Shown: positions 1 to 64,000 of the stretch, piece after piece
Layout of the letters: the number at the start of each line of letters is the position of its first letter
Numbering within the stretch: position 1 is the stretch's first letter
DNA from: Elusimicrobiales bacterium
Lineage (GTDB): Bacteria; Elusimicrobiota; Elusimicrobia; Elusimicrobiales; UBA9959
Direction of reading: 5' to 3'
DNA length: 64,000 nt
NCBI GenBank assembly: GCA_028688015.1
Contig: JAQTZB010000003.1
Span: forward strand, 248,001 to 312,000
Translations under genes and position numbers: made by a program
The notes under the pieces: generated by a model
What the model saw: only the letters and a program-made list of their open reading frames with translations
Told to the model about the DNA's origin: nothing
The model's database searches: none

Positions 1-533
1 CAGCAGGTTCTTAACCAGGTAATCCACGGCGAAGGCATTGTCGTTGCCTGCCTCATAGAGGTAGGAGCCCAGCACGGGCAGCTTGGCGGCGCGGAAATTG
101 GCGGTGCAGGCTTTCATGGCGTCCTCGGCCTCGCGCTCCAGCCAGTAGGAGGCGCCGTTCTTATAGGTTTCCAGCAGCACGGAGGGGGGCAGCGCGGCAT
201 TGCCCTTCACGGTGGGCAGGTAGTCTATGATGAAGGAATAGTCGTTGCCGAGCTCCACCACGCGGCCGCCCAGCGTGGTAACGCCGGCGGCTTTCAGCGC
301 GTTGATGCGCGCGTTCATGGCGGGCGCGACTTCGCTCTCGAAGGTAAATTCTTCGTCCGTAGTGTAATTGGCTATCGTCACCCCGGGAGGGGTTACCGGC
401 GCGGGCCTGGAAGGCGCGGCCACCTCTGTTTTCGGGATATCTCCGGCGCCGACACCAGCCAGCTCGGCCGCCGGCAGCAAGCCGGGCAGGAGCAGGAACG
501 CCGCCGCAAGGAATGACTGTTTTTTCATGTTCA
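1..533 (-). CDS. secreted hypothetical protein (3' part outside window)
   Basis: Reverse strand translates MNMKKQSFLAAAFLLLPGLLPAAELAG... (signal peptide), open to window edge; not in ORF track because truncated. Confidence 0.6.
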
Positions 534-547
534 TCTCCGTAAAGGTC

Positions 548-1978
548 CTAGTTGCGCTTGTTTATCCAGTTCACGAACGCGCCCCAGCGCGTCTCGCGGG
601 CGAAGGGCAGGTCGCCGTACTTCGTTTCCACGTTGCTCTCGAAATCATCGAGGGTGCCCGTGCCGAAGAAATGCCCGCCCGGCGGCACGTAGACGGCCAG
701 GCCGCGGGCCCTGGCGAACTCATATTGTATATGGGAAGTCCCGTAATTGGAATGACTGTAGACAAGCTCTTTCTCGATGTAGTCCATCAGGTCCAGGCCG
801 CGCTGGCGGGCGAGGAGCCGCTCCGGGGTGTCCTGCGGGGTGTTTTCCGTCACCAGCCTGACGAAGTCGTAGAGGTCTCCGGACTGCGAGAAGTAGTTGG
901 CGATAGCCGGGATAGTGGACTGGGTAATGCCGAACATGTCGTAGCGCACCACGCGCTTGCGGGCCGCGGTCACGGCTTTCTCGTCCCTGAGCGCCAGCTG
1001 CGAATCGGCCCAGAGGTCGAGCTTGCCGGCGAAGCCCGGCAGTTTGCCCGTCAGTATCACCGAGGAATGCGCTCCCTTGTAGCCCTTGGCCCTGGCGCGG
1101 GCCAGGTAGCCTTCAGAAAGCTCGCGGCCGATCTCGGCCGCGGAGGCGCCGGGGTTGGCGTTCATGGATTTCAGCATGGCGTTGAGGTCGTAGCTGACGG
1201 CCCACATCAGTTCGCCGGAGCCCACCACCACGTCGGTATAATCCTTCACCTGCCAGGTCACCTCGGCCATCTGCATGATGCAGGAAAGCATGACGAAGGC
1301 GTCCACCTTGCCGGTCTGCTCCATCAGCAGGCGCATCTCCGGCAGCGTGACGTAGTTCTGGGTATCGGTATCCATCAGCGTGCCCTTGTCGTGCTTCTTC
1401 TTCATGTCGAAGATGCCGTTGCCGTGGCCGAAGACCAGGAACAGGTAGCGTTTCGCCGGGTAATTGGCCTTGGCCCAGCGGGTGAAGTCGGCCGCGCGGC
1501 GCCAGTCGCCGGTGTCGGCGGAGGCCTCGCGCTTTACCGTGTAGGGCTCGAAAGCGCCGAGGAAGGATTCCTTGAGCTGTTTGGAGGATTCGTTGAACCC
1601 GGAGGCCAGCGTCTGGTCCAGCTGCTGCTGGCTCCAGGGGGCGCCGAGCGCCATCCTGACCGTGGGAGTGGAGACGGTCCCGTCCGCGCCCTCCACGGGG
1701 AAGGAGGTTTCCAGCACTACGTTCACCTTGTCGGTGCTGCCGACCTGCACCAGGTCTATGAGCTGGTCGGCCATGAAATACTTGAGGACGTCCTTGGTGG
1801 TGGCGTAGACCATGACGGTCCATTCTTTCTGCGCGGCCGCTGGCGGGGCCGCCGGGACGGGCGCTTCCGCGGCGGGCACTTCGCCGGCCCGGATCGAGTC
1901 CAGGTTGAAAGGGGCGGCCAAAGACGGCAGGCTGAAAGACAGCAGAGTGAAGGCGGCGATCAACAGGCGTTTGGTCAT
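548..1978 (-). CDS. secreted clostripain-family (C11) cysteine peptidase
   Basis: Signal peptide MTKRLLIAAFTLLSFSLPSLA; GHGNG and LSCIMQM catalytic-type motifs; start trimmed from the longer ORF. Confidence 0.8.
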   Translation of the reverse strand: MTKRLLIAAFTLLSFSLPSLAAPFNLDSIRAGEVPAAEAPVPAAPPAAAQKEWTVMVYATTKDVLKYFMADQLIDLVQVGSTDKVNVVLETSFPVEGADGTVSTPTVRMALGAPWSQQQLDQTLASGFNESSKQLKESFLGAFEPYTVKREASADTGDWRRAADFTRWAKANYPAKRYLFLVFGHGNGIFDMKKKHDKGTLMDTDTQNYVTLPEMRLLMEQTGKVDAFVMLSCIMQMAEVTWQVKDYTDVVVGSGELMWAVSYDLNAMLKSMNANPGASAAEIGRELSEGYLARARAKGYKGAHSSVILTGKLPGFAGKLDLWADSQLALRDEKAVTAARKRVVRYDMFGITQSTIPAIANYFSQSGDLYDFVRLVTENTPQDTPERLLARQRGLDLMDYIEKELVYSHSNYGTSHIQYEFARARGLAVYVPPGGHFFGTGTLDDFESNVETKYGDLPFARETRWGAFVNWINKRN

Positions 1979-2042
1979 TAATTTAATTATAGTAACTGCG
2001 GGTTTGCCTTGTATGGGCCGAAAGGCCCCATATTTACTGGGC

Positions 2043-2074
2043 CAAAAGAGAACGGCCGCCCCGGAGGGCGGCCG
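2043..2074 (-). terminator. intrinsic terminator downstream of mutS
   Basis: cggccgccc/gggcggccg stem, T-rich tract on minus strand. Confidence 0.65.
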
Positions 2075-2094
2075 CTTCTTCAGGGCGGGGCCGG

Positions 2095-4671
2095 CTAGTC
2101 CTTCAGCCGCTTCTTCCAGTCGGTGATGGCCGACAGCGCCTGCAGCGGCGTCATGTTGTCCGTGTCGCACGTCTTCAGCTCGTCTATGACCGGGTGGCCG
2201 GAGAAGATGGGCAGCATGGGCGTCTGGTTCTCGTCTCCGGACTCCACATGGATGTCGCCTTTGGTCTCGAGCGTATGCAGGATCTCGCGGGCGCGGGCCA
2301 GCGCGCTCTCCGGCAGGCCGGCCAGCTGGGCCACGTGGATGCCGTAGGACTTGTCGGCCGGGCCGCTGGCGATCTTGTGCAGGAACACCACCTCGGTCTT
2401 GCCCAGCGCGTTGGTCCATTCCTTCACGGCGATATTGCAGTTCTTGATGCCGGCGAACTTCTCGGCCAGCTCGGTCAGCTCGAAATAATGCGTGGCGAAC
2501 AGCACTTTCGGCCCGCCCTCGGGTTTGTAGAGGTGCTCCACCACGGCCCAGGCGATGGAGATGCCGTCGAAGGTGGAGGTACCGCGGCCCACTTCGTCCA
2601 GAAGTATCAGGCTCTTCGGCGTGGCCAGGCGCATGATGGCGGAGGTTTCGCGCATCTCGACCATAAAGGTGGATTCGCCGCGGGCCATACGGTCCTGCGC
2701 GCCGATGCGCGTCATGATGCGGTCCACCACGCCCACCTCGGCCGCGCGGGCGGGCACGAAGGAGCCGATCTGGGCGAGTATGACCACCACGGCCGACTGC
2801 CGCAGGTAGACGCTCTTGCCGCTCATGTTGGGCCCGGTGAGGATGATCACCCGGCCGGCGTCGCCGCCGAGCTCCAGGTCGTTGGGCACGAAGGCGCCGG
2901 CGGGCAGGAAGCGCTCCACGGCGGGGTGGCGCCCCTCCTCAACCTTCAGCAGGTCTCCTGAGTTCACGCGCGGGCGGGAGAACTCGTAGCGCACGGCGCT
3001 CTCGGCCAGCGCGAAGAACACGTCCAGCTCGGCCGCGCCGGTGGCGAAGGCCTTGATCTCGCCGATGGCGGCCTTTACTTTCTCGCGCAGCTCGCCGAAC
3101 AGATGCGCCTCCAGCTTGGCCATCTTCTCCTCGGCGCCGAGGATCTTGTTCTCCAGGACCTTCAGCTCCTCGGTGATATAGCGCTCGGCGTTCACCAGCG
3201 TCTGCTTGCGCACGAAATAGTGGGGCACCTTAGGGGCCTGCGCCTTGGAGACCTCGATGAAATAGCCGAACACGCTGTTGAACCCCACCTTCAGCGTGGG
3301 AATGCCGGTCTTCTCCTTCTCGCGCAGCTCGATGTCGCTGAGCAGCTTCTGGCTGTCGCGGCGCACCAGGCGCAGCTCGTCCAGTTCGGGGCTGTAGCCC
3401 TCGCGGATCACGCCGCCGTCGGAGAGGCGGGCGGGGGGGGTATCGGCCAGAGCGCGCTCCAGCTCGGCGCGCAGGCTGTTAAGGGCGTGCGTGCCGGCGT
3501 CCAGGCGGCTCGCCAGTTCGGGCGCGCATTCAAAGAAGCCGGCGGAGCTCAGCAGCAGCTTCAGGCGCGGCAGCTGCGTCAGCGCCTTGCGCACGGCGGC
3601 CACGTCGCGGGGAGAGGCGGTCAGGTTGATCACGCGGCCCAGCAGGCGCTCGATATCCGGCACCTGGGCCAGGATATCGCCCAGCTGCTCGCGGGCCTCG
3701 CGGCCCTCGGCGAGGAAGGCCGTGAAGGCCTGGCGGGACTGGATCTCGCGCAGGTCGGTCAGCGGCTCCAGCAGCCAGCGGCGCAGCAGGCGCGAGCCCA
3801 TGGCGGTGCGGCACTGGTCCAGCACGCCCCACAGGGTCTTGGAGTCGTCGCCGTCGGGGCTGGAGACCAGCTCCAGCGTCTTGATGGCGGACTCGTCGAG
3901 CTGCAGGCGGTTGCCGGGCTCGTAGTAAAAGGGGGCGAAGACTTCCTTCAGGCCCGGCTGGGTCTGGCGCACGTAGGAAGTGACCTTCAGCGCGGTCTTC
4001 ATGGCCAGCCGGTGGTTCTGCCAGACCGGCTGCGCGGCCCAGGCCGGCTGGTGGGCGTCGGCGCGGGTATATTCAGTAACCTGCACCGGAGTGAAATCGA
4101 GGCCGCGCTTCTTGATCTCTTTCACCGTGCGCGAGTCGGCCAGGATCTCGGCCGGCCCGGTCTTGGAGATGAAGGACAGCAGCTGGTAGAGGTCGGGGTC
4201 GTTGAGGTTCTGCGTGGCCAGGAAGTCGCCGGTGGAGGCGTCGAATGAGGCCAGCCCCCAGCCGACGATGTCGAGCTCGAGCGCCACCAGGTAGCGGCTC
4301 GCGCGCGGCTGCAGCAGCTCGTCCTCCACCACGGTGCCAGGGGTGATAAGGCGGACCACTTCGCGCCTGAAAAGCTTGGTCTTTTTCGCGTCGCCCGAAG
4401 GGGCGACCTGCTCGCAGATGGCCACCTTGTGCCCGGCGGCGAGCAGGCGGGAGATGTAGGTGGTGGCGGAATGGTGCGGCACGCCGCACATCGGCACGCT
4501 CTGGCGCGCCGTCAGCGTCAGCCCCAGCTCGGCGCTGGCGGTCTTGGCGTCGTCGAAGAACAGCTCGTAGAAGTCGCCCAGCCGGAAGAAGAGCAGGGCG
4601 TGGGGGTAGGAATTCTTCAGCGCCTGGTATTGCTGCATCAGCGGCGTTTCGGGGGTTTCAACCTGGGTCAT
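2095..4671 (-). CDS. mutS: DNA mismatch repair protein MutS
   Basis: TPLMQQYQALKNSYPHALLFFRLGDFYELF; Walker A GPNMSGKSVYLRQ; DEVGRGTSTFDG. Confidence 0.97.
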   Translation of the reverse strand: MTQVETPETPLMQQYQALKNSYPHALLFFRLGDFYELFFDDAKTASAELGLTLTARQSVPMCGVPHHSATTYISRLLAAGHKVAICEQVAPSGDAKKTKLFRREVVRLITPGTVVEDELLQPRASRYLVALELDIVGWGLASFDASTGDFLATQNLNDPDLYQLLSFISKTGPAEILADSRTVKEIKKRGLDFTPVQVTEYTRADAHQPAWAAQPVWQNHRLAMKTALKVTSYVRQTQPGLKEVFAPFYYEPGNRLQLDESAIKTLELVSSPDGDDSKTLWGVLDQCRTAMGSRLLRRWLLEPLTDLREIQSRQAFTAFLAEGREAREQLGDILAQVPDIERLLGRVINLTASPRDVAAVRKALTQLPRLKLLLSSAGFFECAPELASRLDAGTHALNSLRAELERALADTPPARLSDGGVIREGYSPELDELRLVRRDSQKLLSDIELREKEKTGIPTLKVGFNSVFGYFIEVSKAQAPKVPHYFVRKQTLVNAERYITEELKVLENKILGAEEKMAKLEAHLFGELREKVKAAIGEIKAFATGAAELDVFFALAESAVRYEFSRPRVNSGDLLKVEEGRHPAVERFLPAGAFVPNDLELGGDAGRVIILTGPNMSGKSVYLRQSAVVVILAQIGSFVPARAAEVGVVDRIMTRIGAQDRMARGESTFMVEMRETSAIMRLATPKSLILLDEVGRGTSTFDGISIAWAVVEHLYKPEGGPKVLFATHYFELTELAEKFAGIKNCNIAVKEWTNALGKTEVVFLHKIASGPADKSYGIHVAQLAGLPESALARAREILHTLETKGDIHVESGDENQTPMLPIFSGHPVIDELKTCDTDNMTPLQALSAITDWKKRLKD

Positions 4672-4691
4672 AATGGGGCCTTTAGGCGGTT

Positions 4692-5663
4692 TTACTTCGT
4701 ATATTGTATCAAAAGCTCTTCTGCCTCTTTAAGGGTCTTGAGCCGCATGAAGGCGCTCCGCGCGCCTGAAGCGCCGGGCAGGCCCTTGAGCCAGTAGCCT
4801 ACCAGCTTGCGGGCGCGGGTCAGGCCGTGCTCCTCCCCGTAGAGGCCGGCGTTCAGCTCGAGGAAGCGCAGGAACAGGCGCATGCGGTCCGCGCCCGAGG
4901 GGGGCGGAACCGTCCCGCCGGACAGCCCGGCGGCGATCTCGCTGAAGACGGCCGGGTTGAAGACCGCCGCGCGGCCTATGGCCACACCGGCGCAGCCGGC
5001 CTCCAGCAGCGCGCGGGCGCCGGCGGCGTTCTCCACGCCGCCGTTGCCGAAGACGGGTATGCGCACAGCCGCGGCGGTCTCGGCCATGAACTCCAGATTC
5101 ACCGGGCCGGTATGGAACTGAGCGGCCGGCCGGCCGTGCAGCGTGATGGCCGCGGCGCCGGCCTGCTCCGCCACCCTGGCCAGCAGCGGCCCCAGGTTCT
5201 CGCCCGCCTCCAGCCCGACGCGGAACTTCACCGTGACCGGGATCTTCACGCTCTTAACCATGCGCGAGATGATGTCCGCCAGGAGCATGGGCGCCTTCAT
5301 CAGCTCGGCGCCCGCGCCGGAGCGGCGCACCTTTTTCACCGGGCAGCCGGCGTTGATGTCTACGAGGGCCGCCCCGGACTTTTCCGCGGCCTGCGCCGCG
5401 AGCGCCATGGAGGAAGGGTCGGCGCCGAAGAGCTGGATGGCCACCGGCCCTTCGCCGGGCTGCAGGTCGAGCATGCGGAAGGATTTCTTGTTGCCGTACT
5501 TGAGGCTGTCGGCCGAGACCATCTCGGTCACGACCAGCCCGGCCCCGCCGCCGGCGGCCAGCACGCGGAAGGCCGCGTTGGTGATGCCGGCCATCGGGGC
5601 CAGCGCCAGGTTATTTTTAAGCTCTACCCCTCCTACGGAGAGGGGGCGCAGCAGGGGAGTCAC
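4692..5663 (-). CDS. tRNA-dihydrouridine synthase
   Basis: LAPMAGITNAAFR, NAGCPVKKV, FGNGGV motifs; GTG start overlapping upstream stop. Confidence 0.92.
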   Translation of the reverse strand: MTPLLRPLSVGGVELKNNLALAPMAGITNAAFRVLAAGGGAGLVVTEMVSADSLKYGNKKSFRMLDLQPGEGPVAIQLFGADPSSMALAAQAAEKSGAALVDINAGCPVKKVRRSGAGAELMKAPMLLADIISRMVKSVKIPVTVKFRVGLEAGENLGPLLARVAEQAGAAAITLHGRPAAQFHTGPVNLEFMAETAAAVRIPVFGNGGVENAAGARALLEAGCAGVAIGRAAVFNPAVFSEIAAGLSGGTVPPPSGADRMRLFLRFLELNAGLYGEEHGLTRARKLVGYWLKGLPGASGARSAFMRLKTLKEAEELLIQYTK

Positions 5664-6460
5664 GGGTTTATGGCGTAGTTGCCGTCGTGCGACAGGTGAA
5701 AGTCGCGCGGGGCGCGGCGGAACAGCGGCCCGGTTTCCCGGGCCGGGGCGCCGATCTTCTTCAGCACGTCGAGCTGGAAGGCGGAGGCCTTGTCCTCCAC
5801 GTAAAGTATCGCGGCCATGCCGCTGTAATCGAAGACCATCGGGTTGGCTTCCACCTGCCGCTCGCTCTTTTCCCCGGGCGGGGGCGGGGGGAGGTTTTGG
5901 GCTGCCTTGCGCCGCTTCTTGGCCTGGGTGTAGGCGGCGTGCCAGGCCTGGTGGGCGATGATGCCGGCGCACCAGGTCAGCGAGCGGAAGGCGTGGTCCT
6001 TGGAGAGGGCCGCCACGCTGCGGCCGTTCTCCAGGTAGAAGCCGGTCTGCATCTCGTTGCGGATGACGGAAAGGTTGGTGCGGATGAACAGGAAAGTCTG
6101 GCGGTCGGCCTGCCAGACCAGCTTCAGCGCGTGCGTGACCTGGCTTTTGAACTCGGGCGGCCCCTGGATGTCGAGGCCGGCCTTAGGGTCGTAGACCTCC
6201 GGCAGGCGGGCCGCGGCCGCGCCCAGGGTTGAAATATCGTCCGATTTAAGGGCGGCCGCGGGCGCGGAGGCGGAAGGGGCCGCGGGCTTGGGCTGCGCCC
6301 CGCCGAAGATGGGCGCGTTGGCCGGCACTGAAGCTTCCTGCTGGCGGCCAGGCATCCGGCCCTGGATGTAATACCAGACGCCCGCGCCCATCAGCAGCAG
6401 CGGCACGAAAGCCAGCACCTTGTGCGTGCTGAAAAAACTTTTATGTTCCATTTCCGGCAT
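5660..6460 (-). CDS. hypothetical protein with N-terminal membrane anchor
   Basis: ORF with TM segment VLAFVPLLLMGAGVWYYI; translationally coupled to the dus gene. Confidence 0.7.
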   Translation of the reverse strand: MPEMEHKSFFSTHKVLAFVPLLLMGAGVWYYIQGRMPGRQQEASVPANAPIFGGAQPKPAAPSASAPAAALKSDDISTLGAAAARLPEVYDPKAGLDIQGPPEFKSQVTHALKLVWQADRQTFLFIRTNLSVIRNEMQTGFYLENGRSVAALSKDHAFRSLTWCAGIIAHQAWHAAYTQAKKRRKAAQNLPPPPPGEKSERQVEANPMVFDYSGMAAILYVEDKASAFQLDVLKKIGAPARETGPLFRRAPRDFHLSHDGNYAINP

Positions 6461-6520
6461 AAGTTAAAGCGCGAAACGCGGCGAGCCGTCCTCCCCGCGT
6501 TTCGCGCCAGCCAGCCGCGC

Positions 6521-6922
6521 TTACTTAAGCGCTTTCAGATAGGACTTGTAGAAGGCCTGCAGCTCGCCGGCGGGGTCCTGGAACTCCAGCACGTGCTTCT
6601 TGCAGCCGCGGCGCGAGCAGATCTGCACCTGGCCTCCGGCCTTCAGCTCGAAAGCGATCATCTGCGAGGAGCAGGCGTCGCACTTGCGGGTGCTCTTCAG
6701 GTCGGCCTTGCAGTGGGGGCAGCGGAAGCCGGCCACCTTGCCGACGGGCATATTGAGCTCGGTCTCGACCTTGTAGCTGCCGTAGAGGGAGCTGAGGTAG
6801 AGGGGGGCGTGCTTGCCCGCGTAGGTCAGGTTGACCTCTATCGAAGGAACGCCTTCGAGCTTCTTGGCGGAATTCATCAGGGACTTTCCGCAATGGGGAC
6901 ATTTTACGTAAACGCTGACCAT
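6521..6922 (-). CDS. zinc-ribbon protein
   Basis: CPHCGKS, CPHC, CDAC Cys pairs. Confidence 0.7.
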   Translation of the reverse strand: MVSVYVKCPHCGKSLMNSAKKLEGVPSIEVNLTYAGKHAPLYLSSLYGSYKVETELNMPVGKVAGFRCPHCKADLKSTRKCDACSSQMIAFELKAGGQVQICSRRGCKKHVLEFQDPAGELQAFYKSYLKALK

Positions 6923-6995
6923 GTGTGCCTCCAGCAAACCTGTGATAAGAGCGCGGGCCCTCGCCCGCGGTCCACATAATATATCAAATTAAGCG

Positions 6996-8945
<1,950 letters not shown>

Positions 8946-8974
8946 AAAGGAGTTCCTGACAAAGCGCTGCCGGC

Positions 8975-9955
8975 TTAGTGGCCGCGCACGGCGCGCTGCT
9001 GCTGGCGGTTCATGCCGGGCCTGGTAGGCATCAACGGGTTCTTGCCGGCCGAATCCACCTGCGGAGCGTAGCCGCCCGCCCGGTAGAACACCGCCTCGCC
9101 AGCCTCGAGGCCCGAGGTGATCTCCACCTCGTCGCCCTCGTTCTGGCCGGTCTCCACGCGGGCGTAGACCGGCTGGCCGTCCCTGACTTCCTTGATGACC
9201 GCGGTCTGCCCCTGCGGGTCCGTCACCACCGCCGCGGCGGGGATCAGCAGCACGTCCCTGCGCTCGGAGATCTTGATCTTGATATTGGCGGTCATCTGCG
9301 ACCGGAAGAAGTCCGGCACGCGGTCCGGGCGGATCTTCACGGTATAGGTGACCACGTTGTTCTTGGTGGTGCCCTCGTCGAGGATCTTGAAGATGGCGCC
9401 GCGCGCCTTCTTATCGGGGTAGGAGTCCAGCACTATCGTGGCGGTCTGGCCCTTCTTCACGCGGCCGATGTCCGACTCGTCGAGGCTGGCTGAAACTATA
9501 AGCTTGTCGGAGATGGCGAACAGCACCGTGCTGGCGCCTACGGTCTGCCCCTGCACCACGTTCTTCAGGATCAGCGTGCCGTCTATCGGGGAGATCACCT
9601 TGATGGGCTTGTAAGTCTCTTTCCACTGCGCGTACTGGTCCTCGCCGGAGGCGCGCGCGGCGTCGAGGATGGCCACGCGGTCGGAGGAGCTCATCAGCGC
9701 CAGCACCTCGCCGGCCTTGATCCGCTCTCCCTCCTCCACCAGGATCTCCTCGATGCGCCCGGAGGAGGAAGGCTGGATCTCCACGCGGTTCTCGGGCTCC
9801 ACCACGCCGGTGGTGTCCACGACCTCGGAAAGGTCGCGCAGCTCGGCCTGGGCCTGGCGGTAGCGCGGCTTGTTGTTGGAACCCTTCCGGTTAAAAGCGT
9901 ACCAGCCGCCGCCGGCCAGCGCCGCGATCACGAGCACGATGATGAATTTTTTCAT
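8975..9955 (-). CDS. macA: HlyD/MacA-family periplasmic adaptor
   Basis: N-terminal TM, lipoyl-like EILVEEGERIKAGEVLA, beta-barrel domain; adjacent to macB. Confidence 0.88.
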   Translation of the reverse strand: MKKFIIVLVIAALAGGGWYAFNRKGSNNKPRYRQAQAELRDLSEVVDTTGVVEPENRVEIQPSSSGRIEEILVEEGERIKAGEVLALMSSSDRVAILDAARASGEDQYAQWKETYKPIKVISPIDGTLILKNVVQGQTVGASTVLFAISDKLIVSASLDESDIGRVKKGQTATIVLDSYPDKKARGAIFKILDEGTTKNNVVTYTVKIRPDRVPDFFRSQMTANIKIKISERRDVLLIPAAAVVTDPQGQTAVIKEVRDGQPVYARVETGQNEGDEVEITSGLEAGEAVFYRAGGYAPQVDSAGKNPLMPTRPGMNRQQQRAVRGH

Positions 9956-9966
9956 AGCTTTGTCCT

Positions 9967-11235
9967 TTACTGTTCAACGCCCACGCCCAGCAGCTGCTCC
10001 AGCGCCGCTTTGCGGCCGTGGGCCGTGCGGGCGTAGTCCAGCTGGTTCAGGTCCGAATCCACGAAATTCTGCTCCACGTTCATCAGGTCGATGAAGCTGA
10101 TCTTGCCGGCCATGTACTTGATCTGCGCCTCCCGGTAGCGCTCCTCGTTGGCGCGCAGCAGCCCGGAGTTGGCCTGCGCGGTCTCGGCGGCGCTCTGGAA
10201 GTCCTCGTAACCGGAGCGCAGCGACGCCGCCAGGGCGATCCGCTCGGCCCTGAAGTTCTGCTCGGCGGCGGTCTGCGCCTTTTTGTAGGCGGAAAGGTTA
10301 TTGAAATAGTAGGTGGGGCCGCCGGAGAAGAGCGGCAGGCTGAGGCTGAGGCCCATGGACCAGCTCTTGGAATCCGGGAATTCGTGGTCGCCGCTCCAGC
10401 CGTACGAGCCGCTGGCCCGCAGCGACGGGTAGGAGTAGTAGCGGGCGGAAGCCGTGCGCTCCTTGGCGGCCTCCAGCGTCTTTTTGGCGGCGGTCATGCG
10501 GGGGGACTTGTCCAGCGCGCGGCCCACTGCGGGCTCGTCGAGCAGGAAGGCGGGCACGCCTATGTCGCCGGCGGCCCTGACCGCCTGCTCGCCCTCCAGG
10601 CCGATGGCCTGCAGCAGGCTGCGCTGCGCGGAATTAAGCTGGCGCTCGGTCTTTTTAACGGAGACCGCGGCGTTGTCCGCGAGGGCCTGCGTGTAGAGGG
10701 CGTTCCCCTTGGACTCCATGCCGCTCTCGTACTTCAGCTGGATCAGCTTGGCGTTCTCGACGCGGATATTGAGGATCTTCTTCTGCACGTCCACGCGGCG
10801 CTGCGCGAACAACAGGTCCGTGAAAGCCCCGGCCAGGGCCTGCCGCGCGGAGGCGGAGGCGGCCAGGTAGTCGGCCTCGGCCTTCTCTTTGGAGATGCGG
10901 CTGCTCTTCACGCTGGAGACGGTCCTGAAATTCAGCAGGTCCTCTGAGGCGGAGATGGAGGCGCTCCAGCTGCTGGACGCGTCGCGGCCGTCGCCGCCGC
11001 TGCGGCTGACGCCGTGCGACACGCTGACGGAAGGAAAATAGGAATTAAGGCTGGCCAGATAGGAGGAGCCGGCCTGCTCCATGGAGGCCCGGGCCGCCTT
11101 TACGGAAGGGTTATGCTGCAGGGCCAGCTTGCGCGCCTCGTCCCAGGTGAGCGCCAGCTCGGCCGCGGCCGGGCCGGCAGGCAGGGCCAGCGCCGTGAAT
11201 AAGAGGAGTTTTTTATAGATATCCATAGTTTTCAT
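9967..11235 (-). CDS. tolC: TolC-family outer membrane efflux protein
   Basis: Signal peptide, LTWDEARKLALQHNPSVKAARA repeat architecture. Confidence 0.88.
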   Translation of the reverse strand: MKTMDIYKKLLLFTALALPAGPAAAELALTWDEARKLALQHNPSVKAARASMEQAGSSYLASLNSYFPSVSVSHGVSRSGGDGRDASSSWSASISASEDLLNFRTVSSVKSSRISKEKAEADYLAASASARQALAGAFTDLLFAQRRVDVQKKILNIRVENAKLIQLKYESGMESKGNALYTQALADNAAVSVKKTERQLNSAQRSLLQAIGLEGEQAVRAAGDIGVPAFLLDEPAVGRALDKSPRMTAAKKTLEAAKERTASARYYSYPSLRASGSYGWSGDHEFPDSKSWSMGLSLSLPLFSGGPTYYFNNLSAYKKAQTAAEQNFRAERIALAASLRSGYEDFQSAAETAQANSGLLRANEERYREAQIKYMAGKISFIDLMNVEQNFVDSDLNQLDYARTAHGRKAALEQLLGVGVEQ

Positions 11236-11287
11236 AGACCGCTCTACAAGGATAACGCGGGCGGCCGCCGTTTTATTGCATTAATTT

Positions 11288-11299
11288 TACCGACCGGTA
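11288..11299. promoter_or_regulatory. TetR-like operator candidate (taccg-ac-cggta)
   Basis: Inverted repeat upstream of tolC next to TATACT on minus strand. Confidence 0.45.
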
Positions 11300-11314
11300 G
11301 ATAAAGTATAGCAA

Positions 11315-11345
11315 AAGGCCCGCCCCGCTACTGCGGGCGGGCCTT
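11315..11345. terminator. intrinsic terminator
   Basis: 11-bp stem aaggcccgccc/gggcgggcctt. Confidence 0.7.
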
Positions 11346-11363
11346 CCGTGGCGGGCTTAAACC

Positions 11364-12521
11364 TTACTTCAGCTTCTCCTGGCCCGCGAAGCTGCGCTCC
11401 AGCCTGAAGCCGGCCAGCATCTCGCGGTCGGTCCCTGAGGGCTTGCCGCCCAGGTGGGCCGCCAGCGCCTCGCCCAGGCCGGGCCCCAGCATGAAGCCCT
11501 GGCCGCACATGCCCACGGCCAACACATAGCCCTTGAGCGCAGCGGGGAAATCCACCACCGGGAAGCCGTCGGGCGTCATGGGATAGAGCCCGCGCCAGGT
11601 GCGGCGCACCCGCAGGGTGGCCAGGTTAGGCATCAGCGAGACCATGCGGCGCGAGATCTCCGGCAGGAACTCCGAGGTGGAGCGCCGGTCGTCGCCCCAG
11701 ATGGGGGGCTGCGGCGTCAGGCAGAACACGATCTGCCCTTCCCAGTTCTGGTAGAAGTAGTAGTTCTTGGACTTGTCGCCGGGACGGATGTCCACCACCA
11801 TCGGCTCGAAGAACCGCGCGGCGGGCTCGGTGATGCCGGCCTCGTGGCAGTCGGGCCGCACCGGCACTTTGACGCCGGCCAGGTCCGAGACCGCCGCGGC
11901 CTGGGCCCCGGCGGCGTTGACCACCCACTTCGCGCCATAGCGGCCCTTGGCCGTGCGCACTCCCCGCGCTTCGCCGCCCTCTTTAAGGATTTCCGTCACC
12001 GGCTCGTTAAAGCGGAACTCGGCCCCCAGCTTGACGGCCCGGCGGTAGAAAGCGTTTATAGACAGCAGCGGCGAGGCAGAGCCGTCGCCGGGGGAATAGG
12101 TGCCGCCGCGCAGGTCTTTGTCGGCCACGCCGGGCACCAGCGCGCGCACCTTCTCGGCGCTGACCCAGTCTATGTCGAGGCCGTAGCCCTTCTGCACCTT
12201 CAGCAGGTCGCGCAGTACGGCCTCGTCGCGCTCGGTGTAGACCGGGAACAGGTAGCCGCCCTTGATCCAGCCTATGTCGTCGCCGTGACGCTCTTTCCAG
12301 GTGGAGAAGATCTCGAGGCTGCGCAGGCAGGTCTTGATCTTGGAGCCGTCGGAGTGCGTGGCGCGCACGCCGCCGATGGCGCACTTGTTCTGGCCCTGGC
12401 CCGGAGAGGCCGCGGCCTCCAGCACCAGCGTCTTCATTTCGGCCTTGGCCAGCGCCATCGCCAGCGGCACGCCGATGCTGCCCGCCCCGATTATTATGAC
12501 GTCGTAATTATTTTCGGTCAT
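11364..12521 (-). CDS. FAD-dependent amino-acid/sarcosine-oxidase-like oxidoreductase (DAO family)
   Basis: YDVIIIGAGSIGVPLAMALA Rossmann motif; DAO-type GLYPMTPDGFPVVDF. Confidence 0.88.
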   Translation of the reverse strand: MTENNYDVIIIGAGSIGVPLAMALAKAEMKTLVLEAAASPGQGQNKCAIGGVRATHSDGSKIKTCLRSLEIFSTWKERHGDDIGWIKGGYLFPVYTERDEAVLRDLLKVQKGYGLDIDWVSAEKVRALVPGVADKDLRGGTYSPGDGSASPLLSINAFYRRAVKLGAEFRFNEPVTEILKEGGEARGVRTAKGRYGAKWVVNAAGAQAAAVSDLAGVKVPVRPDCHEAGITEPAARFFEPMVVDIRPGDKSKNYYFYQNWEGQIVFCLTPQPPIWGDDRRSTSEFLPEISRRMVSLMPNLATLRVRRTWRGLYPMTPDGFPVVDFPAALKGYVLAVGMCGQGFMLGPGLGEALAAHLGGKPSGTDREMLAGFRLERSFAGQEKLK

Positions 12522-12537
12522 AGGTCCCTTTTCGCCG

Positions 12538-12664
12538 GGAAGTTTCTACTGAAACTTCCTCCTCGCATAGCGAGTGCCCTGCGGGCGGCATACACCTCTT
12601 CTACACTTCGCGCATAGCGCTCGGTCTTCGACCGCTGCGCGGGAAGTCCGCCTGCGCGGACTTC
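12538..12664. repeat. array of six short perfect hairpins
   Basis: ggaagtttc-tact-gaaacttcc; ctcgc-ata-gcgag; gccc-tgc-gggc; gcgc-ata-gcgc; cggtc-ttc-gaccg; gaagtccgc-ctgc-gcggacttc. Confidence 0.8.
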
Positions 12665-12666
12665 GG

Positions 12667-14763
12667 TTAAAAGCCGCTCCAGCTGGCCTTCTCGTCGGCC
12701 TCGGTCTGGCATTTCACGCCGGAGAAGACGCCGAGCGGCGCCTCCACGAACAGCGGCCGCCTGGTGAACCCGGTCACCTCTTTGAGGTCCACGCCCTCGC
12801 TGCGGAAGACGTTAAGCAGCAGCGCCGAGCAGGTCTTGGAGCCGCAGGCGCCCATGCCGGCGCGCGTGACGGCCTTCAGCTGGTTCAGGTCGCGCAGGCC
12901 GCCCCGGATGGCGCGGCGCACTTCGCCCAGGCTCACCCGCTCGCAGCGGCAGATGACGGTCTCGTCGTCGGCCGCGGCCAGCTCGGCCGGAGCCTTAACG
13001 CCGGCCTCTTCGGAGTAGAGCTTGAGCGAAGCGGCGAGGTCCACTATCTCGGGCCGGGCCTTCACTATGACTATCATGGTGTTCTCGGCCTTGAAATCCT
13101 TCACATCCAGCACCTCGGCCTCGCCGAGGTCGGCGCCCTCCCAGCCGGTCAGGCGGACCCTGTCGCCCTTCTTCACCAGGCCGCGCCCTATCTCGAAGGG
13201 TATCGCCACCGACGGGTTGGCCGGGTCCTTGCGATAATCGACTATCGTGATGGCGAGGCCGGGGCAGATGACCAGGCACTTGTAGCAGCCGATGCAGTCG
13301 CCGGTGAACTGCGGCGTGTTCATGATGCTCTCGCCGGACAGCTTGATGGATTTTTTGGGACAGACGGTGACGCAGGGGTTGCAGGGTATCTCCTGCCGGC
13401 AGTGCAGCACAGGGTAGACTTTCCTGTCGTGTTCCTTCTTCGCGGGCTCCTTGGTGACGCCGGGGCGGGACTTGAGCACCTCCAGGCGGTCATACCAGAA
13501 CGGCGGCACCGGCGCGGCCATCACGCCGAGCGATTTGAGCACCTTGTGCGCCGTGATCTTGCCGCTGAACATCGCGGCCGAGGCCTCGGCGATCTCCTCG
13601 GCGTCGCCGCAGACGAAGGCCTCCATGCCGGCCTCTTTCGCCTGGGCGTGGAACTCGTCCACGGAGGAGAGCCCCACGGCGATGAGCAGCGTGTCGGCCT
13701 CGAATTTTTTCTCGGTGCCGGGCACCGGGCGGAACTTCTCGTCAACGGCCGCGATGGTCACGGTCTCGAGGCCTTCCTTGCCTTCGGCGCGCAGGATGGT
13801 ATGGCGGGTATAGACCGGCACGCCGAGGCGCTTGAGTTTGTCCTCGTGCACCTTATAGCCGCCGCAGCGGGCCTGGGCCTCTATCAGGCCCACTACCTGG
13901 ATGCCGGCCTGCAGCGCGTGGTAGCCGGCTATCAGGCCCACGTTGCCGCCGCCTACGATGAACAGCCGCTTTGCGGGGCGCACCAGATCGCGGTTGACCA
14001 GCGTCTGGAAGGCGCCGGCGCCGTAGACGCCGGGCAGGGTATTGCCCGGGAACGCCAGCGATTTCTCGCGCGCGCCGGTGGCGCTGACTACGGCCTTCGG
14101 GCGGATCAGGTAATACTTGTCTCCGCGCAGCACGCCGACCTTCCGGTCGGAGAAGACCGCGAGGCAGACCGCGTTCTTCCAGGCCTGCACCGATGGGTAT
14201 TCCTTCAGCTGCTCCTCCAGCTTGGAGGCTATGTCGACGCCGCGGGTGCCGGCGTAGCAGTCCTCCACCGAGCCGAAGAACTTGTGCGTCTGCAGCACCA
14301 GCTTGCCGCCGAAGCGGTCCTTGTCGTCTATGATGAGGGTTTTCACGCCGAGCTTGCCCAACTCGGCCGCGGCCGCCAGGCCCGAAGGTCCGGCGCCGAT
14401 GATGAGCGCGTCGAAATCCAGCTCCTCCACGCGGCCGAACTCCTGCACGCAGGCCACGCGCGGCAGGCGGGCCTCGCCGCGCAGCGTCTCAACGCGCATG
14501 CCCTCGCGCGCCGCGGTCACGCAGGACTTCACGGTCAGGCCGTCGGCGATGACCGAGCACTGCGCGCACTGGCCGTTGGCGCAGAAGATGCCCTGCGGCG
14601 CCGAGTCCTTGTGGTGGCGGCTGAAGATCTTGACGCCGTTGGCGTAGAGCGCGCTGGAGATCATCTCGCCCTCGAGCGCCTCGCAGGATTTGCCGTCGAA
14701 AGTGAATTTTATCGTCTTCCGCTCTTCCGGCTGAAGGACGGGGTGTTCGGTGATTCTTTCCAT
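12667..14763 (-). CDS. multidomain FAD/Fe-S oxidoreductase alpha subunit (2Fe-2S, FAD-NAD, 4Fe-4S, BFD-like)
   Basis: CANGQCAQCS; ALIIGAGPSGLAAA; CNPCVTVCPKK and CIGCYKCLVICPG; CRCERVSLGEV; start trimmed to MERITEHPV. Confidence 0.85.
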   Translation of the reverse strand: MERITEHPVLQPEERKTIKFTFDGKSCEALEGEMISSALYANGVKIFSRHHKDSAPQGIFCANGQCAQCSVIADGLTVKSCVTAAREGMRVETLRGEARLPRVACVQEFGRVEELDFDALIIGAGPSGLAAAAELGKLGVKTLIIDDKDRFGGKLVLQTHKFFGSVEDCYAGTRGVDIASKLEEQLKEYPSVQAWKNAVCLAVFSDRKVGVLRGDKYYLIRPKAVVSATGAREKSLAFPGNTLPGVYGAGAFQTLVNRDLVRPAKRLFIVGGGNVGLIAGYHALQAGIQVVGLIEAQARCGGYKVHEDKLKRLGVPVYTRHTILRAEGKEGLETVTIAAVDEKFRPVPGTEKKFEADTLLIAVGLSSVDEFHAQAKEAGMEAFVCGDAEEIAEASAAMFSGKITAHKVLKSLGVMAAPVPPFWYDRLEVLKSRPGVTKEPAKKEHDRKVYPVLHCRQEIPCNPCVTVCPKKSIKLSGESIMNTPQFTGDCIGCYKCLVICPGLAITIVDYRKDPANPSVAIPFEIGRGLVKKGDRVRLTGWEGADLGEAEVLDVKDFKAENTMIVIVKARPEIVDLAASLKLYSEEAGVKAPAELAAADDETVICRCERVSLGEVRRAIRGGLRDLNQLKAVTRAGMGACGSKTCSALLLNVFRSEGVDLKEVTGFTRRPLFVEAPLGVFSGVKCQTEADEKASWSGF

Positions 14764-14817
14764 ATGACCCTCTCGTGCCTGAGACTTGCCTCCATATACT
14801 ATAATAAAAAGCGCGAT

Positions 14818-17391
14818 ATGAAAAAAACCCGCGGGGAACCTTTCCTCTTCTGGGCGCTGGCGGCGCTGGCCGCCGGGGCGGCCGCGTGGCTGGTGCTGGG
14901 GCAGCGCGCCTATTCCGTGCAGAATTTCGAGTTTTACGCCGACCGCGGCGAAGCGCTGTTCCACGCCGTGCGCAGCAAGGCGGTCAGCTACAGCATGCCT
15001 CTGCTGAGCCTGCTGGTCTCCACGGCCCGCTACCACCTGGGGCTGGAGCCCGGGCTGCTGGCCAAGGCCGCGGGCGCCCTGATAGCGCTGCCGGCCTTCG
15101 CTATCGGCGCGCGGGGCGGCGGCCGGGCCCGCGGCGCCCTGTTCGCGCTGGCCGCACTGACGGCCGGCCTGGGCGGCGGCTCCATCGAGGCCGAGCAGGT
15201 GGTTTACTCGCTTTCCGTCATGGCGTTCCTCTCCGTGGAGCTGCTGCGGCAGGCGCGGGGCGGTACGGCCCTCGCCGCGGCCTCGGGCCTGGCCGCCGGG
15301 CTGACGCTGCTGGTGCGCTCGCCGCTGTTCGCCTTCCCGCTGCTCGCCGCGGGCTTCCAGTATTTTTCGCTCAGGCCCGCCCTGAAAAAGTGGCTGCCCG
15401 CCACGGCGCTGTTCCTGGGCTGCTCGCTGCTGCTGCTGCTGCCCTGGGTGCGGCTCAACCACAGCCTCTTCGGCCGGGTGATCCCGTTCGAGGAGGAGCG
15501 CTCCACCTGCAACATCATCACCGGGGCCAGCGGCGTCATCTACACGATAGAGGGCGACGCGCGGGCCTTCGCCGGGCTGTCCCGCACCGAAAGCCCCTAC
15601 CCGTGGGCCTTCAGGAAGATCCTCTCGTCGCCGCTGAATTACGCCGCGGCCGTAGCCAAGCGGCTCTGGCAGACCTTCCTGATGCTGTGGCCGCTGTTCC
15701 TGCTGGCCGCCGCGGGATACGCGTTCTGGCGCGGCCCGGAGGCACGCTTCCTGGTGTTTTTCTGCGGCTATTTCGTCCTGCTGCACTGCCTGCTCTCGAT
15801 AGAGGAGCGCTATTTCTACCCGCTTAAATTCCCGCTGGCCCTGCTGGCCGCCGGCGGCGCGTGGGAGCTGCTGAAAAAGCGCCTGCCCGGCGCCGCGACC
15901 GCCTGGCGCGACCGCCTGACGCTGCCGCTGCTGGCGGCGCTGCTGCTGCCCGCCGCCTGGGCGCTGGCCGTGGTGTGGCGCTATCCCGGCGCCTCCAAGC
16001 CGGCGCTGATAGCGGTGGAAGAAGCCCTTAAAGAGCACCCGGCCGACCCCTGGCTGTACAAAAAGAAAGGCGAGCTCCTGCTTTCCTTCGACCTGGCCGG
16101 GGCCGGCCGCGCCGCGCTGCGCGAAGCCTGCGCGGCTGGAGCCGGCGCCGACCTGTGCTGCCTGACGGCGGCCCTGGAGAGCGCGGCCCCGCGGGCCTGC
16201 CCCGGCAGTGAAAGCCTCTACGAGCTGCTGCTGGTTAAAACCCTGCGGGAGCTGGAACTGGGAACTTATGCGGAGGCGGAAAAGACCTTCGCGCAGGCGC
16301 GCGCCCATTGGCTTGAGGAGCGCAACGGCATCAAGGCCATGCCCTACGAGTCGGACCGGGAGCACCTGGCAAGGATCCTGGAGACCAACAAAACCCTATG
16401 GGACATGGACCTGTACGCGGCGCTGCTGTATTGGGAACCGGCGGCGCGCAGCGAACTTATCGCCAAGCTGGAGCGCCTGACCCCGCTCACCCCCAAGCTG
16501 CGGGCCGTCCTGCTGGGCGGCAAGCCGCGCCTCGGGCCCGGGGAAAGGGCGGAGCTGGCGGCCCTGGAGAGGCGGCTCGGGCCGGAACTGCAGGCCTCCG
16601 AGTTCGAGTGGGCCGGCAACCTGAGGGAACTGACGCTGGAACTGCTGCGGCGCGGCGGCTCGGGAAGGGCGGACGGCGCGCTGGGGCAGCTGCTGGACCT
16701 GCGGCTGGCGCCGGAAGAAACTTTGGAGGTTTTCGGCACCGGCAGCCCCGCGGACGGCGCGGCGCTGCGGGGAGCGGCCGAAGCCTACCTGGCCGCGCCC
16801 GGAGACACCGCCCCGGCCCGCCGCCTGGCCGCCGCGGCCCCCGATAATTTCGCCTACGCCCTTATACTCCTGAAAGCCGGCTCTTTCAGCCCTCCGGCGC
16901 TGGCGGAGGCCGCGGCGCACCTGCGCGGCAGGCCTTATCCGCTTGCCGCCGCGGCGGCGCTCTGCGCGGGGCGGGGCAAAAAGACCGAAGCCCTGGCGCT
17001 GGCGGCGGAAGCGGCCAGGAACGGGGCCCTGGGCGAGGCGGGCTGGCAGCGCGTCCTGCTCGCGGCCCAGCTGGCCGGAGACTACGCGGCGGGCCTTGGT
17101 TTCGCCGGCCGCGCCCTGCGTGAGCATCCCGGCTCGCCCGAGCTACTGAACGCGCGCGGTATGCTGAAGAAACTTTCCGGGGACGCCGCCGGGGCGCGGG
17201 CCGACTTCGAGGCCGCGGCCCGCGACGGGATCAGTTTTTCGGCGCTTATGAACCTGGGGCTGGAGCTGGAAGCCGCCGGCGAAAGCTCGCGCGCGGCCCA
17301 GGCCTACGGCCGGGCCGCCGCGGCGGCCCCCGGGCCGCAAGCCGGGCAGGCGGCACAGGCGGCAGCCGCCCGCGCCGGCGCCGCCAGATAG
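14818..17391 (+). CDS. polytopic membrane glycosyltransferase-like protein with C-terminal TPR-like region
   Basis: Multiple TM segments, then Ala-rich TPR-like repeats; start MKKTRGEPFLFW. Confidence 0.7.
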   Translation: MKKTRGEPFLFWALAALAAGAAAWLVLGQRAYSVQNFEFYADRGEALFHAVRSKAVSYSMPLLSLLVSTARYHLGLEPGLLAKAAGALIALPAFAIGARGGGRARGALFALAALTAGLGGGSIEAEQVVYSLSVMAFLSVELLRQARGGTALAAASGLAAGLTLLVRSPLFAFPLLAAGFQYFSLRPALKKWLPATALFLGCSLLLLLPWVRLNHSLFGRVIPFEEERSTCNIITGASGVIYTIEGDARAFAGLSRTESPYPWAFRKILSSPLNYAAAVAKRLWQTFLMLWPLFLLAAAGYAFWRGPEARFLVFFCGYFVLLHCLLSIEERYFYPLKFPLALLAAGGAWELLKKRLPGAATAWRDRLTLPLLAALLLPAAWALAVVWRYPGASKPALIAVEEALKEHPADPWLYKKKGELLLSFDLAGAGRAALREACAAGAGADLCCLTAALESAAPRACPGSESLYELLLVKTLRELELGTYAEAEKTFAQARAHWLEERNGIKAMPYESDREHLARILETNKTLWDMDLYAALLYWEPAARSELIAKLERLTPLTPKLRAVLLGGKPRLGPGERAELAALERRLGPELQASEFEWAGNLRELTLELLRRGGSGRADGALGQLLDLRLAPEETLEVFGTGSPADGAALRGAAEAYLAAPGDTAPARRLAAAAPDNFAYALILLKAGSFSPPALAEAAAHLRGRPYPLAAAAALCAGRGKKTEALALAAEAARNGALGEAGWQRVLLAAQLAGDYAAGLGFAGRALREHPGSPELLNARGMLKKLSGDAAGARADFEAAARDGISFSALMNLGLELEAAGESSRAAQAYGRAAAAAPGPQAGQAAQAAAARAGAAR

Positions 17392-17430
17392 TTTGCTATA
17401 ATCACATTCAAGGTTTAGATGGAGGGTACG

Positions 17431-17955
17431 ATGAAAAAAATTATTTTAACCGCCGCCTGCGCTTTCCTTGCGGGCAGCCTGAACGCTGCGGACTTCAAGC
17501 TTAACGCCGCCGACGCCCTGGCCCAGGTGGCCGTGGCCGCGCCGAAGGTGGAGCTGCCGGCCGCGCCCAAGCCCGCCGTGGTCAAGGGCGGCCAGTACGT
17601 GCAGGTTTCCGGCTACGTGAACCTCAACGGCAACGGCTGGATGCCCGGCAACGACGGCGGCTTCACCAGCGTGAACCTGACCGGCTGGGCCACCTTCCGC
17701 GATTCTTCCGGCAAGGTCACCAGCAACAACACCTATATCAACACCTCGGTCTCGCTGTGGGTGCGCCCCAACCAGCACGTCTTCCAGAGCGTCTGGCCCA
17801 ACCTTTACGTCACCTTCTACCGCAACGGCAAGATAGTGGGCTCCACCAGCATGAACGGCAGCATCTCCGTCTCGGGCTGGCCGTCCTCCAGCTACTTCAG
17901 CCTCAGCGGCTCCGGCTACCTCAACGGCTCCATCTACGTCGAGGACGAGCAATAG
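17431..17955 (+). CDS. secreted hypothetical protein
   Basis: MKKIILTAACAFLAGSLNA signal peptide; beta-rich C-terminus. Confidence 0.75.
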   Translation: MKKIILTAACAFLAGSLNAADFKLNAADALAQVAVAAPKVELPAAPKPAVVKGGQYVQVSGYVNLNGNGWMPGNDGGFTSVNLTGWATFRDSSGKVTSNNTYINTSVSLWVRPNQHVFQSVWPNLYVTFYRNGKIVGSTSMNGSISVSGWPSSSYFSLSGSGYLNGSIYVEDEQ

Positions 17956-17974
17956 GCCGGCCGGCTTAAGCGCG

Positions 17975-18000
17975 AAGGGCGGCCAGGAGGCCGCCCTTTT
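17975..18000 (+). terminator. intrinsic terminator
   Basis: aagggcggcc-agga-ggccgccctttt. Confidence 0.75.
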
Positions 18001-18006
18001 CACAGC

Positions 18007-18906
18007 ATGAAAATACTCGAAGGCAAAACCCTCTCCGCAGAAATACTCGGCGCTCTGCCCGCCCGCGTCGCCGCGGTCAAGGCCCGGCTGGGCCGCCCGC
18101 CGTCGCTGGCCATAATCAACTACTTCGCGGATTCGCCCTCGGCGGTCTACGTGAAGCGCAAGATCGCGGCCTGCGAGAAGCTGGGCATCGCGGTGAAGCT
18201 GTTCTCCCCGAAGGCTGAAGAGGGCTATGAGGCCTTCAAAGAGCTGCTGGCACGCCTGGGGGCGGACCAGGACTACGACGCCATCATGATAGAGCGCCCG
18301 CTGCCCGACGGCTTCGAAACACGCGAGACCTGGGACGCCGTGCCGGCGGCCAAGGACGTGGACGGCCTCTCCACGCTGAACATGGGCCGGCTGTTCATCG
18401 CCAAAAAGTTTTCCGAGGTGGAGGAGGGGGGCTTTTTCTCGCCCTGCACCGCCCTCGCCGTCATCCGCCTGCTGAAGTACCACGGGATAAACCCCGCCGG
18501 CCTGAACGTCGCTCTGGCCGGGCGCTCTTCGGTGGTGGGCAAGCCGCTGGCGCAGATGCTGGTCACGCTCGACGCGACGGTCACCATCTGCCACACGCGC
18601 ACGAAGGACATCGCCGGGATCTTCGGCCGCGCCGACCTGGTGATCACCGCGGCCGGCAAGGCCAAGTGGCTCAAGAAGGACATGCTGCCCGCGGGCGCCA
18701 CCGTGATAGACGTGGGCACCAATTTCGACGACTACGGCAAGATGTGCGGGGACGCCGACTACGCGGCCCTGGAAGGGCACGCAGCGGCCGCGACGCCGGT
18801 GCCCGGGGGCGTCGGTCCGGTGACCCTGGCCTGCCTGCTGGAGGCCTCAGTGCGGGCCGCCGAGCTGGCCCCCAAAAAAGAGAAAGGCGGTATAATACTC
18901 ACATGA
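18007..18906 (+). CDS. folD: bifunctional methylenetetrahydrofolate dehydrogenase/cyclohydrolase
   Basis: YVKRKIAACEKLGI, GRSSVVGKPLAQML, PGGVGPVTLACLLE. Confidence 0.93.
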   Translation: MKILEGKTLSAEILGALPARVAAVKARLGRPPSLAIINYFADSPSAVYVKRKIAACEKLGIAVKLFSPKAEEGYEAFKELLARLGADQDYDAIMIERPLPDGFETRETWDAVPAAKDVDGLSTLNMGRLFIAKKFSEVEEGGFFSPCTALAVIRLLKYHGINPAGLNVALAGRSSVVGKPLAQMLVTLDATVTICHTRTKDIAGIFGRADLVITAAGKAKWLKKDMLPAGATVIDVGTNFDDYGKMCGDADYAALEGHAAAATPVPGGVGPVTLACLLEASVRAAELAPKKEKGGIILT

Positions 18907-19268
18907 AGAAAAAATTCACCCTGCTGTTAGCCCTGCTGCTGCCGGCTGCGCTGTGCCTGCCGGTCTTCGCCGAGGACGCCGCCGCGCCCGCGGGCGAAAC
19001 CGCGGCCGAAGCCGCGCCCAAACCGGCCGCGAAGAAGCCGGCGCCCAAGAAGAAAGCCAAAAAAAAGAAGAAGAAGACGGCGCCCGTCTCCGAATACAAG
19101 TTCACCTCCGTAGAGAAGACGGAAACCTACAAGTTCGACAGGAAAGCCAACCCGATAGTGAAGCAGACCAAAAAAAAGGCCGCCCCCAAGAAAGCCGCGC
19201 CCAAGCCGGCCCCCGACAGCGTCGGCGTGGGCGGCGACGCCTCCGGCGCGGCCCCGGACGTGAACTGA
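18903..19268 (+). CDS. secreted Lys/Ala/Pro-rich protein
   Basis: MKKKFTLLLALLLPAALCLPVFA signal peptide; KKPAPKKKAKKKKKK tract. Confidence 0.65.
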   Translation: MKKKFTLLLALLLPAALCLPVFAEDAAAPAGETAAEAAPKPAAKKPAPKKKAKKKKKKTAPVSEYKFTSVEKTETYKFDRKANPIVKQTKKKAAPKKAAPKPAPDSVGVGGDASGAAPDVN

Positions 19269-19361
19269 CATGGCCGGCCTGCCGGTCAGCACGCCGGAAG
19301 CCCTGCGCGGCGACCGCAAGAACCTCGTGAAAGCCGGCCACCGCTGAGCCGCGCGCAACCT

Positions 19362-20111
19362 ATGAGGGCGCGGCGCGACTGGCACGAGGATTTTTTCAAG
19401 AACTCCTTCTACAACCCCGCCTCCCCGGCGGCCGTGGCCCACGCGCCCGCCGAGGCGGCCTTCATCCTCAAACAGCTGAAACTGAAGAAGGGCTCCGCCC
19501 TGCTGGACCTGTGCTGCGGGCCGGGCCGCCATGCCGTGGAATTCGCGCGGCGCGGCCTGGCGGTCACCGGCTGCGACTACTCGGCAGAGTACCTCAAAGA
19601 AGCGGCCGGGCGGGCGAAGAAGCGCGGGGTTTCGCTGCGGCTGCTGCGCGGCGATATGCGCCGGCTTGAATTCAGCGGCGAGTTCGACGCTGCCGTCAAC
19701 CTCTTCACCAGCTTCGGCTATTTCCTGAAATTCTCGGACGACCTGAAGACGCTGAAAGGCGTCGCGAAGGCACTGAAGCCCGGCGGGCTGTTCCTGATAG
19801 AACTCATCAACGGCGACTACATCCGGGCCCATTTCGCCCCCAGGGACTGGTATGACATGGGCGACCATTACCTCCTGGAGAGCCGGACCGACGACGGGGA
19901 CGGGCTGCACAACACCTGGACGAAGATCCCGAAACGGAAAGGAAAGATCCTGGAGCGGTGTTTTTTTAACCGCCTGTACGGCAGGGCCCGCCTGGAAGCC
20001 GCACTTAAGAAGGCCGGCCTGCGGCCGCTGAAGTTCTGGGGCGGCTACCGGGGGCAGACGCTGTCCCCGGACGCCGTCCGGCTGATCTGCCTGGCAAAAA
20101 AGGCCCGATGA
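19362..20111 (+). CDS. SAM-dependent methyltransferase
   Basis: LLDLCCGPGRHAVEFARRG motif I. Confidence 0.88.
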   Translation: MRARRDWHEDFFKNSFYNPASPAAVAHAPAEAAFILKQLKLKKGSALLDLCCGPGRHAVEFARRGLAVTGCDYSAEYLKEAAGRAKKRGVSLRLLRGDMRRLEFSGEFDAAVNLFTSFGYFLKFSDDLKTLKGVAKALKPGGLFLIELINGDYIRAHFAPRDWYDMGDHYLLESRTDDGDGLHNTWTKIPKRKGKILERCFFNRLYGRARLEAALKKAGLRPLKFWGGYRGQTLSPDAVRLICLAKKAR

Positions 20112-20701
20112 AGTTCCGCCTCAAAGATCTCCTGCTGATGGCGCTGGTGTTCGCCGCGATGGCGGCGCTGCTGGTCCTCGCCTACCAATTCCGCCGCGAC
20201 GGCTGGCTTTTCTGGGCCCTGGCCGTGCTGGCGGCGCCCAGCCTGGCCGCCTTCATCTTCGGGGCGCCCTTCGTGCCTGCCACCATGGAGGCCGCCCGCG
20301 GAATGACGGAGGCAGCCGGGCTGAAGCCGGGCGAGACCGTCTACGACATAGGCTGCGGCGACGGTCGGGTAGTCTACCTGGCCGTCCGGGATTACGGCGT
20401 GAAAGGCGTAGGCATAGAACTGTCGCCGCTGGTCTACCTGCTGGCGCGCGCCCGGGGGCTGCTGTGGCGCTCCGGCGCCGAGATAAAACTGGGGGATTTC
20501 CGCTGGCACGACCTGTCCGGAGCCGACGCCGTCTTCTGCTACCTCAGCGGCGATGTCCTGGCTGCCCTGGAAACCAAGCTAAAAAAAGAGCTGAGGCCGG
20601 GCGCCCGGGTGGTCTCGCTGGTCTACAGATTTCCGTCTTGGAAAGAGAGCCGCTCGCTCACCTGCGGCGGACTGCCCGTCCGGGTCTACATAAAAGAGTA
20701 G
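20108..20701 (+). CDS. membrane-anchored SAM-dependent methyltransferase
   Basis: N-terminal TM segments; VYDIGCGDGRVVY. Confidence 0.82.
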   Translation: MKFRLKDLLLMALVFAAMAALLVLAYQFRRDGWLFWALAVLAAPSLAAFIFGAPFVPATMEAARGMTEAAGLKPGETVYDIGCGDGRVVYLAVRDYGVKGVGIELSPLVYLLARARGLLWRSGAEIKLGDFRWHDLSGADAVFCYLSGDVLAALETKLKKELRPGARVVSLVYRFPSWKESRSLTCGGLPVRVYIKE

Positions 20702-20719
20702 CGCGCCCCGCGGCGCAAA

Positions 20720-20751
20720 AAGAAAAACCCCGCGCCGCTGGGCGCGGGGTT
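20720..20751 (-). terminator. intrinsic terminator
   Basis: aaccccgcgcc/ggcgcggggtt with A-tract (T-tract on minus). Confidence 0.75.
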
Positions 20752-20768
20752 CGTCTTGCTCCGCAGGC

Positions 20769-21839
20769 TTAGCGGATCTCGAAGGTCTCCATCGTGCTGG
20801 CTTCGGCGCCGGAGGACAGCGGGCCCGAGCGGAAGAACTTGAGCGTAACCACGTACTTGCCGGGCTTCGGCGCGTCCAGCAGCTTCAGCTCGTAAGCGGC
20901 GGCCGTGTCGAAGGCCTTCGTGACGTTGAACTTCACGAAGGAGTTGAGCACCTGGTCCACGGGCATACCCTGGTTTATTTCGGGGATATTCATGCCGTCG
21001 GCGGTGATGGTGATCTTCTCGCCGCGGAAGTAGTCGGCGCGGTTATCCTTCAGCACCAGGCGCACGTCGCCGGCCGCGGTCACGCCGGCGAAGCTCACGG
21101 ACAGCTCCTTGGCGTCGGGCTGGGCGGGCTTCTTGGCGCCGGGGGTCAGCGTGAAGATGGTGGCGCGGCGGAACAGCCCGTCGTCGTTGCGCTCGGTCAC
21201 GGCGTAGTCGTAGAGCATGCCGGCGGTATTCACCGTCACGTACTTGGGGCCCTTCATGCAGACCTCCAGCCGCTCGGTCTCCCAAGCCTCCAGCTGGCGC
21301 GGGCCGATGTTCACGGTAACTTTGCGCTTGTGGTAGTTGGAAGAGGGCCGGCAGTGCTGGTAGCCGCCGTAGTAAGGCGCCTGGCACTCCTCACCGTATT
21401 CCTCGAGGAGCAGGTCCAGGGTCTGGCTGAACGGGCTCTGCGCGTTGAACTCCATCGTGCGGCAGCTGTCGCGGTAACCGCCGAAGTGGTACTGCGGAGG
21501 GGGCGGCGGGTTATGGTCCCAGCCGGGGTTGTACGGCGGGGGCGGCGGATGGCCGCCGGGATGGTTTGGCTGCGTGTGCCCGGGATTCCAGGGCTGGGGC
21601 GGAGGGGGAGGAGGCGGCTGATGGCCGCCCGGGTGGCCGGGGTGCTGCGGCGGGGGCGGGTGGCTCCCGGGATGGCCCGGCTGGGGGCGGTCGCCGGCGA
21701 GGTCGGCCACTATGCCGGCCACGTCCAGGAAAGTATCAAGGCCGCCTGACTTGGCGCCGTCGAAGTTAACCTCCGCGGCGCGGGCGGCTGCCGACATTAC
21801 CATCAGCGCCGCAAAAACGAACGCTATTTCCTTCTTCAT
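20769..21839 (-). CDS. secreted protein with His/Pro/Gly-rich low-complexity region
   Basis: MKKEIAFVFAALMVMSAAARA signal peptide; HPGGHPPPPP-type repeats. Confidence 0.75.
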   Translation of the reverse strand: MKKEIAFVFAALMVMSAAARAAEVNFDGAKSGGLDTFLDVAGIVADLAGDRPQPGHPGSHPPPPQHPGHPGGHQPPPPPPPQPWNPGHTQPNHPGGHPPPPPYNPGWDHNPPPPPQYHFGGYRDSCRTMEFNAQSPFSQTLDLLLEEYGEECQAPYYGGYQHCRPSSNYHKRKVTVNIGPRQLEAWETERLEVCMKGPKYVTVNTAGMLYDYAVTERNDDGLFRRATIFTLTPGAKKPAQPDAKELSVSFAGVTAAGDVRLVLKDNRADYFRGEKITITADGMNIPEINQGMPVDQVLNSFVKFNVTKAFDTAAAYELKLLDAPKPGKYVVTLKFFRSGPLSSGAEASTMETFEIR

Positions 21840-22043
21840 TAATTGTCTCCTTGCCGAATGCTTCCGGTTAAAAAGGCTTACCAAGGTTGCTTGAGGATAA
21901 TTTTATCCAATAGCCGCGGGAGGCAAATAGAGGCGGGAGACCCAGCAGGCCGCGGTATTATGACCCAGGCCGGGCTAGGCCCTTAGGGACGCTGAGCCCC
22001 CGGGCAGGGACGGCGCTAATTTATTTGTTCAGGGGGCGGCCGG

Positions 22044-23066
22044 CTAGGCGCCCGCTGCCAGCTGGCCGCAGGCCGCGGCGATGTCGGCGCCCTTCTCCGG
22101 GCGCAGGTAGGTGCGCACTCCGGCGCGAATGAGCTCCAGTTGGAACTCCTTGACGCGGGGCGACTCGCCGCCGTGAGCGCCGGGCGGGTTGTAGGGGATC
22201 AGGTTCACCCGGCAGGGGATGTCGCCTATCAGCCGGGCCAGCAGCGCGGAATCTGCCGGGCGGTCGTTGAGGCCGGGGAACAGGATATACTCGAACATCA
22301 CCAGGGCCTTGCGCGCGGCGCAGTAGGCGCGCACCGCCTCCAGCACCCTGCGCAGCGGATATTTTTTCTCCATCGGGGCCATACGGGCGCGTTGTTCCTC
22401 GTCGGCGGCCACTACGGAAATGGCCAGCCGCACCCGCAGGTCGGAGGCCGCCAACTCTTCTATCACCGGTATTATGCCCACGGTGGAGACCGTCATCTTG
22501 GCCTGCGGGAAATGGCGGCCCCGGCTGTCTGAAAGGATCAAGATCGCCCGCTTCACGTTCTCCCAGTTCAGGAACGGCTCGCCCATGCCCATGAAGACCA
22601 GGCTGTTCAGGGTGCCGGCCTCTTTGAGGCAGGCCTCGAACTGGGCTATGATCTCGACCGGGGTGAGCGAGCGCTTCAGCCCGAGGGCGCCGGTGGCGCA
22701 GAAGGTGCAGCCGCAGGAGCAGCCGGACTGCGATGAGAGGCAGGCCGCAACCCTGTCCTTGGCGGGCAGCACCACGCATTCGGCGGGGGCGCCGCCCGGG
22801 AAGCGGAAAAGTAATTTTTTAGTGCCGTCCTTCGAAAGCTGGACGCGCTCCGGCCCCGGCAGCGGGGGGAGGGAGAAAGCCTTGTCCAAGGCCGCGCAGA
22901 CGCGAGGCGGCACGTTCCAGAGCGCGCCCCCGGCCGCGGTTTTGCCCCGGTGCACGGCCAGGAAGACGGCCTCGGCGTGGGCAGGCTTCTCGCCGAGGGC
23001 CGCCAGGGCGTCAGCCAGCTCCAGGCGGGTCAGGCCGCGCAGGTCGGGTAAGCCTTGGGTCTCCAT
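22044..23066 (-). CDS. rlmN: RlmN-family radical SAM rRNA methyltransferase
   Basis: QSGCSCGCTFCATG, FMGMGEPFLNW. Confidence 0.93.
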   Translation of the reverse strand: METQGLPDLRGLTRLELADALAALGEKPAHAEAVFLAVHRGKTAAGGALWNVPPRVCAALDKAFSLPPLPGPERVQLSKDGTKKLLFRFPGGAPAECVVLPAKDRVAACLSSQSGCSCGCTFCATGALGLKRSLTPVEIIAQFEACLKEAGTLNSLVFMGMGEPFLNWENVKRAILILSDSRGRHFPQAKMTVSTVGIIPVIEELAASDLRVRLAISVVAADEEQRARMAPMEKKYPLRRVLEAVRAYCAARKALVMFEYILFPGLNDRPADSALLARLIGDIPCRVNLIPYNPPGAHGGESPRVKEFQLELIRAGVRTYLRPEKGADIAAACGQLAAGA

Positions 23067-23198
23067 TCAGGTCTATTCTATTAAATCCCGGGGTTGCCTT
23101 TGGTCAATGGTAAAGTTTCTTTTATTATGAGAAAATATCCCTAACGGCGTTTAAGCCCCCCGCCGGGGGCAGGTTCAAGTTCTTCCAAGGAGCTCTTC

Positions 23199-25124
23199 AT
23201 GAAACAGAACATCGTCGAAAAGATCCTCGTTTCCCACCTCAAAGAAGGCGAGTACGTCAAAGGCCGCGAGATCGGCATCCGCATAGACCAGACCCTGACG
23301 CAGGACGCTACCGGGACCATGGCTTACCTGCAGTTCGAGGCGATGGGCCTCAAAGACATCAAGACGGACCTGTCTGTTTCCTATGTCGACCACAACACGG
23401 TGCAGGTCGGCTTCGAGAACGCCGACGACCACCGCTACCTGCGCACCGTCGCGGCGCGCTACGGCGTGGTGTTCTCCCGCCCGGGCAACGGCATCTGCCA
23501 CCAGGTGCACCTGGAGCGCTTCGGCAAACCCGGCACCACGCTGCTGGGCTCCGACTCCCACACTCCCACCGGCGGCGGCATAGGCCAGGTGGCCATCGGC
23601 GCGGGCGGTCTCGACGTGGCCGTGGCGATGGGCGGCGGCCTGTTCTATACTGCGGCCCCTAAGGTTTACCTGGTGCACCTCACCGGCGAACTGAAACCCT
23701 GGGTCACAGCGAAAGACGTCGTCTTGAAAATGCTCGAGCTCCTGACCACCAAGGGCAACGTGGGCGTTATGCTTGAATACGGCGGCCCCGGGGTCAAAAC
23801 CCTCTCCGTGCCGCAGCGCGCCACCATAGCCAACATGGGCGCAGAGATGGGCGTGACCTGCTCGGTCTTCCCGTCCGATTCCGTGACGCATAAGTTCCTG
23901 AAGGCCCAGCAGCGCGAGGGCGACTGGACGGAGCTGAAGGCCGACGCGGGCGCAGAATACGACCGCGTGATAGAGCTGGACCTCGGCGCCGTAGAACCGC
24001 TGGCCGCCGCACCGCACAGCCCGGGCAACGTCAAGAAGATAGCGGACCTCGCAGGCGCCGCCGTGGACCAGGTCTGCATCGGCTCCTGCACCAACTCCTC
24101 CTACCGCGACATGATGACCGTGGCCGCGATCCTCAAAGGCCACACCGTGATGCCCGGCCTCACGCTGGGCATCGCGCCCGGCTCCCGCCAGGTGCTGCAG
24201 ATGCTCGCCAAGAACGGCGCGCTCGCGGACATGATAGGCGCGGGCGCCCGCATCCTCGAGAGCGCCTGCGGCTTCTGCATCGGCAACCACTTCTCGCCCA
24301 AGAGCGGCGGCGTCAGCCTGCGCACGTCCAACCGCAACTTCGAGGCCCGCAGCGGCACCGCCGACGCGCAGGTGTACCTGGTCAGCCCCGAGGTGGCCGC
24401 GCTGGCCGCCCTCACCGGCAAGTTCACCGACCCGCGCAAGTCCCACGTGAAGTTCCCGGAGATCCACGAGCCGCACGAGTTCCTGGCCGACGACACGATG
24501 TTCATCAAACCCACGGCGGCGCTGAGGAAAACCGAGGTCTTCCGCGGCCCCAACATCGGCGAACCGCCCAAGAACGGCCGGATGCCGGAAGCGCTCAACG
24601 GCGAGGTGATGATCCACGTCGGCGACAAGATCACCACCGACCACATCATGCCGGCCGGCGCGCGGCTGAAGTACCGTTCCAACGTGCCCAAGTACGCGCA
24701 GTTCGTGTTCGAGAACGTGGACAAGACCTTCCCGGACCGCTGCCTCAGGAGCAAGTCTCACAACATCATCGTGGCCGGAGACTCCTACGGCCAGGGCTCG
24801 AGCCGCGAGCACGCGGCCATGTGCCCGATGTTCCTGGGCGTCAAGGCAGTGCTCGCCAAGTCGTTCGAGCGCATCCACGCGGCCAACCTCATCAACTTCG
24901 GCATCGCGCCGCTGACGTTCAGGAACCCGGCGGACTACGAAAAGGTGCAGAAGGGCGACAAGCTGACCTGCCCGGTCTGGCATGACGCCTTCGCGAAGGG
25001 GCTGCCGGTAGTCCTGCGCAACGAGCGCACCGGCGCCGACATAGAATGCGTCTGCGCTCTCTCCGACCGCCAGCGGGGCATACTCGCCTCCGGCGGCCTG
25101 CTGAACCACACTACCGGCAAATAA
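23199..25124 (+). CDS. acn: aconitate hydratase
   Basis: GSDSHTPTGGGIGQVAIGAGG, IGSCTNSSYRDM, GDSYGQGSSREHAA. Confidence 0.95.
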   Translation: MKQNIVEKILVSHLKEGEYVKGREIGIRIDQTLTQDATGTMAYLQFEAMGLKDIKTDLSVSYVDHNTVQVGFENADDHRYLRTVAARYGVVFSRPGNGICHQVHLERFGKPGTTLLGSDSHTPTGGGIGQVAIGAGGLDVAVAMGGGLFYTAAPKVYLVHLTGELKPWVTAKDVVLKMLELLTTKGNVGVMLEYGGPGVKTLSVPQRATIANMGAEMGVTCSVFPSDSVTHKFLKAQQREGDWTELKADAGAEYDRVIELDLGAVEPLAAAPHSPGNVKKIADLAGAAVDQVCIGSCTNSSYRDMMTVAAILKGHTVMPGLTLGIAPGSRQVLQMLAKNGALADMIGAGARILESACGFCIGNHFSPKSGGVSLRTSNRNFEARSGTADAQVYLVSPEVAALAALTGKFTDPRKSHVKFPEIHEPHEFLADDTMFIKPTAALRKTEVFRGPNIGEPPKNGRMPEALNGEVMIHVGDKITTDHIMPAGARLKYRSNVPKYAQFVFENVDKTFPDRCLRSKSHNIIVAGDSYGQGSSREHAAMCPMFLGVKAVLAKSFERIHAANLINFGIAPLTFRNPADYEKVQKGDKLTCPVWHDAFAKGLPVVLRNERTGADIECVCALSDRQRGILASGGLLNHTTGK

Positions 25125-25135
25125 AGGAAATCATC

Positions 25136-26449
25136 ATGGCACAACGCGGCATCAGGGAATACGAAGGCAAGAAGATACTTTTCGACGGGCTGGCCAAAAC
25201 CCTCCCGTCCTTTAAGGGCAAGTCGGAAAAGCTGGCGCTTGTCAGGCCGGACACCGATCCCAAGAAACTCGTCAAGGACCACCCGTGGCTGCTCAAGGAA
25301 AAGCTGGTGGCCAAGCCCGACCAGCTGTTCGGCAAGCGCGGCAAGCACGGCCTGCTGTGCCTGAACGCCGACTTCAAGACCGCCTGGAACTGGATCAGCG
25401 AGCGGATGAACAAGACGGTCACCGTGGGCAAGACCACCGGCGAGCTGAATGTCTTCATGATAGAGCCGTTCACCCCGCATAAAGAGGACGCTGAAGAGTG
25501 CTACGTGGCCATCCGCGCCTACCGCGACTACGATACGGTGTACCTCTCCAACAAGGGCGGCATCTATGTCGAGGAGAACTGGGACAAGGTAAAAGAAACC
25601 CGCGTGCCGATCCTCTCCTCCATAGACGACGTGAAACTCAATATGCCCGAATTCGGCAAGCGGCGCGCGCAGATAGAGGAATTCGTGCGCGCGCTCTACA
25701 AAGTCTATGCCGAGGGCCACTTTACATACCTGGAGATAAACCCGTTCACTTTCCTCGGCGACGAGATAGTGCCGCTGGACCTGGTGGCGCGCGTGGACGA
25801 CACCGCGGCCTTCGAGTGCACCAGGATCTGGGGCGACCTGGAGTTTCCGTCCTCTTTCGGCCAGCATCTGACGAAGGAAGAGGAATTCATCCGCTCGGTG
25901 GACGAAGGCACCGGCGCGAGCCTGAAACTTACGATGCTCAACCCCGACGGCCGCGTGTGGAACATGGTGGCCGGGGGCGGCGCATCCGTGATCTACGCGG
26001 ACACCGTCTGCGACCTGGGCTTCTCCAAGGACCTCGCCAATTACGGAGAGTACTCCGGCGACCCGTCGGCCGAGGACACCTACCAGTACGCGCGCACCAT
26101 CCTGGACCTGATGACGCGCAAGAAGGACCCGCGCGGCAAGGTGCTCATCATCGGCGGCGGCATAGCCAACTTCACCGACGTGGCCAAGACCTTCAAGGGC
26201 ATCATCAGGGCCCTGACCGAGTATAAGCAGAAGCTCGTGGACGGCAAGGTGAAGATCTACGTGCGCCGCGGCGGCCCCAACTACAAGGAAGGCCTGGCCA
26301 ACATGCGCAAGCTGGGCGAGACCCTGGGCGTGCCGATAGAGGTGTACGGCCCCGAGACCCACATGACCGCCGTGGTTTCCATGGCCCTCAACCCGGCCCC
26401 GGCCAAAGCCCCGGCCTGCAAGCCTGCCAAAGCGGGAGGTAAGAAATAA
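25136..26449 (+). CDS. aclB: ATP-citrate lyase, ATP-grasp subunit (AclB in Chlorobium nomenclature)
   Basis: MAQRGIREYEGKKIL; GGGIANFTDVAKTFKGIIRAL; adjacent to aclA. Confidence 0.88.
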   Translation: MAQRGIREYEGKKILFDGLAKTLPSFKGKSEKLALVRPDTDPKKLVKDHPWLLKEKLVAKPDQLFGKRGKHGLLCLNADFKTAWNWISERMNKTVTVGKTTGELNVFMIEPFTPHKEDAEECYVAIRAYRDYDTVYLSNKGGIYVEENWDKVKETRVPILSSIDDVKLNMPEFGKRRAQIEEFVRALYKVYAEGHFTYLEINPFTFLGDEIVPLDLVARVDDTAAFECTRIWGDLEFPSSFGQHLTKEEEFIRSVDEGTGASLKLTMLNPDGRVWNMVAGGGASVIYADTVCDLGFSKDLANYGEYSGDPSAEDTYQYARTILDLMTRKKDPRGKVLIIGGGIANFTDVAKTFKGIIRALTEYKQKLVDGKVKIYVRRGGPNYKEGLANMRKLGETLGVPIEVYGPETHMTAVVSMALNPAPAKAPACKPAKAGGKK

Positions 26450-28278
26450 TGAAACCCGAGCTTTTCACCAAAGATACTACCGCCATAGTTTACGGCTACC
26501 ATGTCAACGCCATCCAGCGCATGCTGGACTTCGACTACGCGGCGGGCCGCAAGGTCCCGTCGGTGGCGGCCATCGTGAACCCCGGCAGCGAGGGCGTGCA
26601 CAAAGTTTTCTTCGGCAAGGGCGAGATCCTGCTGCCGGTCTACCGCGACCTGAAGTCCGCGGCGGCCAGGCACCCCAAGTCCGACGTGGTGGTGAACTTC
26701 GCCTCCTACCGCTCGGCCTTCGATAGTTCCATGGAGGCCCTCAACCACCCCAACATCCGCACCGTGTGCGTGATCGCCGAGGGCGTGCCGGAGCGCCGCG
26801 CGCGCATCCTGGCCGCGACCGCCGCCAAGCTCGACAAGATGGTCATCGGGCCCGCCACCGTGGGCGGCATCAAGGCCGGCTGCTTCAAGATAGCCAATAC
26901 CGCCGGCACTTACGAGAACATCGTGGAATCCAAGCTGCACCGGCCCGGCTCCGTCGGGTTCGTGTCCAAGTCGGGCGGCCTGTCCAACGAGTGCTACAAC
27001 ATCATAGCCCGCAATACCGACGGCCTTTACGAAGGCATCGCCATAGGCGGCGACGCCTACCCCGGCTCTACGCTGCTGGACCATATCCTGCGCTACGAGG
27101 CCATCCCCGCTGTGAAGCTGATCGTCGCGCTGGGCGAGATAGGCGGCACCGAAGAGCTGCGCATCGTCGAAGCCCTCAAGGCCAAAAAGATCACCAAGCC
27201 GCTGGTCATCTGGGTGACCGGCACCTGCTCCAAGATGTTCCCCGCGGGCGTGCAGTTCGGCCACGCGGGCGCCAAGGCCGGCTCCGACCTGGAGACAGCC
27301 GACGCCAAGAACGCCGCCCTTAAGGCCGCCGGCGCCATAGTGCCGGCTTCCTTCGACGACTACGGCGTGAAGATCAACGAGACTTACGAGAAGCTGGTAA
27401 AGAAGGGCGTCATCAAGCCCGCGGCCGACGTGCCGGCCCCCGCCCTGCCGCTGGACTTCGCGCAGGCGCTGAAAGAGGGCAAGATCCGCAAGGCCACCAC
27501 CTTCATCAACACCATCTCCAACGAGAAGAAGGAGGAGCTGGAATACCTGAACATACCGATCTCCAGGGTGCTGGGCAGCGGCATGGGCATCGGCGGCGTG
27601 ATAGGGCTGCTCTGGTTCAAGCGGCAGTTGCCCGATTACGGCAGCAAGTTCCTGGAGACCGCGCTGATGCTGACCGCGGACCACGGCCCCGCCGTGAGCG
27701 GCGCGCATAACGCCATCGTGGCGGCGCGCGCCGGCAAGGACATCATCTCGGCGCTGGCCTCGGGCCTGCTGACCATCGGCCCGCGCTTCGGCGGCGCCAT
27801 CGACGGCGCGGCGCAGCAGTTCAAGCGCGCCTTCGACGCCGGTCTCACTCCGGAGCAGTTCATAAGGGACATGAAGGGCAAGGGCGCCAACATCCCCGGC
27901 ATCGGCCACAAAGTGAAGAGCCTGACCAACCCCGACATGCGCGTGACGCAGCTCAAGGCCTTCTGCAAGAAGCATTTCAAGAAGACCGACCTGCTCGACT
28001 ACGCCCTCGCCGTGGAACAGCTGACCACCAAGAAGAAGGGCAACCTGATACTCAACGTGGACGGCTGCATCGGCATCGCCTTCGTGGACATGCTGTCGAG
28101 CAGCGGCCAGTTCAGCAAGGACGAGATAGACAACATCGTCAACATGGGCTGCCTGAACGCCCTGTTCGTGGTGGGCCGCTCCATCGGCATCTTCGGGCAC
28201 ATCTTCGACCAGAAGCGCCTGAAGCAGCCCCTGTACCGCACCCCGTACGACGAGATAGCCTACATGACGGACCTGTAA
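26449..28278 (+). CDS. aclA: ATP-citrate lyase, CoA-ligase/citryl-CoA lyase subunit (AclA)
   Basis: GPATVGGIKAGCFKIANTAG, YEGIAIGGDAYPGSTLLDHILRYE, FGHAGA phospho-His; C-terminal citrate-synthase-like domain. Confidence 0.93.
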   Translation: MKPELFTKDTTAIVYGYHVNAIQRMLDFDYAAGRKVPSVAAIVNPGSEGVHKVFFGKGEILLPVYRDLKSAAARHPKSDVVVNFASYRSAFDSSMEALNHPNIRTVCVIAEGVPERRARILAATAAKLDKMVIGPATVGGIKAGCFKIANTAGTYENIVESKLHRPGSVGFVSKSGGLSNECYNIIARNTDGLYEGIAIGGDAYPGSTLLDHILRYEAIPAVKLIVALGEIGGTEELRIVEALKAKKITKPLVIWVTGTCSKMFPAGVQFGHAGAKAGSDLETADAKNAALKAAGAIVPASFDDYGVKINETYEKLVKKGVIKPAADVPAPALPLDFAQALKEGKIRKATTFINTISNEKKEELEYLNIPISRVLGSGMGIGGVIGLLWFKRQLPDYGSKFLETALMLTADHGPAVSGAHNAIVAARAGKDIISALASGLLTIGPRFGGAIDGAAQQFKRAFDAGLTPEQFIRDMKGKGANIPGIGHKVKSLTNPDMRVTQLKAFCKKHFKKTDLLDYALAVEQLTTKKKGNLILNVDGCIGIAFVDMLSSSGQFSKDEIDNIVNMGCLNALFVVGRSIGIFGHIFDQKRLKQPLYRTPYDEIAYMTDL

Positions 28279-28294
28279 GGCTCCGGCAAAACGG

Positions 28295-28327
28295 AGAGCC
28301 CCGGGCAAGACCGGGGCTCTTTTTTTG
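28295..28327 (+). terminator. intrinsic terminator of acl operon
   Basis: agagccccgg-gcaaga-ccggggctcttttttt. Confidence 0.85.
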
Positions 28328-28385
28328 CCGCGGAAACACGTTCTAAAATAATTTGTATACTTTTTTCGCCAGATTAAGGAGCCCT

Positions 28386-28709
28386 ATGCCAGGATACCAG
28401 CACCCGTGCCGCTACTGCGGCGAACTAGCCCCGCCGGACGCGGCCGCCTGCCCGGCCTGCGGCAAGGTCAACCCCTGCGGCGACTTGCGCTGTCATAAAT
28501 GCCGCGCGCCCGTGAAAGAGACCTGGAAGGCCTGCGCCGGCTGCGGCCTGAAACTCGAGACCATCTGCCCCAAATGCGGCAAACCCGTTTTCTTCGGGGA
28601 TTACTGCGGCTGCGGCGCCAAGCTAACCGTGGTTTGCGCCTGCGGCGAGGAACAGCCGCCGGTGTCGCCCAACTGCCGCAAATGCGGAAAAAAGCTCGGA
28701 GGCAAATAG
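28386..28709 (+). CDS. multi-zinc-ribbon protein
   Basis: Repeated CxxC pairs throughout. Confidence 0.75.
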   Translation: MPGYQHPCRYCGELAPPDAAACPACGKVNPCGDLRCHKCRAPVKETWKACAGCGLKLETICPKCGKPVFFGDYCGCGAKLTVVCACGEEQPPVSPNCRKCGKKLGGK

Positions 28710-28710
28710 C

Positions 28711-29376
28711 ATGTCGAACCTGATAGGATTTACCAGCAACTTCGCCGACAACAGCACCGAGGCCGGCTTCCAGTTCACTTTCTTTTGCGACACCTGCAGG
28801 GAGGGCTACAAGACCCGCTTCACGGAATCGAGCACCTACAAGAAGAAGAAGTTCTTCAAGGGCCTCGGCGACGTGATCAGCGCGGTGGCGAGCATCGCCG
28901 GGCAGAACAGCCTGGGCTCTACGCTGGAGCGCGGCACCAACGCCATCAGCGCCAAGTTCACAGGGATGTCGCCGGAATGGCACAAGGAGCACGAAGCGGC
29001 CTTCGAGCTGGCGCAGAACGAGGCCAAGGGGCATTTCACGCGCTGCCCGAAGTGCAGCAAGTGGGCCTGCGGCAACTGCTGGAACGAGCAGGAGGGCCTC
29101 TGCGTCAAGGACGCCCCGAGGGCGAACGTCGAGATCGCCGCCGCCAAGTCCCAGAAGATGGTAGAGGACATACAGGCGGCTGCGGCTTCAACGCCGGTTT
29201 TCACCGGCAAGATAGAGAGCAAGCAGACTATCTGCTTCAAGTGCGGCAAGCCCTCGGGCGAAGGCAAGTTCTGCAACAACTGCGGCGCCTCGCTGGAGCT
29301 GCCCAAATGCCCCGCCTGCGGCAAGCCCAGCCAGCAGGGCGCGCGGTTCTGCGGCGAGTGCGGCGCCAAGTTCTAG
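28711..29376 (+). CDS. zinc-ribbon protein with C-terminal double zinc ribbon
   Basis: CDTCREGY, CPKCSKWACGNC, ICFKCGKPSGEGKFCNNCG. Confidence 0.75.
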   Translation: MSNLIGFTSNFADNSTEAGFQFTFFCDTCREGYKTRFTESSTYKKKKFFKGLGDVISAVASIAGQNSLGSTLERGTNAISAKFTGMSPEWHKEHEAAFELAQNEAKGHFTRCPKCSKWACGNCWNEQEGLCVKDAPRANVEIAAAKSQKMVEDIQAAAASTPVFTGKIESKQTICFKCGKPSGEGKFCNNCGASLELPKCPACGKPSQQGARFCGECGAKF

Positions 29377-29396
29377 CCCCGCCCATAAACAAATAA

Positions 29397-29427
29397 AGAG
29401 CCCCGGCCAGCCCGGGGCTTTTTGTTT
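29397..29427 (+). terminator. intrinsic terminator
   Basis: agccccgg/ccggggct then ttttgttt. Confidence 0.75.
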
Positions 29428-29432
29428 GCACT

Positions 29433-29647
29433 GCGGAAGGAAGGCTGGCTGCGAGCGATTTTAGGCCGCAGGGCCAAGGTCCGGAGCGGACCGCCTATCA
29501 TTAGGGCGGCGGCGGAGACTGTTTGAGGAGCGCACTGTGTGCGCGACGGATGGAGCGCAGCGACAGGTCTTCGTTCTCCGCCGGCGGAGGACCGCAGGCC
29601 CTCTTCTGCCGCGGCCGCTTATGAGCGAGCGGCCAGCCTTCCTTCCG
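29433..29647. repeat. element bounded by 17-bp perfect terminal inverted repeats
   Basis: gcggaaggaaggctggc ... gccagccttccttccgc; several internal hairpins. Confidence 0.7.
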
Positions 29648-29657
29648 CTCCCCGGAT

Positions 29658-30665
29658 CTAAGCCGCGAGCTCGAACATTTTGTCGATGGATCTTTTGGCG
29701 CGGGCCGCGATGTCCGCGGGCACGGTCACTTCTTCGGGGGCCGGGTCCTTGAACAGGGCCAGGACGCTATCGAGGGTGATGGACTTCATGTACGGGCAGA
29801 GCCGGCACATGGCGATGAAGTTCTTCTGCGGGAATTTAAGCCGTGCCAGCTCGCCGAAACCGCACTCGGTCACCAGCAGGTAGGCCGCGGCGTTGGTGTT
29901 CTCGACATAGCGCATCATGTCGCCGGTGCCGCCCATGAAGTCCACCGCCGCTATCAGTTCCGAAGGGCACTCGGCATGCGCCAGCACGGCCAGGCCGGGA
30001 TGCTTCTGCCGGTAAACCTTTATCAGCTCCGGGGTGAAGTGCTCGTGCACGATGCAGGTGCCCTTCCAGAGGATGATGTCCTTGCCGGGCGTCTTGCCCA
30101 AAGTTTTGGCCAGGTTGGCCCCCATGAAGCGGTCCGGCACGAAGATGACCTTCTCGTGCTTCTCGTACATCTTGCGCAGGATCTTCTCGGCGTTGGCGCT
30201 GGTCACGATGCAGTCCGACTCGGCCTTCACTTCGGCCGAGGTGTTTATATAGGTGACTACCGGGAGGCCCGGGTAGTCGGCCTTCAGTTTCCGCACGTCC
30301 TGCCCGGTGATGGCCTCCGAGAGCGAGCACCCGGCGTTTTTAGACGGGACATAGACCTTTTTGGCGGGATTGAGGATCTTTGCCGTCTCGGCCATGAAAT
30401 GCACGCCGCAGAAAATTATAATATCCGCGGCCGTCTTGCGGCAGTCGTCCGCGAGCTTGTAGGAATCCCCGACCAGGTCGCCGATGCCGAGGATGATGTC
30501 CGGCGTCTGGTAGACGTGGGCGCAGATCACGGCGTTCTTTTCCCGCTTCAGCCGGTTGATCTCCAGCGTCTGGGCCGCCACCTGTTCCAGGGCGCCCTCC
30601 GCGCAGCGCCTGTGCAGGCCCAGCGAGGTCAATCTCTTTATCTCTTCGTCAAGCGCCGCGTCCAT
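29658..30665 (-). CDS. nadA: quinolinate synthase
   Basis: AHVYQTPDIILGIGDLVGDSYKLA; FCGVHFMAETAKIL; AHAECPSELI. Confidence 0.94.
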   Translation of the reverse strand: MDAALDEEIKRLTSLGLHRRCAEGALEQVAAQTLEINRLKREKNAVICAHVYQTPDIILGIGDLVGDSYKLADDCRKTAADIIIFCGVHFMAETAKILNPAKKVYVPSKNAGCSLSEAITGQDVRKLKADYPGLPVVTYINTSAEVKAESDCIVTSANAEKILRKMYEKHEKVIFVPDRFMGANLAKTLGKTPGKDIILWKGTCIVHEHFTPELIKVYRQKHPGLAVLAHAECPSELIAAVDFMGGTGDMMRYVENTNAAAYLLVTECGFGELARLKFPQKNFIAMCRLCPYMKSITLDSVLALFKDPAPEEVTVPADIAARAKRSIDKMFELAA

Positions 30666-30666
30666 A

Positions 30667-31404
30667 TCAGCCCTTAAGCGTCCACTTGCCCAGGATGTCT
30701 GGGTGGTTGGTAAATATGCCGTCCACGCCTATGGCCTGCATGCGCTTAGCATCCTTTTTAGTGTTGACCGTGTAGACGCAGGCGTTGAAACCGGCTTTCC
30801 TGATGCGGGAAATGTTGATCTTGAACGCGATGCGCAGGGCCAGGTGAAAGTTGACGGCCCCCACGGAGCGCGCCTTGCGCAGGGCGGGCAGCAGCAGCAC
30901 TGTGCTGAGGCCGTGGCCCAGGTAGGCCAGCTTGACCGTATGCGACAGCGCCCGCAGGCGCTTCAGTGTGCCGTGGTCAAAGCTGGAGATCACCGACTTC
31001 TCCAGCAGGCCGGCGCGGTGTTTAATAAAATCCAGAAGTTTCTTTTCAATGCCCGGGTAGACGTTGCCGTCGTTCTTCACCTCGAAGTTCAGCCAGTCGG
31101 CGTGCGGGCCGATGAGGTCGATGACTTCGGCCAGCAGCGGGACATGCTGGGGACGGCGGTCGGCCCGGTAATGCCAGGCCACGTTGAACTTCTTTAATTC
31201 CTCGTAGGTGCAGTCCGCTATCTTAACGGGCCTGCCGGCGGTATGCTCCAGGGAATAATCGTGGTGCACCACCAGTTCGCCGTCCCTGGTCTGGTGCACG
31301 TCGAACTCGAAGTCGCGGGAGCCCATCTCCACTGCCAGCTTAAAGGCCTTCAGGGTGTTTTCCGGCGCATAGGCCGACGCGCCGCGGTGGGAAATTATTT
31401 TCAT
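30667..31404 (-). CDS. glycerophosphodiester phosphodiesterase
   Basis: ISHRGASAYAPENTLKAFKLAVEMG; FDVHQTRDGELVVHHD. Confidence 0.9.
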   Translation of the reverse strand: MKIISHRGASAYAPENTLKAFKLAVEMGSRDFEFDVHQTRDGELVVHHDYSLEHTAGRPVKIADCTYEELKKFNVAWHYRADRRPQHVPLLAEVIDLIGPHADWLNFEVKNDGNVYPGIEKKLLDFIKHRAGLLEKSVISSFDHGTLKRLRALSHTVKLAYLGHGLSTVLLLPALRKARSVGAVNFHLALRIAFKINISRIRKAGFNACVYTVNTKKDAKRMQAIGVDGIFTNHPDILGKWTLKG

Positions 31405-32210
31405 AGGAAAAGTTTTTTTATCTCCGAGAAATGTTCTTCCTGGTACTCAAAGCCGGCCATGTCGCCGCGCTCGGTGCCGGGGCCGTGAAAGTCGGTGCCG
31501 GCGGTGACGAAGAGCCCGTACCGAGCGGCCAGCGAGACGAACTCCCTGGTGGCGGCCCCGGTATGGGCCGGGTAAAAGGCCTCTATGCCGGCAAGGCCCA
31601 TCTCTTTCCAGGCGGCCAGGTCCATGACCTTGCCCACCGCACCCGGGTGGGCCAGCACGGCCCTGCCGCCGGCGGCCTTTATGGCCACGATAGCCTCTTC
31701 AATTCCTGGCCCGTTGGGGGGAACATAGGCCGAGGCGCCCGGGCCCAGGTAGCGCTTAAAAGCCTGGCTGCGGTTGGATACCAGCTTGCGGGCGCGCAGC
31801 ACGTCGGCCACCTGCGGGCGCCCCACGGTGCGGTTATCCGGGACCGGCAGTTCCTCGAAAGCGATGTCTATGCCCAGCCCCCCCAGCAGCGCCAGGATCT
31901 TTTTTATCCTCTGCACGCGGCGGCCGCGGAATTCCGCCAGCCGGGCATTCAGCGCGGGCTCGGCCGGGTCGATCCCGTAGCCGAGGATATGCAGGTTCTC
32001 GTGCAGCCCGGTGCTGATCTCCACGCCGTAGCAGTAGGCCAGGCCGGCTTCCCGCAGCGCGGGCTCCATCTCGCCCCAGCCCCCGGTGCCGTCGTGGTCG
32101 GTCAGGGAAAAATACCTGATCCCGGCCTTCGCCGCGGCGCGCGCCAGCTGCGCCGGCTCCAGCGTGCCGTCGGAATAGGTGGAATGGGTGTGGAGGTTGA
32201 TCAGCGCCAT
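31401..32210 (-). CDS. PHP-domain phosphoesterase
   Basis: NLHTHSTYSDGTLEP, LTDHDGT, TAGTDFHG. Confidence 0.9.
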   Translation of the reverse strand: MALINLHTHSTYSDGTLEPAQLARAAAKAGIRYFSLTDHDGTGGWGEMEPALREAGLAYCYGVEISTGLHENLHILGYGIDPAEPALNARLAEFRGRRVQRIKKILALLGGLGIDIAFEELPVPDNRTVGRPQVADVLRARKLVSNRSQAFKRYLGPGASAYVPPNGPGIEEAIVAIKAAGGRAVLAHPGAVGKVMDLAAWKEMGLAGIEAFYPAHTGAATREFVSLAARYGLFVTAGTDFHGPGTERGDMAGFEYQEEHFSEIKKLFL

Positions 32211-32218
32211 ACAAAAAA

Positions 32219-32261
32219 TTACACAGACTACGCGGCGCGGCCGGCGCTAATCTGTGTAATC
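32219..32261 (-). terminator. terminator-like palindrome between nifU-like and PHP genes
   Basis: ttacacaga ... tctgtgtaa arms with GC-rich centre; T6 on minus strand. Confidence 0.6.
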
Positions 32262-32278
32262 CCGGGAGCCTTGCGGGG

Positions 32279-32512
32279 TCAGCCTACCGCGATCTCTTTA
32301 ACTTCGGGAACCTCTTCCCTGATCATGCGCTCCACCACGTTCTTGAGCGTCATGGTGGCGTGCGGGCAGCAGCCGCAGGCGCCGGTCAGGCGCACTGTGA
32401 CCACGCCTTTCTTCTCGTCCACGGCGACCAGCTCCACGGAGCCGCCGTCGGCCGCGAGCATGGGCTTTATCTTCTCTATAACCTTGGCAACCTTGTCTTT
32501 CATAAGTGGCAC
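32279..32512 (-). CDS. NifU-like C-terminal Fe-S scaffold
   Basis: MLAADGGSVELV, GACGCCPHATMTLKN. Confidence 0.9.
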   Translation of the reverse strand: MPLMKDKVAKVIEKIKPMLAADGGSVELVAVDEKKGVVTVRLTGACGCCPHATMTLKNVVERMIREEVPEVKEIAVG

Positions 32513-32541
32513 CTCTGGTTAAATTATACCATTCGGGAATG

Positions 32542-32569
32542 AAAAAAGGCCCCGGCCGAAGCCGGGGCC
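32542..32569 (-). terminator. intrinsic terminator of icd
   Basis: ggccccggc-cgaa-gccggggcc with T6 on minus. Confidence 0.8.
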
Positions 32570-32588
32570 CTTCTCCCGCTTTAACCGG

Positions 32589-34901
<2,313 letters not shown>

Positions 34902-35073
34902 TTAAGAACCCGGGCCTGCAAGACTAGTGTAATGAAAATAGCATTTTTTGTCATTGACGGGCGACAACCTCTGCCGGGCCCGCAGGGCCCACCTCCCCGG
35001 GGGCCCAATAACCGGCCGCCCTTAGGCCTTGCGCACCTGCCGCGGCGCGGCTTTTCCCGCTAGAATATCATCA

Positions 35074-35970
35074 ATGAATAAAACTTTCCTGGCGCTCCTG
35101 TCCCTGGCCGCCCTCGCCTCCTTTTCGCACGCCCAACAGCCCGCTTTCTCACAGCTGCCTCCGCCGCCGGCCGGCCTTACCGTGCCGCAGGCGCCGCTGC
35201 CGGAGCGCGGCGGGGCCGTAGACTACACGCTGGGCTGGGACGCCGACGCGCCGCTTTCCTACGCGCAGCGCCCGGCCGAGGTCCTCTCTGACAAGGACGG
35301 CGTCGCGGTGCTCCGCGCCGTGCGCTCGGGCCGCACCCCGGCCGACCACAAGAGCTACGCGTGGGAGACGGTCACGGTGAAGGCCGCGCTGCTCGATAAA
35401 GCCATCTACGCCTATAAAACTTTCGGCACCGGCCATACCTTCCTGGTCTTCACTTTCAAGCCGGGCGGCGCCGTGGATTCGCGCGGCACCTCCCTATCGG
35501 CCCTGACCTTCGGCGCCGAGGGCTGGAGCCGCGAGCCGCAGGGCTACAACATCACCCACGCGCTGGCCGGCAAGTACCCGCTGATCTGGCTGGCCACGAC
35601 CTTCGAGAGCTACGCTGACTATACCGTCAATTTGAAGGAGAAGGAGATCTTCTTCCGCAACATCAATATAGGCCCGGCGCAAACCGCCAGGCTCTTCGCG
35701 CTGCTGCTGGCGCGGATCGACGAAACCAACCGCAACAAGGAAACCTACAACCTGTTCTCCAACAGCTGCACCAATAACCCGGTGAACCTGCTGAACCAGG
35801 TGCTCCCGGAGGGCCAGCGCATCTCGCTCGAGGTGGCCGGCCTGATGAACCCGAACGCTTCCGTCCCGAAGTACGCCGTCAAAAAATACACGGAGAACGG
35901 GGCCCTGCGGCGCGCCGAATACTCCGTCGGGCCCGGCAACTTCGCGGCCTTCGACATATCTAAGATATAA
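35074..35970 (+). CDS. secreted DUF4105-like protein
   Basis: Signal peptide; YNLFSNSCTNNPVNLLN. Confidence 0.6.
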   Translation: MNKTFLALLSLAALASFSHAQQPAFSQLPPPPAGLTVPQAPLPERGGAVDYTLGWDADAPLSYAQRPAEVLSDKDGVAVLRAVRSGRTPADHKSYAWETVTVKAALLDKAIYAYKTFGTGHTFLVFTFKPGGAVDSRGTSLSALTFGAEGWSREPQGYNITHALAGKYPLIWLATTFESYADYTVNLKEKEIFFRNINIGPAQTARLFALLLARIDETNRNKETYNLFSNSCTNNPVNLLNQVLPEGQRISLEVAGLMNPNASVPKYAVKKYTENGALRRAEYSVGPGNFAAFDISKI

Positions 35971-35977
35971 TTTAGGC

Positions 35978-36340
35978 ATGCTGAAAGAAGCCGGGCACGT
36001 GATGCAGCACAGCGGAGAGCCGCGCCGCCGCTGGTTCGAGGACGAGTATTTCGACCTGATAGTCTGGTTCGAGCCGGGGGAAGAGGTTTTCGGCTTCCAG
36101 CTCTGCTATGACCGGGAGCGCAAGCCCCGCGCGCTGACCTGGACCAGGGCGCACGGCTATAAACATACCGGCATAGACACGGGAGAAAGCTGGGGGAGCG
36201 CCAAGTCCTCCCCGGTCCTGGTCGAGGACGGCCTGTTCGACACCGGCCCCGTCGGCAGGAAGCTGGAGGCCGCGTCCAAAGAGATGCCGCCGGACATAGC
36301 CGCGTTCGTGCTGGAAAAAGTAAAGGCCTACAAACTCTGA
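35978..36340 (+). CDS. conserved hypothetical protein
   Basis: Compact ORF overlapping the next start (TGATG). Confidence 0.65.
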   Translation: MLKEAGHVMQHSGEPRRRWFEDEYFDLIVWFEPGEEVFGFQLCYDRERKPRALTWTRAHGYKHTGIDTGESWGSAKSSPVLVEDGLFDTGPVGRKLEAASKEMPPDIAAFVLEKVKAYKL

Positions 36341-36825
36341 TGCCGAAGAATTTCAAGCCCAAAATGGGCGCAGGGGACCGAGGCTTCACCGATCTGTTCG
36401 GCGGCAGGCGCGTTCCCAAGACGCACCGGCGCGTGAAGCTGAACGCCCTGCTCGACGAGCTTTCGGCGCTGCTCGGCCTGCTCAAGACCGGTTTGCGCGA
36501 CCGCGGGCTGAAAACGGAACTCTCCGCCGCCCAGTCCGGGCTCATAAAAGCCGCCGGCAGCATCGCCGGCATGAAGGGAGACCTGAAGCCGGAGACGGCG
36601 GCGCTGGAGGCGTTAATAGCCGCGCGGTCCGCCTCGCTGAAGCCCCGGAAGCGCTTCGTACTGCCCGGCGCCAACGAAACCGAAGCCCTGGCCCACCTGG
36701 CCCGCGCCAGGACCCGCATCTGCGAGATCCTCGCCTGGGAGCTGAAGGCCAAAGCGGCGGCCGCGTACCTTAACCGCCTCTCCGATTTCCTCTTCCTCGC
36801 CGCGCTGCGGGCCGCTAAAAAATAG
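36340..36825 (+). CDS. divergent PduO-type cobalamin adenosyltransferase-like protein
   Basis: GAGDRGFTDLFGGRRVPKTHRRV...LLDELSALLG; FVLPGANETEALAHLARART. Confidence 0.7.
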   Translation: MPKNFKPKMGAGDRGFTDLFGGRRVPKTHRRVKLNALLDELSALLGLLKTGLRDRGLKTELSAAQSGLIKAAGSIAGMKGDLKPETAALEALIAARSASLKPRKRFVLPGANETEALAHLARARTRICEILAWELKAKAAAAYLNRLSDFLFLAALRAAKK

Positions 36826-36842
36826 CCGGCTGCGGAAAACAA

Positions 36843-36869
36843 AAAAGCCCCGGTTTTGCCGGGGCTTTT
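36843..36869. terminator. bidirectional intrinsic terminator
   Basis: aaaagccccggttttgccggggctttt. Confidence 0.8.
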
Positions 36870-36886
36870 CTTTTAGGTCGGCGGGT

Positions 36887-37798
36887 TTATTTCGTGACCG
36901 TGCCGCTGACCGTCTTGACCGAGGGGTTTTTGAGGTCGCTGCCGGAGTAATCGATGTCGCCGCTGACCGTCTTGAGCACCGCGCTCTCCGCCGAAGAATC
37001 CTTTACCTCCACGTCGCCGCTGATGCTCTGCGCGGTCAGGCCGCCGAACTGCGAGTCCCTTATCTCCACGTCGCCGCTGACCGTCTTGACCAGCGCTTCC
37101 CCGGCGCTCTTGAGCGAGGCGACGGTGATGTCCCCGTTGACGCCCTTGAACGAAGCCTGGCCCTCGGTGGAGAAGCCGCTGATCACGACGTCGCCGTTGA
37201 CGCTCTCGGCGCTGAGCGCGGAGAGGCGGGCCGGCAGGAACACCGAGGCGTCGCCGAGCACGGCCTTGGCGCCGCTCTTGGTCCTGATCTTTATCTCGCC
37301 GCCCTCGAAGAAGGCCTCGGCGTCGCCGTCCGACCGCTCCAGCAGCTCCACGGTGGCCCGGGCGCCCGCTTCGGCGTGGCCGGCCAGAGTGAGGTCGCCG
37401 GACAGCGTTTTGATCCTGAAGGAGCCGGCCTCGAACTTCTCCACGGAGATCTCCACCGTACGGGAGTTCATCTTGCCCAGGTTCCCCAGGCCGCTCAGGC
37501 CGCCCAGCGCGCTCAGGGCGCTCAGCCCCTTGAGGCCGCTGAGCCCGCGCAGGCCGCCGGCCAGACCTTCGGCCGCCCCGGTGCTGCGCTTGATGGCGAA
37601 GACGGCCACCAGGATGCCGGCCAGGCCCAGCAGGGTTATGGAGACTATGGACAGGGCGGCCAGGCCGAGGGCGCCGAGGCCGATCCACTTGAGCATGGCC
37701 TTGGTGTCGGGCCCCAGGGGGCCCACATGCTGCATCAGCAGCACTATCCCTATCACCATGGCCGTCAGCAGCGATAATTTCAGCAGGAACTTGAGCAT
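36887..37798 (-). CDS. membrane-anchored DUF4097-like beta-repeat protein
   Basis: Two N-terminal TM segments; repeated xxVSGDVEIxDS units. Confidence 0.75.
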   Translation of the reverse strand: MLKFLLKLSLLTAMVIGIVLLMQHVGPLGPDTKAMLKWIGLGALGLAALSIVSITLLGLAGILVAVFAIKRSTGAAEGLAGGLRGLSGLKGLSALSALGGLSGLGNLGKMNSRTVEISVEKFEAGSFRIKTLSGDLTLAGHAEAGARATVELLERSDGDAEAFFEGGEIKIRTKSGAKAVLGDASVFLPARLSALSAESVNGDVVISGFSTEGQASFKGVNGDITVASLKSAGEALVKTVSGDVEIRDSQFGGLTAQSISGDVEVKDSSAESAVLKTVSGDIDYSGSDLKNPSVKTVSGTVTK

Positions 37799-37853
37799 AT
37801 TGTTATTCTCCTCTTTCTCCTCAGCCGGGGCGGCCGCGCCGTCCCCTCACTCT

Positions 37854-37883
37854 ATATGACACCTAAGCCGGCGAAATGTTTCA
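37854..37883 (-). promoter_or_regulatory. candidate ECF-sigma promoter upstream of DUF4097 gene
   Basis: minus strand TGAAACATTT-N11-GTGTCATAT, identical to copy at 38587-38616. Confidence 0.7.
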
Positions 37884-38423
37884 CTCTGTTTCGCCTAATT
37901 TTTTCCGAAGCTGTTCTTTGGCCCTCAGCAAATGCACTTTTACGGTATTGATGGGCAGGCCGAGGGCGCCGGCTATCTCCTGGTAGGACCTGTCCTCGAA
38001 ATAATAGAGGTTGATAACGGCCCGGTATTTCTCCGGCAGCTCAGCGAGAACTTCGGCTATCCGCGCCAACTGCGCTTCCCGCTCATAGACCTCGTCCGCG
38101 AGGCTGGGCGGCTCGGCTATCGTCTCCGCCAGCTCGTCGTCCAGCTGCGTCTCGCGGCCGGCCTTGCGCTCGGACCAGTTCATGCTGAGGTTGTAAGCGA
38201 TGGTGTAGAGCCAGGAGGAAACCTTGGACTCGCCGCGGAACTTCTCTATGTTCTCGTAGGCCTTCAGAAAGACCTCCTGCGTGAGGTCGCGGGCCTCCTC
38301 TTCGAACCGGACGTATTTGGACACGACGTTGAAAATGAAGTCCTGGTGCCTGAGCACCAGCTCGCCGAAGATCTCTTTTTCACCTTCGGCTATCCGTTTA
38401 AGGAGGCCCTCTTCATTTTCCAT
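37881..38423 (-). CDS. ECF-type RNA polymerase sigma factor
   Basis: RDLTQEVFLKAYENIEKFRGESKVSSWLYTIAYN (region 2); AGALGLPINTVKVHLLRAKEQLRKKL (region 4). Confidence 0.92.
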   Translation of the reverse strand: MENEEGLLKRIAEGEKEIFGELVLRHQDFIFNVVSKYVRFEEEARDLTQEVFLKAYENIEKFRGESKVSSWLYTIAYNLSMNWSERKAGRETQLDDELAETIAEPPSLADEVYEREAQLARIAEVLAELPEKYRAVINLYYFEDRSYQEIAGALGLPINTVKVHLLRAKEQLRKKLGETE

Positions 38424-38431
38424 CGGTAGTT

Positions 38432-38557
38432 TCAGCCCACGCAGACCGCGCCCGCGCCCTCGCCGCTTACCGGCGGCGTGTAAATATACTTGTATTCTAT
38501 ATCTTTAGGGAGCGCCCCGCGTCCGAAGGCCGCCGCCAGCTCCAGTATCTTTTTCAT
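38432..38557 (-). CDS. small 41-aa protein upstream of the sigma gene
   Basis: RBS ggaggag then MKKILELAAAFGRGALPKDIEYKYIYTPPVSGEGAGAVCVG*; absent from ORF track (short). Confidence 0.6.
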   Translation of the reverse strand: MKKILELAAAFGRGALPKDIEYKYIYTPPVSGEGAGAVCVG

Positions 38558-38586
38558 GATTTTCTCCTCCGCTCGCCCGTCACGGG

Positions 38587-38616
38587 ATATGACACGGCCG
38601 GCGCGGAAATGTTTCA
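38587..38616 (-). promoter_or_regulatory. candidate ECF-sigma autoregulatory promoter
   Basis: minus strand TGAAACATTT-N11-GTGTCATAT. Confidence 0.7.
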
Positions 38617-38744
38617 GCGCGCTTTCTGACGGGGCGGCTAAAAAGGTATAATTGGACTAAAGAAGTGATGTATTCGACCCCTCTATTTTAACTTCCACCT
38701 GAAATAACAGTAACTGCCGGGGCGGCCCCCGCTTAAGGAACTAC

Positions 38745-40256
38745 ATGAACCTTGTCTCTACACCCGTCAAACAGCAGGCCTTCCGCCGAACCAAGATCAT
38801 CTGCACCATAGGCCCCGCCTCCGAGAACCCGGACTGCATCCGCGAGCTCATCCGCGAGGGCATGAACGTGGCCCGCATCAACTTCTCCCACTGCAAATAC
38901 GACGAAGCCCTCAAGCGCGTGGCCATGCTGCGCGAGGCCCGCGCCGAGCTGCGCGTGCCGCTGGCCATCATGCTGGACACCAAGGGCCCCGAGGTGCGCA
39001 TGTTCGGCTACAGCAAGCCCGTCACCCTGACGGCCGGCGAGCGGCTGCTGGTGGAGAGCTTCGCCGGCGCGCCGGAGACGGCCCCGGAATTCCCCCCGGA
39101 GAAGAAGCATTTCTACACCAATCTGCCGCGCATCGACAAGCTGGTGCAGATCGGCACCCGGGTGCTCCTGCAGGACGGTTTCATAGAGACAGAGGTGACC
39201 GAGCTGCACCAGGGCGCCGTGACCGTGCGCGTGCTCAACGACGGCCGCCTGAAGGACAAGGCCCACCTGGCCGTGCCCGGAGCGGATTACCCTATCCCGT
39301 TCCTCTCCGAGAAGGACCGCAAGGACATCGCTTTCGCCGTGGAGAACCGTTTCGAATACATCGCGCTGTCGTTCGTGCGCACCGCCAAGGACATAGCCGA
39401 CGTGCGCGAGCTGGTGCGGTCCGTGCGCCCCGAGTCGGCCATCCGCCTGATCGCCAAGATCGAGGACAAGCAGGCCCTGGCCAACATCTACGACATCATC
39501 CGCGACTCTGACGGCATCATGGTGGCCCGCGGCGACCTGGGCATCGAGGTGCCCATCGAGGAGCTGCCAGGGCTTCAGAAGAACATCATCAAGCGCTGCT
39601 ACCTGGCCGGCAAGCCGGTGATAGTGGCCACGCAGATGCTGGAAAGCATGACGGACAGGCCCTACCCGACGCGCGCCGAGGTGACCGACACCGCCAACGC
39701 CGTGATGGACCTGACCTCGGCGGTGATGCTCTCCGGCGAGACGGCCAACGGCGCGCACCCCGCGCGCGTGGTCAACATGATGGCGCGCATCATAGACAAG
39801 ACCGAGTCCTCCATAGACTACCACGCGATGGCGCGCGTCACGCACGACTACGTGGACCGCGACAACATCACCAACATCATGGCCTACAGCGTGGTGGAGA
39901 CCGCGCACGACTGGAACGCCAAGGCCGTGGCCGTCATCACCGCGAGCGGCATCGGCGCGCAGGCGCTGTCCAAGTTCCGCCCCGGCGTGCCGATCTACGC
40001 CTTCACGCACCACGAGGCGCTCTGCCACCAGCTGGCGCTCAACTGGGGCGTGGTGCCTTTCCTGATCGGCAACCCGGCCGAGCAGCTGTTCAGCGAGGTC
40101 GCCCGCACCACCATGGACGATCTGCGCGCCTCGGGGCTGGTCTCCAACGGCGACCGGCTGGTGTACATGGCCTCGAGCCCGCTGGGCAAGCGGCTGCCTA
40201 CCAACACCATCCGCTGCGAAGTGGTGGGCGACCAGGCCTTCCACGACGAGCCCTGA
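38745..40256 (+). CDS. pyk: pyruvate kinase
   Basis: TKIICTIGPASENPDCIRELIREGMNVARINFSH; MVARGDLGIEVP; MLESMTDRPYPTRAEVTD. Confidence 0.96.
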   Translation: MNLVSTPVKQQAFRRTKIICTIGPASENPDCIRELIREGMNVARINFSHCKYDEALKRVAMLREARAELRVPLAIMLDTKGPEVRMFGYSKPVTLTAGERLLVESFAGAPETAPEFPPEKKHFYTNLPRIDKLVQIGTRVLLQDGFIETEVTELHQGAVTVRVLNDGRLKDKAHLAVPGADYPIPFLSEKDRKDIAFAVENRFEYIALSFVRTAKDIADVRELVRSVRPESAIRLIAKIEDKQALANIYDIIRDSDGIMVARGDLGIEVPIEELPGLQKNIIKRCYLAGKPVIVATQMLESMTDRPYPTRAEVTDTANAVMDLTSAVMLSGETANGAHPARVVNMMARIIDKTESSIDYHAMARVTHDYVDRDNITNIMAYSVVETAHDWNAKAVAVITASGIGAQALSKFRPGVPIYAFTHHEALCHQLALNWGVVPFLIGNPAEQLFSEVARTTMDDLRASGLVSNGDRLVYMASSPLGKRLPTNTIRCEVVGDQAFHDEP

Positions 40257-40270
40257 GCCGGGCCCCGCGC

Positions 40271-40310
40271 AAAAAAAAGCCGTCCGCTTCTGCGGACGGC
40301 TTTTCTTTTT
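40271..40310. terminator. bidirectional intrinsic terminator
   Basis: aaaagccgtccgc-ttct-gcggacggctttt. Confidence 0.85.
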
Positions 40311-40322
40311 GCGCGGGCGCGG

Positions 40323-41930
40323 CTACATGCGCTCGGGCGCGGAGACGCCCAGCAGCGCCAGGCCCCTGGCGATCACGCCCTTCACCGCCTTCAGCAGGAA
40401 CAGCCGGTAAGCGGTGACTTCCCTGTTCTCCGGGTCCAGCACTTTGTGCTGGTCGTAGAAAGAGTGGAAGCAGGCCGCCAGCTCGGTCAGGTAGGTGGTC
40501 AGGTGGTGAGAGGAATTGTCGCGGGCGCAGTCGACCAGCGCCTTCTCCAGCCACAACAGCTTCAGCATCAGAGCCCGCTCTTCCTTGTTTATCGCCGCCT
40601 TTGACTCGTCGAAGCCGGCGGCCGGGTCCACGCCCTTGGCCGCGGCGTTGTCGAAGATGGAGCAGATGCGCGCGTGCACGTACTGCACGTAGTAGACCGG
40701 GTTCTCGTTGCTCTTCTTCTTGGCCAGCTCCACGTCGAAATTCAGGTGCGTATTGGGGCCGCGCGAGGCGAAGAAGAACCGGCACGCGTCGGTGCCGACG
40801 TCGTCTATCAGCTCCTTGAGCGGGATGAAGTCGCCGGCGCGTTTGGACATCTTCACAACTTCCTTGCCGCGCAGCAGCGACACCTGCTGGTGGATGATCA
40901 CCTTGAACGAGCCCAGGTCCGAGCCGAGCGCCTTCACGGCGGCCTCCATGCGCGGCACGTAGCCGTGGTGGTCGGCGCCCAGGATGTCTATCAGGCGGTT
41001 GAAGCCGCGCGAGAACTTGTTGAGGTGGTAGGCGATGTCGTTGAGGAAATAGGTATTGCGGCCGTCGGCTTTCACCAGTACGCGGTCCTTGTCGTCCGAT
41101 TCCAGTTCGGAGGCGGCGCCGAACCAGACCGCGCCTTCTTTCTCGTAGACCATGCCGCGGGCCTTGAGGGTGGCCAGAGCCGCGGCGGGCGCGCCGACGG
41201 CGTGCAGCTCGGACTCCAGGAACCAGCGGTCGAAAGTTACCCCGAAGGCCGCCATGTCGGCCTTGTGCAGCTTGAGCATCTCGGCCACGGCGTATTCGGA
41301 AAATTGTTTATCGCTCCAGCCGGCGGCCTCCGCGGGCAGCGCGGCGGCCAGGTCCTTGAGATACTCGCCCTGGTACCCGCCCTCCGGGGGCTCTTTGCCC
41401 TCGAGGCGGGCCTTCAGCGAAAGCCCCAACAACTCCACCTGCTTGCCAACGTTGTTGACGTAGAACTCCGTAGCCACGTCGGCGCCGAGGGCCCGCCAGA
41501 TCCGCGCCAGGCTGTCGCCCAGCGTGGCGCCGCGGCCGCTGGCCAGGTGCATGGGGCCGGTGGGGTTGGCCGAGACGAACTCCAGGTTTATCCTCTCGCC
41601 GGAGTATTCCGGCCGGGCGTAGCAGCCGGGCTTCTCCAGCTCTTTGAGCGCGGCGAAAAGAAAGGCGGCACTGAAATTGACGTTCACGAAACCGGGCGGC
41701 GCGGTCTGCGCGCCGAACTCCGCGCCCAGCGCGGCCTTCAGCTCCTCTGCTATCTTCAGCGGGGCCTTCCTCAGCAGCTTGGCGCTGGAGATGGGCCAGG
41801 CGATGCAGGCGTCGGCCTGGACGTGGGGCGGCGGGGCGGACAGGGCGAAACCGGACACCGCGGCGTCGTCCAGGGAAAAGGCCGCCTTGGCGCGGTTCCT
41901 GAGGTCTGCTTCTAGCGTTGAGATCTTCAT
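40323..41930 (-). CDS. argS: arginyl-tRNA synthetase
   Basis: EFVSANPTGPMHLASGRGATLGDSLARI; HHGYVPRMEAA; MSKRAGDFIPLKEL. Confidence 0.95.
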   Translation of the reverse strand: MKISTLEADLRNRAKAAFSLDDAAVSGFALSAPPPHVQADACIAWPISSAKLLRKAPLKIAEELKAALGAEFGAQTAPPGFVNVNFSAAFLFAALKELEKPGCYARPEYSGERINLEFVSANPTGPMHLASGRGATLGDSLARIWRALGADVATEFYVNNVGKQVELLGLSLKARLEGKEPPEGGYQGEYLKDLAAALPAEAAGWSDKQFSEYAVAEMLKLHKADMAAFGVTFDRWFLESELHAVGAPAAALATLKARGMVYEKEGAVWFGAASELESDDKDRVLVKADGRNTYFLNDIAYHLNKFSRGFNRLIDILGADHHGYVPRMEAAVKALGSDLGSFKVIIHQQVSLLRGKEVVKMSKRAGDFIPLKELIDDVGTDACRFFFASRGPNTHLNFDVELAKKKSNENPVYYVQYVHARICSIFDNAAAKGVDPAAGFDESKAAINKEERALMLKLLWLEKALVDCARDNSSHHLTTYLTELAACFHSFYDQHKVLDPENREVTAYRLFLLKAVKGVIARGLALLGVSAPERM

Positions 41931-42004
41931 CGTGGCACCTGCCTGCTGGTAGGGGGGAAATAAAAGCGCCGGCCCGCCTGAAGGCAGGGCCGGCGCGAGA
42001 CGGG

Positions 42005-42523
42005 CTACTTCTTTTTCGCGGTCTTCTTGACCGGCTTCCTGGCGGGAGCGGCTTTTTTGGCCGGCTTCGCTTTTTTAGAGGCGGCTTTCTTCGGTGTTTT
42101 TTTGGCGGAGGGCTTCTTCGCCTCTTTTTTTACCGCGGCCTTTTTAGGGGCCGGCGCCGCGGGCTTGTCTTCCCACGGCACCTGCTTGCACTTGTCGTAG
42201 ATCTTGTCTATCGCGTAGAATTCGGCGGCCTTCTGGTCGTAGATGTGCACCAGCGTGCCGCCGTAGTCCAGCACCTTCCAGTTACGCGAGCGCATGCCGT
42301 CCTTGTGCAGGCAGTAGACCCCTTCCTGCTTGAGGCGCACCAGCACCTCTTCCTCCGCGGCGTCGAGCTGGGGCGCGGACTCCACCACCATCAGTACGGC
42401 GTAATCCGCCAGCGGGGAAGTGCCGGCCAGGTCGTAGACCGTCACGGGGCTCGCCTTCTTGGAGTCGCCGGCGCGCGCGGCCGCCAGGGCTATCGCTTTG
42501 AAACTGCTTTTGGAGTTCGTCAT
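42005..42523 (-). CDS. rsfS: ribosome silencing factor RsfS with Lys/Ala-rich C-terminal tail
   Basis: YDLAGTSPLADYAVLMV ... GMRSRNWKVLDYGGTLVHIYD; tail KKAAVKKEAKKPSAKKTPKKAASKKAKPAKKAA. Confidence 0.88.
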   Translation of the reverse strand: MTNSKSSFKAIALAAARAGDSKKASPVTVYDLAGTSPLADYAVLMVVESAPQLDAAEEEVLVRLKQEGVYCLHKDGMRSRNWKVLDYGGTLVHIYDQKAAEFYAIDKIYDKCKQVPWEDKPAAPAPKKAAVKKEAKKPSAKKTPKKAASKKAKPAKKAAPARKPVKKTAKKK

Positions 42524-43407
42524 ATAGTGTTCTTGGTCTGCCTCATCCTCGCCATCATCGCTGCCTCGGCCTGGTGCTCTATGTTCACCATGGCGGAGCC
42601 GGCGATGGAGGATATTGTATTAAATATGGTAGCCATGCTGTTTTTCTCTACCGCAGTCAGCGCCCGGTCGGTCTCGAAGACGGCACAGGCCCGCGGCTTG
42701 CCGTCCGCGGCGCAGAGCATCGTGTACTCCCTGTCGTCCTGCCAACCGGCCTCGGGCCCGGCGGGCAGCGGGCGCGGCTCGCCAGGCCGCTGGAAGGCGC
42801 TCCAGGCGTAGATCTCCTCGTACTCCTCGTTGAACATATTCCAGGCGTAGGCCTTCACGTTCCAGTTCCCCTCGAGGTAGATGCGGGCTTCGTTGACCGC
42901 TCCTGAGAAGAATTCGGCCGGGGACTTGTGCGGCTGGGTCAGCATGCGGCTAAGGTCGAAGAGCATGGTCAGCTCGCTCGAGGTGTGCTGCAGGCGGCGC
43001 ATCGTGACGCGCATGATCTGGCTGAAGAGGCTGATGCCGGTCTCCGGGTGCTCCTTGATGAAGGAGAAGAACTGCGCGCGGCCGACCTCGTAGACCGCGG
43101 TATCCTTGGCCGCGCGGGCCTGGGCGAAGCGCGGCTGGCCCTCTATCACGGCCATCTCGCCGAAGAACTCGCCGCCGCCCAGGATGGCCAGGGTCTTGAA
43201 AGCGGCGCCCTGGGCGTCCATGGCCTTTTCTATGACGACCTCTCCGGAGACCAGGATATAAAGAGAGTCGCCATCGCTCTTCTCCTTGAAGATAACGTCG
43301 CCCGCCGCGTACGAGGTCTGCTTGAAATAGGCGGAAAACTCCCCCAGCATGGCGTCGGAGAGGCCTTTGAACAGCGGTATTTCCTTCAGTTTTTCTATAT
43401 CGGACAT
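42520..43407 (-). CDS. cyclic-nucleotide-binding-domain protein
   Basis: GDVIFKEKSDGDSLYILVSGEVVIEK; GEFFGEMAVIEGQPR. Confidence 0.85.
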   Translation of the reverse strand: MSDIEKLKEIPLFKGLSDAMLGEFSAYFKQTSYAAGDVIFKEKSDGDSLYILVSGEVVIEKAMDAQGAAFKTLAILGGGEFFGEMAVIEGQPRFAQARAAKDTAVYEVGRAQFFSFIKEHPETGISLFSQIMRVTMRRLQHTSSELTMLFDLSRMLTQPHKSPAEFFSGAVNEARIYLEGNWNVKAYAWNMFNEEYEEIYAWSAFQRPGEPRPLPAGPEAGWQDDREYTMLCAADGKPRACAVFETDRALTAVEKNSMATIFNTISSIAGSAMVNIEHQAEAAMMARMRQTKNTI

Positions 43408-43416
43408 GGCGCCCCC

Positions 43417-44478
43417 TTAAGCGGCTACGAGCTTCTTGAAGCCTTCCTGGTCGTGCGCCTTGGCGAGAGCCACTTCCATGGCCACGATGTTCTGCTTGAC
43501 GAGCAGCGCCATCGCGCGGTCCATCGGCATCATGCCGAACTTGGCCCCGGTCTCTATGGCGCTGTAGATCATGTGCGTCTTGCCTTCGCGGATCAGGTTG
43601 GAGATGGCCGGCGTCATCACCATGATCTCGCGCGCGGCCACGCGGCCCCGGCCGTCCTTGCGCGGCAGCAGGATCTGCGAAACCACGCCCTGCAGCGAAG
43701 CGGCCAGCTGTACGCGCACCTGCGTCTGCTGGTGCGGGGGGAACACGTCGATGATGCGGTCCACCGTGGACGGCGCGTCCTGCGTGTGCAGGGTGGCGAA
43801 GGTCAAGTGGCCGGTTTCGGCCGCGGTGATGGTCAGCTGGATGGTCTCCAGGTCGCGCATCTCGCCCACCAGGATGACGTTGGGGTCCTGGCGCAGCGCG
43901 CCGCGCAGCGCGTTGTTGAAGGAGCGGGTGTGCTGGCCTATCTCGCGCTGGCGCACCACGCAGGCCTGGGCCTCGTAGGTGAACTCTATCGGGTCCTCGA
44001 CGGTGAGGATGTGCTTTTTCTTCTTGATGTTGATCTGGTTGATCAGCGCCGCCAGCGTGGTGGATTTGCCGGAGCCGGTGGGGCCGGTGACCAGCACCAT
44101 GCCCTTGGGCAGGTCGGCGAACTGAGTTATGGTCGGCGGCAGGCCCAGTTGCTCGGGCGTGGGGATAATGGACGGGATGACGCGCATGACGGCCTCCACG
44201 CCGTTGCGGGCCGCCATCACGTTCAGGCGGAAGCGGGAGACGCCGGTCACGGCGAAGGAGCAGTCCAGCTCCCAGTCCTTCTCGAACTTCGCACGCTGCT
44301 CGTCGGAAAGGGCGGAGTAGATAAGCGTCTTGGTCTGCTCCGCGGTCATCGGGGGCTGGCCCTCTATCACGGGGACGACCTCGCCGCTCTTGCGCATCAG
44401 CGGCGGCTTGCCCACGGAGACGTGCAGGTCGCTCGCTCCCGCCGCCACGGCGGCCTTGAGAATGCTTACTATATCCAT
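43417..44478 (-). CDS. pilT: PilT-type twitching ATPase
   Basis: ASDLHVSVGKPPLMR; GPTGSGKSTTLAALI; ILVGEMRDLETIQLTITAAETGHL. Confidence 0.94.
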   Translation of the reverse strand: MDIVSILKAAVAAGASDLHVSVGKPPLMRKSGEVVPVIEGQPPMTAEQTKTLIYSALSDEQRAKFEKDWELDCSFAVTGVSRFRLNVMAARNGVEAVMRVIPSIIPTPEQLGLPPTITQFADLPKGMVLVTGPTGSGKSTTLAALINQINIKKKKHILTVEDPIEFTYEAQACVVRQREIGQHTRSFNNALRGALRQDPNVILVGEMRDLETIQLTITAAETGHLTFATLHTQDAPSTVDRIIDVFPPHQQTQVRVQLAASLQGVVSQILLPRKDGRGRVAAREIMVMTPAISNLIREGKTHMIYSAIETGAKFGMMPMDRAMALLVKQNIVAMEVALAKAHDQEGFKKLVAA

Positions 44479-44496
44479 ATTGCCTCCCCTGTCCGT

Positions 44497-45342
44497 TTAC
44501 TTGCCCGGTTTCCCGGAGTTAAAATCCTGACCCAGCACCACCGCGGCCCCGGCCACGCTCTTCTGCGCCGACTTGACCCTGATCTCCAGTTCTTCCAGCC
44601 CCAGGGCCTCCCGCAGGCGCAGCGCCGCGGCCGTGTCCCTGGAGAAACCCAGGATGCGCGTCCGCTGCTGCAGCGGCAGGGTCCCCTCGGTGATCACGTC
44701 GAAGCCCAGCGCGCGCAGGCGCTTGGCCGTCTGGGCGGCCAGGCCGGGCCTGCCGGAGGCGTTGAACACCTCCACCAGCGGGGCCGGCGGGGCCGCCTCT
44801 TCTTCTTCCTGCACCGGGGCGCGGCGCGCCACCTCGGTCAGGATAAAATCGCTCTTGCCCAGCCCGGCCAGTTCGGAGAACAGCGTGAAAAGCTCGAAGC
44901 CAGAGAGGTTGGTGGCGCCGGCGCGGCGCAGGCCGCGGGCCCAGGCCGCCGCGCGCCAGAGCTGGCGCGGATCGGCGCGCCAGCCGTCCAGCGGGCCCCA
45001 AAGCCGCTCCAGGTCGGGAGCGGAAGAAAGGGCGATATAGAAGACGCTTTCTCCGGGCTGCACGCCGCCGGCCGCGAGCGCCAGGTCCGAGGCGCGCTGC
45101 CAGAGCGAGACGCCCTTGCGCGGCTTGGGATGGCCGGCGGAGAAGGCGTTTACCGTGCCTGAAAAGGGATGGTAGACCAGCAGCGCCGAGGAGCGCTCGC
45201 CCAGCAGCGCCACCGTGACGTCGCGGCCGCGCACGAGGCGATTGGAGGCGGGGGAAAGATACTGCCAGGCGGCCGCGGCCACGCCGAGCGCCAGGCAGGC
45301 GGCGAGGATCAGCTGCGCTTTTTTTCCTGTAGGCTGTTCCAT
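44497..45342 (-). CDS. LytR C-terminal-domain protein
   Basis: N-terminal TM; VEVFNASGRPGLAAQTAKRLRALGFDV. Confidence 0.78.
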   Translation of the reverse strand: MEQPTGKKAQLILAACLALGVAAAAWQYLSPASNRLVRGRDVTVALLGERSSALLVYHPFSGTVNAFSAGHPKPRKGVSLWQRASDLALAAGGVQPGESVFYIALSSAPDLERLWGPLDGWRADPRQLWRAAAWARGLRRAGATNLSGFELFTLFSELAGLGKSDFILTEVARRAPVQEEEEAAPPAPLVEVFNASGRPGLAAQTAKRLRALGFDVITEGTLPLQQRTRILGFSRDTAAALRLREALGLEELEIRVKSAQKSVAGAAVVLGQDFNSGKPGK

Positions 45343-46448
45343 AATCCGACGCTCAGCGGGTGCACCCAGCCCCCGCCGGCGAACGCATAGACAAGTTTAA
45401 CATAATTGGCCGCCTTGAAGGCCGCCGGAAAATCCAGGAAAGCCAGCTCCCTGACCAGGCGCGCCTCCGGGAAGCTCCGGCCCTCGTTGGCCAGGTCGGC
45501 CAGGTAGACCAGGCGGGCCAGCGGGCCCATCCCCGGCGCGCCGGTGGCATGCAGCGAGATGGCCTCCAGAACCTCGGGGTCGGTCACGCCGTATTTCTTT
45601 TTCGCCAGCGCGGCCCCGGCCCAGGCATGCGCCAGCACCGGCGCTTCGCGCAGCGCGGCCGCCGTCCGCGGCGGGCACAGGCGCAGCTGTTCGGCCGCGG
45701 GCAGGTCGCGCGCGCAGTCGTGCAGGAGCGCGGCCGCCGCGGCCTTCTGCTGCGGCACTCCGGCGGCGGCCGCCAGCCGCAGGGCCAGCCCGGTCGCGCT
45801 AAGCGTATGCGCGTAGCGGCGCGGCGTCAGCGCCGCCTTCAGCAATTTTCTCTCGCGGGCCAGATAAAGTTCCCTCGCCCTTATGACCTCCAGCACACCG
45901 GGCTGGAGGCGGGAAGGCCGCCTGCCCAGGAAGAGCTCACCCCGCAGGGCGGTGGAGTCGGCCTCCGGGAAGCGGCCGGCCAGCGCCGTGAAGGGCACGC
46001 CGCCCCGCCCGATGGAGAACCCGGGGCGCAACCCCACCAGGAGCCGGGCATTTTTTAGAAGGTAGGAGGGGCGGCGCCAGCCGGGAAAGCCGGCCAGGCA
46101 ATCGGAGCCCATCAGGAAATAGAGCGGCGCGCGGGGATGCAGCGCGCTGAAATGCGCCACAGTCTCCCAGGTATAGACCACCCGCCGCAGGCCGGCCTCG
46201 AAGGAACTTATCTTTACTTCGCTCCTGCCGCCTAACCCGGCTCCGGAGAGCGCCGCCTTGAGCATGGCCGCCCTGTCGGCGAAGGGGACGGGCCTGTAAT
46301 CCTTGAAGGGGGTGCGGAACCCGGGCACGAGGTACAGGGCCGCGGGGCGCAGCTGGCGCAGGGCCGCGGCCGCCAGGGCCGCGTGCCCGCGGTGGGGCGG
46401 GTCGAAGCTGCCGCCGTAAATGACCACAGGTTTCTTCTCTTGCGCCAT
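45309..46448 (-). CDS. nadD: nicotinate-nucleotide adenylyltransferase fused to YqeK-like HD hydrolase
   Basis: IYGGSFDPPHRGHAALA; C-terminal RYAHTLSATGLALRLA...LLHDCARDLP...AISLHATG...YLADLANEGR. Confidence 0.88.
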   Translation of the reverse strand: MAQEKKPVVIYGGSFDPPHRGHAALAAAALRQLRPAALYLVPGFRTPFKDYRPVPFADRAAMLKAALSGAGLGGRSEVKISSFEAGLRRVVYTWETVAHFSALHPRAPLYFLMGSDCLAGFPGWRRPSYLLKNARLLVGLRPGFSIGRGGVPFTALAGRFPEADSTALRGELFLGRRPSRLQPGVLEVIRARELYLARERKLLKAALTPRRYAHTLSATGLALRLAAAAGVPQQKAAAAALLHDCARDLPAAEQLRLCPPRTAAALREAPVLAHAWAGAALAKKKYGVTDPEVLEAISLHATGAPGMGPLARLVYLADLANEGRSFPEARLVRELAFLDFPAAFKAANYVKLVYAFAGGGWVHPLSVGLWNSLQEKKRS

Positions 46449-46507
46449 AGGTAAATGCCACATTTAGTATAATATACTTCTATTATTCCGAGCAAAGCGC
46501 CGCAACT

Positions 46508-47245
46508 ATGGGACAAAAAAGAGACAACGCCATCATCCTCCTCGTGGACCCGCCGGAGGCGGACAAGATCAACCAGGACCTTAAGACAGCTTTCGGCCCC
46601 GAGCGGGCGGCGCACGTCAACAGCGACCTGCTCGCCGCCGCCTACAAGCTGGCCAAGAATTTCGGCGAGGCCATCCTGATCCTCTCCTACGCCAAGACCT
46701 CCCGCCATCCCGACCTGACCTGGCTGGACCCTGAGGACCCGGGCTTCCTGGAGGTCAAGAGCCACTCTTACGAGGACCGGCTGCAGGACGCCTTCCGCCT
46801 CGCCTTCTTCACCGGCGCCAAGAAAGCCGTGCTGATAAACCACCTCTCACCCGAGCTGAAGGCCGAGTGGATCGGCCAGGCCTTCGACGCCGTCAGCGAC
46901 AAGGCCGTAGCGCTCGGCGCCAACCAGGACGGCTCGTTCTACCTGATAGGCCTGACGCAGCAGAACCTGCGCGTCTTCGAGACGCCCGGCTTCTCGCACG
47001 GCAAGAGCGCCGAGGCGCTGGCGGAACGCGCCAAGAAGCAGAAACTGGCCGTCACCGCGACGCCGGAGACCTATTCGGTCACCGGCGAGGAATCGCTGCT
47101 GAAGTGGATGGAGTCGAAGGAAACCCTGCCGCCTCTTTTCCAGGCGCCTCAGGCGGCCTCCGCGGGAGAGCAGAAGAAGCACCCGCGGCGCCGGGACAGG
47201 CACCACGAGAACCAGGCCCAGCCGCCCGAAACCCCGGCCGTTTAA
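46508..47245 (+). CDS. DUF2064-like (glycosyltransferase-fold) protein
   Basis: GANQDGSFYLIGL. Confidence 0.6.
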   Translation: MGQKRDNAIILLVDPPEADKINQDLKTAFGPERAAHVNSDLLAAAYKLAKNFGEAILILSYAKTSRHPDLTWLDPEDPGFLEVKSHSYEDRLQDAFRLAFFTGAKKAVLINHLSPELKAEWIGQAFDAVSDKAVALGANQDGSFYLIGLTQQNLRVFETPGFSHGKSAEALAERAKKQKLAVTATPETYSVTGEESLLKWMESKETLPPLFQAPQAASAGEQKKHPRRRDRHHENQAQPPETPAV

Positions 47246-47260
47246 CAGCGGCCCCCGACC

Positions 47261-48688
47261 ATGACGACGGACCTCCTCCTGCTCTCGCAGGAAGAAACCC
47301 ATCCCTTTTATTCCGCTGTAAATTCCTATTTCCTCGAGCCGCTGCTCGCCGAGGGGCTGCAGCTGGCCAAGTTCTCCGCCGCACCGCCGCTGGGGCTGAC
47401 GCTGCTGGCCACGGCCGCCAACGCGCGCGGCCTGCGCGCCGTGCCGCTATACAATTTCTTCTCCCTCGAAACAGAAAAAGCCCGGCTTATCTGCGCGCTG
47501 GAAAAGAAACCCTTCGCGGCCGGTATCTCCACGACGCACACCTTCCGCCCGGAGACCGCGCGGGCGATAGCGGACCTGATACGCAGGCTCTCGCCGGAGA
47601 CTCATCTTATCGCGGGAGGACCCGGCGCCGCGTGGCACCCGGCGCTTCGCCCGGCGGGCTGCTGGACCGTAGCCGGCCCCGGCGAGGACGTCCTGCCTGA
47701 ACTCGTAGCTGCGCTGAAGGCGGGCACGGACCCGGGGCTGGTGCCGGGGGTGATCCGCCCCGGTGAAGCCGGGCCCGCCGTACCCCGCGCCGCCGCGCCC
47801 ATAGAAGCGCAGCCAAGGCCCGACTGGGGCCTGTATCCCGCGCCGCCGCCCGGCGTAGCGGTGCAGGGCTCGCGCGGCTGCCCCCGCAGCTGCGGCTTCT
47901 GCTCTTACAGCGCGCCGTACGCCGCCCGCAGCGCCGCCTCGGTGCTCGCCGAGCTGCGGGAAAACAGGGACCGCTGGGGCATCCGGCGCTTCCGTTTCAC
48001 CGACTCCGATTTCGCCTGCGACCCGGCCAGGGCGCTGGAGCTCTGCCGCGGCCTGGCCGAGGACGGGGACTTCTCCTGGACCTGCTTCGCGCGGGCCGAC
48101 AGCCTGCTGGCGCCGGGGCTGGCCGCGGCGATGCGGCGCGCGGGCTGCCTGTGGGTGTTCATCGGCGCGGAGTCCGGCTCCGACGAGATCCTGCGGGCCA
48201 TGAACAAAGGCTGCACCACGGCGGCGCTGCGCGAAGGCATAGCGGCCGCGCGCGCCGCCGGCCTTGGCACGCACGGCAACTTCGTGACCGGCTACCCCGG
48301 CGAGACCCGCGCCACGCTGGCGGCGACGCTGGCCTTCGCCCGGACCGCCGGGCTCGACACGGTTTATTTCTCCCCGTTCCAGGTGCGCAGCCCGGGCATT
48401 CCCGCGCTGGCGCAGGGCGGCCTCACCCTCGAGGGCGGGGGGTGGCGGCACGCGACCATGTCTTCCGAAGAAATGCTTAAATATACGCAGGCGCTGCTGC
48501 GGGAGTTTTCAGCCGACCAGACCGCGCCGCCGCCGGGCAGCGAAGCCCTCTTCCTGCTCTTCGCGGACGCTGCGCCGGACGAGTTCAAGGGCGGCGTGCT
48601 GGACTTTTTCGGCGCTTTCAAAAAATGGCATGCGGGCGGGCCGGCAGACAAAGCCGCCGCTGCAAGGACGATGGGGAAATATTTATGA
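47261..48688 (+). CDS. B12-binding-type radical SAM protein
   Basis: GSRGCPRSCGFCSYSAPYAARS; FTDSDFACDP; FIGAESGSDEIL. Confidence 0.85.
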   Translation: MTTDLLLLSQEETHPFYSAVNSYFLEPLLAEGLQLAKFSAAPPLGLTLLATAANARGLRAVPLYNFFSLETEKARLICALEKKPFAAGISTTHTFRPETARAIADLIRRLSPETHLIAGGPGAAWHPALRPAGCWTVAGPGEDVLPELVAALKAGTDPGLVPGVIRPGEAGPAVPRAAAPIEAQPRPDWGLYPAPPPGVAVQGSRGCPRSCGFCSYSAPYAARSAASVLAELRENRDRWGIRRFRFTDSDFACDPARALELCRGLAEDGDFSWTCFARADSLLAPGLAAAMRRAGCLWVFIGAESGSDEILRAMNKGCTTAALREGIAAARAAGLGTHGNFVTGYPGETRATLAATLAFARTAGLDTVYFSPFQVRSPGIPALAQGGLTLEGGGWRHATMSSEEMLKYTQALLREFSADQTAPPPGSEALFLLFADAAPDEFKGGVLDFFGAFKKWHAGGPADKAAAARTMGKYL

Positions 48689-50013
48689 AAAACACAGAGA
48701 CCGTGCTTAAAAAGATCTTCAAGCTGGCCGGGCGGGTGCAGTGCGAGGTCCTGGCGGACCACCGGGATTGGGCGCTGACGCGCTTCGCCGACAACGTTAT
48801 CTCTCAGAACGTGGCGTCGAACGCGGTGAACTACTCGGTGCGCCTGCTGGACAACGGCCGCTCGGCCAAGGTCAGCTTCAACCAGGACTCCGACGACGCG
48901 CTGAAGCGGGCAATATGCTCCGGCCTGGAGATCCTCAGGCGCCAGAAGAAGGACCCTGCCCTGCTGCCGCTGCCCAAGACCAGGCCGCTGCCGGCCGGGC
49001 AGAACCTCTATTTCAAGGAAACGGTCGCTCTGGAGCCGGCGTGGCGCGCCGCCCGCGCAGGCGAACTGGCCCGGGCCTGCAAAAAGGCCGGCCAGGTAGC
49101 CTGCGGCACCGTTGAGAACGGCTCGACGGAGCTGATAGTGGCCAACAACCTGGGTCTGCTGGCCCGCCACCGCGACAGCAGCGCCGCCTATAGCGTGACC
49201 GTGCGTGACCGCGACGGCTTCGGCTGGGCCGAGCGCTGCGCCTTCGACGCCGACGACATTCCTTTCGCCGAGCTCAACGAGACCGCGCGCAGGAAGGCGG
49301 CCGCCAGCCGCAAACCCAAGGAGGCCAGGCCTGGCCGCTACACCGTGGTGCTGGAGCCCCAGGCCGCCTCCGACCTGCTGGCCTACCTCTGCGTCTACGG
49401 CTTCGGCGGCCAGCTCTACGCGGACGGGCGCAGCTTCGCCTGCGGCAAGCTGGGCAAGAAGGTCCTCAGCCCCCTGCTGACCATAGAGGACAACGCCCTC
49501 GACGGCGGCGCGCCGGGCCTGCCCTTCGACTTCGAGGGCCAGCCGCGCTCGCGCGTGACCCTGGTGGAGAACGGCGTACTAAAAAGCCCCGTGCACGACC
49601 GCAAGACCGCCAGGAAGTGCGGCGCCGCCTCCACGGGCCACGCGCTGCCCCAGCCCAGCTACATGGGCCCCATACCCCTCAACCTCTCCGTAAAGCCCGG
49701 CCGCGGCACCCTGGCGGACCTTATAAAAGGCACGGAGCGCGGCGTGCTGGTGACGCAGTTCCACTACACCAACCTGCTCAAGGCCCAGACCGTGGAGATG
49801 ACGGGCATGACGCGCAACGGCACGTTCATGATCGAGAACGGCCGGGTGACGCACCCGGTGAAAAATTTCCGCTTCACTCAGAACATGGTGGAGGCGTTCG
49901 GCAACCTCGCAGCCGTGGGCGGCGAAGCCGTGCCGGTGATGGGCTGGGGCCTGATGTCCTGCCCGCCGATGCGGCTCGACAAGTTCAACTTCTCCTCGTC
50001 GACGAAGTTCTAA
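48685..50013 (+). CDS. pmbA: TldE/PmbA-family protein
   Basis: Paired with TldD; C-terminal domain ENGRVTHPVKNFRFTQNMVEAF. Confidence 0.85.
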   Translation: MKNTETVLKKIFKLAGRVQCEVLADHRDWALTRFADNVISQNVASNAVNYSVRLLDNGRSAKVSFNQDSDDALKRAICSGLEILRRQKKDPALLPLPKTRPLPAGQNLYFKETVALEPAWRAARAGELARACKKAGQVACGTVENGSTELIVANNLGLLARHRDSSAAYSVTVRDRDGFGWAERCAFDADDIPFAELNETARRKAAASRKPKEARPGRYTVVLEPQAASDLLAYLCVYGFGGQLYADGRSFACGKLGKKVLSPLLTIEDNALDGGAPGLPFDFEGQPRSRVTLVENGVLKSPVHDRKTARKCGAASTGHALPQPSYMGPIPLNLSVKPGRGTLADLIKGTERGVLVTQFHYTNLLKAQTVEMTGMTRNGTFMIENGRVTHPVKNFRFTQNMVEAFGNLAAVGGEAVPVMGWGLMSCPPMRLDKFNFSSSTKF

Positions 50014-50024
50014 AGGATAAAATC

Positions 50025-51470
50025 ATGTTCAAACTCGCCTCCAAAGCCATAGAGATAGCCGACAAGCACGGCGCCGACTTCGGCGACATCCGCATAGTGG
50101 AAGCCCGCACCCAGACCCTGGCCATGAAGAACGGGGAGCTGGGCGGCCTCGACGACCAGACCACGCTGGGCTACGGCGTGCGCGTGCTCTACAAGGGCGC
50201 CTGGGGCTTCGCCTCCGGCAGCGTGATGACAGAGCGCGCGGTCGCGGAGACGGCGCTGAAGGCCCTCGCCATCGCCAAGGCCAGCCGGCTGCTGATGGCG
50301 ACCCCGGTCCGCCTGGCCCCCGAGCCGGCCTACACCGACATCTGGCAGACCCCCTTCCTGAAAGACCCGTTCCTGGTCCCCGTCGAGAAAAAACTGGCCA
50401 TCCTGTCCCGCGCCGACGCCCTGATGAAGAAGAGCAAGAAGGTCCGCGTGACCTCCTCGGAGATGAACTTTTTCCGCGAGCACCAGTGGCACATGACAAC
50501 CGAAGGCTCGCGCATTGAGCAGGTGCTGCTGCACTCCGGAGCCAGCATCACCGCCACCGCGGTGGAGAACGGCCAGTCGCAGCTGCGCGGCTACCCGTGC
50601 TCTCACGGCGGGCAGACCCTCTCGGGCGGCTGGGAGATCATCGAAGCGATGAACCTCGAGGACCACGCGCTGCGCGTGGGCGAAGAGGCCGCCGCGCTGC
50701 TCTCCGCCCCGGTCTGCGAGGCCGGCACGAAGGACCTGATAATATCCGGCAACCAGATGGCGCTGCAGATCCACGAGTCGGTCGGCCACGCCTCCGAGCT
50801 CGACCGCGTGCTGGGCTACGAGGAATCCTACGCGGGCTCGAGCTTCGCCACCACCGAAAAACTGGGCAAGTTCCGCTATGGCTCCCCCATCGTCAACATA
50901 GTGGCCGACGCCACGCTGCCCGGCGGCCTGGCTACGGCCGGCTACGACGACGACGGCGTGAAGGCGCAGCGCTGGCACATCGTGAAAGAAGGCATCCTCT
51001 CCGGCTACATGACCAACCGCGAGTTCTGCGGCCGCATCGGCATGAAGCGCTCCTGGGGCTGCAGCCGCGCCGACGGCTACGCCAATATCCCGATCACCCG
51101 CATCTGCAACCTCAGCCTGATGCCAGGCCAGTCCTCCACCGAGGAGCTGATAGGCGGCGTCAGGGACGGCGTTATGATGGAGAATAATGTGTCCTGGAGC
51201 ATAGACCAGAAGCGCCTGAACTTCCAGTTCGGCTGCGAGATCGGCTGGCTGCTCAAGAACGGCAAGAAGGGCCGCATGGTCAAGAACCCCAGGTACCAGG
51301 GCATTACCCCCGAGTTCTGGGGCTCCTGCGACGCCATTGCAGGGCCTGCTGAGTGGCGCCTGTGGGGCGTTGCCAACTGCGGCAAAGGCCAGCCTGGCCA
51401 GCGGGCCATGATGTGCCACGGCTCCAGCCCGGCGCGCTTCCGCAAGGTAAAGATAGGGGTGCACGGCTAA
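50025..51470 (+). CDS. tldD: TldD-family metalloprotease
   Basis: HESVGHASELDRVLGYEESYAG, GCSRADGYANIPITR. Confidence 0.92.
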   Translation: MFKLASKAIEIADKHGADFGDIRIVEARTQTLAMKNGELGGLDDQTTLGYGVRVLYKGAWGFASGSVMTERAVAETALKALAIAKASRLLMATPVRLAPEPAYTDIWQTPFLKDPFLVPVEKKLAILSRADALMKKSKKVRVTSSEMNFFREHQWHMTTEGSRIEQVLLHSGASITATAVENGQSQLRGYPCSHGGQTLSGGWEIIEAMNLEDHALRVGEEAAALLSAPVCEAGTKDLIISGNQMALQIHESVGHASELDRVLGYEESYAGSSFATTEKLGKFRYGSPIVNIVADATLPGGLATAGYDDDGVKAQRWHIVKEGILSGYMTNREFCGRIGMKRSWGCSRADGYANIPITRICNLSLMPGQSSTEELIGGVRDGVMMENNVSWSIDQKRLNFQFGCEIGWLLKNGKKGRMVKNPRYQGITPEFWGSCDAIAGPAEWRLWGVANCGKGQPGQRAMMCHGSSPARFRKVKIGVHG

Positions 51471-51480
51471 AAGAGTGTAC

Positions 51481-51551
51481 GGGGACGTAGATTTCTAATT
51501 TCTAATTGTAGGAATTACCTCAAAAATTAGGAATTAGGAATCTACGTCCCC
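51481..51551. repeat. palindromic REP/MITE-like element
   Basis: ggggacgtagatttctaatttctaatt / aattaggaattaggaatctacgtcccc, 27-nt arms with two G/T pairs. Confidence 0.8.
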
Positions 51552-51552
51552 T

Positions 51553-51582
51553 AAAAGCGCCCAAATCGGGCGCTTTTTTTAT
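51553..51582 (+). terminator. intrinsic terminator of tldD
   Basis: aaaagcgccc-aaatc-gggcgctttttt. Confidence 0.8.
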
Positions 51583-51787
51583 TTGACTTGGCTTTATAAA
51601 ATATATAATATATAGATATCCTATAAAAAAGCCGCTGCATTGAGCGTTTTCGGCCTGTTTTGTTCATCTTTTTGAAACCTTTTTCACTCTAAAAAGCCCT
51701 TTCCGGGCGCTGATGAAAAAAGTTATTAACACAATAAATACATATAAAACAAGCGTTTTTGGGGTGCGGCCAAAATCTATTAACAGT

Positions 51788-51796
51788 TGTGGATAA
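51788..51796 (-). promoter_or_regulatory. DnaA box TTATCCACA
   Basis: tgtggataa on plus strand. Confidence 0.85.
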
Positions 51797-51798
51797 CT

Positions 51799-51807
51799 TG
51801 TGGATAA
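51799..51807 (-). promoter_or_regulatory. DnaA box TTATCCACA overlapping dnaA start codon
   Basis: tgtggataa; contains GTG start at 51800. Confidence 0.85.
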
Positions 51808-53158
51808 CTTAACCGATATCAAGGAAATTTGGCAGGAAGTGCTTAGGAAACTGGCCACGGACGTGGGCAGCAACGATATAGACCTGTGGATACGCCCTGT
51901 CAAGGCAATTTTGATAGAGGGCGACACTCTCAAACTGGAAGTGCCGGACGCCATTTATTACGACACCGTCAAGCGGCGCTACGAAGAAAAAATAATACAC
52001 CTGCTTGCCGAGTTCACCGGGCGGGAACTCAAGATAAGCTACTCCATGCCCGTCTCACCGGTAGAGCCGCTGCCGCAGTCCAAAGCGGCGCCGGCCTCCG
52101 CGGCCCTGCCCGCGAATTATTATTCTTTCAACCCCAATTACACCTTCGACTCCTTCATCATGGGCACCTCCAACCGCTTCGCTTTCGCTTCGGCCGAAAG
52201 CGTGGCCAAGTCGCCAGGCCAGGCCAACCCTTTCTTCATCTACAGCCCGCCCGGCCTGGGCAAGACGCACCTGCTGCACGCCATCGCTCACGGCATCCTG
52301 AAGGCCAACCCGGCCGCGCGCATCCTCTACACCGCCAGCGAGAATTTCGTCAACGAGTATATCGACGCCGTACGCGGCAAGGCCGACGGTGCCGAGGCTT
52401 TCCGCAACAAGTACCGCAAGCTCGACTGCCTGCTGCTCGACGACATCCAGTTCCTGCTCGACAAGGAGCGCAGCCAGGAGGAGTTCTTCTACACCTTCGA
52501 CTCGCTGTTCCAGTCCAAGAAGCAGATAGTGCTGACTTCAGACCGGCCGCCCCGCGAACTGGCCATGGACGACCGGATCATCTCCCGCTTCCTGCAGGGC
52601 GTGGTGGCGGACATCAAGATCCCTGATTTCGAGACTCGCGTGGCCATCCTGCGCCAGAAGCGCGACCAGCACGCCTACGACATTCCCGACGATGTCATCA
52701 CCTTCATAGCCGAGAACGTCAAGAAGAACATCCGCGAGCTGGAAGGTTGCCTGATCACCGTGGGCAATTTCTGCTCCTCCATGAAGATGCCCCCGTCCAT
52801 AGACACCGTCAAAGATATAATCAAGGACTACACCAACCCGCTGGACCATGAGGAAAAGAAGGTCCCGATAGAACTGATAAAGCGCGTGGTGGCCGAAAAA
52901 TACAACGTGGAGATGCGGGACTTCAACTCAAAGAAGAGGACCGACAACATAGCCTTCCCGCGCCAAGTGGCGATGTACCTGGCCTGCGAGATGACGGACA
53001 TGGTCCTCAAGGACATCGGCAGCGCCTTTGGCAAAGAGCACGCCACCGTGCTGCACGCCAAGGGAAAGATCAGCCACATGGTACAGACCGACCCCTATTT
53101 TAACGAGGCCCTGAACCAGATAATAGCCAAGATAAAGGCTGTTAATAACCAGGCGTAA
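51800..53158 (+). CDS. dnaA: chromosomal replication initiator DnaA
   Basis: NPNYTFDSFIMGTSNRFAFASAESVA; YSPPGLGKTHLLHAI; KEHATVLHAKGKI; GTG start. Confidence 0.97.
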   Translation: MDNLTDIKEIWQEVLRKLATDVGSNDIDLWIRPVKAILIEGDTLKLEVPDAIYYDTVKRRYEEKIIHLLAEFTGRELKISYSMPVSPVEPLPQSKAAPASAALPANYYSFNPNYTFDSFIMGTSNRFAFASAESVAKSPGQANPFFIYSPPGLGKTHLLHAIAHGILKANPAARILYTASENFVNEYIDAVRGKADGAEAFRNKYRKLDCLLLDDIQFLLDKERSQEEFFYTFDSLFQSKKQIVLTSDRPPRELAMDDRIISRFLQGVVADIKIPDFETRVAILRQKRDQHAYDIPDDVITFIAENVKKNIRELEGCLITVGNFCSSMKMPPSIDTVKDIIKDYTNPLDHEEKKVPIELIKRVVAEKYNVEMRDFNSKKRTDNIAFPRQVAMYLACEMTDMVLKDIGSAFGKEHATVLHAKGKISHMVQTDPYFNEALNQIIAKIKAVNNQA

Positions 53159-53285
53159 AAAGTCGGCCCTGTGTTGAAAGTTCTGTTTTTTGTAGGCAGT
53201 GTCGGCAATTCGGGACAGACTGTTGATAACTTTGCCCAATGATTTGAACAGCGTCGACACTATCAACAGCTGTCTTATATAGAGG

Positions 53286-54410
53286 ATGAGTGAGATGAAA
53301 ATAAACAGTAACCGTGAAATCCTGATCAAAGGCATACAGACCATACAGGCCGGTGTCTCTGCCAAGACCGGCACCATACCGATTCTCCAGAACTTCCTGA
53401 TGGAGACCGAGGACAAGGGCGTGAAGGTGGTCTTCACGGACCTGGAGATGGCGATAAAGCACCACATCCCGGTGGAGATAAAGGGAGAGGGCAGCATCAC
53501 CGTCCCTATAAAGAAGTTCATGGAGATAGTGCAGAACCTGGGAGAGGATTCCGCGGTGAACATCGCTGTGGACGAGAGCAACCGCATTTCCATCCTGAGC
53601 GGTAAGTCGCGCTTCAAGCTGGGCGGCGCTCCCAAGAACGACTACCCCGTCATCCCGGACCTGGACGAGAGCAATTCCTTCAAGGTGCCCGCCAAGCTCC
53701 TGGCCGAGATGATAGCCAGCACCATCTTCTCCGCCTCCACCGAGGACGACCGCCATTTCCTCAACGGCCTGCTCTGGAAATTCGAGAAGGACGCCTTCTC
53801 CCTGGTGGCCACCGACGGCCGCCGCCTCGCCATCGCCTCCACCAAGAAGGTCAAGGCCAAAAAGGAATTCAAGGTCATAGTGCCGTCCAAGATCCTGGGC
53901 GAGCTGGCCCGGTTCATCAAAAGCGCCGGCGTAAAAGACGCCGACGAGGTGACCGTTGGCCTGTCCTCCAACCAGATCGGCTTCAGGCTGGGCAAGACCG
54001 TGTTCATCTCCCGCCTGGTGGAGGGGAACTTCCCCGCGTACGAGCAGATCATCCCCAAGAGCCATGAGATGGAGATCCCGATCAACGCGGAGAAACTGAT
54101 GGCCGTCACCCGGCGCGCCGCCATCTGCTCCAACGAGCGCTCCGGAGCGGTAAAGTACACCTTCAAGAAGGACGCGCTGGTGGTCAATTCCGCCTCCCAG
54201 AGCATGGATTTCGAGGACGAGGTGGAGATAGACTACAAAGGCAAGGACTTCCAGATCAGCTTCAACCCGAAGTTCATAATGGACATCCTGAAGGCCGCGG
54301 GCGAGGGCGAGATCATAGCGGAGTTCACCTCTCCGGCCACACCGGCGCTGCTGCGGCTCAAAGGCCGCGAGGACCAGATCTATATAGTGATGCCGCTGCG
54401 GACCCAGTAA
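53286..54410 (+). CDS. dnaN: DNA polymerase III beta clamp
   Basis: ATDGRRLAIAS; beta-clamp fold; C-terminal YIVMPLRTQ. Confidence 0.95.
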   Translation: MSEMKINSNREILIKGIQTIQAGVSAKTGTIPILQNFLMETEDKGVKVVFTDLEMAIKHHIPVEIKGEGSITVPIKKFMEIVQNLGEDSAVNIAVDESNRISILSGKSRFKLGGAPKNDYPVIPDLDESNSFKVPAKLLAEMIASTIFSASTEDDRHFLNGLLWKFEKDAFSLVATDGRRLAIASTKKVKAKKEFKVIVPSKILGELARFIKSAGVKDADEVTVGLSSNQIGFRLGKTVFISRLVEGNFPAYEQIIPKSHEMEIPINAEKLMAVTRRAAICSNERSGAVKYTFKKDALVVNSASQSMDFEDEVEIDYKGKDFQISFNPKFIMDILKAAGEGEIIAEFTSPATPALLRLKGREDQIYIVMPLRTQ

Positions 54411-54715
54411 TGTTCCTTAAGCGCAAGAGTTCCAACTGGAACAAGGCGGGAGACATCTGCTCGTCCTATAAGCTGCTCGGGGTGTCCGGCCTGGACCGGC
54501 TGGCCATCCTGGACGCGGTCTGGAAGAAGGAGATGGGCCGCCTGGGAGACCACTGCGTACTGCTCGGAGTGGACCGGGACGTGATCCTGGTGAAGCCGGT
54601 CTCCTCCGTGGCCGCCAGCGAGCTTTCCCTGCGCAGTTCAGTGTTGGTGAAGGGACTCAATAAGTATTTCAAAAGACCGTGGATCAAGGCCATCAGGCCG
54701 GCCACGAAGATATAA
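54410..54715 (+). CDS. DUF721/DciA-like protein
   Basis: ~100 aa ORF between dnaN and gyrB, VWKKEMGRLGDH...VLVKGLNKYF. Confidence 0.65.
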   Translation: MFLKRKSSNWNKAGDICSSYKLLGVSGLDRLAILDAVWKKEMGRLGDHCVLLGVDRDVILVKPVSSVAASELSLRSSVLVKGLNKYFKRPWIKAIRPATKI

Positions 54716-54728
54716 AAACAGGAGTTAG

Positions 54729-57197
<2,469 letters not shown>

Positions 57198-57212
57198 CAA
57201 CGGAGCAAAGAA

Positions 57213-59720
<2,508 letters not shown>

Positions 59721-59734
59721 CCGCGGCGGTCGAA

Positions 59735-59776
59735 GAAAGCGGCCGGGCGAGGGCGACCTCCCCGGCCGTTTTCTTT
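59735..59776 (+). terminator. intrinsic terminator of gyrA
   Basis: cggccggg ... cccggccgttttcttt. Confidence 0.65.
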
Positions 59777-59809
59777 CTCCCGGCACCCGATATTTTGTTC
59801 AATTACCGT

Positions 59810-60565
59810 GTGATAACCAGATCCCTTCTGCTGCGCGTCCTGGCGGGCGCGGCCCTGGCGGCCGCCCCGGTGTGTTGCGCCGCCGGCGAAGAGGAACCGG
59901 AGCCGCCGGAAGTTTCGCTGCAGCCCGCAACGGCCGCCGCTTCAGCCGACCCCGGGTTCCACCTGGCCCGCGCGAACGCCTGCGCCGACGGCGGGGACTA
60001 CGACGGCGCGATAGCCGGCTACACCGCGGCGCTGAAGCTGGATCCCGCGCTGGCCGAGGCCTACGAGAACCGCGGGGTGGCGCAGCACCTGAAGGAAAAT
60101 TTCGACGCCGCCATAGCCGATTTCACGCGGGCCATAAAGCTGGCCGGCAAGCGGGCCTCCGCGCATTACAACCGGGGCCTGAGCCGCGCCCGGAAGCGAC
60201 AATACGACGCGGCCATCGTTGATTTCACCCGCGCCGCCGCCCTGGACCCTAAAATGGCCGCGGCGTACAACGCGCGCGGGCTGGCCTACGCCATGAAAAG
60301 CAGGTATGATAAAGCCATAACGGATTTTACGCGGGTCATAAAGCTGGCGCCCGGCAGCCCGGACGGCTACGTTAACCGGGGCACCAGCTATGGCTACTCC
60401 GGGCGGTATGCCAAGGCGGCGGCCGACTTCTCCGAGGCCATTGCCAGGGACCCCGGCCAACCGCAGGCTTATATGGGCCGGGCCAAGGCTTACCTCCTGC
60501 TGGGGGAGACGGAGAAAGCCGCTGCGGACGAGGCAAAGTTCAAGGCTCTCGCACACGGCTACTGA
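59810..60565 (+). CDS. secreted or lipoprotein TPR-repeat protein
   Basis: GTG start VITRSLLLRVLAGAALAAAPVCC; tandem TPRs AxxYxNRGxAxxxxxxYDxAIxDFTRAIKL. Confidence 0.8.
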   Translation: MITRSLLLRVLAGAALAAAPVCCAAGEEEPEPPEVSLQPATAAASADPGFHLARANACADGGDYDGAIAGYTAALKLDPALAEAYENRGVAQHLKENFDAAIADFTRAIKLAGKRASAHYNRGLSRARKRQYDAAIVDFTRAAALDPKMAAAYNARGLAYAMKSRYDKAITDFTRVIKLAPGSPDGYVNRGTSYGYSGRYAKAAADFSEAIARDPGQPQAYMGRAKAYLLLGETEKAAADEAKFKALAHGY

Positions 60566-60609
60566 CGCCCGCGCCACGGCCGGGGCGCGGCTTTTGCTAA
60601 AATTAAAAC

Positions 60610-61209
60610 ATGGACCTGACGCTTTTTATTTCAACCGTCTTCACGCTCACGCTGGTCATGGACCCGCTGGGCAATATCCCGCTGTTCATGTCTTCGCTTA
60701 AGAACGTGCCCGAGGAGCGCCGCCGCAAGGTCATCGCCCGCGAGCTGTTCATAGCGCTGGGCATCATGCTGTTCTTTCTGCTGTTCGGCAAGTATTTCGT
60801 CTCCGCGCTGGCGCTGGACCTCACCGCGATGTCGGTTGCCGGCGGCATAGTGCTGTTCCTGATAGCCATGCAGATGATCTTCCCCACGCACCATTCCACC
60901 TTCGCCGAAGGCCCGGAGGGAGAGCCCTTCATCGTGCCGCTGGCGATACCCCTGATAGCGGGCCCTTCCGCGCTGACCACCGTGCTTCTCTTCTCGCTGC
61001 AGGACCCGGGCCGCCTGGGGCTGTGGCTGGGCGTGGTGGGCGTCTCCTGGCTGATCAACGCCGTCATATTAGCCGGCCTCTCCGGCTGGCTGTCGAGGCT
61101 GTTGGGCGCCCGCGGCCTGCTGGCCATGGAGAAGCTGATGGGCATGATCCTGGTTACCATCTCCGTGCAGATGATCATGACCGGCATTAAGAAATTCCTG
61201 GCCAGCTAG
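60610..61209 (+). CDS. MarC-family integral membrane protein
   Basis: TLVMDPLGNIPLFMSSLKNVPEERRRKVIARE; six TM segments. Confidence 0.88.
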   Translation: MDLTLFISTVFTLTLVMDPLGNIPLFMSSLKNVPEERRRKVIARELFIALGIMLFFLLFGKYFVSALALDLTAMSVAGGIVLFLIAMQMIFPTHHSTFAEGPEGEPFIVPLAIPLIAGPSALTTVLLFSLQDPGRLGLWLGVVGVSWLINAVILAGLSGWLSRLLGARGLLAMEKLMGMILVTISVQMIMTGIKKFLAS

Positions 61210-61300
61210 GAGGCGCCGCCCCTGTCTGGGCCTTAGGGCCTATTTCTTGCCGGGCCCATCTGCCCTTAACCGCCGTCAAGCCGCCTGCCATACTATAGGT

Positions 61301-62224
61301 ATGAACAGGATAATCCCCGCCGCGTTCATGTTCCTCATAGCAGCGCCCCTCTGCGCCCTGGGCCAGGCCTTCGGAGATCTGCGGGCTTACGCCGGCGCCG
61401 AAACGGCCGCTCCCGCCGCCGAAGTCCCGCTCCTGCCGCAGCCGGCCGGGGTAGACCTCGAGGCGGAACAGTACCTGCCGCCCGATAATAACGAGCCCGG
61501 CTTCGACTGGGGTGACCCCAGCAAGGCCGGTGAAGAACACTTTTTCTATATAGGCAATAATTCCACTTTCCTTAAAGCCTCGGCCGCGCAGGCCTCCGGC
61601 CTGGCCGAAGGTTCCGGCAAATGCGCCCTCTCGCCCAACACGCTTTACCGCGCCTCCGCGAAGCCCGGCTTCGAAGGAGAGCACCTGACCGTGCAGCTCG
61701 CCGAGGCCCTGCCCGGCTGCCAGCTTACCCGCGGCTACGTCTTCCTGACCCACGTCTCTTCCAGTTCGGCCGGCGGCGCCTGGGAGCTGCCCCGCACCGT
61801 ACGGGCTTTCCTGGACACGCTGGCCTTCGCCGAGGGCACGCGCGAGAATTACAACTATATCTTCACCTTCGTCACCTTCAACAGCTACGCCGACCACCCG
61901 CGCCGCAAGATCTGTTCCGGCGGCCTCTGCTCTACCGCCGCCGGGCGCTACCAGTTCCTGTCCAAGACCTGGGACGGCCTGGCTCCCGGCCTGGGCCTGC
62001 AGGACTTCACCCCGCCCAACCAGGAGAAGGCGGCGCTGGAGATCATCCGCCGCCAGGGCGCCTATAATAGAGTGCTGCGCTCCAGCGTGTATGAAAATTT
62101 CACCTCGGCCCTGAGCAAGCTCAATACCACCTGGGCCTCGCTGCCCGGCAGCCCCTACGGCCAGCCGACGCACCCCACCGCGGAACTGTGGCGCTATTAC
62201 AAGGCCGCGCTGGCCAAATATTAA
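61301..62224 (+). CDS. secreted lambda-R-endolysin-like (GH24-type) muramidase
   Basis: Signal peptide; LDTLAFAEGTRENYNYIFTFVTFNSYADHPRRK...AGRYQFLSKTWDGLAPGLGLQDFTPPNQEKAALEIIRRQGAY. Confidence 0.8.
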   Translation: MNRIIPAAFMFLIAAPLCALGQAFGDLRAYAGAETAAPAAEVPLLPQPAGVDLEAEQYLPPDNNEPGFDWGDPSKAGEEHFFYIGNNSTFLKASAAQASGLAEGSGKCALSPNTLYRASAKPGFEGEHLTVQLAEALPGCQLTRGYVFLTHVSSSSAGGAWELPRTVRAFLDTLAFAEGTRENYNYIFTFVTFNSYADHPRRKICSGGLCSTAAGRYQFLSKTWDGLAPGLGLQDFTPPNQEKAALEIIRRQGAYNRVLRSSVYENFTSALSKLNTTWASLPGSPYGQPTHPTAELWRYYKAALAKY

Positions 62225-62242
62225 GGCGCGTTATTCACGCCA

Positions 62243-62277
62243 AAACGGCCCGCTGGAACGCGGGCCGTTTATTTTTT
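62243..62277 (+). terminator. intrinsic terminator
   Basis: aaacggcccgc/gcgggccgttt then attttttg. Confidence 0.85.
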
Positions 62278-62290
62278 GCGCTCTCCCGAC

Positions 62291-62356
62291 GTAAAAAAAG
62301 ATTTTTAAAATATTTTAGTCCTGGGCCTTGACAAGTCAACAGGTGTCTGTTATACT
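62291..62356 (+). promoter_or_regulatory. strong sigma70-type promoter with A/T-tract UP-like element
   Basis: gtaaaaaaagatttttaaaatatttt; TTGACA 62328-62333; 17-bp spacer; TATACT 62351-62356. Confidence 0.85.
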
Positions 62357-62362
62357 CGATAT

Positions 62363-62737
62363 GTAGTCCTGCTCTTTTAATGGTTGCGCCGGTAGTGTGG
62401 GCCCCGCGGTCGAGGTGCGGTCTGGTGCGTGCGGTGTGTGTGTGTGTGGTTGCGGTGCGGTTGCGGTCGGGCCCTGCGGTGTGGTCGCGGTTGCGGTCGG
62501 TCGGGCGGTGTCCCGGCCCCGGCGTTGTCCCCGGTCCGCTGGCTCGCAGTTGGCGATGCGGTTCCCCCGGGGTCCCCGGTTCCTGCGGCGCGTTTGGCGC
62601 CCCGGTCCCGGGCGGGTGTTCCGGCCCTTCGGCGGCGTTTCGTGCCCCGTCGGTCCCCCGGTCCGCCCCCTGCGAAGTCGCAGTCCTGGCCTTGCGCCAG
62701 AGTGAAGAGCCCCCGCTTACGGGGGCTCTCGCTTTTT
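62363..62737 (+). ncRNA. predicted ~375-nt adenine-depleted structured ncRNA
   Basis: Between strong promoter and intrinsic terminator; boxA-like TGCTCTTTTAA at 62370-62380; 3 A's in 62395-62674; no credible protein. Confidence 0.7.
62707..62737 (+). terminator. intrinsic terminator of predicted ncRNA
   Basis: gagcccccg-ctta-cgggggctc then tcgcttttt. Confidence 0.85.
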
Positions 62738-62756
62738 ATCACTTCGCGGCAGCCGC

Positions 62757-64000
62757 TCAGTAACGGTCCCGCTGGCGGGAAACCCCGGTGCGGCTGAAAT
62801 CCTTGTCCACCGGCAGGCCTGGCGCGTGCGGCCGGGCCCTCTCTACCTGCTTGAGCAGCTCGAAGGCCAGGCGGTTCAGCTCCGCCGGGCGCTTGTCGGC
62901 CAGATTTTCGGTCTCCAGCGGGTCGTGCTCCAGGTCGTAAAGCTCGTAGGCGTCCTTGTAGAGGTACCAGTGCAGCTTCCAGCGCCCGTCGCGGAGGGTG
63001 CGCTCCTCTATCAGCGGGTCCGAGACGCCGGGGAGGTTGCGCTTGCTGCTGGAGTAGGCGTATTGCCGGAACTCCAGGTCCGGGTTCTGCAGCAGCGGGA
63101 CCAGGCTGCGCCCCTGCAGCTGCAGGTCGCCGTAGGGCACGCCGGCCAGGTCCAGCACGGTGGGCATCATATCGACGCGCTGCACCAGCTGTTTGAGCCG
63201 CTTGCCGGCCGCAGGGCTGCCCGGCGCGCGCACCAGCAGCGGCACGTGCGTGATCGGTTCGTAGAGGCCCTCGGTGTGGCCCAGCAGGCCGTGCTCGCCC
63301 AGCTGCTCGCCGTGATCGGCCGAAACTATAAAGACGGACTCGTCCCAGAGGCCGCTCTTCTTGAGATAATTTATAAAGTCTCCTACGCGCTTGTCGGCCG
63401 TGTGCAGTGCGGCGTCGTATTTGGCGGTCAGGTGGGCCAGGCCGTCCTTGTCGGCCGCGAAAGCCGCCACGCGCGCGTAGTTGGTGGCGTCCTCAGGCAG
63501 CGCGCCGCGCAGGTAATCATTGTAATCGCGGAAGAAAGGCACGCCTCGCAGCGAAGGGTCGTTGACCGGGCCCTCGTAACCGGGGTCGAACATGTTCGGG
63601 TCCTCCGACTGGAACGGTACGTGCAGGTCGTCCACCGCGATGAAGAGGAAGAACGGTTTGTCCTTGTTGCCGTCGAGCCACTCGGTCACGCCGGGCAGGG
63701 TTTCGCCGAAGGTGCCGGGCGCGGCGGTGGAGGTGGAGAAGACGTTCACGTATTTGTCGAAGCCTCGGTCCAGGCCCCAGGGGCGCATGAAGTAGATGCC
63801 GCCGCTGAAGGCGGCCGTGGCGTAGCCCGCGGACTTCAGGCGCTCGGCCAGCGTGGTCTCGAAGCCCGGCATGCCGCGGTAGGGGATACTGACGTACTGG
63901 CCGTGCACTTCGGGCACGTGGCCGGTGAACAGGCTGGAATAGTTGGGCAGGCACCAGCTGGACATCGCCACCGCGTTCTCGAAGAGCGCCGCGCTCCCGG
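62757..64000 (-). CDS. sulfatase-family protein (N-terminus beyond window)
   Basis: SSWCLPNYSSLFTGHVPEVHGQ; SADHGEQLGEHGLLGHTEGLYEPITHVPLLVRAPG; open to window edge. Confidence 0.87.
   Translation of the reverse strand, partial: GSAALFENAVAMSSWCLPNYSSLFTGHVPEVHGQYVSIPYRGMPGFETTLAERLKSAGYATAAFSGGIYFMRPWGLDRGFDKYVNVFSTSTAAPGTFGETLPGVTEWLDGNKDKPFFLFIAVDDLHVPFQSEDPNMFDPGYEGPVNDPSLRGVPFFRDYNDYLRGALPEDATNYARVAAFAADKDGLAHLTAKYDAALHTADKRVGDFINYLKKSGLWDESVFIVSADHGEQLGEHGLLGHTEGLYEPITHVPLLVRAPGSPAAGKRLKQLVQRVDMMPTVLDLAGVPYGDLQLQGRSLVPLLQNPDLEFRQYAYSSSKRNLPGVSDPLIEERTLRDGRWKLHWYLYKDAYELYDLEHDPLETENLADKRPAELNRLAFELLKQVERARPHAPGLPVDKDFSRTGVSRQRDRY

Follow-up and report, generated by a model that had tools for sequence, protein, structure and literature searches.

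A clade-specific family of nearly adenine-free predicted noncoding RNAs with a boxA-like element and UGCGGU repeats in Elusimicrobia

The regulatory RNAs CsrB/CsrC and RsmX/Y/Z are free-standing, occur as several paralogs per genome, and repeat in a fast-changing arm a short motif that is also present in the leader of the target; CsrA, for its part, needs GGA. Structured RNAs normally use A for loops and tertiary contacts, and by established sequence rules AUG and Shine-Dalgarno signals need A as well. No natural RNA family that avoids one nucleotide is known to us from published descriptions, and searching the literature turned up none. The predicted RNA described here resembles CsrB/CsrC and RsmX/Y/Z in being free-standing, in having paralogs, in repeating a motif within a variable arm, and in sharing that motif with a leader, but its motif is UGCGGU and not GGA, it carries a boxA-like element, it is nearly A-free, and its partner protein is only postulated. 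Like the ornate large RNAs (GOLLD, ROOL, OLE) and further structured RNA classes without an assigned function, it is large, conserved, structured, and narrowly distributed; it differs from GOLLD and ROOL, which contain many A-minor contacts (PMC12286853), in having almost no A and in matching no Rfam family. One nucleotide is also left out of the laboratory three-nucleotide ribozymes of the R3C ligase lineage (PMC4192621), but these are artificial and cytidine-free, whereas the present RNA is natural and short of A. Finally, rRNA leaders and CRISPR arrays have boxA near the start of a long untranslated RNA (PMC5725501, PMC7862264), as this RNA appears to have, yet it is neither, its copies being independent units of 237-449 nt with their own terminator.

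The RNA was predicted within a 64-kb stretch of DNA that was analysed whole (the window), downstream of gyrA, a MarC-family gene, and a lysozyme-like gene (the last without a Pfam match) and followed by a sulfatase on the opposite strand (Table 1). Its inferred 5' end falls at about 62363-62365, and its 3' end was placed at the terminator. The original prediction had counted by hand only three A's among 280 nt and two runs of 134 and 118 nt with none, and exact base counts bear this out: plus-strand positions 62395-62674 hold 3 A, 94 C, 120 G, and 63 T, and the runs at 62414-62547 and 62557-62674 are the two longest without A in the window, the next being 67 nt. Elsewhere in the window, no 280-nt stretch has fewer than 15 A (mean 50, sd 12), and among 300-nt control windows taken from the same loci (n = 5208), none has as little as 1.2% A. 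The A-poverty of this stretch is not due to chance, and the 63 T against 3 A make it strand-specific. The 14-bp direct repeat that had been claimed was located at 62457 and 62487 (GCGGTTGCGGTCGG). A second candidate, an A-free RNA on the minus strand at 18927-19268, was rejected as an ordinary plus-strand coding region; the 119-nt T-free run within it (18968-19086) encodes a lysine/alanine-rich stretch.

Table 1. Predicted features of the A-poor RNA locus (window coordinates unless stated otherwise)
Feature	Position	Strand	Remarks
TTGAC-AA-GTCAA palindrome over -35	62328-62339	+	candidate operator; -35 TTGACA = 62328-62333
-10 element TATACT, 17-bp spacer	62351-62356	+	conserved in family
Predicted A-poor ncRNA	62363-62737	+	homologs in 40 genomes
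boxA-like antitermination element TGCTCTTTTAA	62370-62380	+	fixed-place motif in 86/88 copies
P1 5' strand (UGCGCCGG)	62385-62392	+	covariation GCGYCGG/CCGRCGC in relatives; A2 helix 1
GGGCCC-closed variable arm	62399-62474	+	62399-62404 with 62469-62474; A2 helix 2, 97.5% of cells paired
UGCGGU repeat cluster, 7 UGCGGU	62416-62497	+	eighth at 62557; 11 GCGGU in whole RNA
P1 3' strand (CCGGCG)	62519-62524	+	
Conserved 3' domain, multi-hairpin	62527-62670	+	A-free except 62548 and 62556; covarying helices
Conserved 3' hairpin CTGGC-CTTGC-GCCAG	62686-62700	+	
Intrinsic terminator GUGAAGAGCCCCCG-loop-CGGGGGCUCUCGCUUUUU	62702-62737	+	near-invariant in family
Recurring -35 palindrome sites	window 62328-62339; loci L230, L231; own genome C39:114145, C50:78847		

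Homologs were collected by searching the window's genome and its relatives with the DNA of the locus, which gave copies in the same genus, and with a promoter pattern, which gave more. Among the 88 copies collected, 83 have both ends; these at least 83 full-length copies come from four genera of one family-level clade of Elusimicrobia, usually one to four per genome; in the window's genome, a further copy lies on another contig (C44). A phylum-wide scan of 345 genomes for the promoter and 5' end pattern, in which the reversed control pattern gave zero matches, detected the RNA in 40 genomes, including 31 of the 32 of the window's genus, and found no copies outside the one clade. A covariance model of the 3' domain (R1), which does not depend on the promoter, found almost the same copies and likewise none outside the clade. 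This model mixes two subgroups and with only 19 pairs is mainly a sequence profile; run phylum-wide, it gave hits of which nearly every one fell on a known copy, and one weak new place (G010:C19:126743). It scored the 3' domain in the window at 80.1 bits (E 5.8e-11), this copy being itself a training member. The genomes are metagenome-assembled (MAGs), with 6.9% estimated contamination in the window's own genome and agreement among its relatives; the named carriers are Elusimicrobia MAGs, many from groundwater and lakes. A viral origin was rejected, as none of 15 promoter-like matches in viral contigs was A-poor. Four positions recur, after a polysaccharide deacetylase-like gene, the window's lysozyme-like gene, RecQ, and an epimerase (gene names assigned by eye), and no common functional theme was found among these neighbours. 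The recurrence of syntenic positions shows that the RNA has been inherited vertically at several loci. The family also seems to expand by local duplication. In one genome (G014, contig C9), two A-poor copies lie near tandem, ~830 bp apart (positions 1503 and 2331 of L026), and the same contig holds two more.

Because the single sequence folds no better than its shuffles (z = +0.68), with no clear excess on either strand, the case for a conserved structure rests on comparison of relatives and not on folding energy. Only the terminator survived alignment of the whole family with alifold, and subgroup alignments were needed; the order of parts is P1, variable arm, multi-hairpin core, 3' hairpin, and terminator. 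The P1 pair GCGYCGG/CCGRCGC occurs in C-G (10), U-G (8), and U-A (7) variants. Double-change cells numbered 37 against 9.9 in shuffles in one subgroup and 30 against 11.9 in the other, exceeding all 500 shuffles in both; these shuffles ignore relatedness, and we put weight on the effect size and on the agreement of the two subgroups. When the structures were slid along the alignments, pairing fell from about 97% to 41-56%. The original prediction had named codon-like conservation among homologs as an outcome that would count against it; conservation proved to be structural, with covariation and with indels between close copies that ignore the reading frame (68, 24, and 16 with lengths of 1, 2, and 0 modulo 3). 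Of the two local hairpins it had pointed to, ctggc-cttgc-gccag is conserved in general form, while tgcg-aagt-cgca is present only here and in the closest relative. Its central claim, a structured ncRNA that stands alone between a promoter and a terminator of its own, is strongly supported, with more than 80 homologs showing covariation, and we regard a clade-specific RNA family with conserved structure and under selection as very probable. The boxA-like element, UGCGGU as a repeated motif, the -35 palindrome, and the existence of a family had escaped that prediction.

The promoter, TTGACA-17-TATACT at 62328-62356, belongs to a pattern common to the family copies, in which a TTGAC-NN-GTCAA palindrome overlaps a consensus sigma70 promoter, the palindrome being present in nearly all copies. 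That at 62328-62339 is the sole TTGACNNGTCAA in the window (0.05 expected), and only four promoter-like sites in the genome have TTGACNNGTCAA at this spacing, two of which belong to the A-poor RNA family. The recurrent -35 palindrome looks like the operator of some regulator. It is seen at few promoters, namely those of A-poor RNAs, of an element upstream of ftcD, and of genes with signal-peptide-like starts. The ftcD-upstream element is an ncRNA-like conserved sequence of ~85 nt 5' of an ftcD-like gene (L004, L081-L083, and L088-L091; C40 ~118,540 in the window's genome), with its own promoter bearing the same TTGACAAGTCAA and a terminator ending CGCCAAAAGCGGG..TTTT; scanning three of its loci gave no Rfam match.

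About 6 nt after the inferred start, the motif TGNTCT[TC]T stands in a fixed place in 86 of 88 copies, near the 5' end and matching the boxA of the host's rRNA, the rRNA leaders of the clade carrying TTTG[CT]TCTCTRAAAAATT and CGATCTTTCAAAA. The sequence GTTCTTTAAAA, found in one copy (L195), agrees with the boxA consensus published as GYTCTTTAANA (PMC5725501) and is identical to the boxA of the Legionella CRISPR array (PMC7862264). NusB is encoded in 6 of 6 genomes, and the element at 62370-62380 is probably a boxA. Promoters stand in tandem in the rRNA leaders at L211-L216, which also contain as many as two boxA-like elements (CGATCTTTCAAAA and TTTGYTCTCTRAAAAATTATG).

The family is also marked by UGCGGU, which occurs 254 times in the 83 copies as compared to 26.5 +/- 5 in dinucleotide shuffles, a roughly tenfold excess; 76 copies have it, 7 of 83 do not, and 25 of 83 have fewer than two. 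In the window, spaced UGCGGU pairs number 6 against 0.22 expected, all inside the RNA, and every triple-UGCGGU cluster in the genome sits, on the sense strand, in an A-poor RNA or in a c-di-GMP leader RNA. The leader RNA lies at a second locus (L003, 1369-1692; C43, about 55,950-56,275, in the same genome; homologs L233-L251) and comprises ~209 nt with 14 GCGGU and a long hairpin, a TTGACNNGTCAA palindrome (TTGAC-NN-GTCAA) standing upstream of its promoter; in 13 of 13 homologs tested, a c-di-GMP-I riboswitch is directly downstream. At L232, a glycosyltransferase-like gene follows the c-di-GMP leader region. The leader RNA and the A-poor RNA have no overall similarity and carry the same dense sense-strand motif, and because two dissimilar RNAs share it, we infer a common binding partner as the best explanation of UGCGGU in both; the tie between the two runs through the shared motif only. 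A short motif in many copies that is shared with a possible target leader is what a sponge would have. CsrB/RsmZ themselves are not a match by GGA in loops, the 134- and 118-nt A-free stretches holding none, and since CsrA needs GGA, it is excluded for the A-free part. Taken as a whole, the data may best be explained by a boxA-protected, multi-site RNA that titrates a putative UGCGGU-binding protein, a reading to which we give nearly an even chance, and a sponge or scaffold role as such we propose tentatively. Among the functions guessed in the original prediction, a large structured regulator fits best.

The alternative that survives best, although we consider it unlikely, is an RNA specific to this lineage that is architectural or catalytic, in the manner of the ornate large RNAs, or that stands in functionally for 6S RNA on RNA polymerase, with the UGCGGU repeats as structural parts, e.g., G-rich stacked elements. 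The RNA is large, structured, conserved, and present in several copies, and folding predictions leave its UGCGGU sites no more accessible than the remainder (unpaired 0.29 vs. 0.33). The original prediction had set it apart from RNase P RNA, tmRNA, SRP RNA, and 6S RNA and proposed an Rfam scan; Rfam 15 gives no match at the locus at gathering score and nothing credible at loose thresholds, where the best match has E 0.46. Bacterial RNase P RNA class A (RF00010) has no model match there, its true gene lying elsewhere in 6 of 6 genomes, and 6S RNA (RF00013) has no covariance-model match at the locus and was not found by its Rfam model in the six clade genomes searched, which would fit a stand-in. 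The literature on Elusimicrobia ncRNA and on UGCGGU yielded nothing relevant. However, the fold is multi-hairpin and not one long bulged hairpin, UGCGGU recurs in an unrelated leader RNA, the arm varies freely in length, and, with so little A, there is scope for few of the A-minor contacts by which GOLLD and ROOL are held together (PMC12286853).

Across the family, the sequences establish a strand-specific depletion: the 83 copies average 5.8% A and 24% T (U), with A below T in 83 of 83, as compared to a mean of 19.6% A in control 300-nt windows and to 24% A, and no depletion, in the 150 nt upstream of the RNAs. Genome composition does not explain it, because the RNAs are still 2-9% A where their flanks are 44-53% G+C with 23-30% A. 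On their own strand, the clade's RNase P RNAs contain 20-23% A, and its rRNA leaders, which also bear boxA, are A-rich; therefore, neither structure nor heavy transcription explains the depletion. Removal of AUG and Shine-Dalgarno signals suits an RNA that is never translated, yet ordinary ncRNAs do not go so far. It is quite possible, though we give it somewhat less than an even chance, that the family has been selected to exclude adenosine, as a structured RNA of nearly three letters (G, C, U) whose lack of A would in itself be what functions, conferring, e.g., invisibility to A-dependent RNA machinery or synthesis when ATP is scarce.

A related reading is doubtful, namely that leaving out adenosine is the function, with the RNA made at ATP shortage, just when its activity is needed, or escaping an A-dependent nuclease, modification, or translation machinery. 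The depletion is indeed specific to A and extends over all of the RNA body that lies between boxA and its 3' end, whatever the genome's GC, but boxA, the 3' end, and the terminator hold conserved A, so the transcript is not ATP-free. Nor are UA (observed/expected 1.28) and CA steps rarer than the loss of A alone would make them. This argues against escape from a nuclease of the UA/CA type, and the earlier guess that the RNA avoids A/U-directed RNases is not favoured.

A trans-acting base-pairing sRNA, its sequence set by its targets, would account for a free-standing unit with its own promoter, terminator, and conserved 3' end, but we think it improbable, as the conserved stretches are mostly paired and the arm is variable. 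Still less probable is a composition artefact, i.e., A-to-G loss, coupled to transcription, on the coding strand of a spacer that is transcribed at a very high level. Changes to A do differ between the strands, the low-frequency ones occurring at half the rate of their strand complement (G>A.0128 vs. C>T.0255; C>A.0092 vs. G>T.0181), and mutational strand asymmetry could add to their low rate; however, the A contents of the boxA-bearing rRNA leaders and of RNase P RNA argue against it, and covariation and sequence conservation show function. A protein-coding gene can be dismissed: open frames do span the region on both strands, but stop codons all need A and T, so that any stretch without A must be open in each of the six frames, the indels ignore frame, and the ATG at 62380 is not conserved among relatives.

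The titrating RNA that we favour would work as follows. A strong sigma70 promoter, possibly regulated via the overlapping palindrome, would drive the predicted RNA, and boxA would load NusB/NusE so that the untranslated transcript is completed despite Rho, as for rRNA. The RNA would fold into a P1-closed scaffold paired by G-C and G-U and offer several UGCGGU sites to an RNA-binding protein, which would be titrated (sequestered) or scaffolded (organised) in the mode of CsrB/RsmZ with another motif; a likely regulated target would be the c-di-GMP-riboswitch leader, which has the same repeats in the same genomes. Without A, the RNA would carry no AUG, Shine-Dalgarno, or GGA signals and would avoid tertiary contacts that depend on A. 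The shared promoter, fold, and UGCGGU repeats point to a new kind of regulatory RNA and not to a quirk of composition. A conserved fold at about 5% A, even in genomes of ~50% G+C, is a natural test of three-letter RNA, and the family would add a boxA-bearing ncRNA beyond rRNA and CRISPR. The sharing of UGCGGU with a c-di-GMP riboswitch leader makes possible a direct search for the RNA-binding protein and its regulon.
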